A stretch of DNA of 64,000 nucleotides from Branchiostoma floridae. Lineage: Eukaryota; Chordata; Leptocardii; Amphioxiformes; Branchiostomatidae. Shown here one piece after another: positions 1-64,000 of the stretch (its first letter is position 1; every line of letters begins with the position of its first letter). The notes under the pieces were generated by a model. It was not told the origin of the DNA and made no database searches. It saw only the letters and a list, made by a program, of their open reading frames with translations. The position numbers and the translations under genes were made by a program. The DNA is taken from positions 15,071,199-15,135,198 of the forward strand of contig NC_049993.1 of assembly GCF_000003815.2 (NCBI RefSeq), written 5' to 3'.

Positions 1-3000
1 TATCTTCTATCTATTTACGCCGTACGTATTCATTATTTCGGCTACTTTAGAAACATATACATACCGGTTAAAACCCCTGGTAAAGAGACCAAAAACAAGA
101 CCAAAACGTTCACGGGCATCTTTCTATAACCATTCCCTACTCTCGTCCATATGCACAATGATTACTCAAGTATGAAACAGGTATCCTTACGCAGGAAAAA
201 AAAATAGTGCTCTTCCGTATTACTGTGGTTATTAATATTAGATACTAAATTCAACGCATATGACGCTAATAGTACTTGCCGTTTATGTGTACAAATATCT
301 ATTTGGAACTGTGACATAGTGTATAGTTTATATGCTCTTTGATAGCAGTGACGTGTATTGGTTTTGATCAAGGACAACCGAAGCATTTCTTGAGTACAAA
401 CATATCACTACACACGACCTCAGCAAATCGCTAAGGTCAACATTCATTGTTGTTGAACAGGTTTTGTAGGTGTGATAAGCCTAATGATTATCTGGATATT
501 TAACTGTTGCAGTTACCCTCAGCTTTCGTCACCAAGTAACAAAAGTTTACGTTCGTCTACTGTTTTTAGTTAGAAATATTTTTAGAGCATTGTTAAGAAA
601 TGTTATTAAAGTCACAGTTGCATGTACGTTCTGTCAAAGGAGCGTATAATCTCCCGTGTTATCTTTGTTGCATTGTGTCAATAACGTTTGACCTCGCGAG
701 TTAAACTTAAAATGCCCCACCTTGTTCAAAGCTTTGTTCAGGCCACACCAAATTTATTTGTTGCCACTCGGATTCTTTCCTCCAAAAGTTTGAAGCGACA
801 GGTCGAAAAAACAATTTAAAAATGACAATTTCAAAAGGTCTGGTTTAAAAATATGCGGCTTAAACAACGCAACAAACAACAACAGGGTTATTTGAGATTT
901 TAGCTTTTAATGGCACGTTTTATGCAATGAATCTCTTTTATTTGTTGTTTAAGGCTATGACTAAAAGGCATTGTTTAAATACTGAAATTATATGTATATG
1001 CCTAATGATGTCACATTTTTAGTACACGCTGTGCACGAGTAATATTTGTAGGCAATGCCAGCTACAACTATTAGCATTTTCCACTTGGCATATCGATGTT
1101 CTTATCATTTCTTTAGACGATATACACACTTAATTTTCTATTACTTAATTTTCGTTTCGTTGTCTGGAGTATAAAGAATGAAGATGAATGATTATGGGTT
1201 CTCTTAAGAAGTTATTGTTGGTTAGATGAATGTCATGTCCAGAAACGAACTTATTATTCACAATAAAGAATACCACCACCGCGATTGCATCAGAGATAGC
1301 CTCTTCTTATGTTTGAAATTTGATCAAGTTGGGCTTGTGGATTTACATCTATACACTGTCAGTGGGTATGATGTCTTGCGCTTTACCCCAACGACACAAC
1401 CGTCACTAATTAGCTCATAAACTCAAGATACGGAAACAGGTTTAATCATTCTCACCATCCTTGTCTTTACTCCGTCTTCTTTGTTTCCATGCTATTTACA
1501 GTGTTTAATCTCATCTAAATAACAATTTAAATTACCCTTTTCCTTTCAAGCTTGTTTTATTTTATACTTTTTCTTATTTTCAAATCTGTTTTATGTATGA
1601 CGTATTGTGAAACAGACGAAATTGTTTTCAACATATTGTGTAACAGTGAATAAAATGTTGAGACTTAAGGAAAGAAAGTATCATGACAGTTACAAGAAAA
1701 ATCTATAACCGGAAAAGACGACTTCACACGATGTTTTGTATCACGTCAGTTGCCTTTAAAAAAATTGAATTGATACTTGATAAAAACATGACTATTTTAT
1801 GCCCCCTTCCGAGCTGATATTAACACATATCCAATAGTGGATGCGTCCAACAGTTTGGACAATTTCTTTTACAATTTAATAATAGTGCAAGTTGGTCGTT
1901 ACTTTATTTTATGTTTTCTTCGTGGCTGACAAAGATTTTCAAATATGTGCATTTTTGTAATATCATGGCAGTATGGCTTATAAGACGTATCCTTTTAATT
2001 GGGGGTCTTTTCTGGTTTGGTTATTACAGATTTGGGATACAGTAGAAGTCGCTTAATTGCACGACCTACTTGCCAGTGAATTTTGTGCAATTATCCAGAT
2101 GGTGCAAAAATGCGAAGTTATCCAGCTGGACCGTACCGGTTTAGGATTCCGTGCAATTTACAGATGTGTGCATTAATCATTGTGCAATTAACTGGCTTAT
2201 ACGATACTGTTTTTACTATTTAGTTTTTTTCTAAAAGCTAATCTTGCTACTCTAAAAAACTTATTCAAATATACAAACTTATGCTACAATTTGATTGACA
2301 ATCGTATTATATCGTATTAAAATGTATTTTAATACTTGCATTGTTTACAATTGTAATAAAGCTTAAAGAATGAAATGAGCACATGTATATCATTGGCAAA
2401 CGTGTGTACTTAAGTATCCTAATCTTTACATTAAATTTGCAATGTTACAAATCTATTGCCATAAGCAGAATTAGAACAATACTACTATTGCTATGAACAT
2501 ATAGATGTCTTTGTTATTGAAAGCCTTAACATTTATAGTGCAAAGTTGCAAACTGTTTTATTTACTAGTACGTAAACATATATCTTAAAAATTATACGAT
2601 TTGTTTCAGTCACCCATATTCTTAATGATCCATTATGCATATTTGACGTTCTGGATCATTTTTTCATGTATTTATAGATTTCTTGAAAATATTGATAAAT
2701 TTGTTTCTACTTCTACACTATATATAATTTTGCAGCATTCAGCTACTATAATATTTCACAATTAAAGTTTCACATCTTTAAGGCTTCTAAATTGCAAAAT
2801 GGCTGCAGTTGTTTGTAAAGAATATTTCACTGATGATTATGTGTAGAAAATAGTAAAATGATTTCCTTCAGCATTTGTCTTATGCTGGGCTCAACGCCAA
2901 ATTCCTTATATTATATAGAAGAGAAACTTGCCTAAAATTGTATATGAAGCACATAGTAGTAGCAGGGTAAACTAGGAGAAGCTATGAACACCCTCAAAAA

Positions 3001-3242
3001 GCTCAGTCATACTATTACAGTAGATATTATATATATATACTGGGACACTTTTTAAAAATATTTAGGGTCTGGGTAAGGACCTTTTCACAACTTTGCTCCT
3101 GGTCACTACAGTAATAACTGAACAAGGATCAGTGCAGAGTTGGGAGTAGCCTGGATCTATCCTATTCTAGCTCTAGTTCATTGACCACTGTATCTGTATC
3201 TATATAGCCGATATAACTGCCCTTTGGCGTAACACACCAGCT
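1..3242. other. Gene-poor AT-rich flank
   Basis: No open frame with protein-like composition or exon structure was recognised on either strand. The only structure seen is a short foldback near 2041-2209. Confidence 0.5.
2041..2209. mobile_element. Short pogo/Tigger-like MITE
   Basis: Imperfect inverted ends: CAGTAGAAGTCGCTTAATTG on the left and the reverse-complement-like CAATTAACTGGCTTATACGA then TACTG on the right. Internal GTGCAATTA copies alternate on both strands. A TA precedes the left end. Pogo-type assignment rests on end similarity only. Confidence 0.4.
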
Positions 3243-3560
3243 TTGCTGCAACAGCTGGTCACCACGTTAGCTTTTGCACAATAATCTGCAAGTGTTCTTT
3301 AAAACCATCCAGAGAAGATGCCCTACTAACAAATTCCACTCTCAGTATGTTAGTTCTAGGAAAAATTTTTGAACACATCAATCTTACATGTTGGTAACTT
3401 TGGTACGCATAACGGTTTCTAGTTCTTTTTTGAGCTGGTGTTAGATACTTATCAGTTGGTACGTCCACCATTCATTGTTCATTTTGTACATCATGCAAAG
3501 TCTGGACATTTTCCTTCTGTCTTCAAGTGACATACTCTGTCAACATATCTAAGAAAAACA
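3243..3560 (-). pseudogene. Degenerate non-LTR retrotransposon C-terminus
   Basis: The minus strand reads LEDRRKMSRLCMMYKM, then after a frameshift VDVPTDKYLTPAQKRTRNRY and later FPRTNILRVEFVSRASSLDG followed by FKEHL. This spacing (basic LYKI-like block, FPRT, SLDxFK) is typical of the C-terminal tail of LINE reverse transcriptases. Only the tail is left, with a frameshift, so it is a dead fragment. Confidence 0.55.
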
Positions 3561-3775
3561 TTCTTTTCTGAGATTAATTTGTCAAAATCGACACCTGTCT
3601 AGCTTAGCACTGATGACTTTCTAAAGACTAGTAGGCAACCTTGCCTACAAATGCCAACCATAGATGACATTGCTCAAAACTAACTCCCAGCCATAAAAAA
3701 AAGTCAGGAGACATTGCATGGTCAGTGCTATCAGTAATCATGACAGCAGCTTAACTCCTACTTCTATGATTTCTT

Positions 3776-6700
3776 CTAAAGAGGAACACAAGACACTTCC
3801 TTCTCCTTCCCAAGCCGAGGTGTGTCCGTGAAGACCACTTCCTTGAAGGGAATGTGCTGCTCAAACAGCAACAGCTGAGGAAATGAACAGAAATATTATG
3901 TTACTAGTACATAAATAACAATCCCATTAAATTTAACACTAATGATGTCACATATGTCCTTTTCGTCAAAACGTACAAAGACCAAAATTTTGTGTTCTCA
4001 AAGAAGATATTCCCCTGTAGACAGCCTGGTGTGTGATGAACTCATTACCCCACCCTCAGGGTGCCTTCTGGAGGCCTAAAGTTGTTGTTTACAGCCAGGA
4101 GGGTCTAGTTCTGGGGGGTCGCTTCAAAATATTACGTAGTATACCTTTAAGTTTAAAGCCTACCTGATTGTCTCCCTTCTTGAGGAATGGTGCAGGGACA
4201 TATAACGTCTCCTGAGGTCCGATGTGCCAGTACCTTCCCAGGTTAAAACCATTCAAGATGGCCACACCCTTCCCCCAACCCTGGAAACAAGTAAAATATT
4301 GTCAAGGACAAAAGTTCCAGACATATGTGCAAGTTCAAACATGAAAATTTACTACTGAAACATTAAAATTACTTTTTGCAGGTGTTAATTTACCAAATTG
4401 GCATAAACATGACTTGGAAGTACACAATATCAATATCATATACTTTGTACATAGCATGTGGAAGCATGTGCAGTGACCAAAATGTATGGGTAATAGCAGA
4501 CTAAAAAGTTTTTTTTACCAAATTACTACTTTTTGAAACACCCACACACCCACCCACACACACCCACACACCCACAGACACAAAAAGACATAGAAATACA
4601 AATGTAACACACACACACATATATTCACACACAAACATGCAATGCATGTGCATACAGATACACAGACATAAAAGCATAAAGTTAACACACATGTAAAGAC
4701 AAGAAAATTACTCCAATCCCTTTGTTGGGTTTAAGTACAAGCTGACTTTTAAACCTTAACATGTTTTAAGTATAGAAAAGGGAAGTCACATCCTTTTCAC
4801 CTTCTTCATGTCCAGGAATGTGTCCTTTGGTTCTTCAGGAATGTTGAAGTTGACCAGATGGAATGCTGGGAAGGGTACTTCTGCTGCATCAGTCTGTTCC
4901 TGCCAATCTGGAGACTCAACCAACCTGGACATACAGGCCAAGGGCTCGAAAGTCATTTTGAATTTTGTGCACTGGTCAGGGGTGCCTATAAGCATTTGCA
5001 CGAACCCTGTGAGATTTGTATGAACACTATATGATACGCACAAATCACTATGCAACAGTGCACAAACCTTAGGCGATTTTCAGGAATCACTATGCGAAAA
5101 CGTACAAACCTTACATAGCAACAGAATGTAACAGACCAAATTTCCTGTTGCGGTAACATACTGTAAATGCAGAATGTTTGCGGTGGATTAATGTTTGCAG
5201 TTTTTGCGGTGAACACTTCAATGCGAACTTAAAACCACCGCGAACATTTTTCTATAATCTAAATCCACCGCGAAAAGTCATTTTCTCCCGCTACCATAAT
5301 TAAATCACCACGAACTTAAATGCATTTACAGTTACTGTTACCTTGTTTGAAATTCTGGCTTGAGCTCTAGAGGGAAGATTTCCCAGGTCTTCAGCGGGGT
5401 GGTGTTCAGCAATACTTCTCCCACAAGGCCTGGAATATAGTCAAACATGCATGAATTATTAGACTAAGTACTATATACTACATCTTGTCCAAAGTTACTT
5501 CTTAGACTTAAAAGAACTTTGTTTATAGTAAATCCAGTCATGAGATCAAGGACCTAAAGTGTAGGGGTCAACTTGCTCAGCTGGAAGTAAAATATTTACT
5601 TCTTGCTTGTAGATGACATCCTCATAGATATTATGACAAATGGAATGGCTCAAGAAAATAAACTCAAAGTTGTATCACTTTTAACGTATTTTTCTTCCAA
5701 TTTACCTATTTAATGGTCAATGTCTGGAAAATGATGACTGCAAAGATTTAAAATTTAGTGGATATTGATAAACAGGTGAGGCAGAAACTTGATAATCCTT
5801 CATAGCTGCACTTTCTAATGCAAAAAGGAGGCACAGGTTTATTAATTTGTACCTTTCCTTTGGTCCAACAGAGCATCTCCCCTGTTCACTCCAGCAACAC
5901 TTTCCAACACAAACTTCTTGACTCCATCCATGGTCTGTGCAAAGTTCACCCTGCCCTGGTTCTCAACTAAGATGTCCAGAATGTCATTCTCCTGAAATTA
6001 TAGAAGAATTGTATACATTACATTAGTTAGACGTGAAGGCCACAAATTGTAGAGCTCTAACTTTTTATTTGCAAATTTTTGCCAGTGAACCAGCGAGGAT
6101 GAGAGAGTGTCTGAGTGAATGAACTAATTTGCAATGATACAATGTACCACAAATTAAACTTATATTAAAATTTGTAGACAATTTTCATTCATTATTCACA
6201 TACAGGCACTGCTTTTCGCCCATGGAATGTCTGTTGGATTTACTCTTGAAGATGCTAGGAGGGCCCAGCAATCTTATAGGCAACGTCATGTGCAATGTTT
6301 TTTTTGTTTTGCATTTTTTCCTCTCCAAGGTATATCAACAGAAATGTAGTTTTGGGTTACACAAACTTAGTATTATATGGATGACGTCGTATATTTTTTA
6401 TGCTAATTACATTTTTCCATTCATACTGCAAAATCAAGTAAATATATAAATTTACAATACTGTACCTTCAACCCTGACATAGCAATCTCCCCAACTCTCC
6501 AGTTCAGCATACCTGACTCCTTACCATTCACAAATATCTGGGGAAGATATGAAACACTGTATATTAGATATTGAGACCATTTATCATAAGCCGTACATGA
6601 TAATATTTATAAAAGGTCACAAGCTCCACAGTATTACTGTTATTTAGAAATTATGCTATCATATTAACTGGTAATACTAAATTGGACAGCACACTGTATG

Positions 6701-9700
6701 CATGTGGGAATGTAAATATGACACACACATGTACAATTAAGGGGAAATGCATTTTCGTTTGAAAATGAATGTACACTGAAAAATCTAAAGTTAATATTTT
6801 TCAACATGCAGTGTAATGTGCACTCTTTGACTTATATAAAAAAGGGTAAATAATTCTTAAGCCAATGGCCAGAATCATGCAGATCAGGAAATTTGGTACT
6901 ACACAAATCAGTGTAATGTGCAAGTTTATAATTATTATAAACTTGCACATTACACTGACTAGTTTTATATAACAATACCCAGCAAATTGTATTGGTTAAA
7001 CTTTGACCTCTTTAAAAAACATAACAATGCTGACCTGTGCTCTGTCCCTGACATCACACTTGAGTGTGACTGAGTCCATGGCAGGAGTCTCGGACAGTTT
7101 GTGTCTGTACAGGATGTACCCGTAGGACTGTCCATTGTCATTGTTAATGGGGAGCATCTCCATGGACATCACTGTCTCACTCTTGATTGGCTGAAAAAGC
7201 AAAAATATGAGATTTGACAACCTTTCACAGATTTCAGAGCATTTGCTCTACTAATTTTTTGTACCATGTATATGCAGTGATATATGTTGATTAATTCATC
7301 AGAACTCAATGTAATCTGTGCCTATTTCATATCTTATCTGATCCTTACCCCCCTCCCCCTCATGACCTCAATGAAGAGTGGCATGCAGGCTGATTTGTGC
7401 TTCTCATGAATAAATAAATGTTCAACAAACAAAATACAAAGAGCCATCTAGAAATCTGCAAACATAACGTGAGTTCAGTCATGGACCCTGCAGCAGTATA
7501 ATCAAAAACTCTGGAAACTAACTTTACATCATAAATATACCTACCTCGCCAAGCACCTTTAAGGCATCTTCAAATGTGATGTATTTTTCAACAGGAAATG
7601 GTCCTGCAATCATAAAACCACAGATTACAGCATTTTCAAGTTCTTTGGTGAAATTGATATTTTACGAGCTGGTTTGGTTTGGTTTGATACAGATCTCCAT
7701 TAGTGACTGACATAAAATCAGTCTAGACTCTAGACGGAAGGATTTGCACCATCGCACATCGCACCATCACACGTGTGGTAGGTACTTTAATTAATGACAA
7801 ACACGGGACCTCCTCCATTTAAAGTCCTATCCGAGGGATGGCCCTAGCTCAAGCTAGGTAGTACTCATTTTCACCTGTCAGTGAGTAAAGTGAGGAAAGG
7901 CATGTTAAGTGCCTTTCCCAAGGGCACAAGATGGGTGGCACAGCAGGATTCGAACTCGAGACCTCTCAGTCCCGAAACAAACACGCTGCCGCTGTGCCAC
8001 GCGATCTTACATTGGGAATTTTCACAGGCTAAAAACTTTTTAAATATAATATAATATCAATATTAAGATATGATGTCCATCTGACTGACCATAGCTGCTC
8101 TTCTCTGTGGCAGGTGGCACTTCAGGCAATTCACTTGGAACTAGAAAAAATGGACAGAAAAAAGCAAAATCTTTATCTATATTGTATATTATGCAATGTA
8201 AGACACTCTAGTTAAGACTTTGTTGATGCAAAAGAGTTAATTAGCTCCTGTTATTTGCGCCAGATCATAAGTTGGTAACAAAGTACATTATTATCATGCA
8301 TTGTTTTTACTACTATACAATACAACCTTAGTTTTAACTGTATCATCTAATACTGCATTTTGTATTGTTTTTATTTCAAACATGCACAATGAATCTCATT
8401 TCATGACTGGAATTGATGAAGAACATGGTATGCTTAAAAACTATCTCATCTTTTTATTCTAGGACAAAGTTCAATTTATAAAGGCTCATTCAAAAAAAAA
8501 AGATCACTTGTTTTGCTACTAGTACAATTTTTTTTATTGTTAGAAGTTTCCTACCTGCTCCCTTCATTGCCAGGGTTTTCAGGAGTTCCCTTGTTTTGTA
8601 GTACTTTGGTGTTGGGTCTCCTGCCTCTGACAGTGGAGCATCATAATCTGAAATTGACATTTTGTGTTGATTATTTCAAGCAGCTTATGTATAGAATATC
8701 TACTATATTTAGTTTTATTAAATTAAATCTTGTAGGGTAATTCAGTCAGTTAGACAAAACTGATTTCCAAGGGAGCCCTGCAACAAATCAATCAACATAC
8801 ATTTGTAAACTTAATATCATAAGCCTCACACAACCTAAAAATATGAAAGAACCCACCACCTTTCTTGAAAAGAGTACTAGTAGGTACAACCCATTTTGTT
8901 TGGCTAGTATAATAACCACATTGCACTACTTGTTAGCTAACCAAAAATCATCAAACTTCAAACTTCATCATTAGTTTGAATCAAACTATGATGATGATCA
9001 GAAAGAATGTTCGCAACAGTTTTTCCTTACTTACCATAACTGGTGACATCCGGTTTGTACCCGTTGATGTAATTGGCCCCGTTCATGAAGCCAAAGTTAG
9101 TTCCTCCATGAAACATGTAGAAGTTGACAGAGGATGGGAATCTGAGAATGTCCCCTAACAGCTGTTCAAACTCTGGGGAATAAAATAAAAAAACACACAA
9201 ATGCATGTAGAAGCTTTCCTAACTATATTATCAGGCTTTTAGCCAGACATGAGTCAAGGCATCATTTGGACACGCTTTTCTTAAAATAAACAGAAATTGA
9301 CGCACTAGATGCCCTCGAACCATGTTCAACCAATATGTCTGAAATGAGGTTGATAATACTTATTTTTGTAAGCTTTCAATGACAGAGTTACTCTCACAAC
9401 TGAGGTTTGGGTACAGGTTGTTTGTGCAATCTTTCTAAGCCTTTTATTTTGACTTCAAGCATAGTAGAAAGCCCCACAATAAGGCCTAAAAAACAACTGA
9501 AGCCTAACCTCTGCTTGATATATTAATTTGCCAACATGATCTTCCAAGAGTGGACAGAAAAAGAAAGAAAAATAAAAGTTGGAGACAGTACTGAACAAAA
9601 CAAAACTTTAAGGCATTATTGGACTAGAAAACCTGTAATATCCAACAAAAAAAACTGACTCACCCAAATTTTTGACTGAACAGCACCAGTCTTTGTCAAG

Positions 9701-12700
9701 GAATGTACACTCCACTGCTGTCGTGATGTCATGTTATGCAGATAGAACACAAAGACTTCCTGCAACGTATGATCCACTGCTCACTAAGTCACATGTTTTA
9801 TCTGCATAACGTGACGTCACGATAGCTGTAGTGGATTGTTCATTTGTTCATTCATTGTGCTGTTCAGTTGAAAATTTGGGTGAGTCCAATTTTTGTGTTA
9901 TGTTGGATATTACAGTCTAACTAGTCTAATAATGATTTCTACCAACACAGATGAGCTTTTAAGTTAAAACTTTAAGGCAATAGTTTGACTCACTCTCCAC
10001 GTGCAGTTTGTGGTGGTCTCTGCCCCAGTGGTCAAACCAGCCTGACCAGAACTCCATCACCATCTGCGGCCGGTTGGGCTGGACATAGTGGACAGTAAGA
10101 AATTTTGAAGACATAAAAAAATAAAATCTCTCTAAACAAGAATAAAAGGAAAATACATTGTGTCTTCAGGCTTTTTTTCACAAGTCAATTAATTGTTTGT
10201 CTAGTTCAGCAGGCATACTATAGTTGAAATTCAAGCTAAGCCAAAGATTTTCTAAGCTTATTTTGGCATAGGTATGGAGATGGATTGCAATATGCTGTAT
10301 TTGTTCCCAAGCAAATGTCGGCCTTTCTAGTATTAAAAGTCTGCCTATCAGAACTTTTGTTTTAAACTTGAAATAAAACCAAGTTTGCTAATGATCATGT
10401 AATCAAACCATTTGATATTCTTCATTAAGGTATCATCTTAGATGTTTTGGAAGGATCTAAGTTATAGTGTTTCATGTTTTGGAAGGATCTAAGTTATAGT
10501 GTTTCATAAATCTGAAAAAAAAAACAAAAAAACTATGGACTTTTTAAAATCACTCCTGTCCTTGGTGCTGACTTTAAAGTTGACAAGCAATTTTGGTAGA
10601 GTGGAAATCCTAGACATAGAGCCAGAATTATTTACTTGAGCCAAAAAGCCATTGAATATGCACTTTACATCTATGAATATGATAGTCCCAATAACGACAG
10701 AGACAGTGGGCGTCATAGACTTCCTGCAACTTATGATCCACTGCTCACTGAGTCACGTGTGGTTTTTACATGACGTAACATCACAGAAGCAGTGGATTGT
10801 TCATTCATTGACAAATACTGGAGCTGATGAGTTAAAATTTTTGTGTTAGAAACTACAGTTCAACTTGTTCTATAATGGCTTCCACCAACACAGATGAACT
10901 TTCAAGTTATATAATGAATGAGACATGGATAAAGCTACTATCATAATTGTTTATTGTTACCTGTAGCTTCTTAAGAGCACCCAGCTGTTTCTTTGGGTTG
11001 AAGTTAAAGTTTGCAGTCATCAGCACTGTTTGGGGGAAAAACATAGAAAATTTTAGTTAAAGCAACTCAAACAATAACATAGACGTCAGTTAAGCTAGGG
11101 CCACAACAATTTAGTTCCTTTAAGTTTTTCAGGCAAAAATTGAGCAAACGGTCAAGATGAAAAAAAGAAGGCCGGAAGAACAACAAAATTGTATCTTAAG
11201 TTTATTAAAATAAAATATATCATAAAATATACTCTTTGGTGTATAAAGCAAATCTTCTTTTTGATGAGCCTTTTAAATAATTGTATTTTTAAAGTATTTG
11301 AATCAGTTACATTAGGTGATTTTGTTTCCTTGTTACAGCAGAAACTATGCCATTTAAAATATAACCATACACTACTATCAATAATAATCATTATGATATT
11401 GAAAAATGTACAGATCACCTTTTGTGAGCATATGGCAAGCTGCAGTGCCTTTTGCGCAAGTGCGACACTGGAAAGAAGCAGTGAACTATGCCACTAGGCA
11501 AGCTATACTGAGGGGTGTGCTGCACACATGTGGGTGACTATCATTGGTAAAAGATTCAGAAAGCCTACAGTAAACACACATTACTTAAATTCATCAGGCA
11601 GTCTTTGCAAATCAGGCTCTAATCAGTAATGATTCCATCATTAGGATACTCTTATTTCAATTTTTGCAATTTTACTAATCTACAAATTACATGTTAAACC
11701 CAACACAGCTAATATGAAGTTTGATTCGTAGAGTACTATCATGTATAATTCGTATTTATTAAGCAGACCTGTAACTAGCCTAAATAAGCTGATCTGAAAG
11801 CAAATGTTGTGTTTCCAGATACCCTACTAATTGTGATGACCAGGGTTCTAGCGAACATTTCTGTTCTTCTGTCTTTTGATGTAATTCTACTGCTGGGGAC
11901 GGACAAAATTTTTGCCCATTCCGTCCCATAACAGACAAAAATCGGCAGATAAAGATATTGATTATAGCAAGCATAATCTATTAGCAAAATTTGCCCCTCA
12001 AAATAAAGGAAATAGCATTTCAGAAGGCCTAGATTTCAACATTTTCCCGGGGAGCATACAATGTACCCCTGGATCCAGAAAAAGGAAAAAAATTCAGGCT
12101 GCATTTAACACTGGTGCTGACACTATCATGCATTTCCTTTGGTGTGATTTCAAAATTGTCTATCTTTGCATGGGGGATTTCTGAGGGGTTAAGATATTCA
12201 TGGTCATATTTTTTGACCTTAAAAATGTTATCAAGTACCAACTTTAGTGCATCATGTATTCGTGCTAAGCACATTATGTATATATTTGTCAAAGTACAAT
12301 TTTTAGGGGCAGGTATTAAGTTTTAAAGGCACTGAAAGAACCAGCTGAGGGCAGACCTCAATGATAGAGGACTTGGACCGTTGCGGTCAGAAAGAAAAGT
12401 ATGGGAGCTCAGGAAGCTTGCGATGAACGAGGCGAAATGGAGTTGAAGAAAGACTGAATGCAGCTGCAGAGTGTCTAAGACCACTGCAGTAGCAGAACAC
12501 AGTGGACAACTACTAACTTTTAAAAGTTGGCCACGTTCAGATGGACTGTTTCCATATTTCTTGGGAGTCCAAGGTAATAACCAAAAAAACAGGATATAAA
12601 AAAAATACCCACCAAAACTAGAAACCTTAAAAAAAAAACAGATGATGATAACCAGAAACACAGCATTTTTTTAAGGGGGTGGGGGGTGAAAGCATGCACT

Positions 12701-15700
12701 ACAACTAGGCAAGCAGGCAGGACCTTCAGCAATCACAGAACGCATCATATCAGTTTCTTTCCTACCACCAGGGATGCGGCCTTTGTTGAAGCCCCAGTCA
12801 TTGTCAGAGGTAAACAGAAGCTCACAGACACCTCTAATTTCCATTGCCTATGCATGAAGGGAATAAATTTGATAGAAGAGGAAGAATAAAATGTTTTTGA
12901 GCCTCCACCGACTTGCCACCGCCCCACCTGCTATGCTGAAAACTACAAGGATTTTTACATACAGTATATATTAGCATGGTTAGTACTTAAAAGTACAAAA
13001 ATTCAATAGTTAATTAAAATTTGATCGATCATTTCTCCAGTGTTGAACTTTATCAACTGATAGATTATTATGTATCATTGAAAAGGCCATAATCATTTAA
13101 ATGATAATTTTTTTTATAACATCTCCGTGCATTAATTTTTATCACCCCCCCATAAAAAGGTTTTAACCATACTGTACATTGCACAAAACAGCTGTAATGT
13201 GAGCAAACATATGCAATAGATTACATGGAATTTAAAACAAAAAATAGATACCAATCAAAAATCACATTGTTCGGTATACAATACCATCATGTAAGTGTGA
13301 AGTCAACACAATACGTCCCAGCTTGCTGACCACATAGATTTTGTAATGAAGGCAATATTTAGTCAGGGAAAACTATTTTTTCTCCCTGTTGAGGGCAATA
13401 AAGAAGCTTTTCAATCTTGATATGATAATGTAACACAATTGAATGATAAAGTTTGGATGGAGATATGATCAACCAAAAATTGACTCATTACAGATATAGT
13501 TCCTACCCCCTGGAATGCAACCCCTCTCCAATCTTTCAATCTGTCCTCCATCAGAAGTCAGTAGTAGTTCTTCGATACCTCTTTTCTGGATAGCCTAGAC
13601 ACACAAGCACGTATGGAAAGAAAAGATCTGGAACATTATCAAGCTGTACATCAACTACATCTTACTCTTGCACAAAATGTGGCATCCATGGGCAGAAATA
13701 CCTAGTATCCATACACTGCTGGGTCTTCTGGACTGTGTGGTAAATATTATATAACCGAATACAACAGGGGGTACTGTAAATGCAGAAATGTTCGTGGTGG
13801 TTTTATGTTCATGGTTTTTACAGTGACAGCAAACTTAAGACCAGTCCAGAACACCTGTATGAAATGTTATTGCGGCCCAGGAATGACATTAGAAAATTAT
13901 CATTTTCAGGCACTAAGATCCTACAACAAAGATGTGTACTGCTCAAGTACAATTTTTTGAGACCCTAATTTGACAATTATTGTCAGTGTCTTCTCACCTG
14001 TTTTACTGCAGTCAGATATTTGTCATCTCTAGCGTAGGAACCGTACTCGTTCTCCACCTGCATGGCGATGATTGGCCCGCCTTCCTTGTACTGCGGAGAG
14101 GTGACAATTCAGAAATACCTGGGTTAAATCAGAATTGCATTGATCCAACATACTTTGGCATTGCATGGTGCAATCGGTATGGTACCAGTGTTGGACCCAG
14201 ACCCCAGAGGTAACGGGTCTGAAACTGCTGAGTTGTCCCAAAGTTGTACCCTTGGGAAGTGCACTTTACATGACTTTCCTCACTTCACTCAGGTAAAAAA
14301 GAGGACCTAGCTTTGATTAGGACCGTCTTTTAGATAGGACGTTAAGTGGAGGTCTGGTGTCTGAGATGACCCACACCTCGAGCACATTAAAGATCCAACC
14401 ACACTTATCGAAAAAAGTATGGGTCCTTCCCAGTGTGAGTGGTTCAAAACGTACAGTCCCCAGGCCGCACCTGAGGTAATTACTGTCATATTGAGGTCTC
14501 TTGAGCAGTGGCAAATGGCAGCTCGCTCCAGACCATTGCAATTTAACTTGCCCATTTTAAGCTCCTTGCACTTCAGCCCCTTGCTGCAAGGAGAAAATTC
14601 CCACCCACGGAAAAATACATTGTCAAGCAGCTGCCAGCTTGCTGTATTTACTAAATACAGCATAGTCCTACTTCTAGTCCTAGGTAGGAGTGATTGATTA
14701 GTACTAGGAATCACAAGAGAAACGCATTAGAAACACAGTCTCTGATAATTCCCAATGCAGAAAAAATTGATTCATTCTGTATTCTGAAAATCAAATATTA
14801 GCAACAATTTTGTAACAGTTACTGTAGTACAAGAATACATTATATACAGTGCCATGATAACCACTATACAGATATACAACATTTACAGCAGGGATCGAAA
14901 TACTTTTTTTCTGTATACCTGCAACGGTGCAGGTAACATTAAAAAATTATCTGCACATGACAAAATTTACCAGCACCACTCTACATTTAGTAAGTATGAT
15001 TAAGAAAATTGTTCAGGAACCATTGCTACGTTTTCTTAAATACATTTTTTTACTATGTAGGCGGTACCAGTCAATGCAGCTAGTAACAATCCATATACAC
15101 CTACACTACATCATAGTTACTTTATGTATAAAACGCAGTACATGGACCAGTGCAGGTTAGGTGCAGGTAGACACCAGAAATACCTGCACAGCTCCAATTT
15201 TACCTGCACTAACCTGAATATGCAGGTGGTATTTCAAGCCCTGTATAGTATCGTCAAACTAAAATTAATGACATTAACGTTACCTGGAATGGTTTGACGA
15301 TAGGTAAGAGGGCATCGAAGAACCGTTCCACTGCCTCCATGTAGGGTTGGTAGGTAGTGCGGACCTGCATGTTTGGGTCTCTTAGCAACCAGCTGATTGT
15401 GTACATGAAAAAAAAAAACATGAAATGAGCAAAACACTAATTTTAGGAAAATCCCATTTATTTCCTTGGTTTATGAAAACCCAAAAACCCACACACTGAC
15501 AGAACATTAAACTAACCTCCATTTTTCATGAAGGTAACAAAAAATGAATCAGTCAGAATGCTGACATGCCAGTGTGATTTGCATATAGATGACAAAGTTC
15601 CTACAGGAATTGCCAATAATTTATTCACATTTGGATAGTTGAACCAACCTACCTTGGCAAACCCCCATAGTCCCATTCAGCACATATGTACGGCCCAGGA

Positions 15701-17743
15701 CGAAAGATGACCCATAGACCAAGGTTTGCTGCTTCCCGCAGGTAGGCCCTGAAACATACAGGAAGACAGTTCTCACAAAGCTCAGTCATACAGTAGACAC
15801 GAACCGGAACACTTTTCTATTGTGACTCCAATGTATGACTGAAGGATACACATGTGAAAACCAAAGGAAAACATAGCTAATATCCATGACCACTTGCTCC
15901 ACCCACAGTAACACAAGGACCTGGCAGGCTGCTGTCTGCTATGCTCTCCTCCTATAGAAGTCATTGATTACCATGAAACTCATGAGAAACACATTGGAAT
16001 AATTATTACAGTGTCTATTAGGCAATAAGGAAACCTTTCAGATATATATTCTCCATTTTGCAAGCATTAGGAACCCTCTAAGAAGGGAAAAAGGGAAGAT
16101 ACATACACACAGGAGATATCTCCTCTTCTGCTGCTTTCTCCAGTGTTTCCACTAGTTTTGACTACTATCTAGACTAAGCTTTGGAAGGGAGATCTTCCCT
16201 TACTGCAAACATTACATTTTTCTTCATCATGGCTAAATTTCTTGATGCATATAATATGTAGGATTAAAAATTATGGGTACCAAGCAAATTTATAAGAGTT
16301 GATGCCAACAAGTAGATCAGGTATGGAAATATGTGTCCTCTTGTTATCAATGCAGGGCTTGAAATACTTTTTTCTGCATACCTGCACTGGTGCAGGTAAC
16401 ATTGAAAATTACCTGCACTAGACAATTTTTACATGCATCACTCTTAATTTAGGAAGTATGGATCATACTAAAACTGTTCAGGAATCATTGCTATTCTATA
16501 CTTTATAGGTGGTAACAGTCAATGCAGCTAATAACAATCCACATACACCTACATCATAGGACATTTTATGTATAAAACCCAGTAAATGGACCAGTGCAGG
16601 TTAGGTGCAGGTAGACACCAGAAATACCTGCACAGCTCCAATTTCACCTGCACTAACCTGCATATGCAGGTGGTATTTCGAGCCCTGCAATGTGACCAGC
16701 AAAGCTGGAAACTTACGCAATGTCCAGCATGCCTGTGAAGTCAAACTTGCCCTTTTCTGGCTCGTGAAGGTTCCAGCACACGTAGCTGCATCAAACAGAA
16801 ACAGTAGCATTAAAAAGTTTATCTAAGATTTAAAATGGTCTAAACCTTCTTTTTAGCATAATAGTATATGGTAATCTATAAAAATTTAATATATGAAGAA
16901 AGTACATGTACACACTTACACATAAAGTTAATATAATACACCAAGCTAATGCAATGGCATGAGGAATCACATACTGTCACTACTAAGTATGTGGTTTATA
17001 AGCAAAAGTTAAAGATTAACAGTTATACTGTCAACAAAGGTTGCGTTGTTACGTTTCAAGAGTGTTGAGTCCGCAGGCTTTCAACTTCAGCATCCTGTCA
17101 CGCCAGTATTCTCTGGGGACCCTGAAGAAAAAAAAGAAAAGAATAATGTAGCATCACACTTACCTGTTGTACTTTTACCAATTTATCTAATTTAGGGGGA
17201 CTGGTCTGCATGACAGTGTGTGCACATGTGTGTGGCAGCATTCTTATTTATTTCTGTATGTATGCAAGGAGCTTTTATCAGGAGGATAAAAGCTCCTTGA
17301 TGTATGTGTGTCTGTGTCTGTACATGGACAAAAAGGGTGTCTGTACGGTATGTATGTGTATATGTATGTGTTTTTGTATGTTTGTTTGTATGCATGTGTG
17401 CATGCAAGTGAGTGTATATATTTGTGTCTGTGTGTTTCTGACTTTCTCTGTGTGTGTGTGTGTGCATGTCTGTGTGTGTGTCGCCAAACTCAGCCAACTT
17501 TGTTTGTACCACACACATGTGTTCCAAAGCAGCATGGGTAAAGGGGTGTCAAGACTGCTATATCTTATGACTCCTTTTTATACTTGATTCGATTCACAAC
17601 CAGCAATAATATATAATTAATAATATAATGTTTTACCTGAAATAGTGGATCGCTCCGCTAAGTATCTGTACAGGTTTCCCATCCAGAGTAAAGTTCTCCC
17701 CCTCCGCGACAAGTCCGGTTCTTTCCGTTCCTTCCGTAGCCAT
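3776..17743 (-). CDS. GLB1L2: Beta-galactosidase-1-like protein (GH35, GLB1L2/L3 type), complete
   Basis: Glycoside hydrolase family 35, expected to remove terminal beta-galactose. I joined 20 exons on the minus strand with matching phases: 17743-17637, 17121-17053, 16785-16717, 15748-15653, 15392-15284, 14090-13998, exon 7 (13594-13507 or 12847-12766), 11025-10961, 10078-9994, 9172-9035, 8647-8555, 8140-8090, 7603-7545, 7190-7035, 6537-6466, 5991-5853, 5429-5342, 4924-4801, 4280-4164, 3874-3776. All introns are GT..AG. The product is 638 or 636 aa, close to human GLB1L2. Visible motifs: [20 protein letters not shown] (exons 4-5), QVENEYGSY with acid/base Glu165 (exon 6), [13 protein letters not shown] with nucleophile Glu241 (exon 9), [14 protein letters not shown] (exon 10) and the C-terminal [13 protein letters not shown] (exon 19). 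The start ATG is followed directly by conserved family sequence. No signal peptide is seen, unlike secreted or lysosomal relatives. GLB1L2 versus L3 cannot be resolved, so the symbol marks the family. Confidence 0.93.
4540..4690. repeat. CA-rich imperfect microsatellite
   Basis: Runs of ACACAC/CCCACA in intron 18 of the GH35 gene. Open frames here are low-complexity and not coding. Confidence 0.7.
5158..5334. mobile_element. Foldback MITE, ACTGTAAATGCAGAA family, copy 1
   Basis: Begins TACTGTAAATGCAGAATGTT and ends with the inverse TGCATTTACAGTTACTG. The interior repeats GCGGTGG/CCACCGCGAAC on both strands. It sits in intron 17 of the GH35 gene. Related copies are at about 13772 and 45905-46097. 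Confidence 0.6.
6908..6958. repeat. Perfect 25-bp inverted repeat
   Basis: Arms of 25 bp beginning TCAGTGTAATGTGCAAGTTT, separated by one base, in intron 14 of the GH35 gene. It could form a cruciform or an RNA hairpin. A related half-site (CAGTGTAATGTGCAC) lies near 6810. Confidence 0.8.
7790..8007 (-). mobile_element. tRNA-derived SINE, family copy 1
   Basis: The minus strand has a tRNA-like head (GTGGCACAGCGGCAGCG as box A region, GAGTTCGAATCCTG as box B), then the shared core with CTTGGGAAAGGCACTTAACA and a CTTTCCTCACTTTACTCA motif. It sits in GH35 intron 12. Other copies with the same core: 14205, 24755 and 34025 (plus), 41130 and 56715 (minus). Confidence 0.65.
9659..9890. mobile_element. 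Foldback repeat, family of three
   Basis: Begins ACTCACCCAAATTTTTGACT and ends with the inverse AAAATTTGGGTGAGT, with inner arms around TGACGTCACG and ATCTGCATAAC. Partial relatives at 10716-10910 and 33547-33765 share the ATGATCCACTGCT and CAACACAGATGA segments. Copies lie in introns of both minus-strand genes. Confidence 0.6.
9994..10078 (-). CDS. GLB1L2: GLB1L2-like exon 9, nucleophile exon
   Basis: 85 bp encoding [19 protein letters not shown] and a following HH-rich stretch. The Glu of MEFW (residue 241 with exon 7B, 239 with 7A) matches the GH35 nucleophile position. Both catalytic glutamates are therefore intact. Confidence 0.92.
10716..10910. repeat. Second copy of the ATGATCCACTGCT repeat
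   Basis: Shares the right half of the foldback at 9659-9890, about 800 bp away in the adjacent intron 8, ending in the same CAACACAGATGAACTTTCAA block. Confidence 0.55.
12766..12847 (-). CDS. GLB1L2: GLB1L2-like alternative exon 7A (downstream copy)
   Basis: 82 bp, acceptor CATAG|GCAATGG, donor G|GTAGG. It encodes 27 residues beginning [17 protein letters not shown] and ending NKGRIPG, plus one base that joins exon 8 (VLMTANF). It occupies the same place in the protein as exon 7B, and the two align along their full length. The TSDN version of the loop resembles the GLB1L2/L3 subgroup. At 3n+1 bases it can replace 7B but cannot be added to it. Confidence 0.85.
13507..13594 (-). CDS. GLB1L2: GLB1L2-like alternative exon 7B (upstream copy)
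   Basis: 88 bp, acceptor CTAG|GCTATCC, donor G|GTAGG. It encodes 29 residues beginning [17 protein letters not shown] and ending RGCIPG, plus one base that joins exon 8. Same phases and protein position as exon 7A, 659 bp further upstream in the transcript. The TSDG version of the loop is closer to the GLB1-type sequence. Joining 7B to 7A would shift the frame and reach TAG after four codons; skipping both gives TGC TGA at the start of exon 8. Confidence 0.85.
13998..14090 (-). CDS. GLB1L2: GLB1L2-like exon 6, acid/base catalytic exon
   Basis: 31 codons, phase 0 at both ends. Contains QVENEYGSY; the Glu of NEYG (residue 165) is the GH35 acid/base by family knowledge. It lies directly upstream of the duplicated exon 7 pair. 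Confidence 0.92.
14205..14450 (+). mobile_element. SINE family copy 2
   Basis: Core ACCCTTGGGAAGTGCACTTT and CTTTCCTCACTTCACTCAGG, followed by the family tail with ACACTTATCGAAAAAAG. Located in GH35 intron 5. Confidence 0.6.
14889..15243 (+). mobile_element. CCTGCA-rich inverted-end element, copy 1
   Basis: Ends read CAGGGATCGAAATAC and GTATTTCAAGCCCTG, imperfect inverted repeats. The interior is full of ACCTGCAC/GTGCAGGT on both strands. No coding capacity. Copies 2 and 3 are at 16353 and 22278. Confidence 0.65.
15779..16042. repeat. Dispersed repeat, copy 1
   Basis: Shares CTCAGTCATACAGTA, ACTCCAATGTATGACTGAAG, AGCAGACAGCAGCC-type and ACCATGAAACTCATGAGAAA blocks with an inverted copy at 26688-26945. 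It sits in GH35 intron 3. Confidence 0.6.
16353..16688 (+). mobile_element. CCTGCA-rich inverted-end element, copy 2
   Basis: Ends CAGGGCTTGAAATAC and GTATTTCGAGCCCTG. Same interior order as copy 1 (GTGCAGGTTAGGTGCAGGTA). The right end is about 30 bp from the exon 3 donor at 16716. Confidence 0.7.
17190..17490. repeat. TG-rich microsatellite
   Basis: Degenerate (TG)n/TATG tract in GH35 intron 1. All open frames are Cys/Val or His/Thr low-complexity artefacts. Confidence 0.75.
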
Positions 17744-18499
17744 CTTGGAAATGTGACACTAAACTTTAAGTGGGCGTGCCTCCTTTGAACAAGCAGAAAA
17801 ATAGGATATATTTGTTTGTATAAACAAACTTTCTCTCTCGACTTTAACGTTCTTCTACTATTTATAACAACAAAACAGGATGCAGCTGGGCTGAATAAAT
17901 TCCTTGTAAGTTTTGCTCCTACTGAGAAGATTTTGGATGTAAGAAAGGGCCGAAGTCCACATAAGTTCGTATAATAAAAGGGCAAAGTTTAGCTGCCTAC
18001 CTGTGAATCATCAAAACGTGAAAAGTTAAACAGCTGGTTTTACGTCATTGGATAGTTCCATTGTCATGTCAAGGTAGTTTAGGTTTTAACATGGGTATCC
18101 CTTTAGCCTATAAATGTTCTAAAGAAGTTCATAGCAGACCTATGTTTTATGTATTTATCTTCATTCATGAAAAAATTCTCTATTATGAAATATCTGAAAA
18201 GGAACATAATATCATACTTGAGTTAAACCCCTTTTGAACTAGTGTGATCTTCGAATGACCTCACCCAACCGCTGTCCATACCATATCTTTGTAGGGGATA
18301 AATTTTTATCGATTTAAAAATGTTTACAAAAACTAGTGAATAGCCAAATCAAAATTGTTTTGAATATATTTATGTTTCTGTTATCTTATATCAATATATC
18401 TCTTTTTAAAGACTGAAGCATATGAGAAAAAAATGGATATCTTTGATAATAATCTCACCCCTTTTTGTGACAATGTATCCGTCTAGTAGACTTTCGAAA
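17744..18499. promoter_or_regulatory. Divergent intergenic region, GLB1L2-like / WDR18
   Basis: 756 bp between two start codons pointing away from each other, so it must hold both promoters unless more distant UTR exons exist. Both ATGs sit in TISU-like contexts (CAAGATGGCTAC for the GH35 gene, GAAAATGGCTGC for WDR18), similar to the YY1-related element of housekeeping genes with short 5' UTRs. No clear TATA box was recognised. The right part is AT-rich. Confidence 0.5.
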
Positions 18500-20435
18500 A
18501 TGGCTGCCCACGTGTTGGAAGCGGCGCTGACCAGCGACACCTCCGGCCAGTTGTGGAGCTCGTGTCTGTGGGACCTGCAGTCCGGCACGACTCTGGCCAC
18601 GTACAAGGGGGACGGCAGCGCACCGAGAGGGCTGTGTCTGCTCGGGAACCAGTATCTACTGAGCGCCGCTAACAACAAACCGCTCATACATGTGTGGGCA
18701 CTACAGAGACGGGTAAGGCCTACTAAGGGTTTAGCACTAGGTTTAGGGAGTGAAGCATGTTTTGTATTGGGCTCCCCCTGCTTTGCTCCTGATAGTGTTA
18801 TGTATGGCGGTTATTGCATGTAGATGCGTGTCGTTACATACGTGTGTACATGCATGTGTCTACCTACACTGTGTGTGTGTTTGTGTGTGTGTGTGCGAGT
18901 GTGTTGTTTGTGCCTGTGTGCATGTGTGACGTGTGTGTGTGTGTGTGTTGTTTGTGTCTGTCTGTGTGTGTGTGATGTGTGTGTGTTGTTTGTGTGTGTG
19001 TTGTTTGTGTGTGTTGTGTGTTTGTGTGGATTTGGTTTGTATGTGTGTTTGGTTTGTGTGTGTGTGTGGTGTGTTGTTTGTGTTCATGTCTGTCTGTGTG
19101 TGTGTGTTTGTGGGGAGATACTGAAAGACGGAATACCAAGTAATACCACGTAATACCACGTAATACCAGGTTAAACATCACGGAACTCAAATATTTTGTG
19201 TGCATATGTGTTCCCCACACATATAAACCAAACATTTTGTGGTTTATGGGCTTTAAAATTATATTTTTGCCTAAGAATTCCGCTAACAAAACGCCGCGCA
19301 CCGCTGCCCCGCGCGGCATGATAGCACTGGCGGGCCGGGTCAATCAACAACACGGTTCTTCTTCTTCCGGTGTCCAACTGCCGATGAGTCGGCATTGATT
19401 GACGTAGTGTTTCAAACACTTATGTTTTATTCTTGAAAAAAAAAAAACCTTATACACGTAGCTGGAACATTCAACAACATAATTGTACCAGCGTTGTCGT
19501 CGTGTTGCATGTTGTAACTTGTAACGTTAAACCGCTGGAGATTTTGCGGCACAAGCGTGTCACTACCCTGAGACCGACCTGATAGAAATTAGAATCAAAA
19601 GCAACTAATGGGCCCGGACGTGACGAAATGACTAAAATACAACTGTTTGAAACACTGCAAAGATAAACCAGGGCACGATGTTGCCAATATGACAAACATA
19701 AACGTGTCGCGGCTCGCCGTGTTGTTGATGTGACCCGGCCTGCCAGCGCTATCAAATATCATGCCGCGCGGGGCAGCGGCAGTTTGCCACCGGAATTCTT
19801 AGGCAAAAAATATTATTTTTAAGCCCATTAACTACAAAATATTTGGTTTACATATGTGGGGAACACATATGTACAGATAATATTTGAGTTCCTTGATGTT
19901 TAACCCGGTATTACGTGGTATTACTTGGTATTACTTGGTATTCCGTCTTTCAGTACTACCGGTGTTTGTGTATCTATATGTCACTATGCCTTCCTATATG
20001 TATGTATGTGTGTGTGTCTTTTACTTTAATAATTAAAGTTAATTAATACAAATTTGTATCTGTCTGTTTATGTATTAGCCTGAGTACCATCCTCCGTAGT
20101 GACCGCTGGCTTACTACTTTCGCTTGCTAACCAAAATATAATCACCATAATATTCAATTTTGAATGTGTTGTTGTGAATACAAAGCTTTGTTATTCAATA
20201 ACTTTATTTTCAATTTTTAATGTTGTCCTTGCAGGACCATGTCCAGCAGCGTATGGTGTGTGGTGGCAGGGTGTCAGCCATGGCTGTATCGCCTGATGGG
20301 ACCCTGGTCGTGGCCGGTATCGCTGAGAAGATCAACATTTGGCAGGTAAGGTTCCAAGCTCATGCACATGGTATAAAATCCACATTAGGGTCTCTCTCTC
20401 TCTCTTTTCTTTATCCTTCTCCCTCTCTGTGTCCA

Positions 20436-20517
<82 letters not shown>

Positions 20518-23500
20518 TTCTTTTACTTTATCCCTTTTTCTTTTTCTCCCACTCTCTCATTATTTCTCTTTTCCCTCTCTTTTCTCTTTTCTTCTCTCTA
20601 TCTTTCTGCCTGCTATGGATTCGTTACAGTCAGATTTAAAGTCAACAACTGAAACCGTAATCCCACCTTTCAACCATTGTTTATACTTAGTACTCATGCT
20701 GTCTTATCTTATTTTCTGTACAGGTGTGCACAGGTAACCTGTTGGCTGTCCTGACCAGACATTACCAAGGCGTGACCTGTCTTAGTTTTACAGACGATGG
20801 AAGTCACTTCCTGTCTGGTGGAGAGGATAACCTTGTACTTGTCTGGCCTGTTCACAGGTAAGACTAAGACTGCCGTGCAGAACATATTGTGCATAACGTC
20901 TTAACCTTCCGTATCTACAAGTAACGTAAACGTAACACCGCTGTATGGCTGCAATATCCAGTGTTTCTGTATCATTCTATGGGACAGGGAATTGTGTGGT
21001 CACGGTCGCGTTGGACAGGTGGTCGCTATAGACTGTTTCTAAATGCTTAGGTCAATGGGAATAATCCAAAGGACCGACAAAAAGTGACTGCATTGGCCAG
21101 TGGCCAGGTTGCTATGCAAAGGTGGCCACTAATATAGGTTTGACTGTATGCTATTGTAATATAATTTGTATTCAACACACTTTTTTGTGTTTTTTCTGGT
21201 ATTATCAGTGTTCTATCTGGAGGCAGTACTGCAGTGGGCCATAGCCTGGAACCCAGACACACCCTGTCCCACCACTCCCTGCCTGTCACAGACCTGTACT
21301 GTGGCTGTGGAGGACTACAGGCCAGGGCAGTGTCTGCTTCTCTAGACCAGACCTGTAAGGTGAGAGCATGTAAATTCTGAATGGAATATTGCATGGCACT
21401 GGATAAGTTTTTAAACAATCACCGGCTCTCAGTCATAGTCATACGAGTAGTGGGCAAATTTGTGGTTATTCACATTTAGGCTGGCCAAATTTTTATATTA
21501 CATATTACAATAAAGTTAAAGTTAACAAAGTGAACTGAAATGCATGAGGTCACTTGTCTTTTAATGTTAAACTTTAATTTCAATTTGCTTGATGATTATA
21601 CATTTATCCTTCATCAGATAGGACAAGCAGTGTTTTTACTTAGGACAAGCAGTGTTTTTACTTCAATAGGAAGCAGGCTGATTAAAAATTCTAACTGGAA
21701 GCTATGTGACTCCACTGCCCACCCCAAAAAGAATCTAGGGCCGGCAGGTTTTTCTACTGTAGGTAGTGTAGGGAAACAGGAAACACAACATTTTTTCCTA
21801 GGCATTAGTCGACTATTTGATTAAGAATATTCTTAACTGGAAAAAAAAAACATGATGATAAAGCCTAGGGACCTGGTTTATGCCCTGGTATAATGCTCAG
21901 TTTTAAGTGAATAAATAACCAGTCTCAAATTAAATTTTCCTCCCTGCCCTCTGAATTTAAGATGCCCTCTTATATTTCATACAATATATTTTACAAGTCT
22001 TTAAGAGACAAAGAAACTGTTGACAATGCATTTTAAGATATGGAGCAAGCTTGTAGGGTTTTTATGTGATGTAATTTTACCAAACTGTTTTTTTTTTCTC
22101 CACAGTTATTTGAAGTCTCATCAGGCCAGCTCCTCTTGTCAGTTTCATTTGACGTCAGTATAACCTCCGTAACCATGGATACAGCAGAGACACGCCTCTT
22201 TGCAGGGGGCACCAATGGGAACATCCACCAAGTCAACCTGCATGCTCAGGTATAGCTTTCATTACTGTTTCCTCTAGCAGGGCTCGAAAGACCACCTGCA
22301 TATGCAGGTTAGTGCAGCTAGAATTTGAGCTGTGCAGGTATTTCTACCTGCACCTAACCTGCACTTGCCCATGTACTGGGTTTTATACATAAATGTCCAA
22401 TGATTCAGGTGTATGTGGATTAGTTGCATTGACTGTTAATACCTATCATGTATTAATAAAAAATAGCAATGGTTCCTGAACAATTTAAGTATGATCCATC
22501 TTTCCTACATTCAGAGTGGTGCAGGTGAAATTTGTCTGGTGCAGGTAATTTTCAATGTTACCTGCACCAGTGTAGGTATGCAGAAAAAAAGTATTTCGAG
22601 CCCTGGCTGTGCTGACAGCTACTTGCATTTACTGACTGATTGAGTTTGCTGACATCAGTCAATTCCCTCTAATTTGTTGGATAATTCCTCCAATTTATAT
22701 ATATTGATTATTGTATGGGACCTGCCATTTCCTGTAATTTAATCTCAAAGCAAACATTTCGTATTTCATTTCTTTCTGAATTTCTTTCTAGCCTGTTCAA
22801 AGAGAGAGACACTTTGAAGACTCTAAAGATGGCCATGCACAGGTCTTTAAAGGTCATAGGTAAGAAGGACACATAAAAATACCTATTACTGCCATTGGTA
22901 TTCTTCAATAGTATGATAAAAAAAGTCTTCCACACAGACATACCTGTACAACATACCTCGATCTGTTATTTTGGAAATATCTATCTGAGTAACGTCTTTG
23001 GATTCTGAAACTCTGAAATCCATTAAATGGTGTATGGTGTCAGCTATTATTATGATCCCAAGATATTCTACCTGAATATGTAATTAATGTATGAAAACAA
23101 ATAACAAACTTTAAGGAACAGTAATGGTATAGGGTCTGCAACAATGTTAGTAGAATTATTTATATTAAGCAGTAATGCTTTTGTTTGTTTATACATAACA
23201 GTTGACATTCCTGTATGTCTTTTTTCTTTGTAAGCAAACAGATGATGTCTTGTCTGTTTGTTGTTTGTTAGTAAACAGGTGACGTGCCTGTCTGTCAGCA
23301 TGGACGGCAGTCAGCTGTTGTCTGGGTCACATGACCACACGGCCAGACTGTGGGACATTCCCAGCATGCAGTGCATCCGGACGTTCTCACACAAAGGTAA
23401 CAAAAGGGGGAGGGGGCATTCACAAGGTAGCCGAACACAGTTTTTGGCCTATGGGGATTTCTATAGTTAAGGGCCTCAAGGTGACTGGCTTCGACACAGA

Positions 23501-26425
23501 AAGAAATATAGTAGGGTGCACTTTAGCAATATCAAAATCGGATTTGTTCGAGCCACAAAATATTAAAAAGTTGCAAAATCCTGTCGGTGTATCTCACATG
23601 GTAACGTTCGATACAGGTGTTCTGGACAAGGTGATAAAAAGCCGTATCACACAAAGTTTTATCACACAGGCTTCAATCAAATAATTTGAACATACTCTGC
23701 CCATGCTGAGTGCAGCGTGGTCGAAAATTCTGAAACACTTGATTCAGACCTTGGAACATTGCTGTTGTAACAATTTTTGCTCGAGGGCACCAAATTTTCT
23801 CAAATCCTGGTGCATTTTGCATTGAAATGTGTTTTCTCAGGTGGGTATACATGTATGTCACAAATGGAATACAACACGGTGTATTCCGCATCACCCTCGG
23901 TACCATCCCTCCCGCGGGTCAGATCACCCTCCAGCCTTCCGGCGATCCTTCCCGTGGTTGAGTTGGTACCTTGGGTGATACGGAATACACCGTGTTGTAT
24001 TCTATATTTACGGTAATTTCCTATTTCAGGTGCTGTCACCAATGCCATGCTCATCCTGCCCCCCTCCCACATGTTGGAAGGCAGAGGCAAGCCCAGCGCC
24101 CCCCTCCCACAGTTCAAACGTCACCTCTACACACAGGGAGAGGACATAGAGGAAGGAACTAGGAACACTGTAGATGTCAGAATAGGGCAGTACCGAAAGG
24201 TGTGTACTACACTAGTTAATTCTAAGTTAGGCCTAGGAAAAAAATAATTTGTTTCCTGTTTCCCTACCTATCCTAGAAAAACCTGCTGACCATAGACTTT
24301 TTTGGGGGTTGGCAGTGGAGTCACATAGCTTCCAGTCAGAATTTTCAAGTCTTCGAATTCTTGTCCACAGTGCAACCAAAGTGTGTTCAAATCATATGAT
24401 GAAAGCCCAAGTAAAACCCATAGAACCCTGTGCGAAAAGTACCACCCTTTCAGGAAACCATTATTAAGCTTTTGCAGTGCCCAAGGTTGACATAAATTGT
24501 GATTCATTAAAGGCAATATGTCAAACTTTTCCAGGCCTCTTTAGACTTGGACATATGTAATCAAACAGTGTTAGAGGTTATGATATCCAGTGCTAGTTTG
24601 CATTGAATATTTTTTTTTTTTTTTCTTTTATTGCTTGCAGGGCCATGTTTCTGATCGGGTGCAGCAGGACTACACTGAACAGAAAAGAATACATGATTAT
24701 ACTGAACAGGTAATTGTAAAATATTATGATCATTTTACAATGTGTATGTGAGATCACGTGGTGTAAATGGCAGCAATTTGGGCTCAGGCCCAAGAGGTCC
24801 TGGCTTCGAAACCTGCCATGTCATTGATCTTGTGCCCTTGGGAAAGGCACTCAACATGACTTTTCTCACTTCACTCAGGTGAAAAATGAGTAAATATACG
24901 GTCAAGTCATGTAGTTTTAGATAGAAAGAGAGAGAGAGAGAGATAGATAGAGAGGGATACATACATGTATATCGCTACAGCAGAGAGCTAGTCCACTGGC
25001 AGTAGTCAGTGTGTTCATACTTTACCACATGCTGAGAGCTTATTGGGGATTAAGCACTATGTACAATTTATGGGGAAAGCANNNNNNNNNNNNNNNNNNN
25101 NNNNNNNNNNNNNNNNNNNNNNNNNNNNNNNNNNNNNNNNNNNNNNNNNNNNNNNNNNNNNNNNNNNNNNNNNNNNNNNNNNNNNNNNNNNNNNNNNNNN
25201 NNNNNNNNNNNNNNNNNNNNNNNNNNNNNNNNNNNNNNNNNNNNNNNNNNNNNNNNNNNNNNNNNNNNNNNNNNNNNNNNNNNNNNNNNNNNNNNNNNNN
25301 NNNNNNNNNNNNNNNNNNNNNNNNNNNNNNNNNNNNNNNNNNNNNNNNNNNNNNNNNNNNNNNNNNNNNNNNNNNNGAGATCTACACATGCAACAATAGT
25401 TATTTCTGAGCTGTGCACACTTTAGACATCTAGGTGTCCAATACACCATTTACAAAGCATCGATAACAATGCATTCGAAGACAACAAGGCCAAAAGTTTT
25501 CAGTATACTTTTTTTGTAAATTTCGGGGTAGGCAGCTCGTCGTGGGACGAACACACTGTCACATTCATTGCCAAATTTATATAGATCATAATTACACATG
25601 CTCACGGCACAAGACGAACATGATTCAACAACAATCTTGAATTTCTGTTGGTGACCTACAACTCATGTAAAAGTGTGAAGAACCGTTGCATAATAGCCCG
25701 GATCTACGACTGAATGGGCAAAATTGAACGTACGCAGCCATTTTCCCGCCATTTTTATATCTACGCTAGCAGTGAAGTGTTACGTCATAGCGGTTGTGAC
25801 GGACAGAAGTTAAATGAAAATTCTTGACAGTATACGTCCGTTTTCTCATGACATTTTGTATGCTCATGCAGGTTTATGTTTTATGCATTTACTGACAGAA
25901 AAGGAAGGAACATCAGAGGATGTATAAATGTACATAGCGGCAGTTAATTGTGCCGTGTTTCTTCCTACCGGTATTTTGTACCCCCTCCCAACCACGCGCC
26001 CGTTCGCCGTGTAATTCCGCGGCGTGTTACAATTACAATATTACGCTTTTAGCAGGACAAGAGTGGCAGAAAAGTTACACAGAAGAAGCGGCAAGGGTAA
26101 CCTATAACAGCAACATGTAACTGGAGAAAATGATGCGTTGACAATTTGTCAAATCAGTATGGCTAGAGAAATCGTCGTAAACGTACCGGTATTATGATAA
26201 TAGATGTTAAACTGTTTAGAGATAGACATACATTTTATTTGATACTTTTGTCATCAGATTGCCACTTTTATTTCTTCTTTTGTTCTTCAGAAGGATATTC
26301 AGGAGAAGGGTGATCATGGGAGTAAACAGGATCTGGAGTTTGAAGTGAAGAGGTTGAAGCACATCAACCAGGAGTTGTATCAATATGCCGCTCAGAACAT
26401 ATTCAACACCAATGGAAAAAGCTGA
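18500..26425 (+). CDS. WDR18: WD repeat-containing protein 18 (WDR18/Ipi3), complete
   Basis: WD40 beta-propeller of the PELP1-TEX10-WDR18 (Rix1-Ipi) complex, which acts in the nucleolus/nucleoplasm on pre-60S ribosome maturation. Ten exons join with consistent phases: 18500-18712, 20235-20345, 20724-20857, 21209-21359, 22106-22249, 22792-22859, 23272-23396, 24030-24199, 24641-24709, 26291-26425 (stop TGA). The product is 439 aa; human WDR18 is about 432 aa. Diagnostic stretches are [16 protein letters not shown] (exon 1), [13 protein letters not shown] (exon 3), the best WD unit [20 protein letters not shown] with LWD (exon 7), and a C-terminal heptad-like helix [11 protein letters not shown] (exon 10). 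The ATG at 18500 is chosen over an upstream in-frame ATG at 18422 because homology begins at [14 protein letters not shown] gap lies in intron 9, but the reading frame and length need no exon there. Divergent from the GH35 gene. Confidence 0.94.
18840..19110. repeat. TG-rich minisatellite in WDR18 intron 1
   Basis: GTGTGTGTTGTTTGTGT-type units repeated over about 270 bp. It directly abuts the left end of the foldback element at 19121. Confidence 0.8.
19121..19953. mobile_element. Long-TIR foldback MITE with TA flanks
   Basis: Ends CTGAAAGACGGAATACC and GGTATTCCGTCTTTCAG, each flanked by TA. Arms of roughly 200 bp are imperfect inverted repeats; both contain subterminal TAATACCACG repeats and the GCCGCGCGGGGCAGCGG-type block. 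A unique core of about 350 bp has no reading frame. The TA duplication suggests a Tc1/mariner-type transposase acting in trans (inference). It fills most of the non-microsatellite part of WDR18 intron 1. Confidence 0.8.
20388..20610. repeat. (CT)n polypyrimidine tract in WDR18 intron 2
   Basis: Over 200 bases almost entirely C and T on the plus (sense) strand, between a donor at 20346 and the next acceptor at 20723. Serine/leucine open frames here are artefacts. Confidence 0.85.
22278..22605 (-). mobile_element. CCTGCA-rich inverted-end element, copy 3
   Basis: Inverted relative to copies 1 and 2, starting CAGGGCTCGAAAGACCACCT and ending GTATTTCGAGCCCTGG, in WDR18 intron 5. Its left end lies about 29 bp from the exon 5 donor. 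Confidence 0.65.
23867..24003. mobile_element. Foldback element beside WDR18 exon 8
   Basis: Arms GGAATACAACACGGTGTATT and AATACACCGTGTTGTATTC, with inner GGTACC sites, form a hairpin. The right arm ends about 26 bp before the exon 8 start at 24030, so the element may contain or displace the branch-point region. Confidence 0.7.
24755..24915 (+). mobile_element. SINE family copy 3
   Basis: tRNA-like head region (GTGGTGTAAATGGCAGC, then CTGGCTTCGAAACCTG) followed by the core GTGCCCTTGGGAAAGGCAC and TTTTCTCACTTCACTCAGG. Followed by a (GA)n tract at 24925-24955. Confidence 0.65.
25082..25376. other. Assembly gap (295 N) in WDR18 intron 9
   Basis: Unknown sequence. The WDR18 reading frame passes directly from exon 9 to exon 10, so no exon is required here. 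Confidence 1.
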
Positions 26426-26687
26426 TATGACAATTATCATAATGGAAAACATCTTAGCATGAAAATTCATCTGTGCTTTGCTTTGTAAATGACATTGTGA
26501 AAAACAAAATTTTACTTGACTACAAAGTTGGGTCTTACTCAAAGTTTTGGTTGACCGCAACAACGTAGTTCCCAGAATCCAACCAGTGACGTAGAAGAGG
26601 AGATACATGTATTCACTGTGTGCATATATCTTCCCATGTTTACCTAATCAGAGGGTTCTTTATGTTTGTTTTAGAGGGTACATATCC

Positions 26688-26945
26688 GAAAGGTTTCCTT
26701 ATTGCCAATTAGAGACTCTAATACGATTCAAATGTGTTTCTCATGAGTTTCATGGTAATCAATCACTTCTAGGAAGAGAGCATAGTAGACAGCAGGCTGG
26801 CAGGTCCTTGTTTTACTGTGGGTGGAGCAATTGGTTATGGGCATTGTGTTTTTGCCATGGGGTTCCACATGTGTATCCTTCAGTCATACATTGGAATCAC
26901 AATTGAAAAGTGTCCCAGTATGTGTCTATACTGTATGACTGAGCT
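26688..26945. repeat. Dispersed repeat, copy 2 (inverted)
   Basis: Inverted partner of 15779-16042: GAAAGGTTTCCTTATTGCC, TTTCTCATGAGTTTCATGGT and CTTCAGTCATACATTGGA blocks in opposite order, within the likely WDR18 3' flank. An AATAAA at 27198-27203 could be a distal poly(A) signal. Confidence 0.6.
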
Positions 26946-27929
26946 TTGCGAGGGAGCCAGGAAACCTGTATTGCTCCGTTCATATGCTCGCATGTTATTC
27001 CGGAAGCGTGTCAAGTGCTAAGCAGAGAAATCATCATGTGAGGTGTATTTTTTTTTTTGTATGCCCCAACCAAACCTAATTATCAAAGCCAGAGACCTCC
27101 CAGATATGAAGTGAGCACACTTAGCATTTAGATACTGTGCCAATGCTATTATATTGAGATTTGAGACAGAATATTGTCATAAAAAAATATCTCACCCAAT
27201 AAACCACGATTGGACACTGGTATCTTTGACATCACTTCAGGAAGTTTCATTGCTTAATATGTATTCATAATTTAAAATTCAACTTCCTAATAGCATTAAT
27301 ATCTATTTGAATAACAGGTTCATGTAGTAAGAAGAAACTTGCAAATGATGGATATTTATTTCATCTCCAACATTTAATCAAAATTACACACACACACACA
27401 AAATGCAACTTTGTTGGCCCATCAGCAAATACAACGTATTATTACACAACATTTATAAACGACTACTAGACAATAGAACTATTTTAAGATGCACACAATT
27501 CTATAAATAGAGTTCAAACAGAGAAAATTGAACATAGGAAAAACACAACTTAGTCAAGTTAATACTTTCAATTAATAAGAAGTTGAATGTCAAACATTTT
27601 AGACCTTGCTTACCCTCCCCAAAGTGAAAGGGGGACTGAGAAATATATAATATTTGATTTATGAATTTTTGATGAATTATTTTTGTGATTGATGAAAAGT
27701 TGAGCTACTTGTTCCAGATATATATTTAAACTAGAGTTCAACGAACCCATCTCTTCGCCAAATAATCATGCCTTTATTTAAGACTTTAAGGTCTTATTCA
27801 TGTATTACTAAATAGCAAATGACTGCATGAACTGTGTTCCTCACAAACACACAAACATTACCAAAACCAGACTGTGACCTGACAGATGACCTGGTAGCAT
27901 CCCTGGTCAATCAGAATTTCATGCTTGTC
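26946..27929. other. Intergenic region after WDR18
   Basis: AT-rich with a short (CA)n run near 27390. No supported coding sequence on either strand. Confidence 0.5.
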
Positions 27930-29100
27930 AATTTAGACTTTGTCCCCAGTGTAAGGGCGTCCTCCAGCAAACCATCTGTATAACAGCTGTGTCCATAGAT
28001 ATAGGTCAAAATGAGATATATAGAGCACAGTTTATTTCTGTTAATAAGTTTTGCTGCAGTACCTTAGGAAGCCGCTAGGGGGCCCACTATCATAATTTAT
28101 CTTCGTTTTCCTGACCCCTACCCACCTACCAAATATCATCAGGATTTTTTCAAGGCTTCTCGAGTTATGCATTCCACAAACAAAAGGACGCACACACTCG
28201 GCCCGCTACCGTCCTAACGAAAAATTCTACGTCAACTATTTTCGAACACAACCTTCCTTTCCGCAGCCGCTACTTAAATACTAAATATCATGAAAATCCA
28301 TACACAGCTTCTTGAGTTATATGCTGTTGGCATGGATTTATGAACTTTCCTCATTAATTATGCAAATTAGCTACTGATTTGCATAATTAGTATTACATTG
28401 TATAAGTCATCACTCATTCTATCTACATACCGAAAATCCTTATGATCTGTTTACACGTTCTCAAGTTATCCTCGTCCAAAGTTTGAACGGAAATCGGTGC
28501 CTGCAGTTCCCAAAAAGCCGCTAGGGGGTCCAAACTCACAGCACTTACTCTCTGTTCCAAGGGCTATCTACCACTCAAAAATCATGACCACAGCATGTCC
28601 AGAACACGAAGTGCCAAAATTAAAAGTTTTGCTGCAGTACCTTAGGCAGCTACTAGGGTGCCCATTATCGAACTTGACCTTTGTTTTCCTAACCCCAATC
28701 CACCTAACAAATATAATCAGGATCCATTCAAGGGTTCTCGAGTTATCTTGCATACAGACAAACGCACTTACATACAAATCCCGCTACAGCACCTTAGGTA
28801 AGAGCCAGGTAAACCATTTTCGCACTTGACCTTCCTCTCTAAAACCGCTACACACCTACCAAGTTTCGTGAAAATCGCCCAGCTAGATTTTGACTTATGC
28901 TGCCAAAAACAAACCGCAAAAAACATACCAAGCTCGCTGCAGTACCGTAGGAAAACGCCAGGTAAACCGTTTTCAAACTTGGCATTCCTTTTGACAACTG
29001 CTACACACCTACCAAAAATCACAAAGTTCCATCCACAATTTCTCGAGTTATATGCTGTTGACCTACATACAGACCCAAGTCAAGCAATCTCATACTCTTC
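27930..29100. repeat. Degenerate tandem repeat, CTCGAGTTAT family
   Basis: Irregular units containing GCTGCAGTACCTTAGG, CCACCTACCAAATAT and TTCTCGAGTTAT recur about five times. Open frames here read through repeats and do not resemble proteins. A related inverted copy lies at about 53215-53465. Confidence 0.65.
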
Positions 29101-29471
29101 TTGGCGAAGAGAAAGATCGTAACTGGTAGACCTAAGTTAAAATCTGACTCTTCAACACCTCACAAACATTGAAAGCAGCGTTTCATTTATGTATGTATGT
29201 GCGTAGTAAATTCTGCCGCAATGCAAAATAAGTTAAAGTACATTGTGTCAAAGTGCACGCTTACTTTATAATAGCTTATAAACATTGGTGATGGGATATT
29301 GATAAAAAGGTGTTCTACAAACTCTTAAACATTGCGAACCTTGGACTTCTGAATTACTTAGCATGGACCAGTCCTCTTTTCACCCACAGTAAGTCCGATG
29401 GTCTGAAAATGGACTTACTCAAGGAGGATTGAAGATGGACTTACTGCCTAAATTGGTGTAAATACCTTTAA

Positions 29472-30421
29472 CCCTATTCAGACCGGGGGGGGGGGGCTTT
29501 TGAGGCCCGCGCTAACTTCGATGTCCTATAACGCCAGAACGGCTTACGCTAGAACCACCAAATTTGGTGAGTTTTCCTAAAATATTGTTGGCAACAATTT
29601 TACGAAGTTTGACAAATTTTCCATTTTTTCTTGTTGCCATGGCAACCGTTTGTTGACAGGCAGTTTTGCCAAAAATCACTATTTTTGGTTCTAACTATGT
29701 ATTTTTCACATTTATTTTCTATATTACTGCGATTTTGTTACATAAATAAAATCTTACATTATTCAGCATATCTTTCATAATTATATATGCATAAATTATG
29801 CTAATTTGATGACGTCATCAGCCCCAAATCCAAGATGGCGGACCGAATGGCCAGATCAATAATAACAAGCTAATTATCCCTTGAAATTTGTAACTACCTG
29901 GTATTTTTTCATCAAAAACCATCTAAATAAATGAATTTAGTCTATTTCCATTGCCCTTTGTGATTATTTGATGCAAAAAAAGTATTTTTCAAAATTCAAG
30001 GTGGTGGATATAATATGGCGGAGCCCAACTCGTATCTTAGATGTGCATGACGTCATTTTATGACGTCATTTTGACGTCATTGATGTTGCTATTGGCAACG
30101 CAAGTCGTAATAAACATTATTATTCTGTTATCTGCACTTGTTGTTACATTTTTGTAGCATAACTTGAAGATTTCTGAGAATACCCATTTTTCATGGGTTT
30201 GGCCAATGTAGTCAAATTGATGACGTCATAATTACGTCATCTTACGTCAACGTAACGTCAAACGTCACATACTTGTCAGATATTATGTCGAAATTATGTC
30301 CTGAAAATTTGGTGGCCCTACGGCACGTTGTTTTAGAGTTATAGGACTTAGAAGTGGAGGGCCTCAAAAGCCCCCCCCCCCCCGGTCCAGGGATGACCAA
30401 AAAAGCCCGGTCTGAATAGGG
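29472..30421. mobile_element. piggyBac-type MITE, full copy
   Basis: Ends CCCTATTCAGACC and GGTCTGAATAGGG, flanked on both sides by TTAA (29468-29471, 30422-30425). Runs of G and C follow the ends. 950 bp, no transposase frame. TTAA duplication and CCC ends are the piggyBac superfamily hallmark. It lies just beyond the distal last exon of the patatin/EF-hand gene and carries a minus-strand AATAAA at 29711-29716. Confidence 0.8.
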
Positions 30422-30475
30422 TTAAGGGCAGAATGAACTTTCAAGTGACAACAAGGCCAGGACAAAACTTAATTA

Positions 30476-30658
30476 TTAGTTGCCAAAGTCGAAGCTTCCA
30501 CGCCTGGACCCTGGTCGGGAGGAAGGCTTTCCACCGGCTGCAGAGTTCTGTCTGGAGTAGGTCTGCCTGAGGAAGGACCTACGCTGAGAGTCCCGGGGAC
30601 GCATGTTGTTGTTCCGTACAAACTCCCTCAGGAACGCCCTGGCACCTCGCCTCCCTTG
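30476..30658 (-). CDS. Patatin/EF-hand gene, distal alternative last exon 12b
   Basis: Acceptor TTTGCAG|CAAGGG. Encodes 60 residues starting QGRRGARAFLREFVRNN and ending SRRGSFDFGN, stop TAA. Phase 0, interchangeable with exon 12a. The tail is strongly basic with RRxS-type sites (QRRSF, SRRGS) that resemble basophilic kinase targets. The piggyBac-type MITE begins about 50 bp beyond the stop, so the 3' UTR must run into it or end very early. Confidence 0.8.
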   Translation of the reverse strand, partial: QGRRGARAFLREFVRNNNMRPRDSQRRSFLRQTYSRQNSAAGGKPSSRPGSRRGSFDFGN

Positions 30659-33600
30659 CTGCAAATGTGGATCACCCAAAACAAATATCATAAAGAAAAC
30701 AGGCAACAAAAAGGGCTGTGATTCTAGTTCTAGTTCATAATCTGCAAACTTCCTGGTAGGAATATCACGCAGACGGAGGAGGCTCAACCCGAACTTCTTG
30801 AATGTGTCCAGTGAGGGGCTGTCGACAATATGGGCGGAGAGGCTGTTCTTTATTTCGTGGGGTCAACTGCAAACTACAAAATACTTTTTTAAAAATATGA
30901 TACCTGCTCTTTATATATCTACACAGTACCACTGACGACCTTATACGTCTAAATGCTTCCAAACTCATACCCAGTTGTAATGAGTAACTTCTTTTTGGCG
31001 TGCCGATGTCTAACCTTCATCGACGTAATTACAAAATAAATTGAAAGATTAAGTGGGTTACTATCAACTGTTTTTAGGCTATAGCTAAAGTATGGTACGG
31101 TATTGAAAGTTGGTGCCCATCCCTCTCCTTCCACCGCATTTAATCTCCCCAACCAGAGTCAGGTAGCCATTTTACACGTAACCATGTCATCCTTGCATAT
31201 ATTTATTGCATTGAGGATTCAGTGGTAAAAGCAACCTTTATAACACTAGTATTTGGCAATACACATTGATTACGTATAGTCGTATTGAACATACATTTAT
31301 ATATATATAATATTAATTAGGTAATATTAAGTAATTTGCCGCTTGTTTTCGTAGATTTGTTTTTTAGGTATAATAGCCGACTGGACTCATATTTATATAT
31401 TGCACATTGGTGACGAGTAGTTTATATTCAGTAATAAAAAAGGATGATGCTAGAAACGTAGAGAGGTAAGTTCAGCTGCCTTTTTTTTTACAAGCGAGAG
31501 GAAGTCTCGGCAGAAAAGTCAAGTCATCAACTAGGTGTTTGATCAGTCGGTGAAATCTTCAGTTTGTTCGATGGACTCTCTCTGACTCGCCGCAAAATGC
31601 GTTCTCTTAGGAACCGCCCCCTTGGAGTCATCAATGTAACCATATCTCGCAGAGTTAGAAGACTGTGCATCAGTAGAATCAGAGTCTAAGACGTTAGGAA
31701 GGTTTCTTGAGGAGGTAGAAGGAAGTTCGGGACCAGGTCGTCGCTGAGGTTTCCTAGGAGTACGTTGTTGTTCTCCACGCGGCCGAAGTTTGAATTTTTT
31801 TACGAAGTTTTTCAGGAAGGCCCGGCAGCCTCTCTTCCCTTGCTGTTAGGGAAGAAGAAAAAGAAGAACAAGACAAGATGTATAGGGATGGCAGTGAAGA
31901 AAGATTAAGAACTGTAAGAGCGTCGCAAAGATGAAAATGTGAAAGATTAATATCTTTCAATTCTAGTGTCATTCTACGTTCATGATTCCAAACCGGGACT
32001 CGACCGAGTAGCTTTCGGGAATGAAAAATAAAATATTAAAGACACAGAACTTTTAAAAAATCTTCAGCATGTGTATCTTCTACCTTTTATGTTCGTTTTC
32101 GCAAAAACCCTGCCCGGGCCCCGGTGTTAAAATGTGATGTAAGCACTGTAATAGCGTGGAGGTATATTTGGGACATAGCTGTACTTGTGTCGTAAACATT
32201 TGGTTATCTTGTATGGAAAGAGACTGTCTTTGATCCTTGTAATTAGTTGGTTCTGTCAAAGCCTGCTTGAGAATTATATCATGACTTAAAAATCTTACGA
32301 CGACCAACACCAATGTCATTGCACGAAAAGGAGTGCGAGCATTTCATGGAACCGCAAAGCGTAATACAATATGTACACTGAATAATGGCCGAAGATAGAT
32401 TAATCCTTGAAAGATTTTCTACAAAGAAAGATTACAGGCCATTCCCTTATCACATTCTCCTCATAGATTCCGATGCTGATTGTCCGTTTGTCTTTCAAAA
32501 CATAATTTACATCCAAGACGGAATCGGTTTTGTTTCAATTTACTATCAAAATTTGATATAAATCCAGACATCAATGTAATTTTAGATGTGCATTTCTTAA
32601 TGTACTACGCTGTGCTAAATTGTAGGATCTTTAGAGATTTGCCCCATATGTTACATAAGGCCACACTTGGCAAATGATACCAGTCTACCACACTAGTATC
32701 ACTTTTACTCCACTAATTCACTTCTTTAATACAGGAATGAATGCCTTGTAATTGTTAGTTGTGATGCCACGTTTTGTCACTTCAAATCTTGTTACGACGT
32801 TTATGGTGTCTATTTTGATGATTTAGCCATCTTGTTTTTCTTACGCATCTCATTATTTTTGTATCCTGCATAGGATGCCATCTATAAATATTACATTGTG
32901 GCCTAATGTTTAACTTCTCTTACCTCGATCAAAAACAGTTTGTCCTCAGCTTCCAGATCAAAGTCCGCCGTGTCCACGTAGTCTGTGTCTACCCCGATGG
33001 TTCTATCGGCGTCTCTTTTCTGTAGACAAGGATAGTTGGTAGACAGCAATACATGAAAATTTTGCTTTTATCTGTTGTAAGATTTAGTATGATGATTGTG
33101 CATGATCTACGTTCCAATAGGTACTTAAGTTCCCTAAAAAAGTTCTTGTCACAGCTGTTGCATGACAGTCACGCGATTGCAAACTGAAGGAAAAGGCTAT
33201 ATCTATCATCGTGTCGTTTTATTGTAGTTTGCCTGAAAACCATACGGCATCAAAATCGTACAACAGTCTATATTAAATTTGAACGCATGGCATGATATGC
33301 GGTATGGTATTAATGATATTTTGTCCATACGGCAGTATTGTTTTAAGTCCGCAAAGTATTTTAATATATGTCAGTATATGATACTGACTCTTTGCATGTA
33401 AGTGTTCATTATGCATATATAGTTCATTGACACTTCCGAAAAAAAGGAACAAATCATTATCAACTAAAAGTGGTAATTTCCAACACGTCTCCACAACACA
33501 ACACATGTACAGCCATCTACATCAGAGATCTACAACCATCCCTGAACAGAGACGGGTGCAACGTATGATCCACTGCTTAATGTGTCACGTCTTCTATCTG

Positions 33601-36600
33601 CATAACGTGACGTCACGGCAGCAGTGGATTGTTCAATCCTTGACAAAGACTGGTGCTGTTCAGTTGAAAATTTGGGTGAGTCCAATTTTAGTTGTTGGAT
33701 ATTACGGTTCAACTAGTCCAATGATGACTTCTACCAACACAGATGAACTTTCAAGTTAGACTAATCTTACCTCAACGTAAAGACGTTTTGAGATCATCAT
33801 CTGAGCTGCTTGAAGCTGGAAGAGGAAGTCCCCGACGTTCTCGATGTTGCGCCGCTGATACCCCAGGTACTTAGAGAAGAGATGAACACCTTTCGTCTCT
33901 AAGTAGTTCACCAACTCTCTGTACGTGATCTAGGAAGATAGAGCAAAATTTAAATGGATAATTTTAAGCCATTAGTCAAGCGCGTGTATATAACAGCTCT
34001 GGTTTATGCGTTGGGGGAGTAACTGATGTGTGTGTGGCCTAGAACCCAGGAACCCTGGGTTCGAATCGCGGTTCGAATCATATTATGCTACCGATCTTGT
34101 GCCCTTGGAAAAATTACTTTACACTACTTTCCTCACTTCATCTAGTTATACATGTATAGCTGACGTCGGTTTGGAGCGAACTATACCGAGAATAGAATGA
34201 GTCCTTTGCTTTACCCCACCTAATGCCGACATATGCCCGGGAGCATAGAAAGTCGTGGAGAGATCCTGATTGTAAAAATAGGAGCTTTAGTCTCGATTGC
34301 GCTGAAAACACAGTAAACTAATAAGAGCCTTAAAGTTTTGAGATACTCAAGTCCGAAATTTAAAATGACTTGCTGTTTTCTGCAACTTGCTATCCTAAGA
34401 TCCACTACGTTACACTAGATACAATTGGCTCTAGATATAAATTGGTGTATAGATATGACATGTCGTTTGGGCACTAAGTTCAATAGCAATTCATCACACT
34501 ACGACCTAACTACATTTCACACGCCATAATACAATCATCATTGACCAGGACGCTGGCATGGATGATTTATCAAAATGAAAATTTGTGTTTTCTATAACAT
34601 CAAGTAAAAGAGTATTATCGAAAGGATAGCAAGCCATATGTACCAATTGTACGGGTTTTATGTAACTTGTATTATTCATTTTTTTTCCTTTTTGTCTTTA
34701 AGTGTGCACAGTGCAAGGCCACTTTTGGGCACACAGAAATGACGATAATGAAGCATCATTTCTTCTCACTAAACATCAAGCTGAGGCTTCTAACTGACAA
34801 AATAGGTGAAGGAGAAAGCTGGACGGGAGAATTCCCTACCCCATTCAGCCGAAATGGTTTGATCCACTCACACTGGGAATACTAGTAGTAACCACTACTA
34901 TTTTTCGACCAGTTTGGTGGGTTCTTTTATATGCTCAAGATGTGGCCCTCCTCAAACACAGGATGATCAGGGTGTCAGTATAGATTGACAGATAACCCTA
35001 CCTGGCCGTCCCCATCCACGTCTAACATGTAGAACACGTCATCGATATTGACACCTTCTCCGAACAGGAGTCTCGCATCTTCAGGGGTGAACAGGTGCCT
35101 CTGTATGGTAATAACAAGGTTGGAATATATCACCATTAATGTCTAACATAACGACGTCTTTCGGATATGGTCTATGGTAAAAGAATGTAAAAGAAACGGT
35201 TAAATGGGTACTATTTTCAATATTATGAGGACTATGTGAAGACAAGAGCGTGTGTGTGAATGACAATGAGTCAGTAAATGTGTGCGTGTATGTATGTGTC
35301 TGTGTATGTATGTGTGTGAATGTATGTGTGAATGTATGAGTGTGTTGTGTGTGTGCGTTTGTGTGTATGTATGTGTATGTTTGTTTGTGTGCGTATGTGC
35401 GTGTGTATGTGTGTGTGTGTGTGTATGTGTGAATGTGTGCGTATATATGTGTTGTTTAGACACCGGTTCTAAGTATTCACTTGATTTTCATTAAGAAAGT
35501 TCACGCAATTAGCGCTTGGGCATGATTTTCCAAACAAATATAATGTTGTATTATTTCTTGATTACAATAGTGACATATTCGTTGTTCCAGTGGAGTGTGG
35601 TTATGTCTTCAGGTTTTTCTGTGCAATTTGTGGCAGCTGATTCGTAGTTCTGTTCGGAATTATGTGTTACCTTCCTGAAGGCCCGTTCCAGCTCCGTCTT
35701 GTCGATGGTGTCGTTCTTGTCCAGGTTGCTCTCTCGCAGGGCCGTCAGGAACTTGTCTGCCGCCTGGAGAACCTCACGTTTCACCCGCGCCGACTCCTCT
35801 TTCTTACGCTCAGAGTCCGTGTACTTCCTGATACACAAACAGATGCAATAATAAAGGGTTAATGCCCCTCTCCGAGGTGTATATGGTGAGATAATCCCTG
35901 GTCAGGTGCGATAACCGCGAAATTGACGAAAAAGGGTGCGGTTATTCTAATAACCGCACATTTTGACGTTACGGCTCAATAACCCATGGGAAGTGGGGGC
36001 CTCTGATTGGCCAACTTCATCTGGTTATATGATAATACATGTTAAGGTAAATAATAAAAGGATGTTATGGTAAATAATAAAAGAATTTTGTCCCAATATG
36101 TGAACTTTGCAATAGAATTGAAAACTATACATACATTTTTCTAGAATGTACTGGATAAAAAAAGCTCTTGTGTAGAGTAAATATTATTGAGGATAATGTT
36201 TTGTTGGGATCTAACAAATATTGTAATACTTTGCTGACAATCGCCAAGTATTCTATATTGAAAGATAGATAGATATAGATATAGATAGATACTAAATATA
36301 TATGTATATAGCATACGATAGGTACAGTGGAAATGTAGATTACAAAGGTGGGGAATACGATTAATGTGACAGATACGATGTATAGGGTGATAACTATACA
36401 GCATTTTAACTACTCCGCCACTTACTTTGCGAGTTTGGAATTTGGCCTTGGCATTCTCTTGCCGTCAAACCGTGAGTTGAGCTCGTACTCCAAGAACTCC
36501 GGGTCGCTATCAGAATACTGTGACAGACATTAAAAGTGTTAGATGGCATCCCAAAGCTCACATAACATAACGTTGACTAGTTGATCATATCCAGTTGCTT

Positions 36601-39600
36601 GAGTAACTGTTTTTTTTTACATATCTTATTACCTGGATGTCTAACTTTCATCGACGGAACTTTGACTAACAGATATGTATAACAAAAGAGAAAATATAAA
36701 CTTATTGCAAATTAAGACCACAGACATGAAGATACAAAAACTGGGACATTTGCTGCAGATGTAATGTAATTAGCATCCAAATAGAGCTTCTTGCGTTATG
36801 CTGACCAAAAATTTCCCGAAACTCATACAGACGTATACATAAAAAACAATGCCTCAACTTCATAGAGGATATATGTATTCTGCAAAGAATGAACATTGCT
36901 AAAAATAGTAGCGAAGATATTTGAAAGCAATCGTGAACTTTTTTCTAGTTCAATGACCTTCATATGACCTTTTTGTTTCATCTCTAATCCAATATGTTTT
37001 AAATGGTTGAGATTGTTGCTGGATAGTGGGTTCTTTACTCGCTTCCAGATATCTATATAAATAAATAGATGCATATTTTGTAAACATTATTTTTTAGGCT
37101 TTTAAAAAGTTTTTGGAAAAAATAATGAACGCCTAACAATTATAGATATTGTGGATATATAAAAATTTAAACACAGAGCAAAGTATAACGCTGGTTCACC
37201 TTTATCCGAGGGTGACCTATATTCGCTGTTTGTAAAAAAAAGCGTAAAACTATGTAGGCATATGAAGTCGGCGGACGGTGGTTTCAAATCGGAACATTTT
37301 GAAAATAGTGCGAATTTGAAACCGCAATCCACAGATTTGATACTCCTAAATGTGCTGTTTTTAAAGACAACGAATAAAGGTCACCCTGCGGATAAAGGTG
37401 AACTAGTGTTAATTGAAAGTGTTAATTCACCAAGAGAATGCCGAAAGTCCGTTCGTTGTAGGTTCCGAAACGCTCGGATTTCTGCATGAGAGTTTGGACA
37501 TCCTCTAAGTCGTGCAGTTTGTTAATGAAAGCGCTGTCACTCTCCATACACAGCCACCATCCTATAGGACGGAGGAGATTTTTATATTCGTCAAAATTTA
37601 CATTAAAATTACTAAAAAGTCAATAATACTTAATTACTTAATAAATTGGCTTGTGATATATCAATATTATCTTTCATGTATTTGAGTTGATTTAAAACAT
37701 TGTGTACGAAGCTCTAATGGCGATATGTCTGTACTTGGATATATAGATAAATAAAATTGTATATAGAGTGTCCATTCATTTGTTAAGTGCCGAGTAGTGC
37801 CTAGTGGTACATAGAGCAGCAAGTTTCGGCTTTTTTAGTAGCAGGGTATATTTTCAACGGTAAGAAGTACTAGATTCAGATTCGGGGTAAATTAAACAGG
37901 ATACTTAAAGTTTATGTACCTTCTGAAAGAGGGAAGACGCCTGAGCCGAGAACAAATCTAAATCTAGAACTTAACTGTGAGGCCCCTTCCAGTTGAGCCA
38001 CGGAGACATACCGCAATCGGTCACTGTTTCTCAGAGACTAAATGACGAAAGTAAATCAATTCAGATAGCTAATGATTAATTGTAGAATATCAATTGACTC
38101 ACCGTCGAAACAATGGATGGGATAGTTGCACCCGAATCCTCCGTCAATAAAGACGTCTTCAAACTCGAATTGCTTAAACTTGACACACTGGAATAGACCT
38201 GTAAAAAAATTGTTTTAAACACCATGGCGTTACATGATTTATGATATAACCAAATATTATAATTATATAATGATCATAATAACACTACTACTGGCAACAC
38301 CATTATTGCACACAAAAATTTAAAATGCGCGAAGTATGACATCTACTAGTAAAAAACTTCAGTCCCATAAGGCTAACATATCTAATAAAAGAGTGTGCAT
38401 TAGGGATGAATTCGATTGATGGAATTTCTAACGTGTTGACATCTTTAATTGAGATAAATCATTGTGTACAAAATGTATTTTGTATTGTGGGATACGTATA
38501 CAATAATATTTGGGACATACAATCAAAAATACTAGAAATAGCAATGATCTGTGAAGCGTTATTGGACACATTTGCACTTGATTATGAGTGTAAAGGTGGA
38601 TTCTCACTGCACTAGGGGCACCATTGCGGCACTGCGGGGTTCGACAGATACTCAACAAATTTAAGAGATCAAAAATGAATTTTTGTTTTGTGTATTTTGT
38701 TGTATTCTAAGTCATAATGTTACGTATTATGTAATATCTGAATTATCAAATATCGCGAAAATAACAAAACAGTGCCGCAGTGAATAAACCCCACAGGGCC
38801 TCACCAGTGGCCCAAGAGCAGTGAGAGCCCACCTTAAGTGTCAAGCAGACTTACCCGGTATGGCCATAGACATGCGGACAGCCTTCCTGATTGACATGTC
38901 CGGTGTGGTCTTCACGTGACAGTACATCTCCGTCATGTAGTTCAGGTTGAACACCACAATGGCCAACTCAGTGTGGAAGGTCTCATACAACTGAAAAAAA
39001 GTCAATGTACAGTTCGTAAAATTCATTCAGGATTCTTTGATTGACCTTATTATCTTAGCAGCGTGTTAGGCCTAGTGTTTTCTGTTTCAGTCCTGAAGAA
39101 AATTAGGGTCGGTAGGTTGTTTTTGTTGTTATAAATTTCCTGGAAGTCTGATTTGCTTTCAGCGACCCATTTCTTAATGTTATTAGACAAAGACAAATAA
39201 CTTTTCATGTCAGTTTCTTATGCCAAGTCTGTGGGCTTGCATGTGTCGAGCAACGACCATTGCGTTGAGTATCTTTATCAATAGAATACTAGTATCATAA
39301 CCATAATAAAGTCAATGCACACTATCTAGGTATTGGCTTAAGGGTTTTGATAAATAGTCTGCGAAAGAATTTATTGGGTACGTGCTTGACTATACCATAC
39401 TCTTTGTTGCTCTTCTACTATTCAGGTACATCCCGTTCTTGGCATTAAAAGACACAGCAAGAGAAACATACTATTTATTGACATTTTCTGCCAAGACTCC
39501 GCCTTCCTCACCCACAAGTTCTTAAGAAGTTTTATCGTAAATGCATGCTAGTTTCTACGACTAGGATTGTGTGCGATCCGTCTCTCTCACGGCTATATCA

Positions 39601-42600
39601 CTAGCCAGTCATCAGCCAATTAGATATTTCCTTTCTTGTTGTTGGAGGAGAAGTTAACAGCCAATCACGTTGCCTCTTAGTCAAAGGCGGTTCTGCCAAT
39701 TTACTGATGTCGATGAAAATGTCGAAACGCAGGTCGGCTTTGCTTGATATTCAAACAGCGTACCTTCTATAAAAGAATTAGTTGTACATTTTGGAAGCTC
39801 TTGAGATTTTTCTCTCAAATATTCAGCATTTTGCTTAAGATTCAGGTCTATCAATTGCTTCGTTCCTTGACATATACAACGTACAAACAGTCGACCTGGC
39901 ATGGGAGAATAGGGTGTACAGAAAACTCTGGAGACTTCTCTGTCGCTGCTGTGCTTGCCCCTCGGTTCAAGCACATTACGGGAACGGGTCGCTGGGGGGC
40001 AAAACAGACTTTGGAGAAATCTTGATCAGAATTTAGATTGGTGTCAACATAACTCCCAGCAGAGCTTACCCTAGAAACGGCTGGAATAGGATTTTACTTG
40101 CAAATCGTTTTAGAAGGACAACGGGGCCTTAGGGTAGTCAAGATTTTCACAGATCGGTTGGTACGTGAATTATAACTATACCCTTAAAGTGTCGCTCGGG
40201 GATATTTGACTGTTATCTGACAAGTTTACATAAAGATTGAAATTGAGAAAGATTTGTACAATTACCATGGACTTATATCTCCATATTACAGTATACCGCA
40301 ACAAAAATGCATTTTAACTTTGTGTAGCATAAAGTAGGCCAGATGCGCTGTAAGAAAGAGTTAAACGACTACATCTCTCTCTCTCTCTCTCTCTGTGTTT
40401 TTTGTATGGTTTATCCTGAACATGTTATTGTTACTCACTTCCAAGAACGTGATGTCAGCATTCCCGGTGTTTTCCTTCAGGATTCCTCCGAGCCAGATCA
40501 TGAATGACTCCGCTTTGTTCCAGCCATAGCCGGAGAGCAAGTTGGGCAGGAGGCTGAAATATCCACAGCCATGGTCTACAAAAGAACATTTTTTACATAA
40601 TGAGTTGATCGCATTTTCTTGACATAAGGATAGATACAAGTGACAGGACAAAATCGGTGAAGGAACGTTTGATCTTTCATTGTGATAAAGAATGCTGAGC
40701 TCCTATTCGTAAGTTGATAAAAGTCAGAAATCCAGGTATCAAGATACGCCAGATAATGATTTTTGAAATGGAACTAGATATGGCATAAGTAACGGTCAGA
40801 TGTTTCAAGTAACAACCACTGCCTTTCCTCTGTGACAGGGTTTAAACAATCATGCTTTTCAACATATATGTGAAACATCTTACCGTTTCCAAAATCATCT
40901 CCAGTTGTTTGGGTAGCTATTAATTGGCGGGAAATTGTCAGAAACAGTATAGAATCGACTTATTGCTGTAGTTATAAGTCTATATCAAGCTCCACAGAAC
41001 CCCGGACATACTAATTTGCTTAAATTTGCTTTTGGACAGACGAGGACGGTATAGTACTGCACTGAAGTTAGTAACTTATATTAACAGTGCCACGCACATA
41101 CAGTGTACAGAGTACTACAGACAGAAGGAGGTATTTCTTTTACCTCCCCAACCAAAGTCGGGTACCCATTTTTACACCTCGGTGAAGTGAGGACGTTTGT
41201 ATAAAGTGACTTTCCCACGGGCACATACGTCGGGGCACGGCAGGTATCGAACTCGGGACCTCGCAGAGTGCGTGCTGAATTGAAAAGACTAAACTTTAAA
41301 TGCACGAAGCTCTGTAAACATGTAGTTTACTCAAACGGAGCATACCAATGAAGACCTTCCGCATGTCTTGGTCCACATAGTCCCTGGCCTCGTTGGTGCT
41401 CATCCCGATGGCGAGGAAGGTCGCGGTGATGGCGCCTGCACTCGTGCCGGAGAAACGTTTGATGTTCTTCCATATCCCTGCCTCTTCAAGAACCTATTAT
41501 AAGAATTTATATAAAAAAGGTAATTGCTTTTTTACGTGCCGAAGATTTATATGCTCTTTCACAGAGCCCACTACTCATTTACGTGCGACTGGAATTATGG
41601 GTAACATGTCGAAGGTGAAAGCTCCATTAATGTGAAAATTCCGCCATTTTTCAGGCGCCATTTTGTTCCAGAAATTTTTCAAGAAAATAACATCATATCA
41701 AACTTACTGCTAGAAAAAAAAGTAGTACAGGAATACCTGTCCTCTGTGCATTTTATATATAATGCAGAATCTCTTTTTGAAAACAACAAAAATAATATTG
41801 CAAAACCCATTTTTGTTTTTTCTTTGCCTGTTATTTGAAAACCACCTTGCTTGATTATTAATTAAAGCTATTAGATCCCGGTTTCCATCAAATAATTAGA
41901 AACATTACGTCTTTAGAATTTATCTATTTTCAATCCATCTTTCCATGTCACAGATGAATCATTGTCAATACAAATGGAGTCATTGGACCTTTTCCATTGA
42001 ATATCAACGTGTGAATACCCAGCCATATGTATCTTGATTAAATGTCTGTTTCCGTAGGCGTAAGGTAGTGTTTTGATGTAATTAAGTTCCCGTATCGAAC
42101 TATGTAAAGTTACTAGTGGGCTCAGGCTAGTATTAACTGTACAAAGTAATTGTGAAAATTATAGCCCCAACGCTTTCAATACTTTCACTTGCGGTGAAAT
42201 CCCTAGTGAGTTCATTTGGAAAGAGAGGAGATAATTATCTTATTTTCGCTCGCAGTGTAAATTGTACCCACGAGATCAAAATAATTATCTGAGTGATCTG
42301 GGTTTGCAATATTTAAAAATGTTAAATGGGAAGAGTCGAGTTTAACCCTATTCAGACGTGTGTGTTGGGGGCAGGGGGGTATGAGGGAATTCTTACAAAC
42401 TACAATCTCCCCCTTTTAGCTAGTCAACTTATCTCCAATAGATTAAGTCATTAGCTAATGTTATGTTACGGTATCATTTGCCCGTAGGTGATACATCTTC
42501 AGCCACAAAATTCGTCCCGGTGGACTACTGGATACCGGAGGGGTACTTCTCGGTTTTCTTCAAGATCAGATCACGACGATTATTCGCTGCCGGATCCCGA

Positions 42601-45600
42601 AGCAGCCTGGAATTCACAGGGATGGTGGCCCCAAGAAGCCATACAAAGGTCTCGTTCGGAAGAGAAGAATAAGATAGTTCAGAAACTACCCGGAAGGACA
42701 TTTTTTTTTTTCAAATTTTTCAGTGGTATGCCGTAAATTACTGCGCACTCGTGAATGTTTCCATAACAACGCCATTTCAAATGTCTAAAACCATTGCAGC
42801 AAAACAGAGAAATTGTTGCTATTTTTTAAATAGTCATGTTTTATATTTCAGACGTTACGTAGTGCTGCAAATCAACGTAAAATACTACAGATTATCAGTC
42901 ATTGTGTCCTCTCCACACGTAGATGTGTCTTATATTAAAGTCTGTTCTCATAAGAGAGTTGCCACGGAACGAAGCCGTATGTGTTATAGGTTACCACTAG
43001 CACATTTTCTCAGTGACACAATTCAGTGAGTCAGACCACCTGAAGCTAAATTACTAGCTTGACACAATTCTGTCATTGCTCAATGACCCGTACTATTAAG
43101 GTGGGGCCGACCATTATTGTCAAGACACCCGTGATGATTTATTATGACGTTAATATAACGAGGCAGCCAGGGACACTGTTCATCCAAGCATATCAACTCT
43201 GCGGCCTAAAAAAACAAGTGATGTTTCTGGTTATTTATTTATTTGGAAATGTGACAGATATATTACAGAGACTCTCAGGTAGTGTTGCTGATATTGTATT
43301 CTACAAGCAGGAACAAACAAATACAAAAGAATGGTACATTATAACGCTACACACGTTTATGGCTATGACAGACCCTAGTGAAAACGTACCCTGCAACCAG
43401 AGATTTTTAGGGTAGCTTTTTTTTGGTTCACTGCTAGCAAGCTACATACTATTTCTTGTCTGACAAGAGAAGGTTGTAGAATTATTTTCCAAATGTTTTC
43501 CGTATTTATGTTTCGTTAGAAAATAGAAATTATGATAAATCAATATATGTGGTACGTTTGAGTCATTGATTCTGTAGGTCTAAATCTTCCCGTCACATTA
43601 ACGTCCTTTATTCCATCTAAGCAAAACGGACAAGACGCAAATTATCTATAGCGTTAAATGCTCTAAAATGCCTCAAAGGAATCGGTTAATCTAAGATTAC
43701 TGGAATGGGAATTTAGTGAACGTGTCGATTTTATTGACAATTAAGGCAATAAAGAAACCTTAAAAACCCCAATGTACGTCAGATAAATCCGATGATTATG
43801 TCGATACTAACTTCCAAGCTTTATGTCCCTATTTAACGTAACAGATGCCATCACATTGGGGCCTTCGAAAGGGTTTTCTGTATACGTCAGATACTATAGC
43901 TCAGCATTGAAACCATTTCTTTCATTTCATTTTATTTATTCAACCAGGAAAAACACTCCCAGGCTACAGCCTGCTTTTCATGTGCCCCTGGGCACATATG
44001 CATACTAATACATAGTACATACAACATGGTTTGGAAATACACTGGAGTTAACATAGGAAAAATGTTGCAATATACAACAGTATGTCCGGCCGGCCGCTAG
44101 CAGTAATGTTACAGTCCAATCTGATCACTTGATATGACGACGTCTTCAAAATCAATATCAATGCTAAAGTCTTACGATCTTTGATTAAACCTTGAGCGCT
44201 ACACGAAAAAAAATATATATATATATATTTTACTGCCGTTAACTATTATCGTCTCCTAGAGACAATAAATAATCTGACATAAATTGAATTTGAAGAGCGC
44301 AGATGAACAAAATGATTACGAACGGTCTTTAGATTTGGTATATTAATAATGATTTTTTTCTTGATGCGTCGATTGTTATTTTTTCATCGTATTTGGTGTC
44401 TGGTGTCAATGTAGTTGGCCTCTCAATATTTAGATACAGATGAATTGATAATTATGCAAATGCGCATGTTCGTATACTACAAGGACGGCGTTTCGGTTAG
44501 CAATCGTATAAGCCAGTGAAATTATGTAGTGCCTTTGCACAATCATATATTCTACTTGTATCATAACTATTCTACTCTTATAATAAGTTTTTCATAGTAA
44601 AGACCCAAATATCGCCGCGCTTTTTGGCATGCTTTACCCAGATATAGTTATCATTCTGTTCTTGGGTTAAAACGAGAGACCGCATAATTTTTAGCCTTTT
44701 AGATGTTTCCGTTACACAGTTTAAATTAGTTTTTACGCAATCCTTTGACAAGTGGAAATCCTTATGAATGCATTAACTGATATATAGAGTCAAAAATCAA
44801 TCGTAGTTCGACCATCGGTACGGATCCAAGACTGTACAGTTAGACATCGGAAATAGTTCCAGTTCGGAATAAAATTGTGCTGTATTTAGCCATTGTTGAT
44901 ACATTCTCTGATAAGGAGTGTCGGATTCGGCGCTATTCCCCGAAGGTTGCTGTTCATATTCGGTCTGATCACTAAGGAAGAGATATATAGTCAGAATAAT
45001 ATCTTTTATCAACTTTCTAGTATTTGCTGAACAACCTTACATTGACTATTTGTCTATACTTGGAAAAGTGCCACCACTGCTTCATAAACGATACATGATA
45101 TCGTATACTACTGAGCATTTCATACTTAGGAATCAAGACCCATCCAGGACAAAATATGCAAAAAAGGAAGTTTAGTTCCAGTAGCAAGGTCAGGTCACTC
45201 ACCGGTTGACCCTAAGTCGGCCTTGACCTCCGGTTACCTAAGCACTATTCACATACCAAGTATCGTTAGAATTCATTCAGAGTATCTAAAGTTGTAGTGA
45301 CCAAAAATATCTGGAAAAACAAAGGCGCATACACAAAAAGACACAGATAAACACAGACGCGCTTATACGCACAAAAACACAGATACACACGTACACACAA
45401 CGATATAGATATAGAAGTACACCCAGAACACAGATACATAGAATCATAGACTCGTGTACGCTTCCAAACAAAATCACACACACAATACGAACCATGCCTT
45501 CAGTTTTATGGGGGTAATAAAAAGTAATGTACGTTTTAGCCCCGTTTAAACCGTAGCATATGGCACCGTACAGTTTGGTAATCAGGTTGTTCTTGACACC

Positions 45601-47736
45601 GTGATATTATTCCGCAGTAAGGGCAAGCAATATAGATGGCGTTGGGCACGGAAAACGGGGATAGGATAACTGAGCGGTGGTATTGATTATTGTATCTATA
45701 CTGGGCTGTTTCAGGGATTAGCGTTTGTTATTGCGTCAAATCACAAATGCAAGGGTAAGACAATTTGGATGTACATGTGTATACCTTTAAAAAGAAGTCA
45801 CTGTTTGATGAAAATTCTATTAAGAATAAGAACGAATTGAATTCTACTAATTAAACAACGTTCTTCGAGTATAGAAAACGATGAAGTACATGTACTTTAG
45901 AAGTTCGCGGAGATTTACTTTCGCGGTAACAGAAAAATGGAGTATTCACGGTGGTTTTAAGTTCGCGTTAGCACCATAGACTCTAGTCACATACTAAAAT
46001 GGAAAAATATTCACGGTGGTTTTGAGTTCGCGGTGAGGAGGCCACCGCAAAAACCGCGAAGATAAAACTACCGCGAACATTTCTGCATTTACAGTAGTAT
46101 TCTAATAGTAATATAATCACACACATGAAACTTGAATTCAACGATCCAATATTCACCAAATGGTTTCAACGTTTATAGCGTTTCCAGTTGATTATTCAAA
46201 AACAAAAAAGCACAACCTTATTGCTAAAGGTAACAACCAAAAAACGTACGGTGCATGTATCAAATCCTTGCGGGACAATATGCAGCGTCATAAATATTAA
46301 TCTAACGTCATTATTACTTTTAAGAAATCTGGGTCAACATTGTAAACTAGTAATTGCATTGGACATTTGGGAAATTGAGTCGGATGATTAAAATCTCATG
46401 CAACAAAACATGTACATATGTTTTACTATGTATGGTTAAAAAAACGGTATAATACATAAATATGTATTTTAATAATAATACATAATTTATAATTATGTTT
46501 TTGATAGAGATCTTAATCTGCATTCATAAAGCGTATACAAGCTTATCATATTCGTATTTATGTAATATCTAATCAGTCTTAACACAAAAGATTTTGCGCT
46601 CTGTAGCGTTGAAGTTTTGAGGGCTTTGTGTTCATCATATTTTTCTTATATCTGTCGATATCATTTATAATTTTCTACCAACAAAAAAGTGTGGTTGTAT
46701 ATGTCATTATTATATACGTCAACATTATCAACTTCAACTCTTCAACTGAAGAGGAAATTTTTCGCTTTATATGCGAAAGAATTTCTTTTACACATACAGA
46801 CCATGTACTCTATATGTTTGGTCCTGAATATGGTTAAGGTCAACTTAATTTAGGCCGCAGAATTAGGTATTGGAACATAAACAAGGCCGTATTTTAGACC
46901 CCCAGCAAGGTACTGATCCAATCGTTGTATCGATTATACATCAGTCAGGCAGCCCTAGTGTGTACTGTATGTCTTCAAATATTTGCATTCGTTCTACTTT
47001 AAGGTTATTGTAATGCCTCCTCCTTTAATATGTGCTTTGCTGTATTGTCAAAAATAGCAATAAGCTCATTTCTACTGCTACTGTGAAATTAAATATAAAT
47101 TAATGAATACCCATTAGTATATTTTTTAATTTAAGTATTCATCAAAACAATGACAAAACGTACGTGTAAAAGTAACGTAGATATAGTATGCGATATTAGT
47201 ATTGGATATAAGGATACAAGCTTCTTTGTGTTCTTAATCCATGCCCCTTTTCCCACTAGACGACAAACTTAACGGAAGCGTGTAACTGATTTCATACAAG
47301 GTATATCATACAAAACGTAAGCATGACCGAAAAGACAACAAAACGCACAAAGCGTAAAATCTCTTTTTCTGTACTACTATCTATGACATTTTAGGTCACA
47401 GAGAGAGACAGAGCCGAGAGAGCGCTGTTCTAGCGAAAAAGGGGTATATATAGTGAACATATCGGAATGTATGACTTTACGGTGTGAATCGACAATACAT
47501 CGTACCTGCAAGGCTCCAAAATACGCCAGCCCCCTATTCCCTCCTCCCTCCAGCACCAGGTTCTCAAACGGGAAGTCGTACTGGCTGTAGTCGGTGAAAT
47601 CCTGGTCGATCTCCCGTGAGATCCCCACGCGGAAGTTCCCGATGGGGTTGGCGGGCCTCCCCGCATTATGGTCCGCCTCCCTCCGCTCCATCAGGCTGTG
47701 GAACCCCTCCTGAACGGTAGACTGTGCTCCGCCCAT
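30476..47736 (-). CDS. Patatin-like phospholipase with C-terminal EF-hands, two alternative C-termini
   Basis: Predicted lipid acyl hydrolase. Exons joined in phase: 47736-47506, 41493-41346, 40575-40439, 38990-38855, 38198-38103, 37561-37431, 36517-36426, 35827-35671, 35100-35002, 33929-33771, 33019-32924 (494 aa in common), then 31842-31543 (total 593 aa) or 30658-30476 (total 554 aa). Patatin signatures: oxyanion loop GGGNRG (64-69), nucleophile elbow GTSAG with Ser95, and the Asp of the DGG motif at 236, giving an intact Ser-Asp dyad. After the patatin domain comes a helical charged region, a degenerate EF loop (about 360-371) and a canonical EF loop DVDGDGQITYRE at 403-414. The N-terminus MGGAQS fits an N-myristoylation site. 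I know no vertebrate PNPLA protein with EF-hands. Calcium control and membrane attachment are inferred. Intron 1 is about 6 kb. Confidence 0.9.
31543..31842 (-). CDS. Patatin/EF-hand gene, proximal alternative last exon 12a
   Basis: Acceptor CTAACAG|CAAGGG. Encodes 99 residues starting QGKRGCRAFLKNFVKKF and ending IEQTEDFTD, stop TGA. Phase 0, compatible with exon 11 (ending LFLIE). The first about 22 residues are homologous to exon 12b; the rest is Ser/Thr/Asp-rich and ends acidic. A minus-strand AATAAA sits at 31202-31207, a possible poly(A) signal. Confidence 0.8.
   Translation of the reverse strand, partial: QGKRGCRAFLKNFVKKFKLRPRGEQQRTPRKPQRRPGPELPSTSSRNLPNVLDSDSTDAQSSNSARYGYIDDSKGAVPKRTHFAASQRESIEQTEDFTD
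33547..33765. repeat. Third copy of the ATGATCCACTGCT repeat
   Basis: Ends about 5 bp from the patatin/EF-hand exon 10 donor (exon low end 33771), so part of the intron next to the splice site derives from the repeat. Closest to the 9659 copy (GACGTCACGGCAGCAGTGGA). Confidence 0.6.
34025..34150 (+). mobile_element. SINE family copy 4
   Basis: CTGGGTTCGAATCGC box-B-like region, then GATCTTGTGCCCTTGG and CTTTCCTCACTTCATC. Located in intron 9 of the patatin/EF-hand gene; an inverted tail fragment (CACACTGGGAA, TTTTTCGACCAG) lies at 34855-34970. Confidence 0.55.
35002..35100 (-). CDS. Patatin/EF-hand gene, exon 9, first part of the canonical EF-hand
   Basis: Ends in FYMLDVDGDGQ and continues into exon 10 (33929-33771) with ITYRELVNYL. 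The loop D-x-D-x-D-G-x-I-x-x-x-E is complete across the exon junction, the classic calcium-binding geometry. Confidence 0.9.
35260..35455. repeat. TG-rich microsatellite
   Basis: (TG)n with TATG interruptions in intron 8 of the patatin/EF-hand gene. Not coding. Confidence 0.75.
35671..35827 (-). CDS. Patatin/EF-hand gene, exon 8, degenerate EF-hand
   Basis: Lys/Glu-rich helix followed by LRESNLDKNDTIDKTELERA. The loop has the EF-like order Asp-Lys-Asn, hydrophobic Ile, then Glu, but Ile comes at loop position 6 instead of 8. The loop is about two residues short and lacks the central Gly, so it may not bind calcium in the normal way. Confidence 0.8.
37194..37403. mobile_element. Short foldback MITE, GTTCACCTTTATCC ends
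   Basis: Ends GTTCACCTTTATCCGAGGGT and the inverse ACCCTGCGGATAAAGGTGAA. Inner arms contain GGTTTCAAATC/GATTTGAAACC-like pairs. It lies about 28 bp from the exon 6 donor (37430). Confidence 0.6.
38103..38198 (-). CDS. Patatin/EF-hand gene, exon 5 with the catalytic aspartate
   Basis: Contains FEDVFIDGGFGCNYPIHCF. The Asp of DGG (residue 236) completes the Ser-Asp dyad. The preceding exon supplies TTPDMSIRKAVRMSMAIP, the conserved segment that normally precedes it. Confidence 0.9.
41130..41270 (-). mobile_element. SINE family copy 5 (degenerate)
   Basis: The minus strand shows GGTCCCGAGTTCGATACC, TGCCCGTGGGAAAGTCACTT and a CCTCACTTCACCGAGG block, the same order as the other copies. In intron 2 of the patatin/EF-hand gene. 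Confidence 0.5.
41346..41493 (-). CDS. Patatin/EF-hand gene, exon 2 with the catalytic serine
   Basis: Encodes VLEEAGIWKNIKRFSGTSAG; the serine of GTSAG (Ser95) is the patatin nucleophile. It joins exon 1 across a 6-kb intron as GALQ/VLEEAG, the continuous sequence expected in this family, so no exon is missing between them. Confidence 0.92.
42346..42380. mobile_element. Solo end of the piggyBac-type MITE
   Basis: TTAA followed by CCCTATTCAGACG and a G-rich run, as at the left end of the copy at 29472. No matching right end is seen, so it is a remnant. Confidence 0.55.
45300..45480. repeat. CA-rich microsatellite
   Basis: ACACA/ATACAC tract in the large intron 1 of the patatin/EF-hand gene. 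The sequence before it (CATACCAAGTATCGTTAGAA) resembles the CTCGAGTTAT repeat family. Confidence 0.6.
45905..46097. mobile_element. Foldback MITE, ACTGTAAATGCAGAA family, later copy
   Basis: Repeated TTCACGGTGGTTTTAAGTTC and TTCGCGGT units with the family end GAACATTTCTGCATTTACAG at the right. In intron 1 of the patatin/EF-hand gene. Confidence 0.6.
47506..47736 (-). CDS. Patatin/EF-hand gene, coding exon 1
   Basis: 77 codons starting MGGAQSTVQEGFHSL; ends in FENLVLEGGGNRG then LAYFGALQ, the glycine-rich oxyanion-hole loop of patatins. Gly2 and Ser6 satisfy the usual MGxxxS myristoylation pattern. A splice acceptor (CATTCCAG) lies about 32 bp upstream of the ATG, so at least one non-coding exon is expected. 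Confidence 0.92.
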
Positions 47737-47896
47737 GTTTTTAGTCCTCCCGCTGGCTCAGTCACTCTGGAATGAAAGCGTTGGGTGGTTTAGTGGAATG
47801 ATACTTTAGGGGATACTGCGCTATTGACAGCCATTTGATGAAATAAAAGCCGCATAACTGCCAAGAATTCACCAAAACACCAGGTGGTGTGTGGTT

Positions 47897-48107
47897 ATAG
47901 TGAGGGTCTGCATGCTCTTTTCCGTAATGCGTAGGCAGGCCTTTTCAATTTTCCGTAATTCGTAGGGAAGTTATCTTATTTTACGTAATTCGTAGTGGGG
48001 ATGAAGAGTAAAGCGTTGATAGCCTTCGAGAATTTAACGTAAACCGTAGTCAGCCATCTCAAATTTAGTGTAAAGCGTTGTCAGGAACCCCATGCAGACC
48101 CTCTATA
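47897..48107. mobile_element. Foldback MITE with internal short repeats
   Basis: Ends GTGAGGGTCTGCATG and CATGCAGACCCTCTATA. The interior repeats a TTNCGTAATTCGTAG-like unit about five times at roughly 35-40 bp spacing. It lies upstream of the patatin/EF-hand start codon. Confidence 0.6.
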
Positions 48108-50303
48108 GTCATCTGATCTGCGCAGGTTGACCTCTGACCTCTTCAATCCGATGGAATCGCAAACAGTGAAAAATCTATAAGCAGGTTACCAAGATTCGTA
48201 ACATCAACATTCAATATGGATAATAAAATTCTACTTTATATGTTACTCTCCGTTCTATAATGACAAAGTTAGATTGGACTTTTTTTTACACAATGGAAGA
48301 CGAATCTTTTTCTTGTGTTTAGGTTCCTTGATTTTATCAGTACTAAGAAGCTTGTTTTCTCAAGGTCAGGGATAGTACCCTTAAACTCTATCTTTTAAGT
48401 TGTTCCTTATGATACTGTAACATAAAGGGAAATGATTAACGTGCATCATTTTTTAGACTCTTTCACCATGCTTTGAATGCAGCGATCGAAAGAGGGATCG
48501 AATAGTGTTTTGATATCCGAATATGTTTTAGCACCAAGGACAGGGTCCAGTACCACAACTTCGGATAAACCATTTTCAAAACACAACAAAGTCTCCTATG
48601 CCTCCTCGATTCTCGGAACGATAAATCGCTACTTACTTGATTAAAAATAGATCGTTGTCGTAGTAGACTGAGTGTAATACTATGTATCAGTTACGTTGTG
48701 ATATGTAATTGACTGAGGCTGAAACAAGAGAGCCAAGACCTCAAACCTCCCTGAAATATTTCAAGTTTTGTTGAATTTCTTGTTTTAACCATTATTGTTT
48801 GTCTGTTTGTTTATTTTGATCTCCATTAGACTTTAATTTCAGGGATAATTTCTACATTTTTACTAGCTTTCATAAGGCAACAATTATGTGAACAATTATT
48901 TGGACATATACTAACATGAAATGTAAGAAAAGAAACAGGAGACAGGTGACCTTTGACCTTTAACCAGTGACCTTGACGTGGCACAATAGCACGTTTCATT
49001 TAAGTATCTACTACGGCAAACAAACAAAGAAACAAACAAACAAACCAACACACCACCAACAGAATCTTTAAGTTAGTAATATAGGGAGGTAAACAAATGA
49101 AATGTCACGAAATCTTCCAACATGATTACAAATCATGATGGGATAAACTAGAGGGGAAATTTAGTGTAACTAATTAAGTGTCAAGGGACATGTGCTATAC
49201 GGTACCTGTAAAACACCCCTCGGGACATACAGCCAGCAAGTCAAATGACATCGCACACCACTAAAACCAGCGCACCACTTATACGAAAATTGCACCGAAT
49301 TTAACGATCGCTAGGAGCTTGCCGAATTTGACAAACACCACAGAGTCCAGAATATATGAAAAAAAAACATTGAACGGTGCTTATTGACGAGCGAGCGTCG
49401 GTCAAATCGAAAATAATTTCCATAAGAATTACACATTAAACACACATTAGAATGGTGCATCGAACAAGAGCATGCAAGCTCTATAAAATGTTATATATAT
49501 ATAAGAGGCTTGAAGACTCGGTTGGTGAGTTTCTTTTCTACCTAGATTGTCTCGCACGCTATTTTTCTTTAGAATTCTTTTATCCCACCTTTTTATTGTC
49601 CCCTTTGCAGTCCTATCCTTGAAAATAAGTAATCTTGAAATGTAACAGAATCTTTGTGTAACAAATTGCACGTTGCTGCCATTGCAAAACCTCAAATTAC
49701 ATGTTCTGCCGGTCACACAATCATCATAATCTCACAATTGAAAAGAAAAAAGTCATCTGAAGTCTTCATTTATTATTCATCTGACAACATTTTGGTTGGC
49801 CACGGTTCAATTTGTAACCGTTTGTGAACTGGCAACTAGATATACGCCTTTTTAAAAACTCCTGTCCCATTTACAATTTGTCTGTGACTTAAGATCCACA
49901 ATTTCAAAGGAGGTGATGCCGGCATTATGTTATCATAATAGTTATATTTACAAAAACAACTTTTTTTGAATATAATACATACATGTAGCTACACTTTTCG
50001 ACGTTTTGTCCCAAAACTGGCGAGGTGTTTACAGTATATTTTACACTTCTCAAAAGCATATATTTGTATTTTCTACTATAATTCTTTTCTGCTGACTAGG
50101 GGAAAGTTTATGTTGTAAAATGCCGTGTGACAAGAGTGGAAAATGAAGAAAAAGGTCCAGTTAAGCTTACCACTGGTCGTGACAGTGAAGATGTTATGTA
50201 CAGTATTTACAGGCTCATTGTACGTAATGCATTCCCATATGCTAGTTCTTTTAGATAATAACAATGAGCAGTAGACCGCGGCTTAGCGTCCCTTTATTTT
50301 TTT
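48108..50303. other. Upstream flank or 5' intron of the patatin/EF-hand gene
   Basis: No coding exon was recognised. AT-rich, with short AAAC and AAAT runs. Confidence 0.45.
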
Positions 50304-50500
50304 TTAAGCCCCCTTTACAAATCAAGAATTTAGCTCGGCCGAGTTGTCAGCGAGCTCTAAATTACAAGGAGGCATGACCCTGATGCCTACGAACAAATGG
50401 CAGAGTTTGTTCGTCGGCATCGGGGGCATACCTCCTCGTAATTTAGAGCTCGATGACAACTCGGCCGAGCTAAATTCTTGGTTTGTAAAGGGGGCTTTAA
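50304..50500. mobile_element. Near-perfect foldback element
   Basis: About 85-bp arms starting AAGCCCCCTTTACAAA and ending TTTGTAAAGGGGGCTT, with GCTCGGCCGAG palindromes inside. TTAA is present at both edges (50304-50307, 50497-50500), as for piggyBac-type insertions. No coding capacity. Confidence 0.75.
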
Positions 50501-53214
50501 GATGACTGCAACGCTTTCCGATAGCGCACACTATTTGGTTTAAAAAAACAACCGGGATTCCATATCACGACTTCAAGCTTTGTTGGGTGGGCCTACCAAT
50601 GAACTACGCACGCTATAATTTTGGATATTTTTTTTCCTTTATAACGAATTAAATGCACTTTGGACACCGTTCTATATTAGACATGATTTTATTAGAATAA
50701 GAATATAGGCGAGCCATTTACACCAACCAACCAGTGTGTATTTACTAAGCTAACGTTTCGATGCCTGTTATAAGCAAAGTAAGTACTTACAGGTAGAGAA
50801 AAAATTCTCCTATCTCCTTTCCACTTCTCTAGCCTCAAAATAGAATTACATTTTTCCATACAACCCTCTACACTGGGAATGGAATGCGCCAACTAGAATG
50901 ACCTTCCAAACACCCCTTTACCTTGAAAGTGGAATAGTCTTAATAGCCGACGGCGGACCGCTGATATGTCTCTGTCATTGCTTTATCTCTAAATTCAATA
51001 ATGTCGGTCTTTACTAATGTAAACGTACACGGTGTGATAGCTTATAGGTTTTGTTACCTTATTTAAATATTATGCACATTTGCTATGAGTTCATCATTTG
51101 TATTTGTAGTACGATACATATATAATATTTCACTTATACAATAACGATATGGAACGGCTGTATATGGCCGCAACGATAAGTAAATAAATTCTATTACAGT
51201 GTCGACGTATCTAAAACTGCTTGAAAGACTAAAAAAGCGAAAGAACTCGAAAGATTAACTCAGAGACGGCTCTTTTAACCCGTGTCCATGTCTACCCCCC
51301 GCCCCCTAGAAACGTTGATAGGTCGGTCCCGAAAGAAATGTTGTAGGAAACGCCTAGTTATTCCGTCTTATTTCAATAAGACGGAGCTTTCTTAATTAAA
51401 AAAATAAGGGGATCTTCTTACGACTTATCTTCTCAGGTATTCCATGTTAAAAAAAGTGCATAGTTTAAAAAGAGGGGAGGGGAGGGGGCGATAAAAAAAC
51501 ACAACAGGTTGCAATCATTAGCCACGCCCTGTATATCAACGCTAGACAATTGATACACTTATATATGTTGATACTATCTACCTGTTGTCCTTTTTTATTA
51601 GTCCTCGGTATCCAATACATCGCAATAGTGTACTATCATCAAATAACATATTAATTTCTTTAACATAAATATGATCGTACAGATGGCAAAAATATATTTG
51701 CAACAGGTAATACACAGGCAAATAATTAAAGCATACACGTATACCTATATAGACCACTTACCTTTGCTACTCAATCTTCCTCACGTAGATCTAGGACTGT
51801 AAGAAAAATTCCTGCTCCCAATTTGAGATCTTGAGTGTCTTCTGTAAGCCTTTAAGCATCCCACAGGGCTAAGACTACCTTAAACCAGCGGTGACTGGTC
51901 AGCGTTAAAAGCAACAGCTCGCTGATATTGATGGTATGCAGCTGACTGGGCATTCACAATACAACACCGTGTTTTAAGTACATTAGTATCACACTTAACA
52001 AAAAATCATGCCACAAAGCCACATTTTTCTGTTTGCATGAAATATTGTTACCATTTTCACGAATTTACATGACGTGTAATGCTGCAAAGATTGTGTTAAG
52101 CGTTTTAAGGTTACGTTAATATTCTTGCTTATGCCGTTTAATTTGCCACAACATTCGACCCCCCGCCCCCACCCCGTACAAAACTTATTATTTGCTAGTG
52201 GATATCAAGTAAAACTAAATTGAGAATGACTCTCATGTCACTTTTTGTTTACATATCATATTTGCTTTCTCTGTTTAGGATAAACAAGACGTATACAAAA
52301 ATTTGCTGATTTTGTAAAATATAAACGATATTCTACATAGGAATGTTTTTTAGCAATACATTCTTTTTGAAGAGCCGTGCGAATGATAACATTCGAACTA
52401 TGACAAATTTTTATTTTCGACAAAACACGAAATATCCATATACCATTTTACAACGTACTGTATCACTTTTACAACGTACTGTATCGCACAGGCCGCTATG
52501 TAGCAAATTTGGCACAATCATATATTATTCATACGCGGGCCGTATGCTTCACAAATACGCATTGTCATCAATACAAACAGAGCGGGTGCTTCGTAATAGC
52601 AACAAACGACAAAATACCTCCCCCATTTTGTCACTGTTACAATGTTGTGAGGTGCAGTGGTGGTACTTTACTAAAGCCCTATGCCAAAGCATTATCAGGT
52701 GCGTGGATTATTCATTATGAAACCAACGATGGTCATTTAACTATAGAAAATGTATGGATATACAAACTACAAGTGATACATAGACTACAATTGTTGTTTA
52801 GGCCTTGGGAAATTATTATTGTGTTTCCCTCTCGAAATTTTTAGGATATGTTGATGGGGATTCATTTTTGAGTTATGATTTTTTCAAATATTGAGATATC
52901 TAGATATAAGCAATTTCAAGTCGCAATTTATTGGGGCTCATGCATAATATTGTAATTGAAATATGTATTGTGCAAATACAAGTACTGTACAGACACAGTG
53001 TGATACTATGTTCATTAGTCATATTATAAGAATCGTTCAGAATTCTACTTTGTTACCAAGAGAGTGCGACATACGGACTATTTCGTTAAGTAGATGACAG
53101 GTGAAATTGCTTCCCTCGCCACCTGTCGACTAAAGAAGTGTATTGTCAGTATTGTTATCATGAAAACGGAGATATAGTTTTGTGTTTGTCAGTTTGTTTG
53201 TTTGTTGTTTCCGG
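50501..53214. other. Non-coding flank
   Basis: Apart from the candidate exon at 51762-51796 nothing protein-like or RNA-like was recognised. Mostly AT-rich. Confidence 0.4.
51762..51796 (-). other. Candidate non-coding 5' exon of the patatin/EF-hand gene
   Basis: A pyrimidine-rich acceptor (TTTTTCTTACAG) and a perfect donor (AAAG|GTAAGT) bound a 35-bp segment on the minus strand, 4 kb upstream of the patatin ATG. It contains stops and would be 5' UTR. The signal strength is seen; assignment to this gene is inference. Confidence 0.3.
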
Positions 53215-53465
53215 ATCAGCATACCTCAAGAACCACTTAATGGATTACGATCATGGTATTTAATATGTGAGGAGTTGGAAAGACAAATGTCAAGTTAAAT
53301 TTTGGGCCCCATGGTGTATGACCTTGGTACTGCAGCAGAAATTCCGTTTCTTGTATCTTTTGACAAGGATGTGGCATGGTCTTGATTTTTTTTGTGTGGA
53401 AGATAGCTCGGTAAGCGATATGTGGTGTATGTTTGGGTCCCCTAGTTTTGCCAGGGTTCAGGTTA
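53215..53465 (-). repeat. Inverted copy of the CTCGAGTTAT repeat family
   Basis: The minus strand reads CTGCTGCAGTACCAAGGTCA and ATTAAGTGGTTCTTGAGGTA in the same order as units at 28500-28760. Confidence 0.55.
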
Positions 53466-53624
53466 CGCAATAAGAAACACAACTTATCATTTCCTATGCC
53501 TTAAGTACATGACGAATTGGGCATTACCAACAAACATTGTCAATAGAATTTTTGTTTCAATTTCTTAAAATCATAGCCAGACGTCGTTTTTTTGAAAAAG
53601 GGCGCTTTAACTTGTCTTTCTTCA

Positions 53625-53873
53625 CCCCTTTATGCTGGACTTAGGCTGACTATAAGGGACAGGATTCAACAGAAAACCCTTGCCACTTTCGAAAGAATAA
53701 TGCTCACCAAGCAACCAAAAGCTCTGCACGACAAAATCACCTTTCAGTCTGAGATTCACAACTACCAAACACGCTCAATGATCACGATCAGACTGCCGAA
53801 ACCAAAATCCAACTCACAGAAAAGGCGCTTCCTGTGCAGGATGTCACAGTTGTGGAACAGCCGGTCTGCCTAA
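53625..53873 (+). pseudogene. Non-LTR retrotransposon C-terminal fragment
   Basis: Frame reads LTIRDRIQQKTLATFERIML, FQSEIHNYQTRS, RLPKPKSNSQKRRF and SQLWNSRSA then stop. The HNYxTRS, LPxPxxxxxKRxF and LWNS order is the conserved tail of LINE reverse transcriptases. Only the tail remains; the stop coincides with the start of the next element. Confidence 0.6.
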
Positions 53874-54498
53874 ACACCACAAACGACCACAAACGACTCA
53901 GAAACACCACAAACGACCACAAACGACTCTAATATGCAATGTATATGGGCCAAAAACCTTGTGTGGCGTTCTGAATACATTGTTTATACATTTATGAATT
54001 TAAAAAAAATGCAGCAAGTCCTACGTATTCACCAGTTATTTCGAGTTAGTCCGCCCGACTCCGCCGGTTTCAAGATCGAAGCAATTCTTGTCCGCCATGT
54101 ATGTTGTATCGCCCGTGGTAGGGGTCTGCATGGGGAAGTTCTCGATGCCTTCCTGGGTTCCATAGACGACAGGGCGATAAAACTATGGAAGCTGTTGGTT
54201 CATAGATTATAGAATGGCACTACTCTATCATTTTCAACTTATAAAACTTATATACTAAGTGTTTTTCAGCCTCAAATGCAAGCACGCATTCATTGACAGC
54301 GCTTTGATCTTGAAACCGTCGGACTAACTCGAAATAACTGGTGAATACGTAGGACTTGCTGCATTTTTTAAATTCATAAATGTATAAACAATGTCTCCAT
54401 AGCGCCACACAGGGTTTTTGACCCATATACACTGCATATTAAAGTCGTTTGTGGTCGTTTGTGGTGTTTCTGAGTCGTGTGTGGTCGTTTGTGGTGTT
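53873..54498. mobile_element. Foldback element with ACCACAAACGACC terminal repeats
   Basis: Ends AACACCACAAACGACCACAA and its inverse, each with two tandem units. About 200-bp arms are inverted repeats (TGCAGCAAGTCCTACGTATT and AATACGTAGGACTTGCTGCA). The 210-bp centre is higher in GC and open on the plus strand (ARGRGLHGEVLDAF) but not recognised. Confidence 0.75.
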
Positions 54499-54500
54499 AA

Positions 54501-55234
54501 CCCTATTCAGACTATGTATTTTTTTACATTTATTTGCCATATTACTGCGATTTTGTTACATAAATAAAATCTTATATTATTCAGCATATCTTTCATAATT
54601 ATATATGCATAAATTATGCTAATTTGATGACGTCATCAGCCCAAAATCCAAGATGGCTGACGGAATGGCCAGATCAAGAATAACAAGCTAATTATCCCTT
54701 AAAATTTGTAACTACCTGGTATTTTTTCATCAAAAACCATCAAAATGAATGAATCTAGTCTATTTCCATTGCCTTTTGTGATTATCTGTTGCCAAAAAAG
54801 TATTTAAAAAAATTCAAGGTGGTGGATGTAATAGGACGGAGCCCAACTCGTATCTTAAATGTGCATGACGTCATTTAATGACGTCATATTGACGTCATTG
54901 ATGTTGCTATTGGCACCGCAAGTCGTAATAAACATTATTATTCTGTTATCTGCACTTTTTGTTACATTTTTGCAGCATAACTTGAAGTTTTCTGAGAATA
55001 CCCATTTTTCATGGGTTTGGTCAATGTTACCAAATTGATGACGTCATAATTACGTCATCTTACGTTAACGTAACGTCAAACGTTACATACCTGTCAGAAA
55101 TTATGTCGAAATCATGTCCTGAAAATTTGGTGGCCTTACGGCACGTCGTTTTAGAGTTACAGGACTTAGAAGTGGAGGGCCTCAAAAGCCCCCCCCCCTC
55201 CCGGGGTGGCCAAAAAAGCCCGGTCTGAATAGGG
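54501..55234. mobile_element. piggyBac-type MITE, internally deleted copy
   Basis: Same ends as 29472-30421, flanked by TTAA at 54497-54500 and 55235-55238. Relative to the full copy about 210 bp after the left end are missing. It is inserted exactly at the right edge of the foldback at 53873. The minus strand at its right edge reads NPIQTGLFWPP. Confidence 0.8.
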
Positions 55235-55238
55235 TTAA

Positions 55239-56714
55239 GGCACACCCTGGAACAGCAATTAGCAAGTATTGGACTGTAAATATTGGCTAGAGGAATTGTG
55301 TCAGATATGTTATGGATTGTCACTTTGTATGTCTCTGTATGTGAGCACAGGAAGAATAGCCTCCGATGAGGCTAATTGTGGATCAAAAGAAACTCAAACC
55401 CCACCCAGGCGTAAATGTGACCACAACTCAGATAAAAATGGTGGAGGATGGAAGAAGATGGGCTTCTTCAATATAGTACCCTAGATTTACTGTATGCCCC
55501 TATCGCCATATAAAAAGGCTACGGGACTCCTTCTTTACCCTTTTCATAATATAAGGATATAAAAAGAGTACATAAAATGTATTTTAGACTTCTTACGCAC
55601 TTCGTATGGAAGCACATACAGACTCTGAGACCCTAGTCCATTGTAACTCAACAAACATAGAAGTAATTAGACGCTCGGAAAGAACCATAAGAGATCCAGT
55701 AATATTTATAATTCCAATATTGTTTTGCAATCAAAATCGTTTTTAGCTTGATAGGGTTTTTGGTGCCATTGCTGATACGACAAGCATACAATATTGTCTG
55801 CAGTGCGATTTCTCCTCGTCTGATGTCCTCACTGACTTTCTATGGACTGAATATAAAAAAAAAACATCCCTAATACATCCATTCCATTGTTATGTTACCC
55901 ATCCATCCATTTGAGCAGTCAATTATTATTTTTTTTTCAGTTAGATCAGCTTACTAATTTGAGATTGAAAGGAGTAAAACAAAATTTGGGGAATGCTTTG
56001 AGGTTGATGAAAACAAAACGACAAGTCAATGTTATACAGCCCTCAAACTTTCTTCTTAATGTTTTGATTATTTTGTTTGTTTGTTTGTTTGTTTGAACCT
56101 TTATTTATTCATGAAAGGTCAATTCTACAAAAGGTCAATTCTTTATCATATTTGATCTGTGGTAGTCTCCCATCTTTAATACATATATGAATCATTCTCA
56201 TATAATCATTTTTACGTTGCTCTATCTATTTTGACGGAAAGCTTTTGGTTTTATTTATTTAATTATATAATAGCTATCACATTTGAACCCATATCGAGAA
56301 GTATCTGCATGGTTTCTTCTTATAATATCATGGTATATGTTTTATCAAATTTTACAAAACATAGTTAAATTTTGTTCGAATGATGATAGGGGTCTTTTAG
56401 AAACAGACAAAAAATACTGCAGGTTTGTAGCGACATTTTTATTGCTACATTCTTGTAGGCCTTCAGCTAGCTTCACCATTAAAATGAATAAAAAACAATA
56501 CAGATACACTTCGTTCCCAGCTTAGAGAATTGCTTTAATGTGGACGAATTTCTGAAAGTACGTTTCTTGGCAATGCCCTTTCGATTTGTTTGTATAGTTG
56601 TTTGTTTATTTGTTTGTTTACATTGAATACCAAGCAAACTGCCTCATGACGTACCTCACCATTTTGTTTTTATTATATATCCATACAAATTTCATTAATC
56701 CTCCCACACCTGGA
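55239..56714. other. Non-coding region
   Basis: AT-rich, with (TTTG)n near 56075. No supported gene. Confidence 0.45.
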
Positions 56715-56970
56715 ATTACCCCTACTCTTTTCGATAAGTGTGGTGGGTTCTTTATCGTGTTCGAGGTCCGACCCTCCTTAAAAGTAGAACCTCAAAAACG
56801 TCTTAGCCAATGGACGTTCCTTATCAAAGCCAAGTACTCATTTCACCTGCGAGTAGTGAGTTAAAGAACTAAAAGTTTCTTTTCCAGGGACACAACGAGA
56901 CCGGTGCATGTCTTTGGATTCGAACCAAGGACCTCTACGCCAAACACCTTCTCCACACCACATTGATTTA
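56715..56970 (-). mobile_element. SINE family copy 6
   Basis: Tail TCTTTTCGATAAGTGTGGTG and CGTGTTCGAGGTCC at the left, box-B-like GGTTCGAATCC at the right on the minus strand. The core is degenerate. Confidence 0.5.
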
Positions 56971-58094
56971 TCATCAAGGACAAGGTCATGACCTAGTTCC
57001 TCTTGTGTGTTCTTTACTAGCGTTTGGGTACCGGTACAGAAAATTCAGGTCCAGGTACAGTCCAGGTCCAAAGGACCAGGTCCAGGTTCAGAATTGTTTG
57101 TTAAAGTCTACGCGATACAATTGATCCAATTTGCTACAAAGGAATGTATTTCCGGAGTGTTCTATATTCTAATCCCACAGCCATTTTAGAATCCTGTCTC
57201 TATATAAACTCTGTACGTTTGACTGTAGGAACGGTCTATAAAAGACTATTTACTCTACTTTACGTCACTCTAGTTATCTTTTTAACCGGTTTATCACCAA
57301 AATGCCGATATGATCAGGTCATTTTCATTCCGTCCAAAATTTGGTCCACTGTTATTTTGCAAGTCCGTTTTTTCTGACCGGTCCAACAACAAAAAAGGGT
57401 TATGTACCAGTAAATCGTCTAGTACTTTCTAAGTTACAAATATAATATTACATTATATATATATATATATATGTACTGTACTTCTTCAATCTTACTTTCA
57501 AGTTACTAAAGTAGAGCCGTGTTGACCAGTATTCTATATAGCTAACCTAGCTATACTCTATATATGGGCAAATTGGTAATATACTCTACATTAACATAAA
57601 TATTTCTAAAGCTGGCTAAGTAAGTGAGGTAAGCAGCAAAAACAACAACAACAACAAATATTTAGGCCACACATCTTTGTTTATTAACTGCAAGTCAACG
57701 TTGACAAACTACATTTCTAAACAGCGCGTAATTATATGTTATTACATTGGTTTTAAAGTTACTTTGCATATTACATGTATGTCTTAATCGCATGTAGTGA
57801 CACCAACAATATTGGCTTGATTAGAAGATTTACATTGCTGACGAAAGTAGCTGAAGCTAATGTTACAATAAGTTGTTTACAGGCGAGATGTAGAATGGAA
57901 CTGCACTTCATGAATATTACGAAAGGGGGCGCTATTTAACGAAGCTTGCGACGACATGCAGTATTAGCACTCATGCAGTTTAGATGCTGGCGTCATCACC
58001 ATTGGTCACATGAAGTTAGCAGGGTTGAGTCTATTTTGGTTCAATATGTAGAATTAACAGAACGGAAAGAAATGTGTATTTTGTCTGGTGTGTT

Positions 58095-58194
58095 NNNNNN
58101 NNNNNNNNNNNNNNNNNNNNNNNNNNNNNNNNNNNNNNNNNNNNNNNNNNNNNNNNNNNNNNNNNNNNNNNNNNNNNNNNNNNNNNNNNNNNNN
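58095..58194. other. Assembly gap (100 N)
   Basis: Exactly 100 N, probably of arbitrary size. Confidence 1.
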
Positions 58195-58376
58195 AAAGAG
58201 TGACATGACAACTCAATTAACACATACATTTTGAGAACCTAAGCTGCATGCGGGAAGCGATGGTGCTTTTTGGGTCACGACGAGCTTGACCAATAGCCGT
58301 ATGGGTATCTCCATCTTTCCTGAAAAACAAAACAAAAAAAAAAAAAAACTACTCAATACAACTGCATTAAATAGAC

Positions 58377-58900
58377 TCCAGTTTGGAATTCAAGCTTTAT
58401 TCGGGAGTGACCTACCAGATCTCAAAAACAGTACACCCAGATGGGCTGATATCGTAAGTTGTAAGTAGAACTGATGTAAGAAATACGTAGCAGCCAATAA
58501 CGACCCCCTGGGGATTAATCTAAATTGACATAACTGTAATTGACATAATTATGCCTAAATTTAGAGGTCATGCATAAGTTTCCAATGGTTATGCATAATT
58601 ATGCATATGGTTCCAAGGGATATGAATAAGTATGCTTNNNNNNNNNNNNNNNNNNNNNNNNNNNNNNNNNNNNNNNNNNNNNNNNNNNNNNNNNNNNNNN
58701 NNNNNNNNNNNNNNNNNNNNNNNNNNNNNNNNNNNNNNNNNNNNNNNNNNNNNNNNNNNNNNNNNNNNNNNNNNNNNNNNNNNNNNNNNNNNNNNNNNNN
58801 NCTGCTACGTATTTCTTACGTCATAAGACTTGCAACTTACGATATCAGACCATCTGGGTGTAAAGTTGTTTAGATCTGTGAGGTCACTCCCGAATAAAAC
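58377..58900. mobile_element. Foldback element with an unassembled centre
   Basis: The left arm (ATTCGGGAGTGACCTACCAG, TGATATCGTAAGTTGTAAGT, TACGTAGCAG) recurs inverted on the right (CTGCTACGTATTTCTTACGT, ACTTACGATATCAGACCATC, GGTCACTCCCGAAT). The gap at 58638-58801 lies in the centre. Confidence 0.7.
58638..58801. other. Assembly gap (164 N)
   Basis: Inside the foldback element, where a hairpin may have blocked assembly. Confidence 1.
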
Positions 58901-59296
58901 TGGAGGTTGCTATTAATAAACAAAAAAAGCTTTCCATTCATCATGATATGTCTCGTTTGCTCATTTGAATTAACATCATAAATACTTTTGGGGTCATGGA
59001 GTAAAAAAAAATATATTTAGGCCATGTTGCTTTGACATTTTTATGACATCAAAAAGGGCATCAATTTCCATCCGTTTCCAATAAAGAAAATTAAAAAAAT
59101 TAGTACAGAAGATGTATAAAATGAGCAAATCTGTGTTGTTAATTGAAAACAACATTATCAGAAAACAGGTACTATTTTGTAGAATGGCAAATTAGATTCA
59201 AAGAAGAAAAAGGCTACGGTTAAAAAATAGTCGAAGTGTGCCTCCCCTATTTCGGTGGTGCCACAAAAGCAGTACCGTCCGTTAGTAGCGTGTAGT

Positions 59297-59429
59297 NNNN
59301 NNNNNNNNNNNNNNNNNNNNNNNNNNNNNNNNNNNNNNNNNNNNNNNNNNNNNNNNNNNNNNNNNNNNNNNNNNNNNNNNNNNNNNNNNNNNNNNNNNNN
59401 NNNNNNNNNNNNNNNNNNNNNNNNNNNNN
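59297..59429. other. Assembly gap (133 N)
   Basis: Lies about 420 bp downstream of the lipocalin first exon on the minus strand and is large enough to hide the second exon. Confidence 1.
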
Positions 59430-59853
59430 TCAATTTTTTAATCAATGATTTAGCCTTACGTAGGTTAGGTTCCCATGTCTTTCTTATATTCGTATTGTGA
59501 TTTTTGCTTGTAAATTTTGGCTGACGAAATCCGATCCGAGAATTCACAAAACGGATTTCTTCAGAATACTTAATAATATTCTCAGCCATACATATATGCA
59601 GTGTGCACGCATTTCAATAGAAATGTGGAATGTGCATATGATTCTACAATATTTTCATCATTCAGATATGTCTCTTCAAGCGGTCAACCAAAAAAAGGCT
59701 ATAAATAGGGCGGTGTTGTTATTACGGTAGGTAGGGTAGTCGGACCCCCGCCCCCTCCTCCCAAAGTAGCAACGGACTCCCCAGGTCAAAGCAGATTGCA
59801 AAGACAACAAATAAAATGTCAATAGATCAATTGAGAGGCAGAAAACACAGTAC

Positions 59854-59988
59854 CGATTGCACGTCAAAGTTTTCCTTAGTCGTTACGTCCGGGCATCCTC
59901 CATCCAACCATGTTACAACCTGTGCGTCGGTGGTGGCTGCAAAAGCCAGGAATGCCAAGACGATGGTGATCATCATTCTGTTGCCCAT
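59854..59988 (-). CDS. Lipocalin (apolipoprotein D-like), first coding exon only
   Basis: 45 codons starting MGNRMMITIVLAFLAFAATT, a clear signal peptide with likely cleavage after TTDA, followed by GGCPDVTTKENFDVQS. The G-x-CP-x(n)-NFDV pattern is the N-terminal block that precedes YxGxWYE in ApoD-type lipocalins, extracellular carriers of small hydrophobic ligands. The exon ends in phase 0 at TCG|GTACTG. An acceptor CATAG lies at 60005-60003 and a stronger one (TTTCTTTCAG) near 60088, so the 5' UTR boundary is uncertain. Following exons (WYE, TDY motifs) were not found on the minus strand below 59853; a 133-N gap at 59297 may hide exon 2. It may be a truncated gene. Confidence 0.6.
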
Positions 59989-60002
59989 ATCGCTTCAGTC
60001 GC

Positions 60003-61468
60003 CTATGAAAAAATGATATTTTTGGTCGATCACTCAAATAGTTGATGATAACTGCCAATTGACGTCAAGCTTAATTGTGTGCCGACCTGAAAGAAAATGA
60101 AATGGCGATTATTTGTAAACTTAAAGTTTGAGACTTTACGTTGGTTTCGCCACAGATTAACAAGAGTAAACTGTAGTACCTATGTTACGGTTTGAAAAAG
60201 TGATTTGAAATTGAAATAAGTTTATCAATATAGAATAAGATTCAGGGAAAAAGCACTTATGTATGTTAGCTCTGTACAAATCTGCAAGAAAAAGAAAACA
60301 TTGTTCACAATGTTATGTTTTTATTCTTCACTTCAAAACTGGAAAACAAAATTTCGCATTAATGATGTATATTTTGAAGCGTTGTTCTTCTTTGTATTGC
60401 ATACCTGGTATATGCCTCATGCAATAACACACATGTTTGTACTAAATTAAAGAGTACAAATAGCCATATCCGCATCATATTCTTTTCAATAAGCATGGCA
60501 ACGTCCTTTGGGGAGGCGCTAATGTCTTTAAAAACGGGGATTTGATTGAATAATATAATATATAAGTACCTATTTTCAACTAAATCAGGTACCGAAATTT
60601 GTGAACATTGTGATTATTACATGGGAATTGAACCCAGGATCTCTAGATCTGGAAACACAATACCGACGTCACTCCACGCTATGTACACATTTTATGACAA
60701 GAGTCTCCAAGGCAAGGGGCCGTGGGAATACGGCACGCAAAATATTAACCGTGACGCAGCGGAAAACAAGTACAGGCAAACAAAAGAGGCTTTAAAATGC
60801 CTTAAAAGACAAAAGGTTGACTCAAAATACTCTACATACCAATAGTACAATTGACAAAGCCATGTTAATTTGATTATATGGATGACATCCGCCCGAGCAT
60901 CAATTTTCGGCCTTTTCTGAAAATGAATCTTCAATCATACTGTAAATTGTATAAAGCGACTGCAAACTGAGCAAATACATACTGTAGAATATTGCGAAAA
61001 ACACATATAATGCCACAGTTAATACCAAAGTTGAAGAAGAATATTTGAAAGAACAGAGACGAAGAATCTGTTGTTGGGTAAACAATACTCTGTGTTTAGT
61101 CATTTGGTCAACCTTCCTGACCATTTAGATGTCATATTTTCTTTTAACATGTCTTGTTATAACCTGTACTTAGTCCGGTTCGGTAAAAATGTGCAGTTAA
61201 GGTTTTCAATAAATTAAAATGAAGGCAAAGATTTTTTCAGGTCACATTTTCGACCTGCATCAGCTAAGCGGTTCCCAGAGGATGTCATCCAAATAATCAA
61301 AACAACATGGCCTAAGTTGGTAGCAGAAACGGTAACATTTCAAACACTTTGTGAAAGCATTCACCAAATTAGCACAAAAATAACCCTCCTATACTACGAC
61401 AGAAAGGCACATGTATGGCATAAAGGGTCTCAGCTTGAGTGACAGGAGAAAAAAAACTACGTCAGTAC
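60003..61468. other. Upstream region of the lipocalin
   Basis: Non-coding. A tRNA-like box-B segment (CTGGGTTCAATTCCC on the minus strand) at about 60625-60645 suggests another SINE remnant. An alternative acceptor (TTTCTTTCAG) is near 60088. Confidence 0.4.
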
Positions 61469-61534
61469 CTGTTCAATTTGAATCTCCTGAAGTTTGTAGA
61501 TGTCAGAAGTTTGTCTCAAATCGCTCGATTTTGC
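61469..61534 (-). other. Candidate 5' UTR exon upstream of the lipocalin
   Basis: 66 bp bounded by acceptor TTTTTTTCTCAG and donor CAG|GTACTG on the minus strand. It is open in phase 0 (starts AKSSDLRQTSD) but, joined to the lipocalin exon, would stop before its ATG, so it would be untranslated, or belong to another transcript. Confidence 0.3.
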
Positions 61535-61879
61535 CTGAGAAAAAAATAAAACAGGTTTTAGAGTTTGTAAAAAAAAAAGCTAATCAGTAGATAAAGTTGC
61601 TGTAATTCAATTTTCATTAGCACATTTCAAGTAGTGGTACTGCCCACGCTTGAACAACATGGCGTTGTTTTGGTGAATAGGGAGACAAAAACAACAACAC
61701 GTCGTTTGATCGGGAATGGCCGTCATGGAACTTACAAGCATGGTCTGCCCAAACCCTACTCAGCTAGCTTAGATCTCGTCCACAATGACATATCCCCGCT
61801 GAAAACTTATCCCTCACGGCCAAGGTTATGCTTAAACCCCACCAGGAATACCCGGTACCGATCAAACACCGTTCTCGCT

Positions 61880-64000
61880 CGCCCTAGCATGTTTCTACAC
61901 TACAAATATGTCCGTAATTCTCAACTTCAGCAAAGACCACTGTCCGTTCACCCCTATCTTGCTTTGTGTCCGCCAGCCCAGTCTTGTTTCTGTACTGGGA
62001 CCAATTCCGCCATTCCGATTCCCGCTTAGAGCACCGTCTGTACGGCCCTATCTGGCTAAGATCCCGCCCGCCCAGTTTTGTTTCTGCACGGCTGGAACGA
62101 TGTCCGTAATGCCCGATTCCCGCTCAGAACACCGATCGTACGAACTTATCTTGCTAAGTCTTCGCCGGCACAGCCCTACCTCTGTAATGAAAATTGTCCG
62201 AAATGCCCAATTCCCGCTCCGAACATCCTACGTACGACCCCGCCCGCCCAGTCTTGTTTCTATACTGAAACCATGTCCGTAATGCCCGATTCCCGCTCAG
62301 AACACCGTCTGTACGAACATATCTTGCTAAGTCTTCGCCCGCCCAGTCTTGGTTCTGTACTGAAACCATGTCAGTAATGCTTCATTACCGCTCATTTCTG
62401 GTTTAGACTCCGCCCGCCCTGTCTTGTTTCTGTACCGTAACTGTGTCTGCAAGCCCAATCCCGCTCAGAACACCGTCCGTATGCCCTAATTTTGCTAAAT
62501 ACCCGCCCTCCCTATCTTGTTTCTGTACTGAAACATGTCCGTAACACCCAATTCCCGCTCAAAATGCCGTCCGTACAACCCCATATTGCTAAGTGACCTC
62601 CCACCCAATTATGTTTCTACACTGAAACGAAGTCCGTAATACCCTATTCCCACTCTGAACACTGTCCGTACGACCCTATCTGATAAGACCCCGCCTGCCC
62701 AGTCCTGTTTCAACAAACAATGTCCGTTATTCCTAATCTTGAGTTCCGAACACTGTTCGTACAACCCTATCCTGCTAAGTGGCCGACCACCAAGTCCTTT
62801 TTCTTCACTAAAGCTATGTCCGTAATTCCCAATTTCAGTTTTTGACACCTTCCGCACGCTCTTATCTGGCAAAGACTCATCCCGCCCAGTCTTGTTTCTA
62901 TACTGATACCATGTCCGTAATGCCTATTTCACTTCAAAACACCGTCCGTACGACCGTACCTGATAAGACCCCGCACGCTCAGTCTTTTTTTCTATACTAA
63001 AACTGTGTTCGTAATTCCCAATCTTATTTCGTATAACAACCGTTACAATACTATCTGTTAAGACCCGCCCACCTAGTTTCGTTTCAATACTTAAACTGTG
63101 TCCGTAATGCCCGAATTTAGTTCAGAACACAGCCGGTACAACACTATCTGATAAGACCCCCTTAGCCTTGTCTTGTTTTCTACACTGAAGCATGTCCTAA
63201 TGCCCAATTTCCGCTCAGAACACCGTCCGTCGACCCTGTCTGGTAAATTCCGCCCGCCCAGTCTTGTTTCTGTACTGAAACCACGTCCGCAATGACCAAT
63301 TCCCGTTCAAAACAAATTCCGTACTACCTTATTTTTCTAATTCCCACCCGTCCAGTCTTGTTTCCATACCGAAACCATGTCCGTAATGCCCAATTCCCGC
63401 TATAAAAACCAGCAGTAAAACCCCATATTATTAAGTGACCGCCGCTTAGTCATGTTTCTACGTACACTAAAACTAAGTCCTTAATGCCCAAAGTTTGTTC
63501 AGAACACCGACCAGTCTAAAAACCCGCCCGCAATGTCTTCTTCAATACTGTAACTATGTCCGTATTGCCCAGTCCCCGCTCAGAACACCGTCCGTTTGAC
63601 GCTATCTCACTAATTGCCCGCCCGCTCAGTCTTGTTTCTATACTAAAACAATGTCTGTGATTTCCGATTCCCGCCAAGAGCACCGTTCATACGACCCTAT
63701 TTAATAAGACTAAAACGAAAATCGTAATGCCTGCTTCCCGCTCGGAACACTGTCCGTACGACACTATCTGATAAGACACCAGCCGCCCAGTCTTCTTTCT
63801 ACACTAAAGCTATGTCCGTAGTTCATAGATACAGTTCAGACCACCGTCTTAACGACCCTATCTGATAAGACCCCGGCCCGCCGCCCAGTCTTGTTTCTGT
63901 ATCGTAACCATGAACGTTAATGTCCAATTCCCGCTCAGAGCACCGTCCGTACCAACCTATAGATAAGACGCAGCCCGCCCAGTCTGTTTCTATACAAAAA
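61880..64000. repeat. About 93-bp tandem satellite, continues past the window
   Basis: More than 20 degenerate units spaced about 86-97 bp, each with CCCGCCCGCCCAGTCTTG, TTTCTGTACTGAAACCATG, TCCGTAATGCCCAATTCCCG and CTCAGAACACCGTCCGTACG blocks. Open frames here are repeat read-through. The array reaches the last base. Confidence 0.85.

Follow-up and report, generated by a model that had tools for sequence, protein, structure and literature searches.

Two homologous, frame-locked copies of exon 7 in a lancelet GH35 gene: a probable mutually exclusive pair

The GH35 locus and its duplicated exon

The window, a stretch of 64,000 nucleotides of contig C15 of the lancelet genome, contains a complete GH35 gene on its minus strand (3776..17743). 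The gene model was assembled from AG/GT borders, running from 17743 to 3776, and comprises 20 exon positions, or 21 exons when both copies of exon 7 are counted; all its borders are GT-AG. With either copy, 7A or 7B, the reading frame is open to the natural stop, giving 636 codons for the 7A form and 638 for the 7B form. The product scores far above the PF01301 cut-off of 27 bits (404.1 bits for the 7B form, 400.3 for the 7A form) and belongs to GH35 by this measure. The beta-domains PF21317 and PF21467 are likewise above their cut-offs, and GH42 (PF02449) is also above its own, weakly, at 34-35 bits. Searching the whole genome (513 Mb in 431 contigs) with PF01301 gave 14 matches, which lie on three contigs, C15, C1 and C10. 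The window gene may belong to the GLB1L2/GLB1L3 group. No signal peptide is evident by eye at the predicted N-terminus (first exon, window 17743), and an alternative first exon upstream of this position is possible.

Several repeats lie in and near the gene. Introns 5 and 3 (window 15245-14900 and 16690-16360, minus strand) each hold one copy of a dispersed, ACCTGCA-rich element of ~340 bp, a pair recognized by eye, and the copy in intron 5 has at least 39 relatives across the genome at 83-86% identity (of 2563 candidates, 40 were scored). At window 19965-19115, immediately upstream of the gene, an inverted repeat with long arms (taccaagtaataccacgtaatacc... and its complement) can be seen by eye, and looks like a foldback transposable element. 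Introns 8 and 9 (window 10910-10720 and 9965-9640, minus strand) have in common a repeated stretch, aaagctcatctgtgttggt... atgaacaatccact..., also recognized by eye.

The duplicated exon sits between the two catalytic residues. Exon 6 (13998..14090, minus strand) encodes VENEYG with the acid/base Glu and ends in phase 0, exon 8 (10961..11025, minus strand) starts in phase 1, and exon 9 (9994..10078, minus strand) encodes MEFW with the predicted nucleophile Glu. Between exons 6 and 8 lie 7B (13507..13594, minus strand; 88 nt encoding 29 residues, acceptor gtctag/, donor ggg/gtagga) and 7A (12766..12847, minus strand; 82 nt encoding 27 residues, acceptor gcatag/, donor gtg/gtagga), separated by 659 nt. 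Both exons are entered in phase 0 and left in phase 1, and their peptides align over the full length with 45% identity and a two-residue gap (tblastn E 0.003-0.004). The coordinates, AG/GT borders and 3n+1 lengths given for the two exons in an earlier note on this DNA were all recovered here, and its description of them as homologous, equal in phase and placed between the same neighbours is confirmed by the alignment and the gene model.

Alignment of the gene product to human GLB1 (3thc) identifies both the acid/base Asn-Glu of VENEYG and the nucleophile Glu of MEFW, whose catalytic roles we take from the cited sections of PMC6566704. In GLB1, these are Glu188 and Glu268, carried by strands 4 and 7 in enzymes of the GH-A clan (PMC6566704, same sections). 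When the alignment is anchored on Glu188, the exon 7 segment corresponds to GLB1 residues about 206-235. The pocket residues named in those sections, a list that may be incomplete, are Tyr83, Cys127, Ala128, Glu129, Asn187, Glu188, Glu268, Tyr270 and Tyr306, and all nine are numbered outside this range. The segment had been described as an active-site loop between the acid/base and nucleophile residues; the location between them holds, but "active-site" is too strong a term for a segment that contains none of the residues named in the cited sections. Judging from the alignment and from the usual order of barrel strands, the segment would be strand beta5 with the loop that follows, and it may shape the rim or the aglycone side of the pocket. 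Catalysis should be kept in both forms, and any difference between them would concern stability, loop packing or the aglycone side.

The consequences for the reading frame are exact. The combinations 6-7B-8 and 6-7A-8 are each open through the entire gene model, but since the length of exon 7 is no multiple of three, including both copies or neither leads to an early stop. Double inclusion (6-7B-7A-8) reads GGC AAT GGA AAT and then TAG, which is the stop after four codons that had been predicted. Skipping both copies does produce the predicted TGA, although not at once, as the 6-8 junction reads TGC TGA and one codon precedes the stop. Either exon alone thus keeps the frame, and no functional mRNA can contain both. 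The frame alone does not show whether 7A and 7B are both used. Moreover, equal phases and 3n+1 lengths are what duplication yields whenever the exon is entered in phase 0 and left in phase 1, and they are therefore no independent evidence of regulation.

Further copies of the segment were sought with a profile run against six-frame fragments of at least 15 residues between stops, covering 14.3 kb of the window gene and 17 kb around a paralog on C1. The two exons scored 43 and 41 bits and exon 7 of the C1 paralog 36, with the next best fragment at 5.8; as the profile contained these three sequences, their own matches are given by construction, and the informative part is that there were no others. 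When the profile was built from 80 bacterial relatives only, 7A scored 19.7 bits, 7B 23.1 and the C1 paralog 25.8. No intronic copies of the gene's other exons were found at E 0.05 on the gene's strand; the single further match at this threshold, for exon 19 with E 0.026, is to the other strand. Isolated exon 7 peptides of 28-30 residues had no match in Pfam, as expected at such length, and comparison of the duplicated flanks gave only repeats of 14-18 nt that appear chance-like.

Coding constraint and relation to other GH35 sequences

The differences between 7A and 7B are concentrated at third codon positions. Over the 27 aligned codons, positions 1, 2 and 3 differ in 10, 6 and 22 cases (chi-square p 3.3e-5; positions 1 and 2 together against position 3, Fisher p 1.3e-5). 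Synonymous sites are saturated, such that the Nei-Gojobori method yields no finite value, and dN is 0.46. Both copies have a dN of 0.43 to exon 7 of the C1 paralog, compared with 0.47 between the exons 6 of the two genes. In a three-way comparison of the exon 7 sequences, 11 sites are unique to 7A, 12 to 7B and 12 to the C1 paralog, with 13 sites different in all three; the counts are even enough that neither copy is conspicuous for unconstrained change. Measured in this way, 7A and 7B have each evolved no faster than an ordinary coding exon. Alleles were rejected as an explanation of the pair, the two copies being too diverged (p-distance 0.47).

Neutral evolution was simulated from 7A, 7B or the paralog as starting sequences, in four designs of 4000 runs each that used substitutions only, a choice that favours the null. 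A run was counted as a success if it retained an open frame scoring as observed against the profile of 80 bacterial relatives. At the full observed divergence there was no success among the 4000 runs of any design, and at half the divergence, a case that matters because one branch could be neutral and the other not, there were 0, 8, 11 and 40. Saturated synonymous sites together with a conserved protein mean that 7A and 7B have been in use over most of the time since they arose, and both have long been under selection as GH35 coding sequence. Unconstrained evolution of one copy, which the earlier note had named as grounds for giving up its reading, is not what the codon-position skew, the dN values and the simulation reveal. 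These tests cover the history of the copies, and one that had lost its use only recently would pass them all.

The relatives used for comparison are the best 80 from a scan of bacterial and archaeal genomes; they are the closest sequences, many of them from Paenibacillus by title, and not a sample of all GH35. In the queries and rows used for this alignment and for the structure matches below, Glu stands for Lys at the exon 9/10 junction, which is outside exon 7 and equal in both forms. The segment is 29 residues long, as in 7B, in 78 of the 80 relatives and 30 residues in the other two, compared with 27 in 7A. The bacterial majority residue is matched at 13 positions by each copy (out of 29 in 7B and 27 in 7A). 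Five positions are invariant in all 80 relatives, of which four are kept in both copies and all five in 7B. At a position that is G in all 80 relatives, 7A has N, and its loop is short by two residues; 7B departs with an L from the F of 79 of the 80. Residues that occur in none of the 80 make up 8 of 29 in 7B and 6 of 27 in 7A, compared with 4/31, 2/37, 4/31, 3/22 and 5/28 in exons 4, 5, 6, 8 and 9, respectively, and the constraint on the pair may be a little looser than on its neighbours.

Both forms score strongly against solved GH35 enzymes, and which of the two scores higher depends on the structure. The best match, 4mad, scores 367.7 bits with the 7B form and 354.7 with the 7A form, and human GLB1 (3thc) 274.4 and 265.2, whereas the 7A form is slightly higher for 4e8c (274.2 vs 272.1), 3d3a (256.5 vs 255) and 6eon (254.2 vs 252.7). 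It had been suggested that the two copies represent a GLB1 type with TSDG and a GLB1L2/L3 type with TSDN. This does not hold: the G after TSD is found in all 80 of the best bacterial relatives and in the C1 paralog. In the latter, moreover, TSDG is combined with the short loop, so the length of the loop is not tied to the letter. Human GLB1L2 presumably has TSDN with a short loop. The distinction appears to reduce to 7B as the form nearer to bacterial GH35 and 7A as the more derived one.

The C1 paralog has the same intron positions and phases around its exon 7 (L010:2027-2108) as the window gene, and this exon shares its borders and its length of 82 nt with 7A. It differs in being the only copy detected: no second or decayed exon 7 was found with the profile over the 17 kb around the paralog. 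In the C10 paralog, the region expected to hold the segment is mostly a run of N.

The C10 paralog, which is GLB1-like, shows a peculiarity of its own. At L012:1-615 (about 7233001-7233615), an exon piece, LKCGTIDGLYTTVDFGPG, forms, together with its donor, a tandem array whose unit measures about 78 bp, its core occurring 8 times in 640 bases beside a long run of N. The repeated piece sits just after the same loop, and the array resembles a minisatellite built from the end of an exon.

Splicing signals and explanations of the pair

Splice sites were scored with a small matrix built from other exons of the same gene. Donor and acceptor of 7B both rank 12th of 20 in the gene, and those of 7A rank 16th and 17th of 20, respectively. 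The sites of 7A are somewhat weaker, but both pairs fall within the gene's own range and look usable. The intronic gtagga is common to the donors of both copies. The gap of 659 nt speaks against simple steric crowding as a cause of exclusion, and the GT-AG sites throughout speak against incompatibility of U2 and U12 sites.

Intronic complementarity that could enforce exclusion was a further candidate. A G-rich stretch upstream of 7A (approximately 12886..12948, minus strand) and a downstream partner that includes a C-rich run (approximately 12675..12746, minus strand) are candidates for a pairing that could loop 7A out. At -56.1 kcal/mol, this pairing between introns 7 and 8 is the strongest around any of the 19 internal exons, the other 18 ranging from -17.6 to -40.4 kcal/mol, although an equally strong pairing arose in 38 of 1000 local shuffles and at 67 of 2047 positions across the window. 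Long duplexes of introns 6, 7 and 8 (the first 800-900 nt of intron 8) are unremarkable, with 8, 40 and 5 of 60 shuffles as strong. In 40-nt windows, intron pairs 6-7 and 6-8 are unexceptional (equalled in strength by 14 and 7 of 24 shuffles), and the pair 7-8 alone stood out (0 of 24). Of possible docking and selector pairings among introns 6, 7 and 8, this leaves the one around 7A, a weak signal. A TGCATG hexamer starts 68 nt into the intron downstream of 7A; we take it to be of the Rbfox type, which would make it a candidate for a regulatory role.

We consider it likely that 7A and 7B result from an old tandem exon duplication in the GH35 gene and have been kept as a mutually exclusive pair. 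Both exons would be spliced in vivo, each mature mRNA having exon 6 joined to either 7A or 7B, and then exon 8. Inclusion of both or neither would place an early stop in an mRNA that still has twelve junctions beyond exon 8, so that NMD should destroy it, and double-included or skipped products would be cleared in this way. The two proteins would have the same catalytic residues and differ in strand beta5 and the following loop, which could tune stability or aglycone fit. Exclusion would be enforced at least by the frame, probably with NMD removing the wrong products. The mutually exclusive use described in the earlier note has good support from the frame logic and from the coding constraint on the two copies, and from these we infer the splicing itself. 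Points against this reading are the wide gap between ordinary GT-AG sites, the weak intronic complementarity, the single exon 7 detected in the C1 paralog, the departures of 7A and 7B from residues shared by all or nearly all of the bacterial relatives, and the possibly looser constraint on the pair.

It is unlikely, in our judgement, that one copy, more probably 7A, has recently lost its use, leaving a gene that makes one protein and an intact-looking young relic. The lower donor and acceptor scores of 7A (ranks 16 and 17 of 20) and its poorer fit to the bacterial profile (19.7 vs 23.1 bits) would agree with such a loss. However, both copies combine saturated synonymous sites with a conserved protein, their unique sites are about equal in number (11 in 7A, 12 in 7B), and the 82 nt of 7A are exactly the length of the only exon 7 detected in the C1 paralog. 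Less probable again is a use of the pair to set dose, in which regulated double inclusion or skipping sends mRNA to decay and the protein difference is minor. Double inclusion and skipping do both give early stops, and in the cited sections of PMC2631023 human GLB1 transcripts otherwise degraded by NMD are revealed by cycloheximide; yet a pure poison exon needs no conserved protein, and both copies keep the GH35 signature. It is very unlikely, finally, that an error of assembly placed the second exon here from a different locus or haplotype. The genome consists of 431 contigs and contains stretches of N, one of them in the C10 paralog, but the DNA of 7B was found once in the genome, as was the DNA upstream of 7A, and a p-distance of 0.47 is too large for alleles. 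Genome protein searches with either copy gave no closer source, although they are insensitive, the 7A search not having listed 7B, and further distant copies elsewhere in the genome may have escaped them.

Comparable systems and implications

Mutually exclusive duplicate exons are already well known as a kind, and a case in GH35 would be the addition. No such pair in GH35 was found in the open-licence literature, judged mostly by title and the start of the abstract. For human genes, 236 events of tandem duplicated exon substitution in 214 genes are given in the cited sections of PMC9741552. As with 7A and 7B, these are homologous neighbouring exons used singly, in which key structural and functional residues are kept; that the changed residues are enriched at the surface and that most pairs are old we likewise count as alike (same sections). 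The splicing of the human set is annotated (same sections), whereas for the lancelet pair it is deduced. The main text of PMC9741552 contains no occurrence of GLB1 or hydrolase.

For COE, a published rule states that once an asymmetric exon is duplicated, splicing has to take one copy or the other (PMC2394523, in the sections cited here). The duplicated exon E13 of COE/EBF resembles the lancelet pair in being asymmetric and bound by the frame to the use of one copy or the other; it differs in that vertebrates include both copies, a phase-0 intron having been re-established by a new donor, whereas 7A and 7B together break the frame (PMC2394523, same sections). The alpha/beta pair of JNK is alike in that the catalytic domain of an enzyme swaps a short segment through mutually exclusive exons, but JNK is a kinase and no glycoside hydrolase, and its isoforms are known (cited part of PMC8586503). 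Closest by family is human GLB1, which gives beta-galactosidase and elastin-binding protein through alternative splicing within a gene for a GH35 catalytic domain, and some of the products undergo NMD; there, exons 3, 4 and 6 are skipped and exon 5 is read in another frame (cited part of PMC2631023). That part mentions mutually exclusive exons as a general mechanism only. Mutually exclusive exons of Fgfr are the subject in the cited part of a paper on Esrp, where the word galactosidase does not occur (PMC5703972), and mouse Glb1l3 has 21 exons according to a paper whose cited part is without the word "splice" (PMC3103743).

There is a more far-reaching reading, which we regard as speculative and on balance rather doubtful: that the pair predates the split between the window gene and its paralog, and perhaps even the chordates, and that two loop types have been retained as a splice choice, yielding two enzymes that differ in aglycone preference. 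The long-loop type would be 7B, as in bacteria and GLB1, and the short-loop type 7A, as in the C1 paralog with its single exon 7. The unique-site counts of 11, 12 and 12 favour no order of gene and exon duplication. If this reading were true, one gene would still carry both loop types where other lineages fixed a single one, and two GH35 enzymes would come from one gene by a swap of barrel strand 5 and its loop.

An old tandem duplication kept for mutually exclusive use would be a moderate surprise, as the wider kind is known, and its interest would come from the enzyme family and the age of the pair. If both forms are made, the gene would amount to an experiment of nature on a glycosidase barrel, with one strand-loop unit swapped and the catalytic residues left in place, and two strand-loop solutions would have coexisted in one gene for a very long time.
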